48,807 bases of DNA, taken from positions 1-48,807 of the forward strand of contig CABZOW010000005.1 of NCBI GenBank assembly GCA_902527525.1. The letters are read 5' to 3'. Shown here one piece after another: positions 1 through 48,807 of this stretch. Position numbers and translations under genes: made by a program. How positions within the stretch are numbered: the stretch's first letter is position 1; every line of letters starts with the position of its first letter. Under the pieces are notes generated by a model. That model had not been told where the DNA came from. It made no database searches and saw only the letters and a list, made by a program, of their open reading frames with translations. Origin of the DNA: an uncultured Alphaproteobacteria bacterium (GTDB lineage Bacteria > Pseudomonadota > Alphaproteobacteria > HIMB59).

Positions 1-2501
1 ATGCATTTGAACAAATGTTTTCCTTTAAAAACGGTGTTTTTGGTTTCCCTTTAAGGCTTTTGGCAAGAGAAAATTATGATAAAGCATGCAAACTTTATCC
101 TATAAATCAAATTGCATTAATAACAGGAGAAGAAAAAATAATTCCTTCAGATGCTAAATATTTTTTTTGTACTGTCGAATCAATGCCAGATGATTTTTTT
201 GAATTTGTTTGTGTTGATGAGATTCAATTAGCATCTGATTATGAAAGAGGACATATTTTTACCCAAAGGCTCTTATACTCTCGCGGTGAGCAGAAAACTA
301 TTTTCTTGGGCTCTCTTACTATGGAAGAAATTATTCGAGAATTAATTCCTGAGGCAAAAATAATTTTCAAAAATAGATTTTCCGAATTAAATTTTATCGG
401 TCATAAGAAGATTCAAAATATTAAACCTCGATCAGCAATTATCGCATTTAATTTAATTGGTCTTTATGAAATCGCTGAGCAGATAAGAAGTTTAAAAGGA
501 GGTGTGGCTCTTGTCGCTGGTGCGCTTAGTCCTAAAACTAGAAACTCTCAAGTTAAATTATATGAAGATGGGGAGGTCGATTATATTGTAGCCACTGATG
601 CTATAGGAATGGGACTAAACTTAGATATTAACCAAGTGTATTTTTCTGGTCTTGATAAATTTGACGGGAAATATGTTAGGCCTTTAAACGATATGGAAAT
701 AGGCCAAATAGCAGGAAGAGCAGGTCGCTATACTAAAACAGGATATTTTGGTTCCACGCTTGGAGCTAAGTTTACAAATTTAGAATCTATAGAAAACATT
801 CAATCTCATAAATTTGAAGCTATTAAAAAAATATTTTGGAGAAACCATCTTTTATCATTCAAGTCAGAATATGAATTAGTAAATTCTTTAAAACAAAAAT
901 CTGATAATCACCGATTAATTTTAAAAAAAGATGCAGAGGACCAAAAATTTCTATTGAGATTTTTAAAAGATAATAAGACAAGCTTTAAATTTGATAATCC
1001 AGAAACACTTAAACAATTATGGGATATATGTCGTATACCAGATTATCAAAATATCTCTGATGAAAAACATATTGAACTATTAACAAAAATATTTAGGGAA
1101 CTCATAAAAAATAAATGGACTTTAAGTGATAACTTTCTAGAGCACCAAACTTCATATTTACAAAATTACAATGGGAGTATCGATGACCTTATATATAATT
1201 TAAATGAGACTAGAACTTGGTTATACATCACTAACCAGAAACATTGGATAAGTAACTCTATTTGGGTTGAAACAGTTAAAAATATTGAAAACAAACTATC
1301 TGAAGAGATACATTTAAGTTTAATGCAAAAATTTGTTGATAAAAACAAAAGTGAGATGATTCAAAATTTAAATATTAGTAAAAAAAATATTTCTTTAACT
1401 GATAATAGATATGTTAAGATAAAAGACGAAATAATAGGAGTTATTAGAGGTTTTAAAATCTTTTTTGATGAAAAGTTTAAAGATATTTTAAATAACAACT
1501 ACCAAGTAATTATTAAAGAACAAATTTTTCTATATATGTCTTTTAACGTCGATACTTTTATTGCTGCCCCTAACGAAAGTTTGTCAATCAATTCAAAAAT
1601 TGATGAGAAAGGAAATTTCCAGAATTTATATCTTCAATGGGGAGATGCTAATGTTGCAATATTTAAAAAAGGTAATGACCTCACACACCCAATTTTAGAA
1701 CCTATCCTAGACGATCAATTAGTGTCACAAGATCATATTAAGAAAATTGAAGAGAAAATTCAAAGATGGTTTGAAGAGACCTACTTGTCTAAATTGGATT
1801 TATCCGATCAATTAAAGAAATTCAACTCTAAACCAGAAGAAAGAAGTTTCATTTTTAAGATTATTGAAAACAAATATAATTTTTATCAAATAAATATACT
1901 AGACGAATTTAAGCTTATTGATGAACCTCAAAGAAAAGAAATCCATTCTCTAAATTTTAGACTTGGAAAAAACGTTATTTTTAACTCTGAACTTATAAGA
2001 CCTGAATATATGAAGTTAAAGTTCCATCTATGGAATTTATATTATAATGAAAGCTTAAATATTGATGAATATATTCCTAAAGATGGGAATGCCACTCTTA
2101 ATATTCAAAATAAATTAAATGAAGACCTAGTCACTTTTTTAGGCTTTGTCTCCCAAAATGATCTATTAATTAGACTCGATATTTTTAATGAATTTGAAAA
2201 ACAACTCTTTAAAAGAGAAAATAGAGGCCCTTTTTCACTTCCGATGGACTTATCTAATCTTTTAGGAATTAAAAAAGATAAATTAATTAGTATTTTAAAA
2301 AGCAGGTCTTTTAATATTCAAGACATTGCAGAAAATGATTTAGTTATCACGAAAAAAATTAAAGCTAATAAAACAATGGAGTTAAAACAAAATAACAGCA
2401 AAAAAGTATTGAAAAAACCTTTAAAAAAAGTAAAAAAATCTACACCAAAAAAATTATTTAATAACCCTTTTGATCAACTAAAAAATATAAATGCTAAGTA
2501 A
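1..2501 (+). CDS. SUV3-like superfamily 2 helicase, 5' end outside window
   Basis: This is an ATP-dependent RNA/DNA helicase of the SUV3/MgpS-like group, probably acting in RNA turnover or ribosome-linked RNA remodelling (inference). The reading frame is open to the left edge, so the ATG at base 15 is internal. The visible protein starts just after where Walker A should be: GVFGFPLRLLARENYDK matches the segment that follows GKT in this family. Visible motifs, in order, are DEIQ (about residue 68), SLTMEE, ATDAIGMGLNL (motif V) and QIAGRAGRY (motif VI). A long helical C-terminal half ends in a lysine-rich tail (KKVLKKPLKKVKK). It overlaps the TerB-like gene by 11 bases and so heads the coupled terB-fdxA-carD unit. 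Family confident; substrate unknown. Confidence 0.88.
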   Translation, partial: AFEQMFSFKNGVFGFPLRLLARENYDKACKLYPINQIALITGEEKIIPSDAKYFFCTVESMPDDFFEFVCVDEIQLASDYERGHIFTQRLLYSRGEQKTIFLGSLTMEEIIRELIPEAKIIFKNRFSELNFIGHKKIQNIKPRSAIIAFNLIGLYEIAEQIRSLKGGVALVAGALSPKTRNSQVKLYEDGEVDYIVATDAIGMGLNLDINQVYFSGLDKFDGKYVRPLNDMEIGQIAGRAGRYTKTGYFGSTLGAKFTNLESIENIQSHKFEAIKKIFWRNHLLSFKSEYELVNSLKQKSDNHRLILKKDAEDQKFLLRFLKDNKTSFKFDNPETLKQLWDICRIPDYQNISDEKHIELLTKIFRELIKNKWTLSDNFLEHQTSYLQNYNGSIDDLIYNLNETRTWLYITNQKHWISNSIWVETVKNIENKLSEEIHLSLMQKFVDKNKSEMIQNLNISKKNISLTDNRYVKIKDEIIGVIRGFKIFFDEKFKDILNNNYQVIIKEQIFLYMSFNVDTFIAAPNESLSINSKIDEKGNFQNLYLQWGDANVAIFKKGNDLTHPILEPILDDQLVSQDHIKKIEEKIQRWFEETYLSKLDLSDQLKKFNSKPEERSFIFKIIENKYNFYQINILDEFKLIDEPQRKEIHSLNFRLGKNVIFNSELIRPEYMKLKFHLWNLYYNESLNIDEYIPKDGNATLNIQNKLNEDLVTFLGFVSQNDLLIRLDIFNEFEKQLFKRENRGPFSLPMDLSNLLGIKKDKLISILKSRSFNIQDIAENDLVITKKIKANKTMELKQNNSKKVLKKPLKKVKKSTPKKLFNNPFDQLKNINAK

Positions 2502-2928
2502 ATTCTTCCAATCCTTTAATGAAAAAGAGAGTATAAATGAGGATCATTCCTTTGAGTCAGATCTATATAACCTGATTTACGAAATTATCATTGCTGATCA
2601 TGAAATTACAGAAGAAGAAATTAATTTGGCCTCTGAGTTAGTTGAGTATTATTTTAAAATTCCAACCCTAAACAATAAAGAGCAATTTAATAAACTTGCT
2701 GATCAACAACATTTTAACACCGACTTATCACAGTTTTCTTACAGGCTTAAAACATCTTTAAGTTATGAACAAAGAATGGATGTGATTTTAATTTGTTGGC
2801 AAGTGCTAATGGCTGATGGTAAAGAAGACCAGTTAGAGGTTTCAACTGCTAGAAAAATATCAACCTTGCTTGGTCTTGAAGATAAGGATTTTATATTAAT
2901 CAGAAATAGAGTAAAAGACAGTCTATGA
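2491..2928 (+). CDS. TerB-like helical protein
   Basis: A 145-residue acidic, all-helical protein resembling the TerB family (tellurite-resistance TerB/DjlA N-terminal-like). The support is two repeats of the pattern hydrophobic-(I/M)ADx[16 protein letters not shown] near residue 35 and [12 protein letters not shown] near 108. TerB domains bind metal or act as adaptors; no specific role can be assigned here. It overlaps the helicase 3' end by 11 bases and the fdxA start by 4 (ATGA), which implies translational coupling. In several alphaproteobacteria, as I recall, an S4-domain RNA-binding protein sits between this helicase and fdxA; this ORF occupies that position but shows no S4 motif. Confidence 0.7.
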
Positions 2929-3257
2929 CTTACTTAGTTAATGATAAGTGTATTAAATGTAAATACATGGATTGTGTTGAAGTGTGTCCAGTGGATTGTT
3001 TTTATGAAGGTGAAAATATGCTTGTTATTAACCCTGATGAATGCATAGACTGCGGCGTATGTGAGCCCGAGTGCCCAGCTGAAGCGATTATTCCAGATGA
3101 CTTGGATGACGGTACAAAATGGTTAGATGTAAATGAAAAATATTCACAAGTTTGGCCTAATATAACTACAAAAAAAGATGCCCCTGCTGATGCAAAACAG
3201 TGGGAAGGGGTAGAAAATAAATTTGAAAATCATTTTAGTGAAAAAGGACCCGATTAA
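2925..3257 (+). CDS. fdxA: Ferredoxin FdxA (7Fe type)
   Basis: A small cytoplasmic electron carrier of 110 residues. It has two clusters near the N-terminus: [17 protein letters not shown], the [3Fe-4S]-plus-proline pattern of FdxA, and [12 protein letters not shown], a canonical CxxCxxCxxxCP [4Fe-4S] motif. The acidic C-terminal extension (residues 60-110) is normal for the FdxA family. It overlaps the TerB-like stop by ATGA and carD by one base. The fdxA-carD adjacency is a conserved alphaproteobacterial arrangement. The redox partner is unknown. Confidence 0.95.
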
Positions 3258-3961
3258 TGCCGGTTAAAAAAAAAGCAACAACAAAAAAAGTAACAAAAAA
3301 AACTTCAAAAGTTAAAACTAAAAAAAAAGTTGAAGTCAAAAAAAAGACACCTACCAAAAAAAAACAACCTATAAAAAAAATCACTAAGAAAAAAGTAGTA
3401 AAAAAGGTAGTAAAGAAAGTAGTTAAAAAAATTGTTACCCCAAAAGCTCCTAAAATTAAAAAAGTAATTGTTCCGCAAGAATTTAAAGCAGGAGAGAATA
3501 TTGTTTATCCTACCCACGGCGTAGGAAGAATTCTTACTTTAGAAAAGTTCCAATATGATTTAGTGGAGGAGCAATTATATGTAATTCAGTTTTTTCAAGA
3601 CAAGTTAACAATACGAGTCCCCTTTGCTAAAGCAAAATTAATTGGTTTAAGAAATATTACTAGTAAGCCTTCTATGACTAGAACACTCTCTGTTTTAAAG
3701 CAAAAGCCTAAAATTAAAAAGGCAATGTGGAGTAGAAGGGCTCAAGAGTACGATCAAAAGATAAACTCTGGCGACATAAAACTTCTCTCAGAGGTGGTTC
3801 GTGACCTATTTCGAAAAGATGATCAAACTGAGCAATCTTACAGTGAGCGTCAGATGTTTCAGGTAGCTTTTGAGAGGTATACAAGAGAATTTGCTATATC
3901 TTCGAGTTTAAAGTTCGAGGAAGCATCAACAAAAATATTAGAAATTTTAAATAAAAGATAA
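3257..3961 (+). CDS. carD: CarD/CdnL-type transcription regulator with lysine-rich tail
   Basis: An RNA-polymerase-binding regulator of the CarD/CdnL family, which in relatives stabilises open complexes at growth-related promoters such as rRNA. The RNAP-interaction domain starts near residue 76 (FKAGENIVYPTHGVGRI) and is followed by the helical DNA-binding part (WSRRAQEYDQKINSGD, YERQMFQ-like region). The total is 234 residues against roughly 160-170 for ordinary alphaproteobacterial CarD. The surplus is an N-terminal stretch of about 70 residues made of Lys, Thr and Val repeats (KKVVKKVVKKVVKK), resembling a histone H1 tail. An A9 tract just after the start is kept in frame. Last gene of the helicase-terB-fdxA unit. 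Confidence 0.88.
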   Translation: MPVKKKATTKKVTKKTSKVKTKKKVEVKKKTPTKKKQPIKKITKKKVVKKVVKKVVKKIVTPKAPKIKKVIVPQEFKAGENIVYPTHGVGRILTLEKFQYDLVEEQLYVIQFFQDKLTIRVPFAKAKLIGLRNITSKPSMTRTLSVLKQKPKIKKAMWSRRAQEYDQKINSGDIKLLSEVVRDLFRKDDQTEQSYSERQMFQVAFERYTREFAISSSLKFEEASTKILEILNKR

Positions 3962-3962
3962 A

Positions 3963-4286
3963 TTAATTAGTTTCCTCGTCTGTTTTATCAGTTGGAATAT
4001 CAATGCTGATATCCTCTGCTAGGTTTTCGGCATCTTCAGTTTGATTTTCAGTTTCTTCTGACTCTTCGATTAAGTCTTTTAGTTCATCATTTTCTTTAGT
4101 TGTTTTAGTAGTTGTTGCAACAGTAATTCCAGCTTTTCTTCCTCTTTTTGGCTTTGTAATATTTATTGCTTCTATTGACTTACCACATTGCGGACAATCT
4201 AGCTCTTCTTGGTAAAAATCGTAATATTTTGCTCCACAGTGAGGGCATGTTCTTTTGTGACCTAAATCGATTTGCTCTAGTTGCAT
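3963..4286 (-). CDS. TIGR02300/FYDLN-acid family zinc-ribbon protein
   Basis: A 107-residue alphaproteobacteria-specific protein. The N-terminus ([20 protein letters not shown] ... CPQCGKSI) carries two CxxC pairs forming a zinc ribbon, and the YYDFYQE segment corresponds to the FYDLN signature. The middle is basic (PKRGRKAG) and the C-terminal half is highly acidic ([15 protein letters not shown]), as in the family. Function unknown; a nucleic-acid or RNA-polymerase interaction is only a guess. It ends one base from carD (convergent) and is divergent from rpmF across 64 bases. Confidence 0.88.
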
Positions 4287-4296
4287 TGTGGGCAGT

Positions 4297-4325
4297 TTTA
4301 TACATTATTATTGTAATTTATACAA
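4297..4325 (-). promoter_or_regulatory. Predicted promoter of the TIGR02300 gene
   Basis: On the minus strand TTGTAT (-35) lies 17 bases before TATAAA (-10). The start codon is only about 10 bases past the -10 box, so the transcript should be leaderless or nearly so. Plus-strand bases 4310-4326 form an inverted repeat (ATTGTA..TACAAT) covering the -35 box, a possible operator shared with the divergent rpmF promoter. The -10 region and downstream bases closely match the gcrA upstream region. Confidence 0.5.
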
Positions 4326-4350
4326 TTTTTTATTAAGTTATCGCTCTAAT

Positions 4351-4611
4351 ATGGCAGTTCCAAAAAGAAAAACGACACCTTCAAAAAGGAATATGAGACG
4401 CTCTCATCATAGAGCGGGCACACAGCTTTTTGCAGAAGACAAAAAATCTGGTGAATTGAGAAGACCCCATCATATTGATTTGAGTACTGGTATGTATAGA
4501 GGAAAGCAAATAATTATTAAAAAAACTAAAAAAGAAAAAGATACTGAGGGTCAAGCACTAGCCAACACAGAAGAAACCACAAAAACTATTGAAGCTCCAG
4601 CTTCTAAATAA
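4351..4611 (+). CDS. rpmF: 50S ribosomal protein L32
   Basis: L32 of the large ribosomal subunit. The classical start [20 protein letters not shown] is at 4351; the ORF-track start 63 bases upstream lies inside the promoter region and is rejected. The core ends around residue 60 (GMYRGKQI) and is followed by about 25 extra polar residues ([12 protein letters not shown]...), giving 86 against the usual 55-65. No zinc-binding Cys cluster is present, as in the Cys-less form. The stop codon is directly adjacent to the recX stop on the other strand, with zero bases between. Confidence 0.95.
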
Positions 4612-5100
4612 CTAATCTCTAATTACTTTATATATTGAATTTTCTGAGAAGCTCTGTTTATAAAGCTTTTTTTTTAATTCATCGGTTTCTAGCTTAGAAA
4701 GCTTTTTTCTTATTATAAATTTTTTTAAAATATCTAACTCTATATCTGGATTTTCATTGACTTTCTTTGAGACATATTCATCAATTAAGCTTTGTTCAAA
4801 TCCTTTTTGATAGAGTTTATTTTTTATTTTTTTGATAGAAAATAAGGATTGCTCATAATAATGAAATACTGTTTCAATAAAGTGCCTCTCATTTATAATC
4901 TTTAAATCATCTAATTTTTGTAAAATATTTTCAATAAGTTCTCGTTTAGAGATATTTTCTGGGAAAGTGACTTTTTTATAAGTTTTTTTATTTCTGAGTT
5001 TTTTTTCTAGTATTTCAGAAATTTTTTTTTTAGTAGCTGGATATTTACCTAAATATTTTAGTGCCTCATTGTATAGGTATTCATCAGCTTTTTTTTTCAT
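4612..5100 (-). CDS. recX: Regulatory protein RecX
   Basis: A RecA modulator: RecX family members cap or inhibit RecA filaments in the cytoplasm. The 162 residues form tandem three-helix repeats. Characteristic segments are ALKYLGKYPATKKKISEIL near the N-terminus, LKIINERHFIETVFHY, and the later SLFSIKKIKNKLYQKGF typical of RecX repeat 2. Very lysine-rich, in line with the genome's AT bias. Convergent with rpmF (no spacer) and divergent from the FkbM gene. No recA is in the window. Confidence 0.85.
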   Translation of the reverse strand: MKKKADEYLYNEALKYLGKYPATKKKISEILEKKLRNKKTYKKVTFPENISKRELIENILQKLDDLKIINERHFIETVFHYYEQSLFSIKKIKNKLYQKGFEQSLIDEYVSKKVNENPDIELDILKKFIIRKKLSKLETDELKKKLYKQSFSENSIYKVIRD

Positions 5101-5276
5101 AGTTTATATATTATGAACCCTAAAAACTTTCTTTTAAATTGTAAAAAACAATTTCATTTATTTTAAAAATTTTACCATAATTATTTTGTAATACAGTTTA
5201 TTAAACATATATTGTATTTACATAAAATTATTTTTCTACGCTATATTTGATAATTGTTTATAATCAATGTCTAATA

Positions 5277-6179
5277 ATGAAAAGCAAAATTAATACAGCC
5301 ATTAAATTACTTTTAAGATTACCAAGTTATTTGCTTATAAAACTTATTTTCATTTATGAAGAAATAATAAATCTGATATTACCACGCATAGCTGGAATTT
5401 TAAGACAAGATATTATCAGTAAAATTGACAATGATTTTGAAACAATTAAGCATCTGACAAATGATAATTTAATCCAATTTAAAGTATATACACCTAATCA
5501 GTTATGCAAATTTAGATATCAGTCATTTTCTTATAAAGAGCCTGAAATTTTAGAATGGATAAATAACTTTGGAGGTGGCGGAGTATTTTATGACATTGGA
5601 GCAAATATTGGTCTTTACTCAATTTATTTTGCAAAATTAAAAAAAGGTAATGTCTATAGCTTTGAACCTTCCGTATTTAATCTACGTCAACTTGCCAAAA
5701 ATATTAGCTTAAATGAAATGAGTAGCCAGATTACAATTATTCCAAACCCACTATCAAACTTAACTGGAAGCGCAGATTTTATTAATGGTAATTCTGATGA
5801 AGGAGGCGCTTTAAGCGCCTTTGGAGTAGATTATGGATATGATGGGAAACCAATGAATTCTGATATTAAATACAATCTTTTGGGATTTTCTTTAGACGAC
5901 CTATATAAAAAAGAAATAATAATAGAACCACCTAATTTAATTAAGATCGATGTTGATGGCATTGAACACAAGATTTTAGAAGGAGCTAAAGAAATCTTAT
6001 CATTAAACTCTTGCAAATCAGTATATATAGAAGTTAACGATGATTTTATTGAGCAATCTCTAAATGTAAAAAAAATACTGGAACAGTTTGGCTTCAAACT
6101 CAAAGAAAAAAAACACTCAGAAATGACTAGATTAAGTTCTGACTTTGGAAATACGTTCAATCAAATTTGGATAAAATGA
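5277..6179 (+). CDS. FkbM-family SAM-dependent methyltransferase
   Basis: A class I methyltransferase of the FkbM type, usually O-methylating sugars or lipids of surface polymers. Motif I is FYDIGANIGLYSIYFAK; motif II is YSFEPS; the family signature IKIDVDGIEHKILEGA lies near residue 230. I chose ATG 5277 (MKSKINTA) over the TTG at 5247; neither has a clear Shine-Dalgarno sequence. The first 45 residues are hydrophobic with interspersed lysines and may associate with the membrane. It stands alone between divergent recX and a tRNA gene 18 bases downstream. The 176-base gap upstream holds an inverted repeat (AAATTGT-5-ACAATTT, 5136-5154) and nothing else clear. Confidence 0.85.
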   Translation: MKSKINTAIKLLLRLPSYLLIKLIFIYEEIINLILPRIAGILRQDIISKIDNDFETIKHLTNDNLIQFKVYTPNQLCKFRYQSFSYKEPEILEWINNFGGGGVFYDIGANIGLYSIYFAKLKKGNVYSFEPSVFNLRQLAKNISLNEMSSQITIIPNPLSNLTGSADFINGNSDEGGALSAFGVDYGYDGKPMNSDIKYNLLGFSLDDLYKKEIIIEPPNLIKIDVDGIEHKILEGAKEILSLNSCKSVYIEVNDDFIEQSLNVKKILEQFGFKLKEKKHSEMTRLSSDFGNTFNQIWIK

Positions 6180-6197
6180 TATTTTTTTCAAACTTTT

Positions 6198-6274
6198 GCG
6201 CTTGTAGCTCAGTAGGATAGAGCACCAGATTCCTAATCTGGGGGTCGCAGGTTCGATTCCTGCCAAGCGCGCCA
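6198..6274 (+). tRNA. tRNA-Arg (anticodon CCU)
   Basis: A full cloverleaf of 77 bases including encoded CCA. The acceptor stem is GCGCTTG/CAAGCGC, the D arm GCTC..GAGC, the anticodon stem CCAGA/TCTGG with loop TTCCTAA (anticodon CCT, reading AGG), and the T arm GCAGG-TTCGATT-CCTGC. The discriminator is G. Folded by eye; all stems are fully paired. Confidence 0.95.
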
Positions 6275-6287
6275 AAGAAAAATGATA

Positions 6288-6758
6288 TTAATTTTTTTCG
6301 TGTAAGAAATCTAAAAGTCTATCTAAATATTTCTCATCAACATTATAAGCTTTCTTGTAATGCTCTATACAATAGGGTTTTGTCGGAATATTTTGACATC
6401 CACAATAGTGAAATCCCTCTTCAAGTGGATCACCAATTGGCCATTGACAAGACTTAAAATTACCGGTGCCAACAATACTCTTTTTAAAACTAAATTTTTC
6501 CCTTCTTCGAACAGGCTCTTTTCTTACCGTATTTTGGGAAGATGAATTACTGGTTTCCCTATACATGGTAACAGAAGAAAATTGTTGATTTTGAGTTGAT
6601 TTTTTTCTGGAGTTTTGACGCCTCTCAAGGCCAAGTCTAAAAGCTTTACCAATAACGGCATTTTTAGTAAATCCAAGCTGCACGCCAATCTGGCTTGTAG
6701 CAACCCCTTCATTCCAAAGCTTTTTTAGATCTTCTACTTTCTGGTTATTCCATGACAT
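6288..6758 (-). CDS. gcrA: GcrA cell-cycle regulator
   Basis: GcrA is an alphaproteobacterial sigma70-binding regulator that reads CcrM (GANTC) methylation and controls cell-cycle genes. The N-terminal helix-turn-helix is clear (MSWNNQKVEDLKKLW ... SQIGVQLGFTKNAVIGK). A basic linker of about 60 residues follows, and the C-terminal sigma-binding domain has the family pattern CQWPIGDP ... FHYCG ... PYCIEH (Cys/His cluster). At 156 residues it is near the usual 165-175. The gene ends 13 bases from the tRNA-Arg and is divergent from pgk. No ctrA or ccrM lies in the window. Confidence 0.95.
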   Translation of the reverse strand: MSWNNQKVEDLKKLWNEGVATSQIGVQLGFTKNAVIGKAFRLGLERRQNSRKKSTQNQQFSSVTMYRETSNSSSQNTVRKEPVRRREKFSFKKSIVGTGNFKSCQWPIGDPLEEGFHYCGCQNIPTKPYCIEHYKKAYNVDEKYLDRLLDFLHEKN

Positions 6759-6791
6759 TTTTTGTATACCTACTCTATTTAGTTCCTGCTA

Positions 6792-6817
6792 TGGGTAGTT
6801 TTATACTATATATAGTA
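6792..6817 (-). promoter_or_regulatory. gcrA/pgk divergent control region with palindrome
   Basis: Bases 6804-6817 are a perfect 14-bp palindrome, TACTATATATAGTA. It overlaps a minus-strand GTATAAAACTACCCA block (6792-6806) whose TATAAA can serve as the gcrA -10. The block matches the TIGR02300 promoter at 14 of 15 bases. Roughly 33 bases separate it from the gcrA start, and pgk starts 43 bases beyond the palindrome on the other side. The binding factor is unknown. Confidence 0.45.
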
Positions 6818-6859
6818 GTAGTAATCTAGCCTAAAATGATTAAAAAAATGTGAATAAAT

Positions 6860-8029
6860 ATGAAATCTCTTAAAAATCTCAATTTCGAGAAAATCCAAAA
6901 CGTTGGGATCAGAGTCGATTTTAATGTGCCCATTGATAAAAATTTTAAGATAACTGACAAAACAAGATTAGACAGGGCAAAAGACACGATCAATTTTATT
7001 AAAAATAAACAATGCAACATTATTCTTCTTTCACATTTTGGAAGACCTAAAAAAAACTTCGATTACAAGTATTCTTTTACAAAACTTATTGATCAGTTTG
7101 AGAAAATCTTAGAATTAAAATTAAATTTTATAAGCTATGAAAATTTTTTAGAAAATGGTCTTAATCAATTCAATCATAATAGGTCTAACGTATCTCTTTT
7201 AGAGAATATAAGATTTTTCGAAGGTGAAACAAAAAATGATTTGAGTTTTAGTAAATCAATTACTGACAATCTAGATTTGTATGTTAATGAAGCATTCTCC
7301 GCATCCCATAGGCTTCACTCATCAGTAAATCAAATGGTCAAAAATATTTTATCTACACCTGGGTTTAATTTTGAAAAAGAAATTAAGGTAATTAATGATA
7401 TTAAAAAATCTAAAAAGAAAAAATTAGCTATAATTGGAGGTTCAAAAATCTCAACTAAAATAAAAACACTTTTATCTTTAACGACTTCTTGCTCAGATAT
7501 TTTTATAGGGGGAGCAATGGCTAATAATTTTCTAAAATATAATAAGTTTTATATTAGTTCTTCTTTAATCGAAGAGGGTGCTGAAAGTATGATTGAAATG
7601 ATCTACAGTTCTACAAAACAAACTGGTTGTAAAATACATCTCCCTGTTGACGTGATGCTCGACTCAAATCAAAGTGTATTAGTCAATAAACTTGATAAAA
7701 ACTCTGAATTTAAAATTTTAGATATAGCCGACTCCTCTCATATAGTTTTAGAAAATCTTGCAAAAAAAAGTGATATTATTTTGTGGAATGGCCCCATGGG
7801 CATGATTGAAGACTACAAATTTTCTAAGGGATCTATTAATCTATCTCATCTTCTGGCCAAATCTCAAGCTGATGTTGTTATTGGTGGAGGAGATACGATC
7901 TTAGCCATCAATATGGCAAAAGAAAAATTTGAAGACTTTTATTTTGTCTCAACTGCCGGGGGTGCTTTTCTCGAGGCACTAGAGGATAAAGAACTAGTTG
8001 GAATTGAAGCTCTTAAGGCTGATTTATAA
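6860..8029 (+). CDS. pgk: Phosphoglycerate kinase
   Basis: Converts 1,3-bisphosphoglycerate and ADP to 3-phosphoglycerate and ATP in glycolysis/gluconeogenesis. Substrate-side motifs are RVDFNVPI (residue 18 on), LLSHFGRPK and LLENIRFFEGE. The nucleotide side shows KLAIIGGSKISTKI, NGPMGMIE and the C-terminal IGGGDTILAI ... STAGGAFLEAL. The 389 residues are a normal length. The 3' end overlaps the convergent yciB gene by 17 bases. Confidence 0.97.
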   Translation: MKSLKNLNFEKIQNVGIRVDFNVPIDKNFKITDKTRLDRAKDTINFIKNKQCNIILLSHFGRPKKNFDYKYSFTKLIDQFEKILELKLNFISYENFLENGLNQFNHNRSNVSLLENIRFFEGETKNDLSFSKSITDNLDLYVNEAFSASHRLHSSVNQMVKNILSTPGFNFEKEIKVINDIKKSKKKKLAIIGGSKISTKIKTLLSLTTSCSDIFIGGAMANNFLKYNKFYISSSLIEEGAESMIEMIYSSTKQTGCKIHLPVDVMLDSNQSVLVNKLDKNSEFKILDIADSSHIVLENLAKKSDIILWNGPMGMIEDYKFSKGSINLSHLLAKSQADVVIGGGDTILAINMAKEKFEDFYFVSTAGGAFLEALEDKELVGIEALKADL

Positions 8030-8549
8030 AATGTTTTTTTAGAAACGGAATTTGAATTATAGTAAAGACAATTGTAATTCCCATAATACCAAAGACTTTA
8101 AAGTTAACCCAAACATCGGTTGTTTGAGTTCGCCAAATAATTTCATTTAAAACAGCTAGAAGTACAAAAAAGCTGGACCACATTTTGTTCATTAGCCCCC
8201 ACCCTTCATCAGTTAATTTTAAAGAAGAATTTAATAATAATTTTAAAACAGGTTTATTGATAAATGTACTTCCAATTAAAACGATAGCAAAAAGTGCGTT
8301 TATGATTGTGGGTTTCATTTTAAAAAATATTTCATTTTTAAGGAAAATACTCAGGCCGCCAAATACAACTAAGATAACTGTACTTACTAACATCATTGTA
8401 GAAATTTTCCTTTCTTTAAAATAGATAACTATTAGAGAAATAAATGTAGCCACTATTACAGCAGCTATACTTAAATAGAGATCTTTGTCTGATTTATAGT
8501 AAACAGCAAAAAAAACAATTAAGGGAAAAAATTCAAATAGCTGCTTCAT
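8013..8549 (-). CDS. yciB: Inner-membrane septation protein YciB (IspZ)
   Basis: A polytopic inner-membrane protein linked to cell-envelope synthesis and septation. It has about five hydrophobic segments. Family hallmarks are FEFFPLIVFF at the N-terminus, the KPTIINALFAIVL segment, FINKPVLKLLL, the LTDEGWGLMNKMWSSFF stretch, and NEIIWR...TDVWVNFKVFG. The 178 residues match the family. Last gene of the dapF-mtaB-ftsY-yciB operon, one base after ftsY; ftsY-yciB adjacency is common in alphaproteobacteria. Confidence 0.92.
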   Translation of the reverse strand: MKQLFEFFPLIVFFAVYYKSDKDLYLSIAAVIVATFISLIVIYFKERKISTMMLVSTVILVVFGGLSIFLKNEIFFKMKPTIINALFAIVLIGSTFINKPVLKLLLNSSLKLTDEGWGLMNKMWSSFFVLLAVLNEIIWRTQTTDVWVNFKVFGIMGITIVFTIIQIPFLKKHFINQP

Positions 8550-8550
8550 A

Positions 8551-9369
8551 TTATATCAGTCTATCTAAATATTCCTCAAATTGAAACTCTCTTAAGTCGC
8601 TAATTCTTTCACCGTACCCTTCAAATACAACAGGTATGTCAAAATCATTTATTATAGTAAGAAGAGCTCCATATTTAGCATTGGAGTCGACCTTATTTAA
8701 AATAATTCCATCTAATTTTATATATTCGCGAAACCCTTCAATGATATGCTTGGATGCAAGTCCGGTATTAGCATCCAAAGTCAAAAAAGTTTGAATTAAA
8801 TTAAATTGATCAGATTTCTTTGATATTATATTTAAAACCTTTTTTAGTTCTGCCATTAAATTTTTATTGTTGTGTTGCCTTCCAGATGTATCAATAATCA
8901 CAACATCATTTTCTTTCATTTTATCAATACCTTGAAAAATGACGGCGGATGGGTCCTCCATATTATTACCCTTATGTATGGGTACTTCAAATTTTTTGGT
9001 AAAATGCTCAAGTTGATCTATAGCTGCTGCTCTGAATGTATCTGCTGCAATAACAGCAGGATTTAAGCCGTTTTTTTGAAATAGATTTATGAATTTGCCG
9101 ATGAATGTTGTTTTTCCTGATCCGTTGTTACCTGCAATTACATATAAGCTCTTACTTTGAGGAGAAAAACCACCAAATTTTTTTTCTGCGAATTTTGTCA
9201 GTAGCTCTTTTTTAATAACTTTTTTAATATCTTCTTCCTTTGATGTATTGTCTTTAATTTTTGAAATTATTAATTCAGCAAATTTTGGCTCAACACCATT
9301 TTCAAATAAAAGATCTTCTATTTCATCAACATTTAATTTTTTTTGAAAAATTTTTTTTAAAAAAAACAT
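8551..9369 (-). CDS. ftsY: Signal recognition particle receptor FtsY
   Basis: The SRP receptor GTPase that docks ribosome-SRP complexes at the membrane. The N-terminal helical N domain (residues 1-70) is followed by the G domain: VIAGNNGSGKTTFIGK (G1), DTFRAAAIDQLEHF, VIIDTSGRQHNNKNLM (G3) and GIILNKVDSNAKYG (TKxD-type G4). At 272 residues it has no acidic A domain, as in other minimal FtsY proteins. It overlaps mtaB by one base. Its partner Ffh is encoded divergently about 2.1 kb away. Confidence 0.96.
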   Translation of the reverse strand: MFFLKKIFQKKLNVDEIEDLLFENGVEPKFAELIISKIKDNTSKEEDIKKVIKKELLTKFAEKKFGGFSPQSKSLYVIAGNNGSGKTTFIGKFINLFQKNGLNPAVIAADTFRAAAIDQLEHFTKKFEVPIHKGNNMEDPSAVIFQGIDKMKENDVVIIDTSGRQHNNKNLMAELKKVLNIISKKSDQFNLIQTFLTLDANTGLASKHIIEGFREYIKLDGIILNKVDSNAKYGALLTIINDFDIPVVFEGYGERISDLREFQFEEYLDRLI

Positions 9370-10574
9370 TAAACTTTTACAATTTCACCAACCGGCACGC
9401 CAACTAATGGAACCTTATGTTTGATATAGTTTTGATCATATCCAACTGCTAATCCTAAATTTAATTCCTCAATAAGAACCTCTCTTGGTAAGGAAAGTTT
9501 AGATTTTACTTTTTTTAAAATTAATTCACCTAGTTCTCTTAAATGTTTTGCTCTTTTTTTAATAATTAATTTGGAAACCTGAGGCATTCTTGATGCGGGG
9601 GTATTGTTCTTGGGAGAAAAAGGAAATATATGAAGGTGAGATATTTCATTTTTTTTCAGTAGTCTGTATGTATTGTCAAACATTTCATCTGTTTCTGTAG
9701 GAAATCCAGCGATTATATCTGCACCAAATGAAACATCTTCTCTAATTTTTTTACAATGTTCAACAAATTCAAATACATCTTTTGAGTTATGTCTTCTTTT
9801 CATTCTTTTAAGTATCATATCATCTCCAGATTGAATACTGAGGTGAAGATGAGGCATTACTCTTCGATCCTTCAACACTTCATCAAATTGCTCATCAATC
9901 TCTACACAGTCTATTGAAGATAGACGTAGACGTTGTAATTTAGTTTTATCTAAAATATCTAAAATTAAATTGCTCATACTATATTGGTATTCAAAATCAC
10001 TCCCATAATCAGATATATCTACTCCTGTCAAAACTATTTCTTTGGCTCCGTTCTCGACAACTCTTTCAACTTCGTCAATTAAGTAAAAAGGATCAAAGCT
10101 CCTATTATTGCCTCTTCCAAAAGGAATAATACAAAACGTACATCTATGATTACAACCTTGTTGAATTACAAGGCTTTCTCTGATGCTAAGGTTGTTTATT
10201 TCTAAAGATGGGCGGATATCTTGAGGTGAGTCAAAGATGTCCTCTTTAAAATCAATTTGGGACTCTTCATTAGATAAAGATATCCAAGTTTCTGATTTTA
10301 GCTTACTGATATTATCAATAACTTTATCAACTTCACTCATTGATGAATATTTATCAGGTGATATTTGAGCGGCACACCCTGTCATAACAATTTTTTTATC
10401 AGGATTTTCTTTTTTAATTCTTCTAATAGTTTGTCTTACTTGTCTTTCAGTTTCATTTGTAACCGCACATGAATTTATAACAATTATATTTTTATTCTTA
10501 TTAGCTAATAATTCCTCAATTTTTTTTCCTTCAAAATTATTTAGACGACATCCAAAATTTACTACCCTAGACAT
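9369..10574 (-). CDS. mtaB: tRNA threonylcarbamoyladenosine methylthiotransferase MtaB
   Basis: A radical-SAM enzyme that converts t6A37 to ms2t6A37 in tRNAs. The N-terminal UPF0004 domain (VVNFGCRLNNFEG, NSCAVTNETERQVR, TGCAAQ) supplies three Cys for the auxiliary cluster. The radical-SAM motif is CNHRCTFCIIP near residue 139. Later blocks LTGVDISDYG, HLHLSIQSGDD and ADIIAGFPTETDE are typical. The N-terminus and GCRLN pattern separate it from MiaB (usually GCQMN). The 401 residues fit MtaB. It sits directly after dapF with no gap. Confidence 0.93.
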   Translation of the reverse strand: MSRVVNFGCRLNNFEGKKIEELLANKNKNIIVINSCAVTNETERQVRQTIRRIKKENPDKKIVMTGCAAQISPDKYSSMSEVDKVIDNISKLKSETWISLSNEESQIDFKEDIFDSPQDIRPSLEINNLSIRESLVIQQGCNHRCTFCIIPFGRGNNRSFDPFYLIDEVERVVENGAKEIVLTGVDISDYGSDFEYQYSMSNLILDILDKTKLQRLRLSSIDCVEIDEQFDEVLKDRRVMPHLHLSIQSGDDMILKRMKRRHNSKDVFEFVEHCKKIREDVSFGADIIAGFPTETDEMFDNTYRLLKKNEISHLHIFPFSPKNNTPASRMPQVSKLIIKKRAKHLRELGELILKKVKSKLSLPREVLIEELNLGLAVGYDQNYIKHKVPLVGVPVGEIVKV

Positions 10575-11387
10575 TTATATATTAATGGTTGATTTATAAA
10601 CTAATTCAGCTGGACCTTGAAGATATACTATCTTATCTTGAATTTCTGTTTTTAATCTTGATTGTTCTGTAATTACTTCAATTTTAGAGGATACAATATC
10701 ATTATAGTTTAAAACAAATGCTGTTGCACACGTACCTGAACCACAGGCAAGTGTATGCCCGCCACCTCTTTCCCAAAATAATACTTTGACACTAGATTTA
10801 TTGATTACCTGAACAAAAGTAATATTTGCCTGATCAGGGAAAATTTTATTTTTTACAAGCAAAGGTCCTAGATGATTTAATTTAATTGATACTAAATTTT
10901 TAACTAACACCACACAATGGGGATTGCCAATATTTGCTGTCATTATTTTTACTAATCCAGGTATTTTAATACCTTTAATATGAATAGCTTGGGTGTCCAT
11001 TTTTTTTGATAAAGGTATTTTTTGCCAATCTAAAGTTACTTCTCCAACATTGATTTTGTATTCTTTTTTAGTTTTTTTGCCGTGATGTATAAATTTATGA
11101 CTTTTGATAATTACGTTTTTAATTTTCTTTTCTTCAACTAAAAATTTATAGACACAACGCAGCCCATTTCCACAATTTTTTCCAAGTGAGCCATCTGAAT
11201 TATAAAAAGCAACTTGATGGTATGCTCCAACTTTTTTCAATAAAATCAATTGATCACAGCCTATGCCAAATTGTCTGTCACATAGTTTTTTTATAATTTT
11301 TTTTGATTTTCTAATTAAATCAACGTTTTTATCTATTATTACAAAGTCATTTCCCGCCCCATGAGCTTTCATAAAAGGTATTTTCAT
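10575..11387 (-). CDS. dapF: Diaminopimelate epimerase
   Basis: Interconverts LL- and meso-diaminopimelate for lysine and peptidoglycan synthesis. The catalytic Cys pair is in NCGNGLRC (about residue 72) and ACGSGTCAT (about 216). The N-terminal MKAHGAGNDFVIID and the ANIGNPHCV block are diagnostic. The first motif reads KNCGNGLRC where many alphaproteobacteria have ACGNGTRC; both keep the Cys. Start of the minus-strand operon, divergent from ffh. Confidence 0.96.
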   Translation of the reverse strand: MKIPFMKAHGAGNDFVIIDKNVDLIRKSKKIIKKLCDRQFGIGCDQLILLKKVGAYHQVAFYNSDGSLGKNCGNGLRCVYKFLVEEKKIKNVIIKSHKFIHHGKKTKKEYKINVGEVTLDWQKIPLSKKMDTQAIHIKGIKIPGLVKIMTANIGNPHCVVLVKNLVSIKLNHLGPLLVKNKIFPDQANITFVQVINKSSVKVLFWERGGGHTLACGSGTCATAFVLNYNDIVSSKIEVITEQSRLKTEIQDKIVYLQGPAELVYKSTINI

Positions 11388-11436
11388 AGACCCGCTATAG
11401 TGATATAAAAACTTAACTTAATAAAGAAAAAATTAG

Positions 11437-11469
11437 TCGGCCGATGAGTATCATTCGCCGATTTTTTTT
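11437..11469 (+). terminator. Hairpin plus T8 tract in the ffh leader
   Basis: TCGGC and GCCGA arms enclose an imperfect inner stem with a GTA loop (11437-11461), followed at once by eight T on the plus strand. This has the form of an intrinsic terminator. It stands only 9 bases before the ffh start, with no plus-strand gene upstream for it to terminate (dapF is divergent). An attenuator, a short leader RNA or a 5'-end stabilising hairpin are all possible. Confidence 0.6.
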
Positions 11470-11478
11470 ATTTTTTAG

Positions 11479-12831
11479 ATGCTAGAAAATATAACAAATA
11501 AAATAACTGGAATTTTTCAAGACCTCTCAAATAAAGGAGCCATTACTGAAAAAGATTTAGAGTTAACTTTACGCGAGGTGAGAGTAGCTCTATTAGAAGC
11601 AGATGTTTCTCTAAGAGTATCTAAAGATTTAATTAAAAAAATTCAAGACAAAGCGCTTGGCCAAAAAGTAATTGAAAATGTTCAGCCAGGACAACAAATT
11701 ATTAAAATTGTTAGCGATGAGCTTACAGAAATTCTTGGCACACAAAGCAGTGAACTAAATTTTAAAAATAAACCCTCAATTTTTTTAATGTGTGGTTTGC
11801 AGGGTGCAGGTAAAACAACATCGATAGCGAAGCTTGCCCATTACTGTCAAAATTCTCTCAATAAATCTGTAGCACTAGTATCAACAGACTTAAGAAGACC
11901 CGCAGCGATTGAACAACTACGCATTTTATCTCAGAAAAATAATATTCAATTTATTGAACCAGCTAACCAAAATATAAAAGATATTGTCAATAATGCAATG
12001 GAACAAAGCAATAAACTTTTATCAGATATTCTTATAATCGATACCTCTGGCCGGATCAGTACGGATGAGGAATTACTTTTAGAACTAAAAACTATTCACG
12101 ATATCGCAAAACCACAAGAAAACTTACTTGTATTAGACTCTATGATGGGCCAGCAAGCACTAAGTGTTGTAGAGTCTTTTAACTCCACTGCCCCTCTTAC
12201 GGGATTTATCTTAACAAGACTGGATGCAGACCCAAGGGGAGGAGTTGCCCTCTCAGCAAAATATCAAACAGGTTTGCCTATTCGTTTCTTTGGATCTGGT
12301 GAAAACATTCAAGATTTTGAAGTTTTCCACCCAGAAAGAATTGCTTCAAGAATACTTGGCATGGGAGACGTTGTATCACTAGTTGAAAAGGCACAGAAAG
12401 ACTTTGATGAAAAAGAAATGGAAAGTCTGCAGTCCCAGATGTTGAGTGGGAAATTTAATATGAATGATCTTTTGAAACAATTTTCACAAATGAAAAAGAT
12501 GGGAGGTATGTCTGGACTGATGTCACATATGCCAGGTGTAAGCAAAATTAAAAATATGATGGAAAGTGGAGATTTTGACGATAAAGTTATAGATCATCAA
12601 ATAGCAATTATTTGTTCAATGACTAAAGATGAAAGAGTTGACCCCGACTTACTAAAAGCCTCAAGAAAAAGAAGAATAGCAACTGGGTCTGGAAGACAAG
12701 TACATGAAGTCAATAGGCTTCTCAAACAATTTGAGCAAACTAAAAAACTTATGAAACAAGCTCAAAAACCAGGTTTTGCAAATAAAATTAAAAGTTTATT
12801 AGGCGGAAACCAAATGCCAACGATTGATTAA
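11479..12831 (+). CDS. ffh: Signal recognition particle protein Ffh
   Basis: The SRP54 GTPase that binds signal sequences on the ribosome. The N domain is LREVRVALLEADVSLRV; the G domain has CGLQGAGKTTSIAKLA (G1), DLRRPAAIEQL, IIDTSGRISTDEELL and TRLDADPRGGVAL. The methionine-rich M domain (residues 300-450) contains MGGMSGLMSHMPG and the RNA-binding SRKRRIATGSGR. At 450 residues it is complete. First gene of ffh-rpsP-rimM-trmD-rplS. The 4.5S RNA is not visible in the window. Confidence 0.97.
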   Translation: MLENITNKITGIFQDLSNKGAITEKDLELTLREVRVALLEADVSLRVSKDLIKKIQDKALGQKVIENVQPGQQIIKIVSDELTEILGTQSSELNFKNKPSIFLMCGLQGAGKTTSIAKLAHYCQNSLNKSVALVSTDLRRPAAIEQLRILSQKNNIQFIEPANQNIKDIVNNAMEQSNKLLSDILIIDTSGRISTDEELLLELKTIHDIAKPQENLLVLDSMMGQQALSVVESFNSTAPLTGFILTRLDADPRGGVALSAKYQTGLPIRFFGSGENIQDFEVFHPERIASRILGMGDVVSLVEKAQKDFDEKEMESLQSQMLSGKFNMNDLLKQFSQMKKMGGMSGLMSHMPGVSKIKNMMESGDFDDKVIDHQIAIICSMTKDERVDPDLLKASRKRRIATGSGRQVHEVNRLLKQFEQTKKLMKQAQKPGFANKIKSLLGGNQMPTID

Positions 12832-12849
12832 ATTAAGAAGGGAGAGATC

Positions 12850-13461
12850 ATGGCGACTAAAATAAGACTAGCAAGAGGGGGTTCAAAGAAAAGACCTTTT
12901 TACAGAATAGTGGTGGCTGATGAAAGAGCACCTAGAGATGGTAATTTCATTGAAAAAATAGGTAACTTTAATCCAATGGTGCCGAAGGACCACAAAGAGA
13001 GAGTTATGCTAAGCAAAGAAAGAGCTGAGCACTGGTTAAAAGTAGGAGCATTACCAACAGAAAGAGTTCAAAAAATTCTTTTTGAATTAGGAATGATGGA
13101 AGCCCCAAAAATAACTGAGAAGACGAAAAAACATTTACCAAAGGCAAAAGCTCAGGAAAGAGTTAAGTCTAAAGAAGAAGCGGCATTAAAAGCAGCTGAG
13201 GATGCAAAAGCTGCTGAAGAAGCGTCAAAAGTAGAAGCAGAAAAACCTGCTGAAGAGACATCCACTGCAGATGAGCAACCCCCTGTTGAAGAAGCTGCAA
13301 CTGAAAAACCAGCTGAACAAGAGGTAAAATCAGAAGAAATACCAGAGCCTGGGGAGAAGAAAGAAGAAGCCCCTGTAATGGAAGAACCTAAAGCAGAGGA
13401 GTTTTCAACCGAGGCTGCTGAAGACAAAACTGACGATAATAAAGAGAAACCTAAAGAATAA
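12850..13461 (+). CDS. rpsP: 30S ribosomal protein S16 with long acidic tail
   Basis: The S16 core is at residues 1-85 ([47 protein letters not shown]). The total of 203 residues is more than twice the bare S16 fold. From about residue 105 the protein is a low-complexity Ala/Glu/Lys/Pro tail ([20 protein letters not shown]). Alphaproteobacterial S16 proteins often have shorter tails of this type. A good Shine-Dalgarno sequence (GGGAGAG) precedes the ATG. Confidence 0.95.
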
Positions 13462-13468
13462 TTTTCTT

Positions 13469-13966
13469 GTGACTTCCTTTAACAAAAATTTCATACAAGT
13501 TGGCGTAATTGGCAGACCCAAAGGAACTAAGGGTCTGCTAAGGTTTCACAGTTTTTTAAATGATGATCGTGATGTAAATCAGTTTAAAGAATTTTATTTA
13601 GACGACGAAAAAATTATTGAATTAAAACTCGTCTCTTTCGATAAAAAAAGCCCACTTATAACAATTAATGAGATAAACAATAGGAAGGATATTGAAAAGT
13701 TTGTTAATGAAAAAATTTTTTTAAAAAAAGAACAATTATCACCTGTAAAAGATAATGAATATTACTTTCATGATTTAGAGGGATTAGATGTAATGGATAA
13801 TAAAGACCAGAAAGTAGGTGAAGTATCTTCAGTCGTGAATTTTGGAGCAGGAGACTTACTGGAAATATATTTTACGAAGAGTATGAAAAAAGAATTTTTT
13901 AGATTTACAGAACAAAATTTTCCTTTGGTAAATATCAAAGAAAAAAAAATAATAATTAAAAATTAA
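13469..13966 (+). CDS. rimM: 16S rRNA processing protein RimM
   Basis: A 30S assembly factor that binds S19 and helps mature the 16S 3' domain. The GTG start at 13469 leaves a 7-base gap after rpsP. The N-terminal RimM domain is FIQVGVIGRPKGTKGLLRFHSF. The PRC-barrel part is YYFHDLEGLDV ... VGEVSSVVNFGAGDLLEI, with a C-terminal FPLVNIKEKKI. The 165 residues are normal. Overlaps trmD by one base (TAATG). Confidence 0.94.
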   Translation: MTSFNKNFIQVGVIGRPKGTKGLLRFHSFLNDDRDVNQFKEFYLDDEKIIELKLVSFDKKSPLITINEINNRKDIEKFVNEKIFLKKEQLSPVKDNEYYFHDLEGLDVMDNKDQKVGEVSSVVNFGAGDLLEIYFTKSMKKEFFRFTEQNFPLVNIKEKKIIIKN

Positions 13967-14691
13967 TGATCACATTTAATATCCTCACTTTATTCCCAGA
14001 GGCTTTCCCTGGTATTTTACAACATGGTTTGCTAGGCAAGGCTCTTTTAAAAAATCATTTTAAAATCAATACTATCAACATAAGAGACTATAGTGATCTG
14101 TCTGCTAACTCTGTAGATGATAAACCATTTAGCGGCGGCGCAGGGATGATTTTAAGACCAGATATAATTTCAAAAGCTATTGAGGCAAACTTTAATAATG
14201 ACGAGCTAGATACCTTTACAAAGATTTGTTTTTCTGCCAAAGGCAAAAATTTTTCTCAAAACGATTTAATTCAAAATAAGTTAAATCAAAATTTTATTTT
14301 ATTAAATGGTAGGTATGAGGGAATAGACCAAAGGGTGATTGACTATTATGAATTTCAAGAGATATCAGTAAGTGATGTCATTTTAAATGGAGGGGAAGTG
14401 GCATCGTTGTTGTTTATTGAGGCATTTATGAGATTACAACCTGGTGTCTTGGGTAACGAAGATACTCACTCTAATGAGTCTTTTCAAAATGAACTAGTTG
14501 AACACGATCAATTTACAAGACCAAACCCATGGGTAGCTCCTGACCATACAGACATAGAAGTCCCAGCTGTTCTTTTAAGTGGTAATCATGCGGATATAGA
14601 TTTATGGAAACACCAGAATTCCATGGAAAATACTGAAAAAAATAGGCCAGATTTATTTAAAAAGTATTTAAAAAAAAACAAAAATGATTAG
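13966..14691 (+). CDS. trmD: tRNA (guanine-N1)-methyltransferase TrmD
   Basis: Makes m1G37 in tRNAs to prevent frameshifting. SPOUT trefoil-knot features are NILTLFPEAFPGIL at the N-terminus, the KPFSGGAGMILRPD loop, LLNGRYEGIDQRVID, and SDVILNGGEVASLL. The C-terminal part includes the catalytic-loop region (EDTHSNESFQN) and LLSGNHADIDLWKHQ. The 241 residues are complete. Confidence 0.97.
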   Translation: MITFNILTLFPEAFPGILQHGLLGKALLKNHFKINTINIRDYSDLSANSVDDKPFSGGAGMILRPDIISKAIEANFNNDELDTFTKICFSAKGKNFSQNDLIQNKLNQNFILLNGRYEGIDQRVIDYYEFQEISVSDVILNGGEVASLLFIEAFMRLQPGVLGNEDTHSNESFQNELVEHDQFTRPNPWVAPDHTDIEVPAVLLSGNHADIDLWKHQNSMENTEKNRPDLFKKYLKKNKND

Positions 14692-14741
14692 AATATGGCG
14701 CTCTAACACCACCCACAAATTAGTATTGGATGGAGCATACA

Positions 14742-15341
14742 ATGAATGAAATAATTAAAAATTACGAACAATCACAAATACAGCAAATTTTAAAAAGCTC
14801 AAAAGTCTCAGATTTCGCACCCGGTGACACAGTAAAAGTAAATGTAAAAATTAAAGAGGGAAACAAAGAAAGAGTTCAGGCATTCCAAGGCGTATGTATC
14901 GGTAAAAAAAATAATGGCCTTAACTCATCTTTCACTGTTAGAAAAATTTCTAGTGGTGAGGGAGTAGAGAGAGTTTTTCCACTTTACAGTAACGTTATTG
15001 ACTCAATTGAACGTATCAAAGTTGGAGATGTCAGAAGAGCAAAGTTATATTACCTCAGAGGCCTATCTGGTAAAAAAGCAAGAATAGCCGAGAGAACAGA
15101 TGGTCGAGTATATGATGATAAACAATATGTATCTTCAATAGAAGATGTCAAAGAAGTTACAGAAGAACAAATTGAAGAAAAAAAATCTGAAACCCCTGTA
15201 ACTGAAGAGGCACCTGTAGAAGCTGCTAAAGAAACCAAAACAGAGGCAGCACCTCCTCAAGAAGACTCTAAACCTAAAGAGGAGCTAAAAGAAGAGATAC
15301 CTGCTGAAAAAAAAGTAGAAGAGGCTGAAACTAAAAGCTAA
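14742..15341 (+). CDS. rplS: 50S ribosomal protein L19 with long acidic tail
   Basis: L19 lies at the 30S-50S interface. I place the start at 14742 ([18 protein letters not shown]), because GGAG sits 6 bases upstream of that ATG; the ORF-track start at 14730 overlaps this ribosome-binding site. Core motifs are [48 protein letters not shown] and [18 protein letters not shown]. From about residue 130 a Glu/Lys/Ala/Pro tail ([20 protein letters not shown]) extends the protein to 199 residues, versus about 115-130 for the core. A similar tail is on S16 in the same operon. Confidence 0.95.
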
Positions 15342-15354
15342 GTTAAGTAGTATC

Positions 15355-16764
15355 TTGAGCAACCAAGGCCCAAAAACACTTTTTGACAAAATTTGGTCTG
15401 AGCATCTCGTCGGTCAAAGAGAAGACGGAACAAGTCTTTTATATATTGATCGTCATTTAGTCCATGAAGTAACCAGTCCCCAAGCCTTTGAAGGATTAAA
15501 AATCTCTAATCGTCCTGTACATCGACCAGAAGCGACCATAGCTGTTGCAGACCATAATGTTCCTACAATAAATAGACAAAATATTGAGGATCCACAAAGT
15601 AAAATACAAGTTGAAACTTTAGCAAAAAATACCAAAGAACATGGAATTCAATATTTTGATTTAATGGATCAGAGACAGGGTATTGTTCATATTATTGGAC
15701 CAGAGCAAGGGATTACCCAACCTGGAATGACAATAGTTTGTGGGGATAGCCACACCTCTACCCATGGAGCATTTGGGGCACTCGCTTTTGGTATTGGCAC
15801 AAGTGAAGTAGAACACGTATTAGCTACACAAACAATAGTTCAAAACCCCGCTAAAAACATGAGAATATCAGTAAATGGCGACCTTCCTTTTGGCGTCAAT
15901 TCGAAGGATTTAATCCTATATATAATCGGAGAGATTGGAACAGCGGGTGGAACTGGACATGTAATCGAGTATGCCGGATCCTCTATTATGGGACTCTCTA
16001 TGGAGGGAAGAATGACCATATGTAATATGAGTATTGAAGCCGGAGCACGAGCTGGTTTAATCAGCCCTGATCAAACAACTTTCAACTATATTAAAGGGAG
16101 ACCTTATGCACCTGGTGCTGATCATTGGGATCAAGCAGTGGAATACTGGTCATCTCTCCCATCAGATAATGATGCTAACTATGATCATGAAATTGTTATT
16201 GATAGCTCCGAGATCGACCCAATGGTGACGTGGGGCACTAGTCCCGAAGATGTTGTATCTGTAAAAGGATTGGTACCAAACCCAAGTAGTGCTCAAACAG
16301 AAAATAAAAAGAAAAGTATTGAGAGATCCCTTGAATACATGGGTCTTAAACCTGGAACAAAAATAACAGACATAAAATTAGATAAAATATTTATTGGTTC
16401 ATGTACCAATGGTCGAATTGAGGATCTAAGAAAAGTTGCTTCTATTGTTAAGGATAAAAAAATCGCTTCACATGTTCAAGCTATGATAGTCCCAGGATCA
16501 GGTTTGGTTAAAAAACAAGCAGAAGAAGAAGGATTAGATATAATTTTAAAAGATGCTGGTTTTGAATGGAGAGAGGCTGGATGCTCTATGTGTCTTGGTA
16601 TGAATCCTGATCAATTAAAACCTGGCGAAAGATGTGCCTCAACTTCTAATAGAAATTTTGAAGGTCGGCAAGGTCGAGGTGGAAGAACTCATTTAATGAG
16701 CCCAGAACTTGCGGCAGCTTCTGCTATTACTGGGAACATTTCAGATATAAGAGATTTCACTTAA
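15355..16764 (+). CDS. leuC: 3-isopropylmalate dehydratase large subunit
   Basis: Isomerises 2- to 3-isopropylmalate in leucine synthesis, together with LeuD. The TTG start ([14 protein letters not shown]) is the only reasonable one, 13 bases after rplS. [4Fe-4S] ligand cysteines are in [15 protein letters not shown] and [11 protein letters not shown]. Aconitase-superfamily blocks include [22 protein letters not shown] and [20 protein letters not shown]. The 469 residues match LeuC. Confidence 0.97.
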
Positions 16765-16765
16765 G

Positions 16766-17374
16766 ATGGATAAGTTTAATTCTTTAAAAGGGATCGCAGC
16801 CCCTTTACCAATCGTAAATATCGATACAGATATGATCATCCCAAAGCAATTTCTTAAGACTATAAAAAGAACTGGCCTTGGAGTTAGCTTATTTTATGAG
16901 ATGAGATATGATAATGATGGAAATTTAATTAAGGATTTCGTATTAAACACATCACCTTTTGATCAATCTAAAATATTAGTAGCAGGGGATAATTTTGGAT
17001 GTGGCTCTAGTCGAGAACACGCCCCTTGGTCTCTTAAAGATTTCGGAATTAAGTGTGTAATTTCAACTAGTTTTGCTGATATTTTTTATAATAATTGCTT
17101 TCAAAATGGAATTTTACCGATTGTTGTCAGTCCTGACCAACTTGATCAATTAATGATGGCAGCTAAAAATCAAATAGAGTTCAACATCGATCTCCCAGAG
17201 CAAACTGTTAAAGCGGGCAATCATTCAATTAATTTTGAAATAGAAGAATATAGAAAAGATAGACTTTTGCAGGGATTAGATGACATAGGAATTACTCTTG
17301 GATACCAAGACAAAATTAGCGCTTATGAAGAAGAGAAAAAAAATAAAAAACCTTGGTTATTCAAGGACAATTAA
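16766..17374 (+). CDS. leuD: 3-isopropylmalate dehydratase small subunit
   Basis: The swivel-domain subunit of isopropylmalate isomerase. Motifs are [20 protein letters not shown] near the N-terminus and [21 protein letters not shown], the substrate-binding loop. The 202 residues are normal for the proteobacterial type. One base separates it from leuC, and leuB starts immediately after its stop. Confidence 0.97.
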
Positions 17375-18457
17375 ATGAGCTCTAAAATTTTAGTTTTACC
17401 TGGTGACGGGATAGGCGTGGAAGTTGCAGATCAAACAATCCGAGTTATTGAAAAATTAAATGAACAAGGTCTTGATGCTATTTATGAAAAAGATTTAGTT
17501 GGAGGGGCCTCTTATGATGTCAACGGTGAACCTTTAACAGAGGCTGTCTTAGAGAAAGCAAAAAACTCTGATGCTATCTTATTGGGAGCAGTTGGTGGAT
17601 CTAAGTGGGATAATGTAGAAAGATCAAAGAGACCTGAAGCCGGACTATTAGGTTTGAGGAAAGAGTTAGAACTTTTTGCAAATTTGAGACCTGCCCTTGT
17701 TTTTGATGCACTTGTTGATGCTTCAACTTTAAAAAATGATGTAGTTAATAATTTAGATATAATGATAGTAAGAGAATTAACTGGGGGTGTATATTTCGGT
17801 CAACCTCGAGGAATTGAGGATACATCAAATGGTAAAAAAGCGATCGACACACAAGTCTACCATGACTATGAAATTGATAGAATTGCCAGAGTCGCCTTTG
17901 ATTTAGCTAGTAAAAGAAATAATAAAGTTACTTCTGTTGAAAAGGCTAACGTTATGGAAACAGGTGTTCTTTGGAGAGAGGTTGTTAAACAGACTCATAA
18001 AGATTTTTCTGATATTACCCTAGAAAATATGTTAGCCGATAACTGCGCCATGCAGTTAGTAAGAAACCCAAAACAATTTGATGTAATAGTTACAGATAAC
18101 CTTTTTGGTGATCTTCTTAGTGACTGTGCTGCCATGTTAACTGGTTCACTGGGGATGTTACCATCAGCATCATTAGGTGCAAAAAAAAATGGAAAAAGGC
18201 ATGGTCTTTTCGAACCCGTTCATGGAAGTGCTCCAGATATTGCCGGCCAAGATAAAGCTAACCCTATTGCTACTATTTTAAGTTTATCAATGATGTTGAA
18301 ATATAACCTTAATAAACCTGAATTATCGAATAAACTAGAAAATGCAGTTCAACAAATCCTCTCTGAGGGTTTTAGAACGGGAGATATTTACACAGATGAA
18401 AACCAAACACTTGTTTCTTGCTCTAAAATGGGTGATTTAATTATAGAAAGAATTTAA
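17375..18457 (+). CDS. leuB: 3-isopropylmalate dehydrogenase
   Basis: NAD-dependent oxidative decarboxylation of 3-isopropylmalate to 2-oxoisocaproate. Motifs are LPGDGIGVEV, LLGAVGGSKWDN, RELTGGVYFGQPRG, the metal-binding DNLFGDLLSDCAAMLTGSLG and EPVHGSAPDIAGQDKANP. The 360 residues are standard. An A9 tract in GAKKNG is intact, a useful contrast with the frameshifts in mdh and sucA. Confidence 0.97.
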   Translation: MSSKILVLPGDGIGVEVADQTIRVIEKLNEQGLDAIYEKDLVGGASYDVNGEPLTEAVLEKAKNSDAILLGAVGGSKWDNVERSKRPEAGLLGLRKELELFANLRPALVFDALVDASTLKNDVVNNLDIMIVRELTGGVYFGQPRGIEDTSNGKKAIDTQVYHDYEIDRIARVAFDLASKRNNKVTSVEKANVMETGVLWREVVKQTHKDFSDITLENMLADNCAMQLVRNPKQFDVIVTDNLFGDLLSDCAAMLTGSLGMLPSASLGAKKNGKRHGLFEPVHGSAPDIAGQDKANPIATILSLSMMLKYNLNKPELSNKLENAVQQILSEGFRTGDIYTDENQTLVSCSKMGDLIIERI

Positions 18458-18458
18458 C

Positions 18459-19490
18459 TTGGCTTCTTCAAAAAAACCTAAAATTGCTGTCGTCGGAGCG
18501 ACTGGAAATGTTGGAAGAGAGGTCTTAGATATAATCGATGAAAAAGAAATTCAATACTCTGATTTAATCGCTTTAGCTTCATCTCGCTCTAAAGGAAGTA
18601 CAATTGATTATGGAGAAAACAAGTCGGTAGTAGTAGCTGATTTAGCTGAATATGATTTTTCAGATACTGACATAGCTATTTTTTCTCCTGGAGCAAAAGT
18701 ATCTAGTGAGTTTGCTCCTAAGGCAGCTAAACAAGGATGTATAGTTATAGATAATACCTCACACTTTCGAACAGACCCAGATGTCCCCTTAGTGGTTGCT
18801 GAAGTCAATCCAGAGGCGTTAAAAGATTTTAGAAAAAAAAATATTATTGCTAATCCAAACTGCTCAACCATGGGGATGCTAGTTGCAATTAAACCTTTAC
18901 ACGACCATTTTAATGTAAAAAGAATTGTTGTTTCAACTTACCAATCAGTTTCAGGTGCTGGCAAGGAAGCTGCTGATGAATTATTTAATCAAACAAAATC
19001 AATTTATGCTAATGAAGCAGTCGTTAAAGAGAAATTTACTAAACAAATTGCTTTTAATGTTATCCCGCACATTGATGTTTTTTTAGAAGATGGGCAAACT
19101 AAAGAAGAGTGGAAAATGTTCAATGAAACAAAAAAAATACTTGATCAAAACATTGAATTAACAGCAACCTGTGTGCGTGTTCCAGTTTTTGTTTCTCATT
19201 CTTTAGCAGTCAATGTTGAATTTAATAAACCGTATGATGAGGACCAAGTAAGGGAGATTTTTAAAAAATCACCAGGTTTAAAAATGATTGATTATCGCGC
19301 TGATGAAGGATATGTCACCCCTATTGAGTCTGCAGGCTTAGATCCAGTGTATATCAGTAGGATTCGAAGAGATCCTACTATTCCAAATGGTTTAAACTTC
19401 TGGTGCGTTTCTGATAATTTAAGAAAAGGCGCTGCTTTAAATACCGTACAAATTGCAGAAATACTAATTAAAGATTTTTTAAGTTCTTAG
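18459..19490 (+). CDS. asd: Aspartate-semialdehyde dehydrogenase
   Basis: Produces aspartate semialdehyde for lysine/DAP, threonine and methionine. The start codon is TTG one base after leuB; no later start precedes KIAVVGATGNVGREVL. The catalytic Cys is in IIANPNCSTMGML and the His region is RVPVFVSHSLAVNVEF. QSVSGAGKEA and NTSHFRTDPDVPLVVAEVNP are further family blocks. The 343 residues are normal. The 3' end overlaps the convergent pyridoxal-kinase-like gene by 23 bases. Confidence 0.97.
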   Translation: MASSKKPKIAVVGATGNVGREVLDIIDEKEIQYSDLIALASSRSKGSTIDYGENKSVVVADLAEYDFSDTDIAIFSPGAKVSSEFAPKAAKQGCIVIDNTSHFRTDPDVPLVVAEVNPEALKDFRKKNIIANPNCSTMGMLVAIKPLHDHFNVKRIVVSTYQSVSGAGKEAADELFNQTKSIYANEAVVKEKFTKQIAFNVIPHIDVFLEDGQTKEEWKMFNETKKILDQNIELTATCVRVPVFVSHSLAVNVEFNKPYDEDQVREIFKKSPGLKMIDYRADEGYVTPIESAGLDPVYISRIRRDPTIPNGLNFWCVSDNLRKGAALNTVQIAEILIKDFLSS

Positions 19491-20268
19491 CTCTAAATTT
19501 TCTTTTCTCTATTTTTGTATAATCTTTTTTTTCAAGCAAGATACTATAGATATCATTTGTAACATTTTCTAAAATCTCCTTAGTTGTATTTTTTTTAGAG
19601 ATATAATGCGCATACAAAGCAGTAGACTGATCGCCCGCCCCATGAAATCGTTCTTTGAAATTTATAAAAGGTGTTTCAATTATAAAAATATCTTTTTTGT
19701 TACATAATATATTTATTAATTTTTTATTTTTTGGCACACTCCTAATTAATACTTGGCTATTAAATTTCTTAGTGAAAAATTTAAGATCAGCTAAAATTTC
19801 CCCTAGGTTATAATTATTTACATCTTTATTATTTAAGTAAGACCACTCAAAGAAATTTGCTGAGATATATTTGACTTTTGTCATTATTTTTTTAAAAAAA
19901 TTTGCAACATCTTTTTCTACATATAGCCCTATTCCAATATCTCCCATGACAGGATCTAATATAACTCTATTTTGTATGTTAATTATTTTATTGATTGATT
20001 TTGAAACTTTTAAATTTGGCGTGTAGCCGACTATCGTCAAATCATTTAAACTTAATTTATATGTTTGCCTCACCTTATTAAAAATTATCCATGGATTTAA
20101 ATTATTATCACTAATTTGAAGTGTGCTTCTAACACCTTTATGAGAGGTTAGAATCACAGTGGGTATTTCAAAAAATTTGTAACCTTTATCGCTTAAAATT
20201 GAGCGAGCAGCATGATTTCCAACTTTGTCATTTAAGACTGTCGACTGAACACTAACTATATTCTTCAT
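19468..20268 (-). CDS. pdxY: Pyridoxal kinase-like protein (PdxY group)
   Basis: A ribokinase-superfamily protein, probably phosphorylating pyridoxal to PLP. Evidence is the N-terminal VQSTVLNDKVGNHAA (family: SxVxxGxVGNxA), the NRVILDPVMGDIGIGLYV block, ISANFFEWSYL (family: TPNxxE), and the anion-hole/catalytic-base FHGAGDQSTALYAHY with D in GAGD. At 266 residues it is slightly short and quite divergent (Lys-rich), so hydroxymethylpyrimidine kinase-like specificity is not excluded. Confidence 0.8.
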   Translation of the reverse strand: MKNIVSVQSTVLNDKVGNHAARSILSDKGYKFFEIPTVILTSHKGVRSTLQISDNNLNPWIIFNKVRQTYKLSLNDLTIVGYTPNLKVSKSINKIINIQNRVILDPVMGDIGIGLYVEKDVANFFKKIMTKVKYISANFFEWSYLNNKDVNNYNLGEILADLKFFTKKFNSQVLIRSVPKNKKLINILCNKKDIFIIETPFINFKERFHGAGDQSTALYAHYISKKNTTKEILENVTNDIYSILLEKKDYTKIEKRKFRAKNLKNL

Positions 20269-20358
20269 GTTTTATGATGTTAACTCTTCAATGGTTGTCA
20301 TTGGATCAACAATAATATAAAAAATACGCATTAAGAATTTTAATTAAAGGAAATAAAT

Positions 20359-20952
20359 ATGACTTTTGAATTACCTAGCTTACCTTATGCAAGTGATGCT
20401 TTAGCTCCATATATGTCATCAGAAACTCTTGATTTTCATCATGGCAAACATCATCAAACATATGTAACAAATTTAAATAACCTTGTGAAAGATACTGATA
20501 TGCAAGACTCTTCTCTTGAAGAAATAGTTGTAAAATCAAGTAAAGATTCATCTATGGCAGGAATTTTTAATAACGCAGGCCAACATTGGAATCACATTTT
20601 ATTTTGGCAATGCATGAAACCTAATGGCGGTGGCTCAATGCCGTCAGAGTTAGAAAGCAGAATTACATCTGACTTAGGTGGGATTGACCAATTCAAAGAG
20701 GCATTTATCCAAGCTGGAATTACACAATTTGGTTCCGGATGGGCTTGGCTTGCTATTGATAATGGCAAATTGGTTGTCACTAAATCACCTAATGCTTCTA
20801 ACCCTTTGGTTGATGGGATGAAGCCAATTCTAGGCTGTGATGTATGGGAACACTCTTATTATATTGATTACAGAAACAAACGACCTGATTACTTAAAAGC
20901 TTTCTTAGACAGTATGGTAAACTGGGAATTTGTTGCTTCCCAATTAGATTAA
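20359..20952 (+). CDS. sodB: Superoxide dismutase (Fe type)
   Basis: Detoxifies superoxide in the cytoplasm. Metal ligands are in LDFHHGKHHQTYV (His), NNAGQHWNHILFWQCM (His) and CDVWEHSYYIDYRNKRPDYL (Asp, His). The active-site context (NGGGSMP, FGSGWAWLAI) favours Fe over Mn, but metal choice cannot be fixed by eye. The 197 residues are normal. AAAGGAA lies before the ATG. Monocistronic: divergent from the kinase and closed by a terminator. Confidence 0.96.
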   Translation: MTFELPSLPYASDALAPYMSSETLDFHHGKHHQTYVTNLNNLVKDTDMQDSSLEEIVVKSSKDSSMAGIFNNAGQHWNHILFWQCMKPNGGGSMPSELESRITSDLGGIDQFKEAFIQAGITQFGSGWAWLAIDNGKLVVTKSPNASNPLVDGMKPILGCDVWEHSYYIDYRNKRPDYLKAFLDSMVNWEFVASQLD

Positions 20953-20958
20953 ATTATA

Positions 20959-20991
20959 GGGCTGCTTGTAAAAAGCAGCCCAAATTTTATT
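20959..20991 (+). terminator. sodB intrinsic terminator
   Basis: Arms GGGCTGCTT and AAGCAGCCC pair perfectly over 9 bp around a 5-base loop, then AAATTTTATTT. It stands 6 bases after the sodB stop and between two convergent genes, so it may also serve the heat-shock gene on the other strand. Confidence 0.75.
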
Positions 20992-21440
20992 TAAGCTGAT
21001 AAAAGTTTAGAATTAGTATTAACTTTTATTCTCCTTGGTTTTTGGTGTTCTGGTATTTCTCTTTCGAGATTTATACTTAACAGACCATTTTTTAAATCAG
21101 CTTTTATAACTTTTACAGTATCAGCTAATTCAAATTTTCTTTCAAAATTTCTGTTGGCAATTCCTCGATAAAGGTATTCTGATTTATTATTAGTTTTATC
21201 ATCACCCATTTCTCCTTTAACATTTAATAAATTTCCCTCTTGGGATATATCAATTTGGTCTTCACCAAATCCAGCTACTGCCATAGTTATTTGGTAAATA
21301 TTTTTGTCATGTTTAACAATATTGTATGGTGGGTAGGAAGACCCTTTGTTATTTGTAGAAAAAACAGTATCAAAAAGTCTATCAAACTCATCGAAACCAA
21401 CTGATGATCTCCATAGAGGAGATAAGTCAAATGTAGTCAT
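20991..21440 (-). CDS. ibpA: Small heat shock protein, Hsp20/IbpA family
   Basis: An ATP-independent holdase. The N-terminal FDLSPLWRSSVGFDEFDRLF is typical of the IbpA/HspH class A group. The alpha-crystallin domain runs from about residue 38 (YPPYNIVKHDKNIYQITMAV) to about 135, with IANRNFERKFELADTV, LKNGLLSINLEREIP and the C-terminal IKVNT. The 149 residues are complete. A strong Shine-Dalgarno sequence (AAGGAGG) sits 7 bases before the start, among the best in the window. Confidence 0.94.
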   Translation of the reverse strand: MTTFDLSPLWRSSVGFDEFDRLFDTVFSTNNKGSSYPPYNIVKHDKNIYQITMAVAGFGEDQIDISQEGNLLNVKGEMGDDKTNNKSEYLYRGIANRNFERKFELADTVKVIKADLKNGLLSINLEREIPEHQKPRRIKVNTNSKLLSA

Positions 21441-21559
21441 AATTAACCTCCTTAAGCGTTAATTGTTAATTGCAGTTTTTTAAAACCTGCGTTAATTAAG
21501 AAATTCCTAATGGCAATTTCCCCTATTATTAATTTGGTATTTCAAATTTAAATTTCAAG
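21441..21559 (-). promoter_or_regulatory. Leader and possible heat-shock promoter of ibpA
   Basis: On the minus strand CTTGAAA (21553-21559) matches the sigma32 -35 consensus, and a poorer ACCAAATT follows about 15 bases later. The leader then contains a GCAGGTTTT..AAAACTGC inverted repeat and AAGGAGGTTAATTATG. A thermosensor fold hiding the Shine-Dalgarno sequence is conceivable, but I see no clear pairing for it. Confidence 0.35.
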
Positions 21560-21608
21560 ATATTTAAATAGACTATTTATTCATTTTTTTTGATGATAAG
21601 TTCATTCA

Positions 21609-22580
21609 ATGTATTCAATTGTTGCAAAGAAACCCGGCGATATAAGTGTTCTTCAAAAAAAAAGTGTTGATTTCTCTGATCCTAAGTCAAATGAAGTATT
21701 AATCAAAAATAGAGCAATTGGGGTAAATTTTATTGATATTTACTTTAGAGCAGGACTATATCCTTGGCCAGTAGACACGGATCTTGTTCTTGGCTCTGAA
21801 GGTGCGGGGGAAGTAGAAGCCGTAGGACCAGATGTTAAGAATTTTAAAATAGGCGATCGTGTAGCATACGCACAGCCAAACAACGCCTACTCAACTCATA
21901 GAATAATATCTGAAGATCTTGTAGTTTCTATACCTGATAGCATATCTTATGATCAAGCTGCTGCTTCAATACTTAAGGGATTAACTGTTAAATATCTTCT
22001 TTGTGACAGCTTTAATTTGCAAAGCGATCATGAGGTTTTGTTTCACGCTGCAGCAGGAGGTGTGGGATTAATTGCAGGACAATGGATAAAAGAAATTGGT
22101 GCAAAATCAATTGGCACTGCAGGTAATTCTGAAAAATGTATACTAGCAAAGCAAAGAGGATTTGACGAAGTTATCAATTATTCTGAAAAAAATTTCTTAG
22201 AGGAAGTATTGGAAATTACAAACAGTAAAGGTCTTGATGTGGTTTATGATAGCGTGGGTAAAGATACAATGTCTAATTCATTTAAATGTCTAAAAAAGCA
22301 TGGGATGTTAGTTAGTTTTGGTCAATCATCAGGCCCGTATAAAGATATACAAATGACTGATTTGGCTCTTGGTTCTTTTTATTTAACTAGACCTACACTT
22401 TTTCATTTTTATGCAAACAGAAACTGGCTAGAAAACGCAAGTCAGAAATTATTTGAAATGATAGATAAAGATAAAATTAAATTAGATAAAATAACAAAAT
22501 ATGATCTTGATAATGTAGCTGATGCTCACGTGGATATGGAAAAAAGAAAGACTTCGGGTTCTATTATCCTAAAGATTTAA
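21609..22580 (+). CDS. qor: NADPH:quinone oxidoreductase (zinc-free MDR family)
   Basis: A medium-chain dehydrogenase/reductase of the QOR branch, probably reducing quinones or reactive enones with NADPH. Blocks are GVNFIDIYFRAGLYPWP near residue 38, GSEGAGEVEAVG, KIGDRVAY, and the Rossmann AAAGGVGLIAGQWIKEIGAKSIGT. YDSVGKDTM and SFGQSSGP follow. No catalytic-zinc ligands are seen, as expected. The 323 residues are normal. The 3' end overlaps the convergent aminotransferase by 17 bases. Confidence 0.92.
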   Translation: MYSIVAKKPGDISVLQKKSVDFSDPKSNEVLIKNRAIGVNFIDIYFRAGLYPWPVDTDLVLGSEGAGEVEAVGPDVKNFKIGDRVAYAQPNNAYSTHRIISEDLVVSIPDSISYDQAAASILKGLTVKYLLCDSFNLQSDHEVLFHAAAGGVGLIAGQWIKEIGAKSIGTAGNSEKCILAKQRGFDEVINYSEKNFLEEVLEITNSKGLDVVYDSVGKDTMSNSFKCLKKHGMLVSFGQSSGPYKDIQMTDLALGSFYLTRPTLFHFYANRNWLENASQKLFEMIDKDKIKLDKITKYDLDNVADAHVDMEKRKTSGSIILKI

Positions 22581-23910
22581 CCTCACTAAATACATCTTTT
22601 AAAGTTTTCTCTAAAGTTTCAAATATTATATCCATTTCCTCTTCAGTTGTAATAAAAGGTGGACACAAAACAATAGAAGGACCCAGGGGTCTACATATTA
22701 ATCCGTTTTCGATACATTTATTAGCAACGCGCTCACCAATAGAAATTGATCCATCAAAAGGAATTCTATTCGTTTTGTCTTGAACCATCTCTAAAGCGCC
22801 CATTAAACCAATGCCGCGAGACTCACCTATGAATTCTAAATCTTCAAATTTTTTTAAACCCCCCATGAATATGGGTTCAAGATATCTAACATTTTCAATC
22901 ATTTTCTCATTAATTATAATGTCTATTGCCTCTAAGGCGAGGGCGCAACCAACGGGGTGTCCGCCAGCAGTGAAGCCATGAAAAAATTCCTCTGCTTGAT
23001 AAGAAGCCTCCATCATTTTTTTTGTCATTTTTTCTCCTAAAATGACCGCACCAAGTGGAAAGAACCCTGAAGTTATACATTTGGATGCAATGATAATATC
23101 AGGTTTAATCTTATATGTTTCAGATCCCCATAAATTACCAGTTCTACCAAAACCACAAATTACCTCATCAGCGATAAATGGAATATCGTATTTTTTTAGA
23201 ATCTTTTGAACTATTTCAAAATATCCTTTTGAAGGAGGTATGACACCTCCTGCCCCCATGACAGGTTCAGCAAAAAAACCAGCCACTGTGTCAGGTCCTT
23301 CCTTTTGAATTAAATTTTCTAAATCTTCGCCCATTCTTTTTGTAAACATTTCCTCATTCTCATTTTCTAAACAATATTTCCAATAATGAGGACAGGCAGA
23401 ATGAACGAATCCATCTAAAGGTAAGCCAAATTCACTGTTATATGGTTTTCCAGTCATCGATGCTGAAACAGCTGTTACACCATGATAAGAATTTATTCGA
23501 GTTATTATTTTTCTTCTCTTGGGGTAACCTTTTCTTTTATTTATAAACCACAATAATTTTACTGTGGTATCATTTGCCTCAGACCCCGAATTTGTAAAAA
23601 AAACCTTACCATCTGTAAAAGGAGAAATTTCAATTAATTTATCTGCAAGTTCTACTGCAGGCTCAGAGATTCTTCCAAAAAAAGCATGATAGCCTGAAAA
23701 TTTTTCATACTGTTTTTTTGCAGTTTCCACCATTCTTGGGTGATCGAAACCAACTACCGAGTTCCACAACCCTGAATTGGCATCTAAATACTTTTTTCCA
23801 TCTTGATCGTAAACATAGATACCTTTTGCTTGGTTAAGAACAATAGGACCAAGTGAATTTAAATTTTTAAGATCTGTGAAGCCATGTAAAACTCTATCTG
23901 TATTAATCAT
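22564..23910 (-). CDS. Class III (omega) aminotransferase
   Basis: A PLP-dependent aminotransferase, probably an omega-amino acid or diamine:pyruvate enzyme (inference). The phosphate-binding loop is TNSGSEANDTTVKLL (about 107-120); SYHG at 141 stacks on PLP. FIADEVICGFGRTG holds the Asp (248) that binds the pyridine N; Lys277 in IIASKCITSGFFPLGA is the Schiff-base lysine. The FHGFTAGGHPVGCALAL block and 448 residues fit the SpuC/taurine-pyruvate-like branch. Substrate not determinable. It follows a 41-codon ORF by 2 bases, which is itself preceded by a structured leader with promoter and terminator. Confidence 0.88.
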   Translation of the reverse strand: MINTDRVLHGFTDLKNLNSLGPIVLNQAKGIYVYDQDGKKYLDANSGLWNSVVGFDHPRMVETAKKQYEKFSGYHAFFGRISEPAVELADKLIEISPFTDGKVFFTNSGSEANDTTVKLLWFINKRKGYPKRRKIITRINSYHGVTAVSASMTGKPYNSEFGLPLDGFVHSACPHYWKYCLENENEEMFTKRMGEDLENLIQKEGPDTVAGFFAEPVMGAGGVIPPSKGYFEIVQKILKKYDIPFIADEVICGFGRTGNLWGSETYKIKPDIIIASKCITSGFFPLGAVILGEKMTKKMMEASYQAEEFFHGFTAGGHPVGCALALEAIDIIINEKMIENVRYLEPIFMGGLKKFEDLEFIGESRGIGLMGALEMVQDKTNRIPFDGSISIGERVANKCIENGLICRPLGPSIVLCPPFITTEEEMDIIFETLEKTLKDVFSEVKSLG

Positions 23911-23912
23911 AT

Positions 23913-24038
23913 TTAATCTACAACCTCATATAAATTTTCTAAATAAGGAATATTTCTAAATGGTATATCTACCAATTCTGTATCAGCAAGAAAATATCCA
24001 ATAATAAAAAAGAGTATCATGAAAATTAACTTGAGCAT
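23913..24038 (-). CDS. 41-residue membrane microprotein upstream of the aminotransferase
   Basis: Too short for the ORF track. It starts MLKLIFMILFFIIGYFLADT, one hydrophobic segment, then a polar tail (DIPFRNIPYLENLYEVVD). The stop is 2 bases before the aminotransferase ATG, as expected for a translationally coupled operon gene or a leader peptide. The start is 25 bases after a predicted terminator on the same strand. A weak TTAAGA precedes the ATG. Not recognised as any family. Reality rests on position and a clean membrane profile only. Confidence 0.5.
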   Translation of the reverse strand: MLKLIFMILFFIIGYFLADTELVDIPFRNIPYLENLYEVVD

Positions 24039-24063
24039 TCTTAAAAAAGATAATATAGAAATC

Positions 24064-24164
24064 AAAAAAGGGTTAGAACAATTTGTCCTAACCCTTTTAG
24101 AAAGAAGTGGCCCACTAAGAAAAAAGCCGCTTCTGTAAGGCTGTAAAAACGAGATTAATCTCTT
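24064..24164 (-). ncRNA. Candidate leader RNA/attenuator or small RNA
   Basis: Downstream of a good minus-strand promoter lie three consecutive hairpins. The first is GAGA-TTAA-TCTC (24151-24162), at the predicted 5' end. The second pairs AGAAGCGGC with GCCACTTCT (24134-24126 with 24111-24103; one G-U), with an alternative AGTGGGCCACT fold. The third, AAAAGGGTTAG..CTAACCC, ends in six T (24069-24064) and looks like an intrinsic terminator. The length is about 100 nt. It lies between divergent genes, so the terminator has no upstream gene to serve. The 41-codon ORF begins 25 bases later. Class not recognised. Confidence 0.6.
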
Positions 24165-24170
24165 GAAATG

Positions 24171-24199
24171 ATTATAAATAGCCTCAAAAACAACATCAA
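24171..24199 (-). promoter_or_regulatory. Strong sigma70-type promoter for the leader RNA/aminotransferase
   Basis: Minus strand TTGATG (24199-24194), 17-base spacer, then a perfect TATAAT (24176-24171). The predicted start is an A at about 24164, just before the first hairpin. The closest consensus match I found in the window. Confidence 0.65.
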
Positions 24200-24204
24200 G
24201 AAAA

Positions 24205-24234
24205 TTGAAATAACCACAATATATAGAATAAATT
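24205..24234 (+). promoter_or_regulatory. Possible promoter of the GT-C-like gene
   Basis: Plus strand TTGAAA (24205-24210), 18-base spacer, TAAATT (24229-24234), about 36 bases before the ATG at 24271. It is back to back with the minus-strand promoter. AT-rich DNA gives many chance matches. The rest of the 360-base gene-free stretch (23911-24270) holds the 41-codon ORF and the leader RNA listed above. Confidence 0.35.
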
Positions 24235-24270
24235 AGATCAATATGCTACTAAACTTAGTTAAATCAAAAA

Positions 24271-25761
24271 ATGAACTTCTTTAGATTCCCTGAAAGTATT
24301 CCCACTATTTTTTACACCATCATTTGGATATGTTTCTTAGCAGTAATCAGTTTAGGCACACCTTATTATTTTACTGATGACTTAAATTTATTAATCTCTT
24401 TAAAAAATAATAATTTAGTTTCAAATTTTTCAGAGTTTATAAATCCACATTTAACATTATTAAACCTTGTTATCAAAATATCTAATTTATTTGCCTTAGA
24501 TAGTTACCTTGTATTAAGATTTCTTAATTTCATTTACTTAGGATTAGTAATTTTAGTAACTTATAAAATTATTAAATTAAAATTTTATGATCTTCATTAT
24601 CTAATGCCACTTACTTCAGTTTTATTTAGTGGTACGATTTTAATTTCAACAACAACTATTAATGGTGCTCTTTTTTCCGGATCGATAACTTTATTAATAA
24701 TTTATTACTTAATAAGAATTTTTGATGAAGAAAATATATTTAATTTGCTATTTTTTATTATTTTTAGTTTAGTTGCACTAATTTTAAATAATTTCTTCTT
24801 TATTATTTTAATCTCATTTTTGACTATATCAAAATTATTTAATTTAAAATTAGAAAAGAAAAAGCGATTGAGCTTAATTTCTTATCTTTGCTTAATATAT
24901 ATAATAGCTTTAGTATTTTTCATTATTCAGAATATTAATGAAACAGATAACTTTTCTACCTTTAACTATGATTTATCAATTTTGATTAAGAGAATTATAG
25001 AGAGTATTATTTTTTTATTGCCTTTAATAAGTCTATTGATTATCGCTATATTTTACAATGTTTTCAAAAGAATTAATTGGAACAAGGATTTAATAACATT
25101 TTTTTCATTAATAATTATTTCATGGTTTTCATATATTTTTTCAAATAAATTAAACTTATCAATATTGGTGTTTATGTTACCAATAATGTCCATTTATATT
25201 TTTAGAACTTTAGAATTTGTAGAATTAAAATGGTCAAAAATTTTTTTAATTAGTCTTATTTTAATACCAGCTATCATTATTTATTTTGATACATCTCTTT
25301 ATAAAAAAATGTCAGACATACCCCATATTAATTATTTCTTCTACAGTTTGATAATTTTAGCTTCATTAATTAATCCTATTTTTTCGTTGCAGAAAAAATC
25401 TATAACTGCCGTATATAAAACTATCTCATTTTCCTTAATTTTAATTTTATTTTTTTCCATAATATTTTTTTATTCTCAATATATGTCAAAAACATTAAGT
25501 TTTGTTATATCTGATACCTTAGAAAACGAGCTAAATTGTGATATACAAAAAACTGAATTAATATTAGAAGAAAATTATCCTTTAGATTTAATGTTATTTT
25601 TTAGTGATAAAGTTAATCCAGATTATTTTTCTGACTGTCAAATAGCACTAAAATTTAGTTCTATTGATGTTATCCCTATTGACGATAATGAGGCTATAAA
25701 TAAAACTATATTAGATTTGACCTCAAAATCTTATATTAATCTCAATTTTAAAAAATTATGA
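24271..25761 (+). CDS. Polytopic membrane protein, GT-C glycosyltransferase-like
   Basis: A 496-residue protein with roughly a dozen hydrophobic segments and a soluble C-terminal domain of about 75 residues holding two Cys (LNCDIQ, SDCQIA). After the first membrane segment comes YYFTDDLNLL; an acidic pair in the first external loop is the catalytic signature of GT-C lipid-linked glycosyltransferases. No further motif identifies the substrate, so this is a fold-level guess. The stop overlaps the PAP2 gene by ATGA, suggesting joint work on a lipid-linked envelope sugar. Composition is extremely Ile/Leu/Phe/Asn-rich, even for this genome. Confidence 0.5.
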   Translation: MNFFRFPESIPTIFYTIIWICFLAVISLGTPYYFTDDLNLLISLKNNNLVSNFSEFINPHLTLLNLVIKISNLFALDSYLVLRFLNFIYLGLVILVTYKIIKLKFYDLHYLMPLTSVLFSGTILISTTTINGALFSGSITLLIIYYLIRIFDEENIFNLLFFIIFSLVALILNNFFFIILISFLTISKLFNLKLEKKKRLSLISYLCLIYIIALVFFIIQNINETDNFSTFNYDLSILIKRIIESIIFLLPLISLLIIAIFYNVFKRINWNKDLITFFSLIIISWFSYIFSNKLNLSILVFMLPIMSIYIFRTLEFVELKWSKIFLISLILIPAIIIYFDTSLYKKMSDIPHINYFFYSLIILASLINPIFSLQKKSITAVYKTISFSLILILFFSIIFFYSQYMSKTLSFVISDTLENELNCDIQKTELILEENYPLDLMLFFSDKVNPDYFSDCQIALKFSSIDVIPIDDNEAINKTILDLTSKSYINLNFKKL

Positions 25762-27200
25762 CTTTTTTAAATAAATTAAATTCTCAAGAAAAAAGAGTGA
25801 GTATTTATCTGCTAACTGGTGCTCTTTTTTTCTTAATATTTGATTACTCTATAGCTTCATTCTTTGATAGCTTAAATTATCAAACAAAGTTACTTTTTGG
25901 AACTCTAACTCATTTTGGTGACTCTTTATATTTTTTCATACCTACTATATTAATGTGGGCACTATTAAAAATAATAAAAAGTAAAAATCAAATAGCTAAT
26001 ACTATTAGTGAGATATGTTTATTTATTTTTTTAAATATTTTATTTAGTGGCATAGTTACACAAATATTAAAACATATAATTGGAAGACCCAGACCAGTCT
26101 TGTTTAATGGTTTTGAACAAAAATCTTTAAGTATTATTAACTTTGACTCTAAGTGGCATTCATTTCCATCAGGTCATGCGGCAACTATATTTGCATTTAT
26201 TTTTTGTATGATAATCCTGTTTCCAAAAATTAAAAACATTCTTATAACAATTGCAATTATAATTGCTTCTACAAGAGTTATTGTTGGCGCTCACTTTATA
26301 AGTGACATTTTTGGAGGAGCACTAGTTGCATACCTTTCCTCAATATTTGTTTCAAAAAAGTTAGCAACAAAAAAAATATTATTTACAGCAGAAAATGAAA
26401 CACTTATCCCAAATTCAAATGTAAATATAATTTCGAGTTATATTGCCAATGTTTATAAAAGTATTTTTTTTCTCTATTTGAATTTTAATTTTTACTTTAA
26501 AACCCTTACAATAACCTTATTGCTTTCTATAGTCTTCTTCTTATTCCCTTCTTTGGATATAACGTTTAGTGGTTTATTCTTTGGACAGGATAGTAAATTT
26601 ATTGCCACCGAGTCTGATTGGTTTATTTACCTTATTCGCAAAATGTTGCTTCCACTTATGGCATTACTAGTTTTCTTTGTTCCTATAGCAGCAGTCATTA
26701 AACAAATTTATTTCAAAGAAAAAATTTTAAATATTCCTGTTAGGGAATGGGCCTACCTATTTTCTTGTCTTACTATTGGAACGGGTATTGTCGTTAATTC
26801 TATTTTTAAAAATCTATGGGGGCGAGCGAGACCGAATGACACAATCCAATTTGGTGGCCAAGAGCCATTTACTATACCATGGCTAAATGTTGATTATTGT
26901 AACACTAATTGTAGTTTTGTTTCTGGAGACGTATCTTTCTTTACACTATCATTGGCTTTATTAATTATTTTTAATAAGACCTCATGGAATACTCTTGCAT
27001 ATGCCTCAATTCTTTTAATTTCATTATTAAGAATTATGGAAGGAGATCATTTTTTAAGTGATACTGTCATGAGCTTCATTATTACATACGTAATTATTAT
27101 AGGGTTAAGAGACATTTTTAAAAATTTTCCAGAGGATCTGAATTTAAATAAAATTAAAAAGTTTACTTTACAGCCTAAAAATAAATCAAATTCTGATTAA
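25758..27200 (+). CDS. Double PAP2 (phosphatidic acid phosphatase type 2) membrane protein
   Basis: Two PAP2 membrane-phosphatase domains fused in tandem. Domain 1 (about 1-205) has the full active site: KHIIGRPRP (105-113), PSGH (137-140) and R173..H179..D183 in STRVIVGAHFISD. Domain 2 (about 245-460) has KNLWGRARP (351-359), then SGDVS (389-393) where SGHxS is standard, and R425..H431..D435. Domain 2 resembles the SGE/SGD-type PAP2 proteins, whose proton-donor His is replaced. PAP2 enzymes cleave phosphate from lipid pyrophosphates, phosphatidate or lipid A. Coupled to the GT-C-like gene upstream; about 12 membrane segments in all. Confidence 0.85.
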   Translation: MTFLNKLNSQEKRVSIYLLTGALFFLIFDYSIASFFDSLNYQTKLLFGTLTHFGDSLYFFIPTILMWALLKIIKSKNQIANTISEICLFIFLNILFSGIVTQILKHIIGRPRPVLFNGFEQKSLSIINFDSKWHSFPSGHAATIFAFIFCMIILFPKIKNILITIAIIIASTRVIVGAHFISDIFGGALVAYLSSIFVSKKLATKKILFTAENETLIPNSNVNIISSYIANVYKSIFFLYLNFNFYFKTLTITLLLSIVFFLFPSLDITFSGLFFGQDSKFIATESDWFIYLIRKMLLPLMALLVFFVPIAAVIKQIYFKEKILNIPVREWAYLFSCLTIGTGIVVNSIFKNLWGRARPNDTIQFGGQEPFTIPWLNVDYCNTNCSFVSGDVSFFTLSLALLIIFNKTSWNTLAYASILLISLLRIMEGDHFLSDTVMSFIITYVIIIGLRDIFKNFPEDLNLNKIKKFTLQPKNKSNSD

Positions 27201-27236
27201 ATTTCAAATTTTAAATAACTTATGTTATCATCATAT

Positions 27237-28100
27237 ATGAGACGTTTTTTTAGTCTTTTTATTTTTACTTTATTATTTCCGTTTTTATTAAATGCTGAAA
27301 ATTTAATTCCTGAAAAATTCCATGGAACCTGGAGTAATGATTGTTCAAAAGAACAGGATGTTTTCATTATAAGTGAGAGTGGTTATTTCAATCTTTATGA
27401 AAGTCAGGATGAAATAGATGAGTATACGTATTTCTATCTTCAGTTTTCTGATTCAAAGACATATAAAGATTGGATTTATCTGGATGGAGAAATATTTGAA
27501 TTTAAAAATGTTTTTATGAAACTGAATGACAATATTTTAGAGGTTGTGTTTGAAGAATTAGACAACCTTGAGGGATCTTATGATTTTTTAAATAATACAA
27601 ATAACACTTTTACATATGCTAAATGCGATAACACACCTGCTAGTTTAACTCTATTGTTTGGAGAGGTTTTATCATATATGAATTCAAAGGCATCTTTATC
27701 TTGCTCAAATTTCTCCGAGAATAAGGGAGAGTGCTTTGAAGATGTTTTTAGTTTTTTAGATGTCTCTGGAAACAAAGCACTTTCAAATGCTGAGATTAAT
27801 AGGGCTTCTAAACTTTTAGTTTTTTTTAGTTCAATAAATAGTCAAGAAATTGATGATGCAGGAATTTTTGGAATAATTTCTAGTTACGCTATCACCCCTT
27901 TGCTCACTAAAGTTATTTTAAATAATTTTGATTTTGATAATAGTGCAGATCTCACATTAGAGGAAATACTTCAAGATAGAGAGAGTTTATTTGATTTAGA
28001 TTTTGATGAAAATGATCAAATAGAAATTGATAATCAAAAAATTAACGAGCAAATTAGAGACTTCATTAATAAGCTTCAAGGTTTAGGAAATTTTTTATAA
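27237..28100 (+). CDS. Secreted EF-hand calcium-binding protein
   Basis: A signal peptide is clear from MRRFFSLFIFTLLFPFLLNAEN if the ATG at 27237 is used, which is preferred over 27222; predicted cleavage follows LNA. Residues 20-130 are an unassigned beta-rich, aromatic domain (HGTWSNDCS ... TYAKC). The C-terminal half has EF-hand loops: DVSGNKALSNAE, DFDNSADLTLEE (canonical) and DFDENDQIEIDN (last position N instead of E). It follows the PAP2 gene by 36 bases. A periplasmic or surface Ca-binding role is inferred; the precise function is unknown. Confidence 0.65.
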   Translation: MRRFFSLFIFTLLFPFLLNAENLIPEKFHGTWSNDCSKEQDVFIISESGYFNLYESQDEIDEYTYFYLQFSDSKTYKDWIYLDGEIFEFKNVFMKLNDNILEVVFEELDNLEGSYDFLNNTNNTFTYAKCDNTPASLTLLFGEVLSYMNSKASLSCSNFSENKGECFEDVFSFLDVSGNKALSNAEINRASKLLVFFSSINSQEIDDAGIFGIISSYAITPLLTKVILNNFDFDNSADLTLEEILQDRESLFDLDFDENDQIEIDNQKINEQIRDFINKLQGLGNFL

Positions 28101-28107
28101 GTTGAAT

Positions 28108-28182
28108 TGGCGGTTCCGCAAGGATTCGAACCCTGACTAAATGATCCGAAGTCATTTGTGCTATCCGTTACACTACGGAACC
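28108..28182 (-). tRNA. tRNA-Arg (anticodon UCG)
   Basis: 75 bases including encoded CCA. The acceptor is GGTTCCG/CGGAACC, the D arm GTG..CAC-type, the anticodon stem AATGA/TCATT with loop CTTCGGA (anticodon TCG, reading CGN codons), and the T arm CAGGG-TTCGAAT-CCTTG with one G-U pair. The discriminator is G. Transcribed against the EF-hand gene, which ends 7 bases away. Confidence 0.93.
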
Positions 28183-28274
28183 AAATGTCCAATTATCTAC
28201 TAATCTAGCATCTTTCTATCATAAAAAAATAATTTGTGGGACAAATATGGGACACTAAAGATATAATTTTATCA

Positions 28275-28529
28275 ATGAAAACCCTGTTAGCCCTATTTTT
28301 ATTAATCCCCTTTTTTAGTTTTAGTAATGAAAACTTTATTACAAAAATTGAAGTCGATGATTTTTGGAAACAATTAAAGGAAATTAGGGAAGCAAAGTAT
28401 GGCATTGATGAAGTATGGGAAAAAAATATTAATTATTGTAGTGATTGGTCAGAGAGAGTCGCATTATCAAAAGATGAGGGATTTATTATGTCGAATTTAG
28501 TAGCGTTAATATATGCATGGAAACTCTGA
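28275..28529 (+). CDS. Small secreted protein, unknown
   Basis: 84 residues from ATG 28275, which opens a clean signal peptide (MKTLLALFLLIPFFSFSNEN); the track start 39 bases upstream would bury it and is rejected. The mature part is about 65 residues, acidic and aromatic, with one Cys (NINYCSDWSERVAL). I do not recognise the family. The 90-base gap upstream holds the direct repeat GGGACAAATATGGGACA. Confidence 0.6.
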   Translation: MKTLLALFLLIPFFSFSNENFITKIEVDDFWKQLKEIREAKYGIDEVWEKNINYCSDWSERVALSKDEGFIMSNLVALIYAWKL

Positions 28530-28597
28530 GTAAAATGGACGAGATGATTAATATAGAAAATAATTAAGTTTTTTTATTATTAGCCATGGTTTGATTA

Positions 28598-29347
28598 TTA
28601 ATAGGTAGAGCTATATTCTGATTTTGAAAAGAAAGTATCTCCATCAATGGTTAATAATTTTTGATAATGTAAACCATCTAAGAAACTTAGAACATCTTTT
28701 AAGTTTTTATCCCATATTTCTATTTGTATGAAACAATTATTATTGCTTAAAGTCGCTTCCAAACCTTTAAGAACATCATACTCATAACCTTCTACATCAA
28801 TTTTTATTGTTATATCTTTATTTACTAATTTTATAGAATCGTCTCCTTTTATAATTAAAACATCTTCTCCAGTTTTATTATTTTTGGAAATAGAAAACCC
28901 TGATGTTTGTATCAATTCACCTTTACTAGCAGATATACCTTTTAATTTTTGTTGTTTTTCTCCTAATCCATAATTAAAAGTTCTTATTTTTCTCTCAAGT
29001 TTATTTTGCTTTATATTCTTTAATAATTTTTGATAATTTCGAAAATTAGGTTCGAACGAATAGACTTGTTTAAAATACTCTGATGTCAAAATTGAATAGA
29101 AACCAATATGTGCTCCTATATCAATCAATATATTAGATTTTTTACTATTATTTAATAGAAATGACATTCTATCTTTTTCATAGGATTTCAAAAAAAATGT
29201 TTTTCTCTCAATGCTTTCTCTTATGTCAATTTCAAAAATAAAATTATTTATATTTAAATTAATTACATTTTTTCCCATAATCATAAGTATTCTTCTAATT
29301 ACACTTGGGTATAAGCGTTTTAGAATTGGTATTTTTAATATGTTCAC
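28598..29347 (-). CDS. FkbM-family methyltransferase (second copy)
   Basis: 249 residues with motif I ILIDIGAHIGFYSILTSEYF, motif II VYSFEPNFRNYQKL, and the FkbM signature IKIDVEGYEYDVLKGLEATL. The N-terminal 50 residues (RRILMIMGKNVINLNINNF) are basic. Likely an O-methyltransferase for a surface glycan (family knowledge plus envelope context). Divergent from the FkbM gene near 5.3 kb in sequence, so not a recent duplicate. The 213-base gap upstream to 29561 shows no clear feature. Confidence 0.85.
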   Translation of the reverse strand: MNILKIPILKRLYPSVIRRILMIMGKNVINLNINNFIFEIDIRESIERKTFFLKSYEKDRMSFLLNNSKKSNILIDIGAHIGFYSILTSEYFKQVYSFEPNFRNYQKLLKNIKQNKLERKIRTFNYGLGEKQQKLKGISASKGELIQTSGFSISKNNKTGEDVLIIKGDDSIKLVNKDITIKIDVEGYEYDVLKGLEATLSNNNCFIQIEIWDKNLKDVLSFLDGLHYQKLLTIDGDTFFSKSEYSSTY

Positions 29348-29560
29348 TTAAAATATTCCTAGAAAGCTAACTATCACTTATCTATATCTATTAAACAATT
29401 AATTATTTTATATTTTACGAAGAACGTGCTAAACACACCATATTTTGGGGTTTTAAATGAATACTTTTACTATAGATCATATATAAAAAAAGTTTATTTA
29501 AAATTTCAAAGACAGATAATTATCGATTTTATTAATTTTTAATTCCTTTAAAATATAATA

Positions 29561-29800
29561 ATGACTACTTTATCTAGTTCTATTTTTTATATTTTAACAG
29601 GATGGACCTGTGCAATAAATATATATAAATTCTTCTATCAAAAAAAATTAAAGGGTTTTTCTAATATTAAAGATCAGCAGAATGATGGTCAATTGAATGA
29701 AATGAAGTCTCATTTCAAAAAAGCAGATAAATTGGGTAAAATTTTTCTCACACTATGGTGTTTTTCTGCAGTCTGGTTTTTCTATAATTTAAATGCATAG
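29561..29800 (+). CDS. Small two-segment membrane protein, unknown
   Basis: 79 residues. A hydrophobic segment at about 5-25 (SSIFYILTGWTCAINIYKFF) and another near the C-terminus (IFLTLWCFSAVWFF) flank a polar, charged loop of about 35 residues. No family recognised. It is followed 12 bases later by a DUF4177-like gene, so the two probably form an operon. Confidence 0.5.
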   Translation: MTTLSSSIFYILTGWTCAINIYKFFYQKKLKGFSNIKDQQNDGQLNEMKSHFKKADKLGKIFLTLWCFSAVWFFYNLNA

Positions 29801-29812
29801 GATTACAAAGAA

Positions 29813-30028
29813 ATGATTAACCGAGTATTTGATAAAAAAAAACATTTAAAGTGGGAGTATAGAATTTACACGCAATACTTAGATGATGAGGAATTAGAGT
29901 CAGAAAACGATTGGCTCAATAAAGGTGGAAAAGAAGGTTGGGAGTTAGTGAATGTTATCAAGGATAAATCAGACGTCTCGTCAAAACATAAAATGATTTA
30001 CTATTTTAAAAGAGAGAAAATATCCTGA
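29813..30028 (+). CDS. DUF4177-like small protein
   Basis: 71 residues: KWEYRIYTQYL, then WLNKGGKEGWELVNVI, then MIYYFKREK. This order (WEY strand, LNxxGxEGWELV, YYxKR) is the DUF4177 pattern. Biochemical role unknown. It lies between two small membrane ORFs and just upstream of the ybgC-aacS-thiolase unit. Confidence 0.65.
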   Translation: MINRVFDKKKHLKWEYRIYTQYLDDEELESENDWLNKGGKEGWELVNVIKDKSDVSSKHKMIYYFKREKIS

Positions 30029-30055
30029 GAATTTCCTATAGGTTTATTTAATCAA

Positions 30056-30136
30056 ATGAATGAATATAGATATCTAATCTTTGGAATAGTTATAATTATA
30101 ATCACTTATATATTGTATTTGAGTATTACAACTTAA
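30056..30136 (+). CDS. 26-residue single-span membrane microprotein
   Basis: MNEYRYLIFGIVIIIITYIL... is a charged start and a single hydrophobic helix, 26 residues. Its stop overlaps the ybgC start by one base (TAATG), as expected for a coupled gene. No clear Shine-Dalgarno sequence. Not recognised. In AT-rich DNA an Ile-rich ORF of this size can arise by chance, hence the low confidence. Confidence 0.35.
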   Translation: MNEYRYLIFGIVIIIITYILYLSITT

Positions 30137-30534
30137 TGTTCCAATACACTTTTAAAATATATTATGAAGACACTGACTCTGGTGGAGTAGTTTATTATGC
30201 AAATTATTTGAAATTTATTGAAAGAGCCCGTACTGAAATGATTAATGAATTAGGTTTCACACTCACCACATTACTTAATGACTATGATCGACTTTTTTTA
30301 GTAAAAAAAATTGAATGTGATTATATTGAATCCTGTAAACTTGAGGACTCATTAAATGTACAAAGTAAAGTTTTGGTTCTTAAAAACGCTTCAATTGTAA
30401 TTGAGCAAAATCTCTTAAAACAAAATAAAATTATTTTTAGATCAAAAATTTTGATGGTTTGTGTTAATTCCCAAGGAATACCTAGTAAGATACCTAGCGA
30501 ACTTCATAGCTTAATGAAAAATGTAAATGGATAA
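30136..30534 (+). CDS. ybgC: Acyl-CoA thioesterase, YbgC/4-hydroxybenzoyl-CoA thioesterase family
   Basis: Hot-dog-fold thioesterase of 132 residues. The active-site block is YYEDTDSGGVVYYANYLKFIERARTEMI, with catalytic Asp in YEDTD. It usually sits in tol-pal clusters, but here it overlaps an acetoacetyl-CoA synthetase gene by 8 bases, hinting at a role in short-chain acyl-CoA turnover (inference). Confidence 0.9.
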   Translation: MFQYTFKIYYEDTDSGGVVYYANYLKFIERARTEMINELGFTLTTLLNDYDRLFLVKKIECDYIESCKLEDSLNVQSKVLVLKNASIVIEQNLLKQNKIIFRSKILMVCVNSQGIPSKIPSELHSLMKNVNG

Positions 30535-32446
30535 ATTATTTGAGCCAACTAATAAATTTATTAAATCAACAAATCTTTATAAATTTCAAACTTTCTTAGA
30601 GAAAAAAATTTCTAAAAAATTTTTAAGTTATAATAAACTATGGCAGTGGAGCAACGAGAACCCAGAAAATTTTTGGTTGTCTCTAGTTGAATATTTTAAT
30701 ATAGACCTAAAAAAAAAAAGATTTTTCAAACCCTTTAAGAAAAGAAATTATTTTTGGACTTCCACTTTTTTTAATAATAGTAATCTTAACTACTATGATT
30801 TAATTTCTAAAAATAATTCTTCAGATATAGCTATCGAATTTATTGGAGAAAATAAATTCAAAGAAATAATTACCTATGGCGATTTAAATGAAAGAGTAAA
30901 TACCTTAAGTAATTTCTTTCAAAGCCTAGGTATTAAAAAAGGTGATGTAGTAGTTGGATATCTTCCAAATATACCCGACACTGTAATTAGTTTCTTGTCA
31001 TCCGCTAAAATAGGTGCAGTTTGGTCTTCTTGTTCAGCTGATTTTGGAACACAAGCCGTGATCGATAGGTTTTCGCAATTAAAACCTAAACTACTAATTA
31101 TCGCTGATCATTATTTTTACAATGGCAAAAAATTTCATTATTCAAAAAACCTAAGATTATTAAAACAAAAATTAAATAATCCAAGAATTTTAAAAACTAG
31201 TTATCCCTCTAAAAAGAATACCTCTCAATTTAAAAAAATCATCGCTCAAAAAAAATATAGAAAAATTAATCAACATGTTTTATTAGATTTCAACCACCCT
31301 CTTTATGTTTTATTTTCTAGCGGAACTACGGGGCTTCCCAAATGTATTACACACGGTCACGGTGGCTCACTACTTCAGCATTTAAAAGAATTAGCACTAC
31401 ATACCAACGTTAAATCAAAAGATAAGATGCTTTTTTTAACAACATGTGGTTGGATGATGTGGAACTGGACTGTTTCAAACTTATTATTAGGATCTACAGT
31501 TGTTCTTTATGATGGATCTCCATTCTACCCAAATACTAATCGAGTTATTAGTATGACAAAAGATACTAAATCAACAATGTTAGGTGCTGGTGCAAAGATT
31601 TATGAAACTATCCAGAACAAATACAAACCTAATAAAAAAAACGTTTTGAAAAAAATTAGCTGTTTTATATCTACTGGCTCTCCTCTAAGTCCAGATACTT
31701 TTAAATTTATAAATAAAAATTTAAATTCTCAATCATTCATACACTCAGTGAGTGGTGGTACTGACATTGTCTCATGTTTTATGTTAGGTATACCAACTCT
31801 ACCTGTATATTCCGGTGAAATTCAAGGACCAGGTCTTGGTATGAACATTGATGTTTATAATGAAAAGGGCAAACCTACAAAAAAAACTGGTGAGTTAGTT
31901 TGTAAGACCCCCTTTCCATCTAAGCCTATTTACTTTTGGAATGATAAACTTAATAGAAAATATAAATCTGCTTATTTCGAAAAATTTCCAAATATATGGG
32001 CCCACGGAGATTATGTAAAAAAAACAAATAATGGAGGTTATGTAATATTTGGAAGGTCAGATGCTACTTTAAACCCAGGAGGTGTAAGAATAGGGACGGG
32101 AGAAATCTATAATAGTTTGCAAAAATTTCATTGGATTGAGGATTGTTTGGCGACAGGATATATGACTGAAAATGATGAAAAAATTGTTCTTTTTTTGAAA
32201 TTATATAACTCAAAAATCAATATTGATTTTAGATCGGTATTAAAAAAACACCTCAAGGCATCTCTTAGTCCAAGGCATGTTCCATGGAAGGTATTTGTTG
32301 TGAAAGACATTCCGAGAACAAAAAGTGGAAAAAACTCTGAAATACTTGTCAAAAAAATCATCAATAATGATAAAGTTCAAAATCTAGGATCATTGGCAAA
32401 TCCTGAGTCAGTAAATGAGTATAGGATGATAAATATTAATGAATGA
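30527..32446 (+). CDS. aacS: Acetoacetyl-CoA synthetase
   Basis: An ATP-dependent ligase making acetoacetyl-CoA from acetoacetate. ANL-superfamily motifs are LFSSGTTGLPKCITHGHGGSLLQH (P-loop), TTCGWMMWNW, SVSGGTDIVSCF, WAHGDYV (A7), GRSDATLNPGGVRIGTGEIY (A8) and the A10 lysine in PRTKSGKNSEI. The N-terminal WSNENPENFWLSLVEYF and 639 residues separate AacS from acetyl-CoA synthetase. It overlaps ybgC and the thiolase by 8 bases each. With the thiolase it turns acetoacetate into two acetyl-CoA. Confidence 0.93.
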   Translation: MDKLFEPTNKFIKSTNLYKFQTFLEKKISKKFLSYNKLWQWSNENPENFWLSLVEYFNIDLKKKRFFKPFKKRNYFWTSTFFNNSNLNYYDLISKNNSSDIAIEFIGENKFKEIITYGDLNERVNTLSNFFQSLGIKKGDVVVGYLPNIPDTVISFLSSAKIGAVWSSCSADFGTQAVIDRFSQLKPKLLIIADHYFYNGKKFHYSKNLRLLKQKLNNPRILKTSYPSKKNTSQFKKIIAQKKYRKINQHVLLDFNHPLYVLFSSGTTGLPKCITHGHGGSLLQHLKELALHTNVKSKDKMLFLTTCGWMMWNWTVSNLLLGSTVVLYDGSPFYPNTNRVISMTKDTKSTMLGAGAKIYETIQNKYKPNKKNVLKKISCFISTGSPLSPDTFKFINKNLNSQSFIHSVSGGTDIVSCFMLGIPTLPVYSGEIQGPGLGMNIDVYNEKGKPTKKTGELVCKTPFPSKPIYFWNDKLNRKYKSAYFEKFPNIWAHGDYVKKTNNGGYVIFGRSDATLNPGGVRIGTGEIYNSLQKFHWIEDCLATGYMTENDEKIVLFLKLYNSKINIDFRSVLKKHLKASLSPRHVPWKVFVVKDIPRTKSGKNSEILVKKIINNDKVQNLGSLANPESVNEYRMININE

Positions 32447-33587
32447 TGTTTTTATAATTGATGCAGTCAGAACACCCATAGGAGCATATCTTGGAAACTA
32501 CAAAAAAACTGAGTCAGTAGATTTAGGAGTTTCTTGTCTTAAGGATTTATTTGAAAGAAATAAAAAAATTAATACTAAAGAAATAGAAGGGCTAATCTTG
32601 GGACAGGTCCTAACAAGCGGTCTGGGTATGAATACAGCAAGGCAAGTTGCTTTAAATTCTGGGATGCAACAGACATCTTTTGCTTATGTTGTAAATCAAG
32701 TTTGTGGCAGTGGCATGAGAGCTACCATGGACGGATCATCTAAAATTTATTCAGGTGAGTCTGATATATTAATTGTAGGTGGTCAGGAGAGTATGTCTAG
32801 AGCACGTCATACTTATTTAAGTAGGACAGGTGAAAAAAAATTAGGGAATAATGTTTTTATTGACACCCTAGTGAATGATGGATTGACAGACGCATTTTCA
32901 AAAGAGCATATGGGCACAACTGCAGAAAATGTTTCAAGAAGATATACTGTTACTAGACAAGACCAAGATCAATTTGCTTTTCAGTCATACCTTAAAACAT
33001 ATAAGGCTATTAAAAATAATTACTTTAAAAACGAATTGATGAAATCACCTTATAAAGACGAGGTTCGCAAAGACACTACCCTTGTAAAACTGGGTAAACT
33101 TAAAGCTGTCTTTAAAAAATCTGGAACAGTTACAGCCGGAAATGCCTCTTCACTAAATGATGGAGCTAGCTTTATAGCCTTAGCATCTGAGAATTATATA
33201 AATTTTAATAAAATTAAACCTATAGCAAAAATTTTATCTTGGGCTTCATCAGCCGGTAACCCTGATTATATGGGAGTCACTCCTATTACGGCCATACAGA
33301 AATTAATGAAGAAAATGGGTGTTAATATTGGTTACTTTGATCTCGTTGAGATTAATGAGGCATTTGCTGCAACCTCAGTTGCAGTTCAAAGATCATTAAA
33401 AATAGATCCAAATAAACTTAATATCTCTGGGGGAGCTATTGCCCTAGGTCACCCAATTGGTTGTTCCGGTGCGAGAATAGTTACAACCTTGGCTCATCAA
33501 TTAAGACGAACAAAACAAAAAATTGGAGTCGCGAGTATGTGTATTGGCGGTGGACAAGGTCTAGCAATTGCTATTGAAAAAATTTAA
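32439..33587 (+). CDS. atoB: Acetyl-CoA C-acetyltransferase (thiolase)
   Basis: Cleaves or forms acetoacetyl-CoA. Nucleophilic Cys in VVNQVCGSGMRA (about 89), NEAFAATSVAVQ, active-site His in GGAIALGHPIGCSGARI, and second Cys in MCIGGGQGLAI. The 382 residues are close to the biosynthetic (PhaA/AtoB) type. No phaB or phaC nearby, so a degradative role with AacS is more likely than PHB synthesis here. Confidence 0.93.
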   Translation: MNDVFIIDAVRTPIGAYLGNYKKTESVDLGVSCLKDLFERNKKINTKEIEGLILGQVLTSGLGMNTARQVALNSGMQQTSFAYVVNQVCGSGMRATMDGSSKIYSGESDILIVGGQESMSRARHTYLSRTGEKKLGNNVFIDTLVNDGLTDAFSKEHMGTTAENVSRRYTVTRQDQDQFAFQSYLKTYKAIKNNYFKNELMKSPYKDEVRKDTTLVKLGKLKAVFKKSGTVTAGNASSLNDGASFIALASENYINFNKIKPIAKILSWASSAGNPDYMGVTPITAIQKLMKKMGVNIGYFDLVEINEAFAATSVAVQRSLKIDPNKLNISGGAIALGHPIGCSGARIVTTLAHQLRRTKQKIGVASMCIGGGQGLAIAIEKI

Positions 33588-33599
33588 AACTTATTTCTT

Positions 33600-34490
33600 G
33601 TGAGTACATCATTAAAAGCAGCAATATTTTTGTGCTTCGCATCACTCTTTTGGTCTGGAAACTTTGTAATAGGGAGGTTCTCTTCACTTGAAAATATTGT
33701 CTCACCTCTATCTCTAGCATTTTATCGTTGGGTTATTGCTTTTCTAATTCTAACTCCTTTTTGTCTTCAAAAAGCTGTTAAAGAATTACCTCTCTTAAAA
33801 AAACAACCTGGAATGATTTTTTTAATTATTTTAACAGGTCCTACTCTTTTTAATACACTAGTATACTTAGGACTAACAGCGACCACTGTAATAAATTCTC
33901 TTCTTATAATCTCTACCACTCCAATGCTTATAATTTTATTTAATAAATTACTTTATAAAGCTCAAACAAATATTTTTCAGATGATAGGTATTTTCATTTC
34001 TTTAATTGGAGTTTGCTATGTTATTGCAAAAGGTAGCTTTCAAAATATTTTTGACTCCGAATTCTATTTTGGAGATATATTTATATTATTAGCTGTAACA
34101 TCATGGGCGCTCTATTCGATATTTCTAAAAAAAAATGAGACAGGAGTATCTGGCTTTAGTTTTTTGTATTTATCGTTCGTTTTTACAGTGATACTTTTGT
34201 TTCCCGTCTACTTATACGATATCTTTATTCAAGATAACTTTATAAATATTGATCAAAAAACATTATTAGTGATTGGGTACACGGGTATTTTTCCAAGCAT
34301 TATTTCATATATGTGTTGGAATACTGGTGTCGCACTGATTGGTCCAAATAAATCAGGTCCCTTTTTACATTTAATGCCAATATTTGGCGGTATTCTTGCA
34401 TTTTTAGCCTTTCGCGAAACTTTAGAAATCTATCATTACGCTGGTATTTTATCGGTCATTATTGGTATAATAATTACAAACAAAAAATAA
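33600..34490 (+). CDS. EamA/DMT-family permease
   Basis: 296 residues with ten hydrophobic segments in two EamA repeats (FASLFWSGNFVIGRF near the N-terminus; LLAVTSWALYSIFLKK at the start of the second half; GILAFLAFRETLEIYHYAGILSVI at the end). GTG start, 12 bases after the thiolase. The drug/metabolite transporter superfamily exports or takes up small metabolites; substrate not predictable. Probably the last gene of the ybgC-aacS-thiolase run. Confidence 0.88.
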   Translation: MSTSLKAAIFLCFASLFWSGNFVIGRFSSLENIVSPLSLAFYRWVIAFLILTPFCLQKAVKELPLLKKQPGMIFLIILTGPTLFNTLVYLGLTATTVINSLLIISTTPMLIILFNKLLYKAQTNIFQMIGIFISLIGVCYVIAKGSFQNIFDSEFYFGDIFILLAVTSWALYSIFLKKNETGVSGFSFLYLSFVFTVILLFPVYLYDIFIQDNFINIDQKTLLVIGYTGIFPSIISYMCWNTGVALIGPNKSGPFLHLMPIFGGILAFLAFRETLEIYHYAGILSVIIGIIITNKK

Positions 34491-34521
34491 TTATTATTTT
34501 TATCTAGGAGGAATAATTAGA

Positions 34522-35652
34522 ATGGCAAAAAAAATAATTAAAAATAAGTCCATTAAGAGAAGAAATTTCCTTAAAGGCGCCGGTGCTGCAGCACTTGGTG
34601 CTGCCGCAGTTTCTTCTTTGCCAGCACCTGCGATATCAGGCGGGCATAAAGAATGGATTGTTTGCTGTGCATTTGGTAAGGCCGGTCTTTTAGGGCAAGC
34701 TATTGCTGCATATGCAGACAATATAAATAAATACTCTGATAAACTAAAAATGAAAGTTTACTACCCTGGTGAACTCGTTCCTGGCCTGCAGTCTTTCGAT
34801 GCTGTAAGAGAAGGCACTGCACAAATGGCTTATGGTGCACCTTATTATTGGACCAATGTATCAGATGCAATTGAATTTGTAGCTACTGGACCTTTTGGTA
34901 TGAATGCAATGGAACAAAATGCTTGGTGTTATTATGGTGGTGGAATTGAAGCTGCTGATAAAATTTATAATGAGCTCGGTGTAAAATTTTTACCAATGGG
35001 TAATACTGGTAACCAAATGGGGGGCTGGTTCAATAAAGAGATGAACACAGCTGACGATTATAAAGGTTTAAAAATGCGTATGCCTGGTCTTGGTGGAAGA
35101 ACAATTGGAAAATTAGGAGCAACAGCTGTTTTGATGGGAGGTCCTGATATTCTTACTTCATTAGCTTCTGGTGCGATTGATGCAGCAGAATGGATTTGTC
35201 CTGTTGCAGATTTAGGTCTTGGAATGCATCAAGCAGCTAAGTTCTATTATGGACCTGGTTGGCACGAGCCTTCAACTCTTCTTGATCTTTCTATTGACTT
35301 GAAGGAGTGGGAGGGACTTGATGCAGATACTCAAGCACTCATGATGGAAATGGCAAAGGCATTTAACGTTGATGTATTTAGTCGTTTTCAAGCCTTAAAT
35401 GGTCCAGCTTTAGGTAAGTTACTTAATGAACATGGAGTTCAACTTAAGACTTTCCCTGATGAGTTACTTATAGCTCTTGGTAATGCAGCGGGCGAAGTAA
35501 TGGAAGAGAGAGGATCAATTGACTCTCAAACTAAAGCCATTTGTAATCATATTCTATCGTTTAGAAAAAATATTATGGATTGGTCTACAAAAGGTGAATC
35601 AGAATTTGCTAGAATTAGAAATTTACCTTTCAAATTTCCGGATTCTGTATAA
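34522..35652 (+). CDS. dctP: TRAP transporter solute-binding protein, TakP-like
   Basis: Periplasmic binding protein with a Tat-type signal (KRRNFLKGAGAAALGAAAVS; cleavage near PAPAISGG). Conserved blocks are YYPGELVPGLQSFDAVREGT, FNKEMNTADDYKGLKMRMPG, GAIDAAEWICPVADLGLG and YYGPGWHEP. The last is typical of the TakP/FcbT1 group that binds 2-oxo acids and similar carboxylates. A strong Shine-Dalgarno sequence (AGGAGG) and a following terminator suggest high expression. Convergent with its membrane subunits, an unusual layout. 376 residues. Confidence 0.9.
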   Translation: MAKKIIKNKSIKRRNFLKGAGAAALGAAAVSSLPAPAISGGHKEWIVCCAFGKAGLLGQAIAAYADNINKYSDKLKMKVYYPGELVPGLQSFDAVREGTAQMAYGAPYYWTNVSDAIEFVATGPFGMNAMEQNAWCYYGGGIEAADKIYNELGVKFLPMGNTGNQMGGWFNKEMNTADDYKGLKMRMPGLGGRTIGKLGATAVLMGGPDILTSLASGAIDAAEWICPVADLGLGMHQAAKFYYGPGWHEPSTLLDLSIDLKEWEGLDADTQALMMEMAKAFNVDVFSRFQALNGPALGKLLNEHGVQLKTFPDELLIALGNAAGEVMEERGSIDSQTKAICNHILSFRKNIMDWSTKGESEFARIRNLPFKFPDSV

Positions 35653-35664
35653 GCAATTTAATTT

Positions 35665-35686
35665 GGGGGGGCGACAAAGCCCCTCC
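35665..35686 (+). terminator. Terminator between dctP and dctM
   Basis: GGGGGGGC and GCCCCTCC pair over 8 bp (one G-T) around GACAAA, 12 bases after the dctP stop and 9 before the dctM stop on the other strand. The G/C-rich stem stands out in this genome. The T tract is poor (GTCTCTTATT), so it may work in both directions or as an mRNA 3' stabiliser. Confidence 0.6.
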
Positions 35687-35694
35687 GTCTCTTA

Positions 35695-37068
35695 TTAAAA
35701 TAATTTATCTGGTAACCACGTAGCTATTTCTGGAAAAAAACCAACTATAAATAAAGCAACTATTTGAACTGCTATAAAAGGCATAACGCCCTTATACATA
35801 TTTTGGGTATCTATTTCCTTTGGAGCCACTCCCCTTAAAAAGAAAAGTGAAAAACCAAATGGTGGAGTCATAAAACTAGTTTGTAAATTTAAGGATATTA
35901 AAATTCCTAGCCATAAAGGATCAGCACCATTGGCAATTAAAACAGGTCCAACTAAGGGAACTATTACAAAAATAATTTCAATATAATCTAAAAAAAAACC
36001 TAGGACAAAGATTGCAGCCATTACAATAAATAATGCTCCATATAATCCTCCAGGAAGTGTTCCTAAGAAATGCTCAATCATTTCATCACCATTGAAGCCT
36101 CTAAAAACTAGAGAGAACATTGAGGCGCCGATGAGTATCACAAATACAAAAGAACTTAATTTAACAGTACTAAGAGATACATCTCTGACATTCTTATAAT
36201 TTAATTGACCCTTTAAAGCTGCTATTATAGCTGCACCCACTGCACCCACTGATGCAGACTCAGTTGGAGTCGCTATACCCATTAAAATAGATCCTAGAAC
36301 CAGAAGAATTAATATTAATGGGGGGAGAATTGAGGTAATAGCATTGGTATAAATTTCACCTCTAGTTCTTTCAGTCTCAATGGGCGGACAACTATTAGGA
36401 TTAATTCTTGCATAAAAGTATATCAATACAATAAACATCCCCACCAACATCAAACCAGGCATCAATGCCCCTGCAAATAAATCAATTGCTGTGACGGGTT
36501 CGGGAACTAAGCTACCTGTCATCATAGCTGCCTCTTCATTTGCGCCTTGTAGTATGGAGGCAAGTAAAATTAAAACTATCGAAGGTGGAATTATTTGGCC
36601 TAAGGTTCCAGCAGCGCAGATAGTGCCAGTAGCTATTTTTTGATCGTACCCAGCTTTAATCATAGCAGGTAATGAAAGTGTGCCCATAGTGACTACAGTT
36701 GCTCCAACAATACCGGTAGATGCTGCAAGCATCATACCAACTAAGACTACCCCAATACCTAAGCCACCCTTAATAGATCCAAATAACTCACCGATTGATT
36801 GTAGTAACTCTCCAGCTATTTTTGTTTTCTCTAACATTATTCCCATAAAAATAAATAAAGGAACTGCGACTAAAGCCTCGTTTGTCATTGTTCCAAAAAT
36901 TCTTTGAGGAAAAAAACCAAGCATTCTAAAATTAAATATTTCTAGAGCATCACCAATAAAAGCAAATATTAGTGCAGAGCCAGCCAGAGTGAAGGCAACA
37001 GGAAAGCCAAAGAGAAGCAACACCAAGGTGCTAAGAAACATTATAATTGCTAAAACTTCAGGTGTCAT
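35695..37068 (-). CDS. dctM: TRAP transporter large permease subunit
   Basis: 457 residues, about 12-13 membrane segments, ion-coupled transport subunit. Hallmarks are FGFPVAFTLAGSALIFAFIGD, VAVPLFIFMGIMLEKTKIA, GATVVTMGTLSLPAMIKAGYD, TICAAGTLGQIIPPSIVLILL and SASVGAVGAAIIAAL. These match the DctM/FcbT3 branch, agreeing with the TakP-like binding protein. It overlaps dctQ by 11 bases and is convergent with dctP. Confidence 0.95.
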   Translation of the reverse strand: MTPEVLAIIMFLSTLVLLLFGFPVAFTLAGSALIFAFIGDALEIFNFRMLGFFPQRIFGTMTNEALVAVPLFIFMGIMLEKTKIAGELLQSIGELFGSIKGGLGIGVVLVGMMLAASTGIVGATVVTMGTLSLPAMIKAGYDQKIATGTICAAGTLGQIIPPSIVLILLASILQGANEEAAMMTGSLVPEPVTAIDLFAGALMPGLMLVGMFIVLIYFYARINPNSCPPIETERTRGEIYTNAITSILPPLILILLVLGSILMGIATPTESASVGAVGAAIIAALKGQLNYKNVRDVSLSTVKLSSFVFVILIGASMFSLVFRGFNGDEMIEHFLGTLPGGLYGALFIVMAAIFVLGFFLDYIEIIFVIVPLVGPVLIANGADPLWLGILISLNLQTSFMTPPFGFSLFFLRGVAPKEIDTQNMYKGVMPFIAVQIVALFIVGFFPEIATWLPDKLF

Positions 37069-37573
37069 TACGCTCTGAAATATTATTTATTGACTTGATA
37101 ATATTTGAAATTGATTGAATAAATAAAAATATACAGAAAAATAAAATTGCACTTTTTAGTATATATAATGCTGGCAACCCTCCCACTTCTCTTGATATTT
37201 CGTTTATTTGAATAGATCTTGTTACAAAAGTAAAACTGTATTTCCAAATTATAAATAGAAATGGGAAAACAAGAATTATGTTTCCTAAAATGTCTACAAT
37301 GCTTTTATACTTCTTTGAGGCATCCCTGTAAAACACATCTATTCTTACATGTTCGTTTGAAAGGTAAGTAAAACCAGCTCCCAACATAAATATAAATGCA
37401 TGTAACCACACATAGCTTTCTTGCATCCATATAAAGCTGATACCAAAGCCGTATCTTAGAATCACTACCGTAAAAACAACCAAAACCATAAGCACTGCAA
37501 ATAATCCACATAGATACCCCACAGCTTTATTAATGGTATCTAAGATCTTTGCTAGTTTGATCAAAAATAACAT
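37058..37573 (-). CDS. dctQ: TRAP transporter small permease subunit
   Basis: 171 residues with four hydrophobic segments. Family features are VVILRYGFGISFIWMQESYVWLHAFIFMLGAGFTYLSNEHVRIDVFY, the DctQ core, and the C-terminal LPALYILKSAILFFCIFLFIQS. No Shine-Dalgarno sequence is visible before the start. The leader region 50 bases upstream holds the structured element at 37621-37720, which may belong to this transcript. Confidence 0.92.
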   Translation of the reverse strand: MLFLIKLAKILDTINKAVGYLCGLFAVLMVLVVFTVVILRYGFGISFIWMQESYVWLHAFIFMLGAGFTYLSNEHVRIDVFYRDASKKYKSIVDILGNIILVFPFLFIIWKYSFTFVTRSIQINEISREVGGLPALYILKSAILFFCIFLFIQSISNIIKSINNISERNDT

Positions 37574-37620
37574 AGCCGAGGATTATATATGGAGAAATGA
37601 CATATTAAAGTAACTTAATT

Positions 37621-37720
37621 AAAGGTCGAGGTGCCAACTTTATTTGTAAATAAAGCTTTTTCTCATGCGGGGTGAGATTCGGCACCTACAAAACATAATG
37701 TTTTCTTGATCGACCGCTTT
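37621..37720. ncRNA. Candidate structured RNA element between dctQ and sdhC
   Basis: Five nested helices, all Watson-Crick. P1 is GGTCGA (37624-37629) with TCGACC (37710-37715). P3 is GGTGCC (37630-37635) with GGCACC (37681-37686). Inside P3 are hairpins CTTTATT/AATAAAG (37638-37655) and TCTCA/TGAGA (37661-37677, loop TGCGGGG). Between P3 and the closing arm of P1 is AAAAC/GTTTT (37690-37704). This is a branched, riboswitch-like architecture. Strand is undecided: on plus it would lead sdhCDAB (162 bases upstream), on minus dctQM (50 bases upstream). I see no terminator tail. It does not match any riboswitch consensus I can recall. Confidence 0.6.
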
Positions 37721-37761
37721 AAATAATAGAAGATTTATTTAGTTTTGCAGGCTTGAAATAT

Positions 37762-37803
37762 ATCAAATTAAGAATTTGATCAACATTTTTTCCACAATTT
37801 GAT
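37762..37803. promoter_or_regulatory. Repeated AATTTGAT operator-like sites upstream of sdhC
   Basis: ATCAAATT-AAG-AATTTGAT is a perfect 8-bp inverted repeat (37762-37780), and a third AATTTGAT recurs at 37796-37803, 23 bases from the second. TATACT follows a few bases later and could be the sdhC -10. This suggests a regulator site on the TCA operon promoter. The rest of the 304-base gap holds the structured element and no ORF I trust. Confidence 0.45.
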
Positions 37804-37877
37804 TAATTTATACTACGCATGAATTAATAAAATAATAGCTTTTTACTATAAGATTTTTTTGAATATATTTCTTTTCT

Positions 37878-38243
37878 ATGGCTCCATTGTCACCACATTT
37901 ACAAATTTACAGGCCTTTTTTAACTATGATTTTCTCTATTACTAGCAGAATAGGCGTTATAGCATTTGCATTTTCAATTCCTTTCTTCGCAATTTGGTTA
38001 GGTAGTGCAAACATACTTCCTCAGCTCAATGTTCTATTAACAATGTTCATTAACTTGTTACCAATAAAGTTGATCTTTATTTTTTGGTTTTTTATTTTTA
38101 ACCATCATTTATTGAACGGTTTTAAATATTTTCTATGGTCTTTTGCAATCGGAATGGAAATTAAAAATGTTTATTTAACTACATACATCATATTAGTAAT
38201 AAATATTATAATGACATTAGCATTCACATCGATGATATTCTGA
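37878..38243 (+). CDS. sdhC: Succinate dehydrogenase cytochrome b556 subunit
   Basis: Membrane anchor of complex II, 121 residues, three hydrophobic segments. The N-terminal LSPHLQIYRPFLTMIFSITSR is the family signature. Ser20 and Arg24 correspond to the E. coli quinone-site Ser27/Arg31. NHHLLNGF near residue 76 carries the heme-ligand His (E. coli His84). The usual SxxHR His and the GxRH His are replaced (SITSR; GFKY). Overlaps sdhD by one base. Confidence 0.92.
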   Translation: MAPLSPHLQIYRPFLTMIFSITSRIGVIAFAFSIPFFAIWLGSANILPQLNVLLTMFINLLPIKLIFIFWFFIFNHHLLNGFKYFLWSFAIGMEIKNVYLTTYIILVINIIMTLAFTSMIF

Positions 38244-38554
38244 TGAAAGCTTCGCAAAAATGGAAAATTGAAAGAATTATGTATCTTGCATTAATCCCTA
38301 TTAGTTATTGGTTCATATTATTTTTTTTAAACTCTCTATCTGATTCAAATTCTTTAAATATCTTATTATCAAATACGTCCAATAAGATTTTGTTGTCAAT
38401 TTTTTTTGTTATATCAATGTTCCATATTAGAATTCAATTAGGTAAAGTTTATGAAGATTATTTTAAGTTTAAGCAAATGAAATTTTATTCCTTTTTGACA
38501 GATTGTGCCATTAGTGTTTCATTTTTAATTTTTTTACCGGTATTATTTTTTTAA
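38243..38554 (+). CDS. sdhD: Succinate dehydrogenase membrane anchor SdhD
   Basis: 103 residues, three hydrophobic segments. [18 protein letters not shown] matches the WxxQRxTAxxLxPL-type N-terminus in degenerate form. [16 protein letters not shown] provides the second heme-ligand His and the DY pair at the quinone site. Assigned largely by position between sdhC and sdhA plus these motifs. Confidence 0.88.
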
Positions 38555-38555
38555 T

Positions 38556-40334
38556 ATGAATTTCACTGATCATAAATTAGACGTCGTTGTTCTAGGCGCT
38601 GGAGGTGCTGGCTTAAGAGCCGCTCTGGGATGCTCTGAGCAAGGCCTTAAGACGGCGTGTGTTTCAAAAGTTTATCCTACAAGAAGCCATACTGTGGCAG
38701 CTCAAGGTGGTATAGGCGCCGCACTTGCAAACATGGGCGAAGATAGTTGGCAATGGCATATGTTTGATACTGTTAAAGGCTCTGATTGGCTTGGTGACCA
38801 AGACAGTATCGAATATCTATGTGCAAATGCAGTAGACTCTATTGTGGAATTGGAGCATTACGGCATGCCATTTTCTAGAACTGAGAATGGTAAGATTTAT
38901 CAAAGACCTTTTGGTGGACACATGACAAAAAATGGTAAAGGTGAACCTGCAAGTCGAGCTTGTGCTGCAGCTGATAGAACTGGACATGCATTACTTCACA
39001 CCTTATATCAGCAAAGTCTTAAAAATAACGTTGATTTTTATAACGAATACTTTGCCATTGATTTACTAAAAGATGATAACGACTCAATTTGTGGGCTCTT
39101 AGCAATTAATATTGAAGATGGGTCATTACACCGTTTTATTGCAAAAATGACAATTTTAGCTACCGGTGGTTATGGAAGAATATTTCAATCCTCAACAAGC
39201 GCTCATATTTGCACTGGTGATGGTGCAGGAATAGCTCTTAGGGCAGGACTTCCTTTGTCTGATATGGAGTTTATTCAGTTTCACCCTACCGGAATATACG
39301 GCGTTGGCGTTTTAATATCAGAGGCAGCTAGAGGTGAGGGGGGAATTTTAAAAAATAATGAGGGCACTAGGTTTATGCTTGAGTACGCTCCAAATGCCAA
39401 AGACCTTGCAGCTAGAGATGTTATCTCAAGATTTATAAGCAAGGAGATTAGTGCTGGTAGAGGATGTGGACCTAATAAAGACTATATAAATCTTCATTTA
39501 GAGCACCTTGATGCTGATATGCTTGCTAAAAGATTACCTGGTATCTCTGAGTCAGTTAAAGCATTTTGTGGAAGAGATATTTCTAAAGAACCAATTCCAG
39601 TTATTCCAACTGTTCATTATTGTATGGGAGGAATACCAACAAATTTCAAAGCAGAAGTTTTGAAACCTAATGACACGAATACAGAAGAAGTATGTGAGGG
39701 ATTAATGGCAATAGGTGAAGCAGCATGTGCATCAGTTCATGGAGCAAATAGACTTGGAACTAATGCTCTTGCAGAACTTGTTGTTTTTGGAAGAGGTGCA
39801 GCCATTCAAGCAGGACAAGTAATTGATAGTAACGAGTCATTAAGGATGCCATCCAATTCACAAACAAATTTAATAATAGAAAGACTTGAGTCAATAAAAA
39901 ATAATAAAGGCGATGTATCGGTTGGAGAGTTAAGAGAAAAGATGCAAAAAACTGTCCAAAAAAGATTTGGTGTTTACAGAGAGAGTGAAACTCTAAAACT
40001 GGGCAACGACGAATTGTATTCAATGTCCCAAGATCTTAAATATATAAAAGTGAAAGATCAGTCAGATGTTTTTAATACAGACTTGGTTGAAGCTTTAGAG
40101 CTTCATAATTTAATGCAGGTTGCTGGCAGTGTCGGTGTTTCAGCTGAACAAAGAACTGAAAGTAGAGGTGCACACGCAAGAGAGGATTTTCCAGAAAGAG
40201 ATGATGAAAATTGGCTTAAACACACACTTTTTTGGGGAGATGCTACAGATTATAAGGTCACTCACAGGCCTGTAAGAATGACTACATTAAGCAATCAAAT
40301 TTCTGTCATTCCTCCACAAGTAAGGGTTTACTAA
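38556..40334 (+). CDS. sdhA: Succinate dehydrogenase flavoprotein subunit
   Basis: Oxidises succinate to fumarate with covalent FAD. The dinucleotide fold is [17 protein letters not shown]; the FAD-attachment His is in [46 protein letters not shown] and the active-site RHGANRLG-like block ([20 protein letters not shown]) are present. The C-terminus has [16 protein letters not shown]. The 592 residues are normal. Confidence 0.98.
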
Positions 40335-41135
40335 ATGGTACAACTTACTCTTCCTAAAAACTCAATTCCAGTTAAAGGAAAATCATATTCTAATGTAGAT
40401 CTCATTGATGAAAATTCCCAACTAAACCATGACATCAGGATTGTAAATGTTTACCGATGGTCAGGTGTAGAAGATACGCCCCCTCAAATAGATCGATTTG
40501 AAATTGATGTAGCTAAAGCAGGGACAATGGTTTTGGATATATTAAATAAAATTAAAGCTGAGGTTGATCCAAGCCTAACTTTTAGAAAATCATGTAGAGA
40601 AGGTGTTTGTGGATCATGTGCAATGAACATAGATGGTGTGAATACACTTGCATGCCAGAAACATATAGAGGAATGCTCTGATGAAATTAATATATACCCT
40701 CTTCCTCATATGAGAGTTTTAAAAGATTTAGTGGTAGATTTGAAAAAAGCTTTTGAACAATTTAAATCTATAAAGCCATGGTTAAATAAAAAATCTCCAA
40801 ATAATGAAAGAGAAAATATACAGTCAGTTGAAGATAGAGATAAGCTAGATGGCAAATGGGAATGTGTAATGTGCTTTTCTTGTAGTACCTCTTGTCCAAG
40901 TTATTGGTGGAATGAAGATGAATATTTAGGACCTGCTGTGTTACTTCAAGCAAACCGCTGGATAAAAGATAGTAGAGATGAAGAGAAAAAAGAAAGGTTG
41001 AATGAGTTAGATGATAGTCTTAAACTATACAGATGTCACTCAATCATGAATTGTACCAACTCCTGTCCGAAAGGATTAAACCCAGCTAAAGCTATAGCTG
41101 AAATAAAGCATGAAATATCCAAAATGGATAAATAG
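40335..41135 (+). CDS. sdhB: Succinate dehydrogenase iron-sulfur subunit
   Basis: Passes electrons from FAD to quinone. [2Fe-2S] ligands are in [15 protein letters not shown]...C; [4Fe-4S] in [12 protein letters not shown]; [3Fe-4S] region in [17 protein letters not shown]. The 266 residues are normal. It starts directly after sdhA, and its TAG stop overlaps the mdh GTG start. Confidence 0.98.
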
Positions 41136-42080
41136 TGAATAAAATTTCACTAATTGGTGCTGGAAACATTGGCGGTACCCTCGCACATTTAGCCGCTTTA
41201 AAAAAACTCGGAAATGTAACACTAATAGATGTTGTAAAAGGAATGCCTCAAGGGAAAGCTTTGGATCTCAGCCAATCTTCTGCAGTTGAAAGTTTTATAG
41301 GGTCGATAGAGGGCACAAATGATTTTTCCAAAATGAAGGGATCTAACGTCATTATCATAACTGCTGGTTTACCTCGTCAACCTGGAATGAGCAGAGATGA
41401 TCTTTTAGAGACCAATGGTAAAATAATTAAAAAAATAGCTCTAGATATAAAAAAATATGCCCCAAAAGCATTTGTTATTTGTATCACAAACCCCTTAGAC
41501 GCAATGGTATATGTGCTTCAAAAATATTCAAAAATTCCAAAAAATATGTGTGTTGGAATGGCTGGAGTATTAGACTCTTCTCGAATGAAATACTTTTTAT
41601 CAAATTCCTTGAACGTTTCTGTGAATGACGTTGAAACATTTGTATTAGGAGGACATGGAGATGATATGGTTCCTCTAATCAACTATACAACAATTGGAGG
41701 CGTGCCCTTAATGGACTTCCTAAAGCTTAGAAAATTTCCTTACTCAAAAATTGAAAAAATAGTTAATCGAACAAGAATGGGTGGAGGAGAGATAGTTAAA
41801 TTACTTAAAAGAGGATCTGCTTTTTATGCACCTGCAAGTTCAGCCATTCTGATGGCAGAGGCATTTTTGTTTGATCAAAAAAAACTATTACCCTGCGCAG
41901 CTTTTATTAATGGTCAATATGGTCTTAGCAATATGTATATGGGCGTTCCTACAATTATTGGAAAAAAAAGGTATTGAAAAAATTATTGAGGTAAAACTTA
42001 CCTCTAAAGAAAAGTTAATGCTAAAAAAATCTGTTAAATCTGTTCAAGGATTGGTATCAGCAGTCGATAAGCTTTTATAA
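41135..42080 (+). CDS. mdh: Malate dehydrogenase, frameshifted near the 3' end
   Basis: NAD-dependent malate to oxaloacetate. GTG start overlapping sdhB. Motifs are [46 protein letters not shown] and the catalytic [13 protein letters not shown]. The first frame stops early at 41977 (280 codons, ending IIGKKRY). The missing C-terminus continues in another frame as [15 protein letters not shown]... to 42080. The break lies in an A8 tract (41962-41969). With one A less the protein reads [12 protein letters not shown] and is 314 residues, the normal size. Sequencing error, true mutation or slippage-rescued gene cannot be told apart here. Confidence 0.9.
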
Positions 42081-42131
42081 TTAAAAATAAAATGACTTTT
42101 TTATGAGATAAGCGTATACATTATCTTATTA

Positions 42132-42854
42132 ATGAGATCTTATAATTCATTTCTCACAACTAATAATGCTTCCCAAGTTATTTCTATTTATAAGGACTAT
42201 ATAAAAGACCCAAGTCTAGTTGACAAAAGTTGGCATGATTTTTTTAATACTCTTGCACCTGAAGAGATTTCCATCTTAGCTGATTATCAAAAAATTGATT
42301 GGTCACAAACTTCAAGAGGTAAAGACTTTAATCAGACTTCGCTTGACCAAGCAATTACTGACTCTTTGAGACTAGTGATGATGATCAGAGCCTACAGAGA
42401 AATAGGCCACCTAATTGCTGACTTAGACCCTTTAGGTTTAATGATAAAAAATAGTCCATCAGGTTTAGACCCTGAGTATTATGGTTTTCAAGAAAAAGAT
42501 TACGACCGTAAGATTTTCTTGTTTGGTTATTTAGGTTTCGAAAAGGCAACTGTTAAAGAAGTTTTTGAAAAGTTACAATCTATATATTCAGGAACACTAG
42601 CAGTTGAATACAAGCACATACAATCGGCTGAAGAATATAAATGGCTTAAAGATAGAATTGAAGAGAAAAAGGATATGCAACTTACTCCAAGGGGTAAAAG
42701 GACGATATTAGAAAGATTGGTTTCAGCAGAATACTTTGAAAAATTTTTAGATACCAAATACAGAGGAACAAAAAGATTTGGTCTTGAAGGTGCTGAGTCT
42801 ACGATACCTGCCTTAGAGCAAATTTTAAAAAAGATCATCGGAGTACGGAGTTGA
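42132..42854 (+). CDS. sucA: 2-oxoglutarate dehydrogenase E1, N-terminal fragment before frameshift
   Basis: The N-terminal 240 codons of E1o. It opens with FLTTNNASQVISIYKDYIKDPSLVDKSWHDFF, the E1o N-terminal E2-binding segment, then MMIRAYREIGHLIADLDPLG and SAEYFEKFLDTKYRGTKRFGLEGAEST. It ends prematurely after [14 protein letters not shown]. Removing one A from the A6 tract at 42827-42832 restores [18 protein letters not shown] and joins it to the next entry. Belongs to one gene spanning 42132-44982 (949 codons when repaired). It lies 51 bases after the mdh end. Confidence 0.9.
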   Translation: MRSYNSFLTTNNASQVISIYKDYIKDPSLVDKSWHDFFNTLAPEEISILADYQKIDWSQTSRGKDFNQTSLDQAITDSLRLVMMIRAYREIGHLIADLDPLGLMIKNSPSGLDPEYYGFQEKDYDRKIFLFGYLGFEKATVKEVFEKLQSIYSGTLAVEYKHIQSAEEYKWLKDRIEEKKDMQLTPRGKRTILERLVSAEYFEKFLDTKYRGTKRFGLEGAESTIPALEQILKKIIGVRS

Positions 42855-44982
42855 AGATTTTTCATTTGCTTGCGCTCATCGTGGCAGACTGAACATTTTA
42901 GCAAATATAGTTAAAAAACCTCATGTACAAATATTTGGTGAATTTATCCACGGTGGGGAAAATGCTTTAAGTGACCAAGGGTCTGGTGATGTAAAATATC
43001 ATTTAGGCGCAAGCTCTGACAGAAGTTTTGGGGGTAATTTAATTCATGTCAGTATGGCAGCAAATCCCTCACATTTGGAAGCAGTTAACCCAGTAGTTGC
43101 TGGTAAAATAAGAGCAAAACAAAGACTTATTAGAGATAATAATAATACAAGAGTTTCTGGTCTCTTAATTCACGGAGATGCTGCAATTGCTGGTCAAGGA
43201 GTTGTTGCTGAAACTTTTACAATGTCACAGCTAAATGGTTATAGAATTGGTGGATTAATACATTTCATAATTAACAACCAAATTGGTTTTACCACAAGTC
43301 CTCAATATAGTCGTTCGGCACCCTACTCCTCAGAAATTGGAAAAATTGTTCAGTCACCAATCTTCCATGTAAATGGTGATGACCCTGAGGCTGTAGTATT
43401 GGCCTCAAGAGCTGCAACAGAATTTAGAAATACTTTTAAAAAAGACACAATGGTTGATATGTTTTGTTATAGGAAACACGGTCATAATGAAGGAGATGAA
43501 CCTTCATTTACCCAACCTTTGATGTACGAGACTATTAAAAAGAAAAAATCAGTTGCAAGTATTTATGCAAATAAACTTTTAGAGCAGGAAGTTGTAAATC
43601 AAAAACAAATTGACTTTTTAAAAGACCAGATTTGGTCTGATCTTGAAAAAAAATTCGAGAAGGCAAAAAATTATAAATTGAAAACAAAATTATGGATGGG
43701 TGGTCAATGGAGCGGTTTAAGTCATGCTCCTAAAGATCCCTTAAGAAGGGGAAAAACCTCTGTTTCTGAAAAGTCTTTAAAAGATACAGGTATAAAAATA
43801 ACTAATATCCCAGATAATTTTAATTTGCACCCAAAATTGCAAAAATTTAATAATGCTCGCATCAAAGCTATAAAAACTGGAAAAGGTATTGATTGGTCCT
43901 TCGCAGAAGCTTTAGCGATAGGAAGTTTACTAAAAGAGGGATATCAAGTTAGACTCGCAGGTCAAGACTCTGGAAGAGGTACTTTTAGTCAAAGGCACTC
44001 TGTTTTTTATAATCAAAAAACTGAAGAAAGGTATATTCCTTTAAACAATATTTCAAAAAAACAAAAAGAATTTGAAATAGTAGATAGCTTTTTGTCTGAA
44101 TTAGGAGTGCTTGGTTTTGAATACGGATACTCACTTGCTGATCCCAATACACTTGTTATGTGGGAGGCTCAGTTTGGGGACTTTGCAAATGGTGCTCAAA
44201 TTATTATCGATCAATTTATAACTTCAAGTGAGAGAAAATGGATGCAGATGAGTGGTCTAGTTTTGCTTTTACCCCATGGTCACGAAGGCATGGGCCCAGA
44301 GCATTCAAGTGCCAGAGTAGAAAGATTTCTCCAGATGGCTGCTGAAGACAACATTCAAATTTTAAATTGTTCTACTCCAGCTAGTTATTTCCATGCTCTT
44401 AGAAGACAAATACACAGAAATTTTAGAAAACCATTAATATTATTCACACCAAAATCTACATTACGCCATCCAAATAATATTTCTCATATTGAGGAATTTA
44501 TAGGAAAAACATCTTTTCATAGAGTTATTGATGATGACATTAAAGATCCAAAAAGAGTAGTTTTCTGTTCTGGTAAAATTTTTTATGAGTTAGACGATTA
44601 TAGAACCGAGCATAAAATAAAAGATGTTAAAATAATTAGAATTGAACAAATATATCCTTTCCCTTTTGACAGATTATCAGAAATGCTAATGAAATATAAA
44701 GATTGTGAAATGATTTGGGCCCAAGAGGAACCAAAAAATATGGGTACTTGGGGATTTGTAAAAAGCAGAATAAGACACGTATTTGTTCAAAATAATTACG
44801 AGAAAAAAATTCACTACGTTGGGAGACGCCCAGCAGCTGCTCCAGCAACTGGTATTTCAAAAAGACATAATACCAACCAAATGCTTATTAAAGAATTAGC
44901 ACTTAAATCACCTTTAAAAAGTGTTATAAAAGAGAGAAGTGGTGTCAGTTTTATGAAATTTAAAAATCTTCCAAAAGAATAA
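42841..44982 (+). CDS. sucA: 2-oxoglutarate dehydrogenase E1, C-terminal fragment after frameshift
   Basis: The catalytic remainder of E1o, open from 42841 ([20 protein letters not shown]); the first ATG in frame is at 43054, which is too late to be a real start. Thiamine-diphosphate motif: [13 protein letters not shown] through [11 protein letters not shown]. Active-site blocks are [35 protein letters not shown], and [23 protein letters not shown]. The C-terminus [25 protein letters not shown] is intact. Everything after the frame break is well preserved, so decay must be recent or absent. It is followed by sucB with a one-base overlap. Confidence 0.92.
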
Positions 44983-46067
44983 TGAAAAATATAACAGTAC
45001 CTGAGCTTGGCGAGTCTATAATTGAGGGAACAATTACATCATGGTTAATTAAAGAGGGTGAGGTATTTAAATCAGGAGACAATTTAGCTGAAATAGAGAC
45101 TGAAAAAATCACAATTGAAATACCTGCTCAATCTTCTGGAAAGTTAACTAAAATTATTGCACCTGAAGGAACTACTGTAAATGTTGGCCAGGCTATTGCT
45201 GAGATTTCCGATGAGATCACAATTGATGACAGTATTGAAAGCAAAATCAATAAAATTGAAGAGAAAAAAGAGATTGTTGAGGAAGTAAAACCAGTCAATA
45301 AGCCTGATAATACTGAGAAAACTGAGAATTCTCCAGATACTGAAAATTTATTTAAAAATTTCGATATTGAGACCAAAAATCAAAATGAAAAAATCATACC
45401 AATGTCTAAGCTTAGACAAACCATTGCCAGAAGATTAAAAGATGCCCAAAATACTGCTGCAATTCTTACAACATTTAATGAAGTTGACATGTCTGCTATT
45501 ATGTCCCTGAGAAAAAAAGAGCAAACATCTTTCAAAAAGAAATATGGTGTCAAACTTGGCATCATGTCTTTTTTTGTTAAAGCCAGTACGGAGGTCCTAA
45601 AAGAAATACCTGAGATAAACTCAGAAATTTATGAAAATAAAATAATCTACAAAAATTATTTTGATATAGGAATAGCAATTGGATCAGAAAAGGGTTTGGT
45701 TGTTCCAATAATTAGAGATGCTGGAAATCTATCAAATGGTGATATTGAAAAAAGTATCATCGATTTAGCCGAAAAGGCGAATTCAAATAAACTAAAAATG
45801 AAAGATCTATCTGGAGGAACCTTTTCGATAACAAATGGAGGAATTTATGGCTCAATGATGAGCACACCTATTATCAATCCTCCTCAAAGTGCTATATTAG
45901 GTATGCATTCTATTATAGATAGACCTATTGTAGTAAAAAAGAAAATTGTTATAAAACCAATGATGTATATCGCATTAAGCTATGATCATAGGCTCATTGA
46001 TGGAAAGCAAGCGGTAACTTTTTTAGTAAGACTTAAAGAGTTGTTAGAAAATCCAAAAATTATTTAA
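44982..46067 (+). CDS. sucB: Dihydrolipoyl succinyltransferase (E2o) lacking a visible E3-binding domain
   Basis: Core enzyme of the 2-oxoglutarate dehydrogenase complex. The lipoyl domain is residues 1-76 with the lipoylated Lys42 in [12 protein letters not shown]. The catalytic domain runs from about 138 ([19 protein letters not shown]) to 361, with [13 protein letters not shown] (His336, Asp340). The 60 residues between are a low-complexity Glu/Lys/Asn linker. The usual peripheral-subunit-binding domain (SPAxRxLAxExxIDLxxxxGTGxxGRI) is not recognisable. Length is 361 versus about 400-430. No lpd, sucC or sucD follows. Overlaps the convergent acnA end by 4 bases. Confidence 0.93.
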
Positions 46068-48694
46068 TTTTTTAGGATATTTTTTAAGACAAAATTCATA
46101 ATACCATCAGCTTTATAATATTGAAGCTCGTTAATTGTATCAATTCTTAAAGTGCATTCTAAAATTATAGTACTCTCATTGCTTTTAATAAATACTTCCA
46201 AGTCTTGCAAGGGCTTAACTTCATTGGAGAGTTTTATGTCTACAAGGTCAGAGGATTTTATATTTAAATCATTAAGTTTGTGGCTATTAATTTGTATTGG
46301 AAGCACTCCCATTCCGACTAGATTTGATCGATGTATCCTTTCAAAGCTCTCTGCAATTACAGCTTTAATACCTAACAATTTTGTTCCTTTTGCAGCCCAA
46401 TCCCGAGATGAACCCGTACCATATTCTTGACCTGCAAAAACGACAACATTTTCAGATCTTTTTAGGTATTCCATGGCAACTTCATATACACTCATTTTCT
46501 TTTTATCAGGTTCTAGAATTGAGTAACCTCCTTCAACATTTAACAGTAATTGATTTTTAATTCTGATATTAGCGAAAGTGCCTCTTACCATTACTTCGTG
46601 ATTACCCCTTCTTGCCCCATATGAATTAAAATCATTTTGTCTTATTTGTCTCTCCATAAAATAGCTTCCTGCAGGACTATCTGCTTTAATAGCACCTGCA
46701 GGTGAGATGTGGTCTGTGGTAACACTATTCCCCAAAAGCAATAAAGGTCTTGCATTTTCAATAGTTAAAATTTCTTTATCGTCAGTTTGACCTGTAAAAA
46801 AAGGAGGTTGTTGCACATAAGTTGACGAAGAATTCCATTTATATAAGTCCCCAGAAGATGTATTAATTTTTTGCCATTCTTTTGGTCCATCTAAAGCATT
46901 AGAGTATTGCTTTTTAAACATTTCAGGTGATACATTTTTTTCAACTGCATCACGAATTTCATTATTACTTGGCCATATATCTTTTAAAAAAACATCATTA
47001 CCATTAGTGTCAATACCAAGGGAGTCTTTATTTAAATTTGTATGCACAGATCCTGCTAATGCATAAGCTACAACTAATGGTGGTGAAGCAAGATAGTTAG
47101 CTTTGACATGAGGATTAACTCTTCCTTCAAAATTTCTATTTCCTGAAAGTACTGAAGCAACTGTTAAATTATTTTCCATAATACACTCAGCAATATCTTT
47201 ATCAAGAGGTCCTGAATTTCCAATACATGTAGTGCACCCATAACCAACTAGATGAAAACCTAATTGATCTAAATACTTATTTAAACCAGATTGATCTAAG
47301 TAATCAGTAACAACTTTTGAACCAGGTGCCAAAGAAGTCTTGACCCAGGGCTTTACTTGTAATCCTAGTTCACAGGCTTTTTTTGCAACTAGTCCTGCTG
47401 CAACCAAAACATCTGGGTTTGAGGTATTTGTGCAAGAGGTAATAGCAGCAATAACTATATTTCCATCTTGCATTTTGTAATTATGATTCTTTACTTTTTT
47501 TTCAATAGGTTTGTTATTCGAAAACTCTTTAAAATTTAAACTCACACTATCTAAATTAATTCTATCTTGAGGTCTTTTAGGCCCAGCCAAAGACGCCTTA
47601 ACCTTTTCTAGATTTAAATGAACGGTTTCATTAAAATCGCAAGTATCATCTGCCCATAAACCTTGAATTTTGTTATATTTTTCAACAATATCTATCAGAT
47701 CTGAACTTCTAGAGGTTAACTTTAAATATTTTATGGTTTCTTCATCAACTGAAAAAAATCCACAGGTTGCACCGTACTCGGGGGCCATGTTGGCAATAGT
47801 TGCTCTGTCAGCAAGAGATAAATTTTTTAGGCCATCGCCATAAAATTCAACAAATTTTCCAACTACACCCTTTTCTCGAAGCATTTGAACAACAGTAAGA
47901 ACTAGATCTGTTGCTGTAACACCTTCGTTCAACTTTCCAACTATCTCAAAACCAACCACTTCAGGTAAAAGCATAGATACAGATTGACCTAGCATAGCAG
48001 CTTCAGCCTCAATTCCTCCTACCCCCCAACCTAATACTCCTAGTGCATTTATCATAGTAGTATGACTATCGGTTCCAACTAATGTATCTGGGTATAAATA
48101 ATTCTTTTCGTTTTGTTCTTTATTCCATACAACCTCTGCTAAATATTCTAGATTAACTTGATGACATATCCCTGTACCAGGAGGTATCACTCTAAAATTT
48201 TTAAAAGCCTGTTGTCCCCATTTTAAAAATTCATATCTTTCTATATTTCTTCCAAATTCCATATCAACATTTTTTTGATAAGCTTCTGGACTTGCAAAAT
48301 AATCAACCATTACTGAATGATCAATTACCAAATCAACCTGTGACATGGGATTAACTTTGGAAGGGTCCTTTCCTTTTTTTGAGACAGCATCACGCATTGC
48401 TGCTAAGTCTGCAACTGCAGGAACACCAGTAAAATCTTGCATTAAAACTCTAGATGGAAGAAAAAAAACTTCATGTTTTTTTTCAGGGTTTTCTAAAACA
48501 TTTCTAATAAGATTTACATTAACATCTTTGCCATCTTCTAATCTCAATAGATTTTCGATAAGTATTTTTTTTGATTTAGGGAGTGTTATTAGTTTTGGAA
48601 ATTCATCTTCTAATAAAGATAAATTATAAAAGTTATATTCTTTTCCATTAAGAGAAAATTTATCTAGAGTCCTAAAACTATTAACTGACAACAT
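46064..48694 (-). CDS. acnA: Aconitate hydratase A
   Basis: Citrate/isocitrate isomerase of the AcnA/IRP type, 876 residues. Blocks are [90 protein letters not shown] (first cluster Cys), [15 protein letters not shown] (second and third Cys), [32 protein letters not shown] and [18 protein letters not shown]. Completes the local TCA set with sdh, mdh and sucAB. A perfect inverted repeat abuts the start codon. Confidence 0.98.
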
Positions 48695-48695
48695 G

Positions 48696-48718
48696 ACTAA
48701 TTAATACCATTAATTAGT
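48696..48718. promoter_or_regulatory. Inverted repeat next to the acnA start
   Basis: ACTAATTAAT-ACC-ATTAATTAGT: 10-bp arms, 3-base spacer, one base from the acnA ATG. A further ACTAATTAATTA occurs at 48738-48749. It could be an operator or an mRNA hairpin at the ribosome-binding site; no Shine-Dalgarno sequence is visible. Confidence 0.5.
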
Positions 48719-48746
48719 ATATTTTTTAATGCATAATACTAATTAA

Positions 48747-48807
48747 TTATCTTTTAAATTTATCTTTTAGTAAGTCGTATAATTTTTGAGAGTCATAACT
48801 AAGGTCT
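48747..48807 (-). CDS. C-terminal end of an unidentified gene upstream of acnA
   Basis: A minus-strand frame is open from the window edge to a TAA at 48747-48749, ending DLSYDSQKLYDLLKDKFKR. Only 19 codons are visible, so neither reality nor identity is secure. Its amphipathic, lysine-rich end looks like a normal protein C-terminus. Confidence 0.35.
   Translation of the reverse strand, partial: DLSYDSQKLYDLLKDKFKR

Follow-up and report, generated by a model that had tools for sequence, protein, structure and literature searches.

What is a terminator-like hairpin doing directly before the start codon of ffh, in a gap between divergent genes where no gene needs to be terminated? How the level of Ffh is set in bacteria is poorly understood, and the locus studied here, which lies in a window (the whole stretch of DNA analysed) of 48,807 nt, raises this question in a compact form. 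The gene ffh (11479-12831, + strand) encodes the SRP protein of 450 amino acids and is the first of nine same-strand open reading frames, ffh, rpsP, rimM, trmD, rplS, leuC, leuD, leuB and asd, which are separated by intergenic gaps of at most 38 nt and end with asd at 19490; this nine-gene run is as originally predicted, and its gene names were assigned from the protein sequences. The start (11387) of the divergent neighbour dapF (10575-11387, - strand) bounds the dapF|ffh gap of 91 nt (11388-11478). The same arrangement of dapF and ffh is found in Pelagibacter ubique (PMC2704228) and S. meliloti (PMC2573895). Within the operon, the rpsP (S16, 12850-13461) and rplS (L19, 14730-15341) frames, of approximately 203 amino acids each, exceed the usual length of these proteins by long C-terminal tails rich in Glu, Ala, Pro and Lys, and it is unusual for two ribosomal proteins encoded in the same operon to have similar tails of low complexity.

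The original prediction described a stable stem at 11437-11478 with a T8 run ending 9 nt before the ATG, in a 91-nt divergent gap with no gene to terminate. The sequence is as claimed in these respects, but the true stem begins at 11435, two bases having been omitted, and T8 (11462-11469, leaving 9 nt before the ATG at 11479) is only the first part of a longer T8-A-T6 tract (11462-11476, + strand), which adjoins the stem directly and resembles the U tract of an intrinsic terminator. The hairpin (11435-11463, + strand; 29 nt) consists of a 7-bp outer stem, a 1x1 C·C mismatch (11442/11456), a 5-bp inner stem and a GUA triloop, and ends 15 nt before the ffh start codon; the first two T of the tract are able to pair at the stem base. 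The stability ascribed to it was borne out, with the hairpin alone folding at -12.4 kcal/mol (z -3.86 against shuffles) and the predicted leader (11416-11478) at -18.0 kcal/mol (z -4.57), which none of 200 shuffles equalled; the fold of the whole gap gave z -3.02. The 5' part of the predicted leader (11416-11434, + strand), with a predicted start site at approximately 11416, includes an A-rich stretch, AATAAAGAAAAAATT (about 11420-11434), and A:U pairing between this stretch and the U tract appears in predicted folds, though covariation support for the A:U helix was looked for and not found. A simple promoter and terminator scan of the window did not detect the hairpin, presumably because the C·C mismatch interrupts the stem.

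The structural reading was sound, but it missed that the hairpin belongs with a leader element already described. Meyer et al. (2009; PMC2704228) reported the ffh motif in the ffh leader of P. ubique and many other alphaproteobacteria as one bulged hairpin with stem covariation and two near-invariant bulge cytosines. The motif is without resemblance to 4.5S RNA (PMC2704228) and corresponds to Rfam RF01793 ('ffh sRNA'; typed as an sRNA gene, with a curated cut-off of 35 bits). RF01793 gave no match at the gathering cut-off in the window, none in a search of 301 local bases at E up to 5, and none in the genome to which the window belongs or in 60 genomes of the order, whereas it scored above the cut-off in 30 of 142 genomes of the class. 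Relatives of ffh were found in 162 of 190 class genomes (E <= 1e-90); the class leaders were gathered by way of the Ffh protein, and the sampling, which leaned to small genomes, is not a census. Outside the order, 36 of 67 ffh leaders showed the strict geometry (7 bp, C·C, 5 bp, a loop of 3-4 nt and at most one non-pair). The 36 distinct 29-mers of alignment A1, from other alphaproteobacterial families and with no sequence from this order, were used to build a covariance model, R1. In alignment A1, 11 of 12 pairs covary, 97.2% of cells pair and the two mismatch cytosines are invariant. Searched against both strands of the window with filters off, R1 gave a single match, 11435-11463 on the + strand (27.5 bits, E 2.5e-4); selection of the training hairpins on this geometry favours the match, although the window contributed no sequence to them. 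R1 also matched every ffh leader tested in the order (22.7-35.1 bits), which among searchable genomes comprises two families, that of the window (f1) and a sister family (f2), and its only match in the 400 kb searched of a complete f1 genome was the ffh leader. A genome search with R1 returned no match in the window's own genome, though cmsearch matches the window, and that search was thus too insensitive to indicate absence. The geometry of the window hairpin, 7-1-5-3-5-1-7 with both cytosines, is identical to that of many class members. Because a model trained outside the order matches it together with the f1 and f2 leaders, the window hairpin is, as judged by sequence and structure models, homologous to the ffh motif but diverged from it, and it falls outside the Rfam family in its curated form. 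The same-geometry ffh leaders L226, L200 and L193 score 21-24 bits with RF01793, below the cut-off, and eight leaders with the hairpin geometry (L191, L193, L198, L200, L204, L205, L223 and L226) are either below the cut-off or unscored, so the Rfam ffh family undercounts its members.

Relatives of Ffh at 85-99% identity come from marine alphaproteobacteria, represented mostly by single-cell genomes. Within the genus, which consists of HIMB59-type alphaproteobacteria, alignment A2 contains three compensatory pairs (41/69, 46/64 and 47/63) and no broken pair in 96 cells of the hairpin; the RNA structure of the hairpin is thus shown by covariation. Mean pairwise divergence at the third codon positions of dapF and ffh was about 0.48 per site, compared with 0.14 in the hairpin, 0.08 in the T tract (11464-11475), 0.08 in the A-rich stretch before the stem and 0.00 in a promoter-like block, TATAGTGATATAAA, further upstream. 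The low divergence of these pieces relative to third positions indicates selection on the promoter-like block, the A-rich stretch, the hairpin and the T tract; the spacer between the block and the A-rich stretch diverges by 0.51 per site. The hairpin is accordingly real, conserved and, to judge from selection on its sequence, functional. Hairpin and T tract are kept in all f1 leaders examined, including the most diverged (76-78% Ffh identity), whose tail reads CC-T7-A-T4. Loss of the stem in relatives, named beforehand as evidence against the element, was not seen across the genus, where stem and T tract survive with compensatory changes. The hairpins of the sister family are present without a T tract. 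In the genus member L102, U replaces the 5'-side cytosine of the C·C mismatch. In L102, L103 and L104, the most diverged members of the genus, an ATG inside the hairpin lies in frame with ffh, and annotation programs may for that reason extend ffh upstream into the hairpin.

Transcription of the operon had been expected either to pass the hairpin or to start after it. The invariant block TATAGTGATATAAA (11396-11409, + strand), with 0 substitutions in the genus, is a candidate core promoter lying upstream of the hairpin, so transcription probably passes the hairpin. It contains a candidate extended -10 for ffh, TGa-TATAAA (TATAAA at 11404-11409), with a weak candidate -35, TTTTCA, 17 nt upstream of TATAAA; we infer that the block serves as the promoter for ffh. 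A promoter downstream of the hairpin was considered and rejected, as only 15 T-rich nt remain there and none with a plausible -35 was seen. Between the divergent genes, CTATAGTGATATAAA (11395-11409) is conserved throughout the genus. Its CTATAG (11395-11400) is its own reverse complement, and this part may serve as the -10 of both the dapF and the ffh promoters. In the leaders L198 and L205, TGTTATAAA is located 16-17 nt before the hairpin.

As for termination, the hairpin and tail of the window scored about 34-40 on a d'Aubenton-Carafa-type scale, which serves for comparison only, and the range for seven independently identified gene-end terminators from the genus was 25-45. All 7 f1 leaders scored were terminator-positive, compared with 0 of 8 f2 leaders; among other alphaproteobacteria, 22 of 58 leaders (38%) were positive, against 7% with random tails from their own leaders. 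Class leaders have 4.48 T in the 9 nt after the stem where 2.42 are expected, and the class consensus downstream of the hairpin is roughly C-N-TTTT-GNG-TTTGG. U-richness after the hairpin is thus a tendency of the family, and a terminator-grade tract turns up repeatedly in it without being general. The terminator-like reading therefore holds for the window, where the score matches real terminators of the genus, but it does not extend to the motif as a whole, since the T tract is lacking in f2 and of terminator grade in a minority of leaders elsewhere. We regard the T tract as having reinforced, in this lineage, a leader hairpin of greater age. Across alphaproteobacterial families (for example in leaders L133, L165, L198 and L205), the ffh hairpin is followed by a conserved U-rich segment that ends in a GUUUGG-like sequence, and termination by itself does not account for the GUUUGG. 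When 400 kb of a complete same-genus genome were scanned with a home-made finder of hairpins followed by T and crude ORF calls, no site other than the ffh leader was convincing among those lying 20 nt or less from a start codon without a same-strand gene end upstream; the one other flagged site (285265-285289) was set aside because it is a bidirectional terminator that overlaps an ORF of doubtful status.

Considering these results, we propose the following scenario, in which the hairpin probably throttles the ffh operon. Transcription would start at approximately 11416 from the TGaTATAAA block and, after about 20 nt, the polymerase would make the C·C-mismatched hairpin and then the U8-A-U6 tract. 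Given a terminator-grade hairpin and U tract, some polymerases should stop, at about 11466-11471, freeing a leader RNA of approximately 50-55 nt, and the remaining polymerases would read into ffh-rpsP-rimM-trmD-rplS-leuCDB-asd, with reduced flow downstream. No antiterminator appeared among the predicted folds, in which the approximately 20 A/U-rich nt before the stem offer no complement to the stem arms. A leader peptide encoded by the 13-codon frame from ATG 11444 was rejected, the frame being broken by changes in T-tract length in L008 and L039; it is Phe/Leu-rich only due to the T run. With neither room for an antiterminator nor a conserved leader peptide, the element is neither a classical riboswitch nor a leader-peptide attenuator, and because a competing antiterminator hairpin does not fit, the setting would probably be constitutive, or adjusted by a putative protein that binds the conserved hairpin. 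Such an attenuator, yielding a terminated leader of about 50-55 nt, is the reading that we favour over the others, with moderate confidence.

The main rival is control of translation or mRNA stability, in favour of which stand the relatives without the T tract and the short distance of 15 nt between hairpin and AUG. The hairpin would then act mainly after transcription, bound by a protein or shielding the 5' end and the ribosome site, and the U tract would serve as ribosome standby for a gene without a Shine-Dalgarno sequence. With its stem ending 15 nt before the ATG in this genus, the hairpin borders on the footprint of a ribosome at the start codon. A Shine-Dalgarno sequence is lacking here, such sequences occur in only about 16% of the genes of a relative, and base pairing of the A-rich leader with the U tract can reach to within 1-2 bases of the AUG; furthermore, f2 and 36 of 58 other leaders retain the hairpin but have no terminator-grade tail. 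However, the T tract directly adjoins the stem and scores with real terminators, 13 or more T within -20 to -4 are uncommon, being present in 3 of 397 genes including ffh, and the extended A:U helix lacks covariation. We regard this explanation as possible but clearly less probable than attenuation. The T-less f2 hairpins and the scores below zero of most class members nevertheless mean that termination is not a universal function of the motif family. The two kinds of control might also be combined in a two-layer switch, with the hairpin and U tract terminating transcription and, in the read-through mRNA, the A-rich leader pairing with the U tract and closing the ffh start. This combination seems rather unlikely; if it were true, a single bound factor might govern the SRP protein and the S16/L19 genes at the level of transcription as well as translation.

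We consider the remaining explanations improbable. That the locus is the source of an independent small RNA with targets in trans, ffh simply lying downstream, accords with the typing of RF01793 as an sRNA gene by Rfam and with the proposal of sm5 of S. meliloti as an sRNA (PMC2573895), yet it is very unlikely, as the hairpin stays directly before ffh across families (15-121 nt) and the approximately 20 A/U-rich nt outside it, part of them hypervariable, leave little for target pairing. An ordinary terminator for incoming transcription, such as antisense read-through of dapF-miaB-ftsY, would be compatible with the lack of a same-strand gene end upstream and with the weak minus-strand T tract that the A-rich stretch provides on the other side; the location of the promoter-like block between the start of dapF and the hairpin, and the homologous hairpins without a terminator tail in f2 and most class leaders make it still harder to accept. 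Least credible is a chance hairpin, or a DNA operator palindrome instead of an RNA element. Regulators can bind inverted repeats too, and T runs are expected in an AT-rich genome, but the R1 match is strand-specific, the C·C mismatch is conserved, many pair types occur per position, and the 400-kb scan gave no similarly convincing hairpin and T run ahead of any other start.

Transcripts from equivalent positions have been reported: the ffh motif was detected in marine small-RNA metatranscriptomes, as stated by Meyer et al. (PMC2704228), who noted that neither transcriptional nor translational regulation of ffh had been described (PMC2704228), and Bartonella likewise yielded an ffh leader RNA (PMC7717549). 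In S. meliloti, sm5, in the gap between dapF and ffh, has a predicted Rho-independent terminator and a microarray signal (PMC2573895), and Sm5 was proposed as an sRNA gene with a predicted length of 108-258 nt (PMC2573895). The present study adds to the known range of the ffh leader motif an order missed by the Rfam model, provides a 12-pair consensus and offers, for at least part of the family, a testable mechanism, premature termination before an operon with S16 and L19.

Compared with terminator-type attenuators, the element differs in that neither an antiterminator alternative nor a conserved leader peptide was found. It resembles intrinsic terminators in its GC-rich stem followed directly by U8 and in a score equal to that of gene-end terminators of the genus, but it precedes a start codon, where there is no gene for it to terminate. 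Relative to Sm5, which was compared by description, the transcript predicted here is shorter (about 50-55 nt versus a predicted 108-258 nt), and Sm5 was proposed as an sRNA gene rather than an attenuator. The closest likeness is to the ffh motif: both are located in the 5' leader of ffh on the same strand, the motif often in a dapF|ffh divergent gap, and both are single bulged hairpins with a covarying stem and two bulge cytosines (C11442 and C11456 in the window). The element differs from the motif in being unscored by the Rfam model, short of its cut-off of 35 bits, in having GGCCGAUGAG..UCAUUCGCC in place of GUCAGCGAG..CGCCCAC, and in abutting a T8-A-T6 tract 15 nt from the ATG; the section on the ffh motif in Meyer et al. 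mentions no terminator (PMC2704228). The ffh motif and a terminated transcript at the same place are thus already known, and what is new is a diverged member with a lineage-specific terminator tail.

Follow-up and report, generated by a model that had tools for sequence, protein, structure and literature searches.

The RNA locus and its fold

The 48,807-nt stretch of DNA analysed here at full length (the window) holds, between the divergent start codons of dctQ (37573, minus strand) and sdhC (37878, plus strand), a gap occupied by a conserved branched RNA encoded on the minus strand (Table 1). A sequence-only reading had placed an RNA-like element with five mutually compatible helices at 37621-37720. 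All five are found where it put them, and the position holds, while the extent is corrected to 37624-37715. The same reading had described a hairpin with a G-rich loop, TGCGGGG; the hairpin exists, but on the RNA strand its loop reads CCCCGCA and is C-rich. As shown by covariation, helix P1 encloses P2 and P3, and P3 in turn encloses P4 and P5. The RNA is about 92 nt long here, 80-93 nt in most relatives and 127-131 nt in three. In three deep-branching relatives (G013, G015 and G024; L043, L045 and L046), P2 is expanded into a branched arm around the same core. We also note a second GGCAC after P4 in L043, L045 and L046, which could compete with the P3 strand.

Table 1. Features in and around the dctQ–sdhC gap, by position in the window.
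Feature	Positions	Strand	Remarks
dctQ	37058..37573	minus	TRAP transporter small membrane subunit (PF04290)
TATAAT box	37582..37587	minus	8 nt before dctQ start codon; predicted own dctQ promoter, leaderless-type
Structured RNA	37624..37715	minus (dctQ sense)	folding, homologues, covariation, wobble pattern
P1 3' strand, CGACC	37624..37628	minus	compensatory C-G to U-A and G-C to A-U
P3 3' strand, GGCACC	37630..37635	minus	exchanges U-A/C-G/U-G and G-C/A-U
P5 hairpin, CTTTATT-TACA-AATAAAG	37638..37655	minus	variable sequence with covariation
P4 hairpin, CTCA-CCCCGCA-TGAG	37662..37676	minus	near-invariant
P4 loop, CCCCGCA	37666..37672	minus	proposed recognition/seed loop; invariant, predicted unpaired
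P3 5' strand, GGTGCC	37681..37686	minus	covariation
P2 hairpin (AAAAC/GTTTT)	37691..37703	minus	variable
P1 5' strand, GGTCG	37711..37715	minus	first RNA bases; proposed +1 at 37715
-10-like box, TATTAT	37723..37728	minus	-13 to -8 of proposed start; 7 nt before P1
Hexamer CCTGCA	37746..37751	minus	-36 to -31; 17 nt from -10-like box; weakly conserved
TATATT box	37864..37869	plus	8 nt before sdhC start codon; likely sdhC promoter, with TTTACT at 37842-37847
sdhC	37878..38243	plus	PF01127; first gene of divergent sdh operon

The pairing goes beyond chance, as had been claimed, on both strands: folding of the minus strand gives z = -4.00 (0/200 dinucleotide shuffles as good) and of the plus strand z = -3.15 (2/200). 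Comparison among relatives adds to this. Across 25 distinct sequences, standard pairs fill 95.1% of the pair cells (shuffled mean 91.5, sd 0.4) and two-sided changes occur at 12 pairs (shuffled mean 4.5, sd 1.3), values from an alignment that was fitted to the structure and so leans towards it, with counts inflated by kinship. All five summary measures of the fitted alignment exceed the shuffles. To allow for both the fit and the kinship, the changes were recounted on a protein tree. This yields 7 compensatory branches, 42 one-sided changes that keep the pair and 15 that break it, compared with 0-1, 25-33 and 37-50 in controls with the partners slid by 1-3 columns; compensatory base changes thus lie above the controls, as is expected of a structured RNA. 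The events are carried by P1, P3 and P5. P4 hardly varies, and covariation therefore neither supports nor contradicts it.

When the pairs are read on the minus strand, the cells contain 28 G-U and 2 A-C, and the plus strand shows the reverse. Since G-U wobble dominates A-C in this orientation, we place the RNA on the minus strand. Of the two leaders initially proposed, for dctQM on the minus strand or for sdhCDAB on the plus strand, only the strand of the former is retained; the wobble pattern rules out a plus-strand sdhC leader.

Distribution and relation to known families

At the DNA level, a search across 100 related genomes finds the RNA throughout the genus of this genome, and a covariance model recovers it in 42/52 genus genomes at one copy each, together with one extra 20.5-bit match in G019. 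Of the ten in which it was not recovered, nine have no assembled sdhA, and in the tenth (G008) the contig ends inside sdhC. Wherever the dctQ–sdhC gap is assembled in the genus, the RNA is therefore present (42/42 genomes), and in every case it lies between dctQ and sdhC. The doubt whether homologues with compensatory changes exist, raised along with the original description, is settled by these 42 genomes and the branches counted above. By the covariance model the RNA is absent from 110 other genomes of the order. Among 385 Alphaproteobacteria genomes there is no homologue outside the genus except a 21-bit chance match; the viral contigs searched hold none, and its own genome holds no second copy. 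A core-pattern scan of 84,980 species genomes, which misses members whose P3 starts with TGTGCC, yielded 12 stretches from marine alphaproteobacteria of the HIMB59 type and a single match in Arachnia, which scores on the core alone.

In the sister family, no RNA is found beside dctPQM or sdhC, even with search filters off, and yet the transporter is orthologous (DctM 74% identical). There, dctPQM follows a parC-like gene and sdhC follows a different, unrelated gene. As a separate observation, the dctPQM cluster (34522-37573, with dctP convergent to dctQM) lies beside sdhC in the genus and after the parC-like gene in the sister family (L193-L196), and so has moved.

Rfam 15 (4227 models, among them riboswitches, ribozymes, 6S, SRP, tmRNA and RNase P) finds two tRNAs only over the whole window. 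At E up to 10, the best match of the element scores 20.3 bits where the threshold is 47, and the match to HOLDH (E 0.075) scores 15.8 bits where it is 319.4; both are at chance level. The elements of eight relatives give no match, and those of L045 and L040 give nothing credible at E up to 5. No known family is thus matched above threshold by the element or the relatives tested, in agreement with the initial impression that it fits none of the glycine, SAM-II, SAM-V, TPP and cobalamin consensus patterns. Three specific kinships were considered and rejected. An SRP RNA (RF00169) is present separately, above threshold, in 11/11 genomes, here on another contig. For 6S RNA (RF00013), the locus has no match and folds into a branched structure instead of a long hairpin carrying a central bubble. 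The occurrence of CCCCGCA in the 3' acceptor strand of initiator tRNA is a 7-mer match expected by chance. We note in passing that RF00013 detects no 6S RNA anywhere in the 11 genus genomes scanned (G000, G030 and nine others), all of which carry SRP RNA. Our literature search found no report on HIMB59 small RNAs or on this motif, which is no proof of absence. We conclude that the RNA is a new family, unknown to Rfam, of the small structured bacterial RNA type, whose function is inferred.

HIMB59-type marine alphaproteobacteria correspond to AEGEAN-169/SAR11 subclade V (PMC10308909), an abundant and little-studied ocean lineage (PMC10308909, PMC11366302). Their genomes are highly reduced and have few regulators. 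Kept in every member with the locus assembled and bearing an invariant loop, the RNA is a defined candidate regulator that lends itself to testing.

Conservation, promoter-like signals and possible roles

Conservation within the RNA is concentrated in a single hairpin. Among the 25 distinct sequences, the P4 stem shows one change, A to G, and the CCCCGCA loop, predicted unpaired with a probability of at least 0.99, shows zero variation. The other helices drift in sequence, and so do the junction bases (GAAT, GAAC, GGGT or TAT among relatives); we find no conserved aptamer core in junctions or internal loops, only the near-invariant P4 hairpin and its loop. This pattern looks more like a loop displayed for recognition than like a pocket for a small molecule. 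A protein-coding or uORF reading fails, as lengths of 80, 81, 82, 89-93, 127, 130 and 131 break every frame, and the frames opened by the P4-stem AUG, which is invariant, differ greatly in length and sequence. Since evolution has preserved both the fold and the hairpin of 15 letters, the RNA very probably has a function, most likely gene regulation by base pairing.

The gap contains three promoter-like signals. In front of the RNA, the -10-like box keeps an A at its second position in 23/23 representatives and a T at its end in 21/23 (pattern TAnnnT); it is conserved at the right distance in 20/23, and in L043, L045 and L046, the three genomes that diverge most, it is displaced or missing. The upstream hexamer reads TCTGAA or TCAAAA in relatives, unlike TTGACA, and no TTGACA-like -35 box was found before the RNA. 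The TATAAT of dctQ is exact in most representatives, 8-9 nt before AUG. Together with the sdhC box, this layout suggests that the dctQ and sdhC messages may be leaderless; a rough count over 200 first genes of one complete genome from the genus shows that a start-proximal -10 layout is not general. No terminator-like site for an intrinsic terminator lies within 37400-38000, and the bases 3' of P1 are CUA, in some lineages UUUU, a stretch not conserved in the lineage of this genome.

Several neighbouring elements are also conserved. An inverted repeat, ATAGt-tttt-ACTAT with flanking GCATGAATTAATAAAATA (37838-37852, plus strand), overlaps the proposed sdhC -35 region, is kept even in the most divergent genus members and looks like a regulator binding site. 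A second conserved block, TGTGGAAAAAATGTTGATCAA (about 37780-37800, minus strand), lies about 75-90 nt ahead of the first base of the RNA and looks like a DnaA box with a single mismatch or a site for some other protein. In the complete genome G030 (1,410,127 bases), the cumulative GC skew minimum falls near 294 kb, the RNA locus is about 48 kb away at 246.5 kb, and a parA-like gene lies near the minimum at 337 kb; the RNA locus may thus be close to the replication origin.

We favour a stand-alone base-pairing RNA over a dctQM leader or riboswitch because of its putative own promoter, the separate promoters predicted for its neighbours and its single invariant open loop. According to this reading, which we hold tentatively and at slightly below an even chance, the locus would encode a clade-specific small RNA transcribed on the minus strand from a promoter just upstream of P1, as judged from the sequence. 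The transcript of about 80-130 nt would fold into a scaffold that presents the P4 loop as a single-stranded recognition site, and this loop may pair in trans with G-rich sites in mRNAs and block ribosome binding.

The next reading, unlikely but the closest competitor, is a cis-acting 5' leader of dctQM, in which transcription would proceed from P1 into dctQ and a ligand or protein at P4 would alter the stability of P1 and P3 and thereby dctQM expression. The transcript may indeed run on into dctQ, since no conserved intrinsic terminator follows P1. In all representatives the RNA lies on the dctQ strand and 47-54 nt ahead of dctQ, but this constant spacing is weak evidence because the spacing on the sdhC side is nearly constant too. 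It also begins at the proposed transcription start, as the SAR11 glycine riboswitch is reported to do (PMC5069720). The proteins of known structure most similar in sequence to DctP are keto-acid-binding and related TRAP binding proteins; a keto acid would therefore suit as a signal, and a 2-oxo acid would be the natural one for such a leader. However, the conserved TATAAT of dctQ would bypass a leader, there is no SD sequence to mask, and the AU-rich spacer contains no conserved alternative pairing partner that we could find. Likewise, a search downstream of the RNA revealed no riboswitch expression platform, be it a terminator or start-site masking. In addition, the junctions, the usual site of small-molecule pockets, drift while one terminal hairpin is near-invariant, and the orthologous sister-family dctPQM does without the RNA. 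For these reasons (drifting junctions, no conserved terminator or SD sequestering, a separate dctQ promoter box), the metabolite-sensing role first proposed for the element is left without support. Even as a dctQM leader only, the RNA would remain a family new to Rfam.

Alternatively, the P4 hairpin could be a protein recognition site, not an RNA seed, and the transcript a protein-binding small RNA acting as sponge or scaffold. A 5-bp stem with a 7-nt loop is a common format for protein recognition, and near-invariance of both stem and loop would agree with it. Against this, we recognise no known binding motif, the loop is not the GGA of CsrA and no protein can be named, which makes this reading improbable. 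An operator or cruciform acting at the DNA level, or a sequence kept without any role as RNA, would suit the position between two divergent promoters, where operators are often found, but fails to predict one-strand wobble and has to face both the branched multi-helix covariation and the constraint on loop and hairpin; we give it very little credence.

Candidate target and comparison with known systems

Loop complements near start codons were scanned in 788 ortholog pairs from two related genus genomes. A single real gene, ftsZ, carries the full 7-nt complement in both genomes, at the position of the ribosome-binding site; a second match proved to be a spurious frame antisense to 16S rRNA. The ftsZ site, (T)GCGGGG, sits 4-6 nt before ATG, and in 29 genus genomes it reads TGCGGGG in 26/29 and CGCGGGG in 3/29, with GCGGGG in 29/29. 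The predicted 7-bp duplex of loop and ftsZ has about -15 kcal/mol. Among 120 permuted loops keeping CCCC, 6% gave at least one equally good conserved match located at a ribosome-binding site. Upstream of ftsZ in two sister-family genomes no G-rich site was listed, but the pattern used fixed part of the start-codon context. Two pairings closer to the locus were rejected: that of the loop with the dctQ coding sequence (TGTGGGG, 37517 region, minus strand) occurs in close relatives only, and GCCGA pairing with a UCGGC close to the start of dctQ is not conserved.

The case for ftsZ as a target of the loop is suggestive but not established, since factors other than this RNA also keep G-rich ribosome-binding sites conserved. 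Irrespective of the RNA, GCGGGG is an unusual ribosome-binding site for ftsZ and is shared by all 29 genus genomes (e.g., L271, L256-L284). Pairing there would, speculatively, couple cell division to carbon state. The full proposal, that a new RNA family fixed in the genus represses ftsZ translation through its CCCCGCA loop and ties division to carbon supply from its place between a keto-acid transporter and the sdh operon, is a long shot. If the pairing does take place, it would join a short list of known connections between nutrition and cell division among streamlined marine bacteria.

To our knowledge, conservation of a terminal loop alone is not a feature of the glycine riboswitch class. 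Candidate structured RNAs of ‘Candidatus Pelagibacter ubique’ (the rpsB, rpsL, ffh, pntA and other motifs, and SAM-V; PMC2704228) are likewise compact, come from streamlined marine alphaproteobacteria and were found by intergenic comparison; the ones represented in Rfam give no match to the HIMB59 RNA. The text of PMC2704228 mentions no dicarboxylate, TRAP, succinate or sdh, and describes none of its RNAs beside dctQ or sdh. The SAR11 glycine riboswitch, found before glcB and gcvT (PMC5069720), resembles the HIMB59 RNA in its transcript start at P1 and in its position before a carbon-metabolism gene, but the latter has no match to its Rfam model.

Two further RNAs bear on the favoured reading. 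EcpR1, which modulates the cell cycle in Sinorhizobium (PMC4414408), is similarly an alphaproteobacterial trans-acting RNA tied to cell-cycle control; it differs in fold and target, and the sequence comparison, an Rfam scan only, gives no match. DicF is a small RNA of an E. coli prophage that acts on ftsZ mRNA (PMC5069750). By the same Rfam criterion it bears no sequence or structural relation to the HIMB59 RNA, which is chromosomal and branched, has a fixed 7-nt loop and is only predicted to pair. Should the ftsZ lead be right, however, the principle would be the same in both: a small RNA that pairs near the ftsZ ribosome-binding site and limits division.
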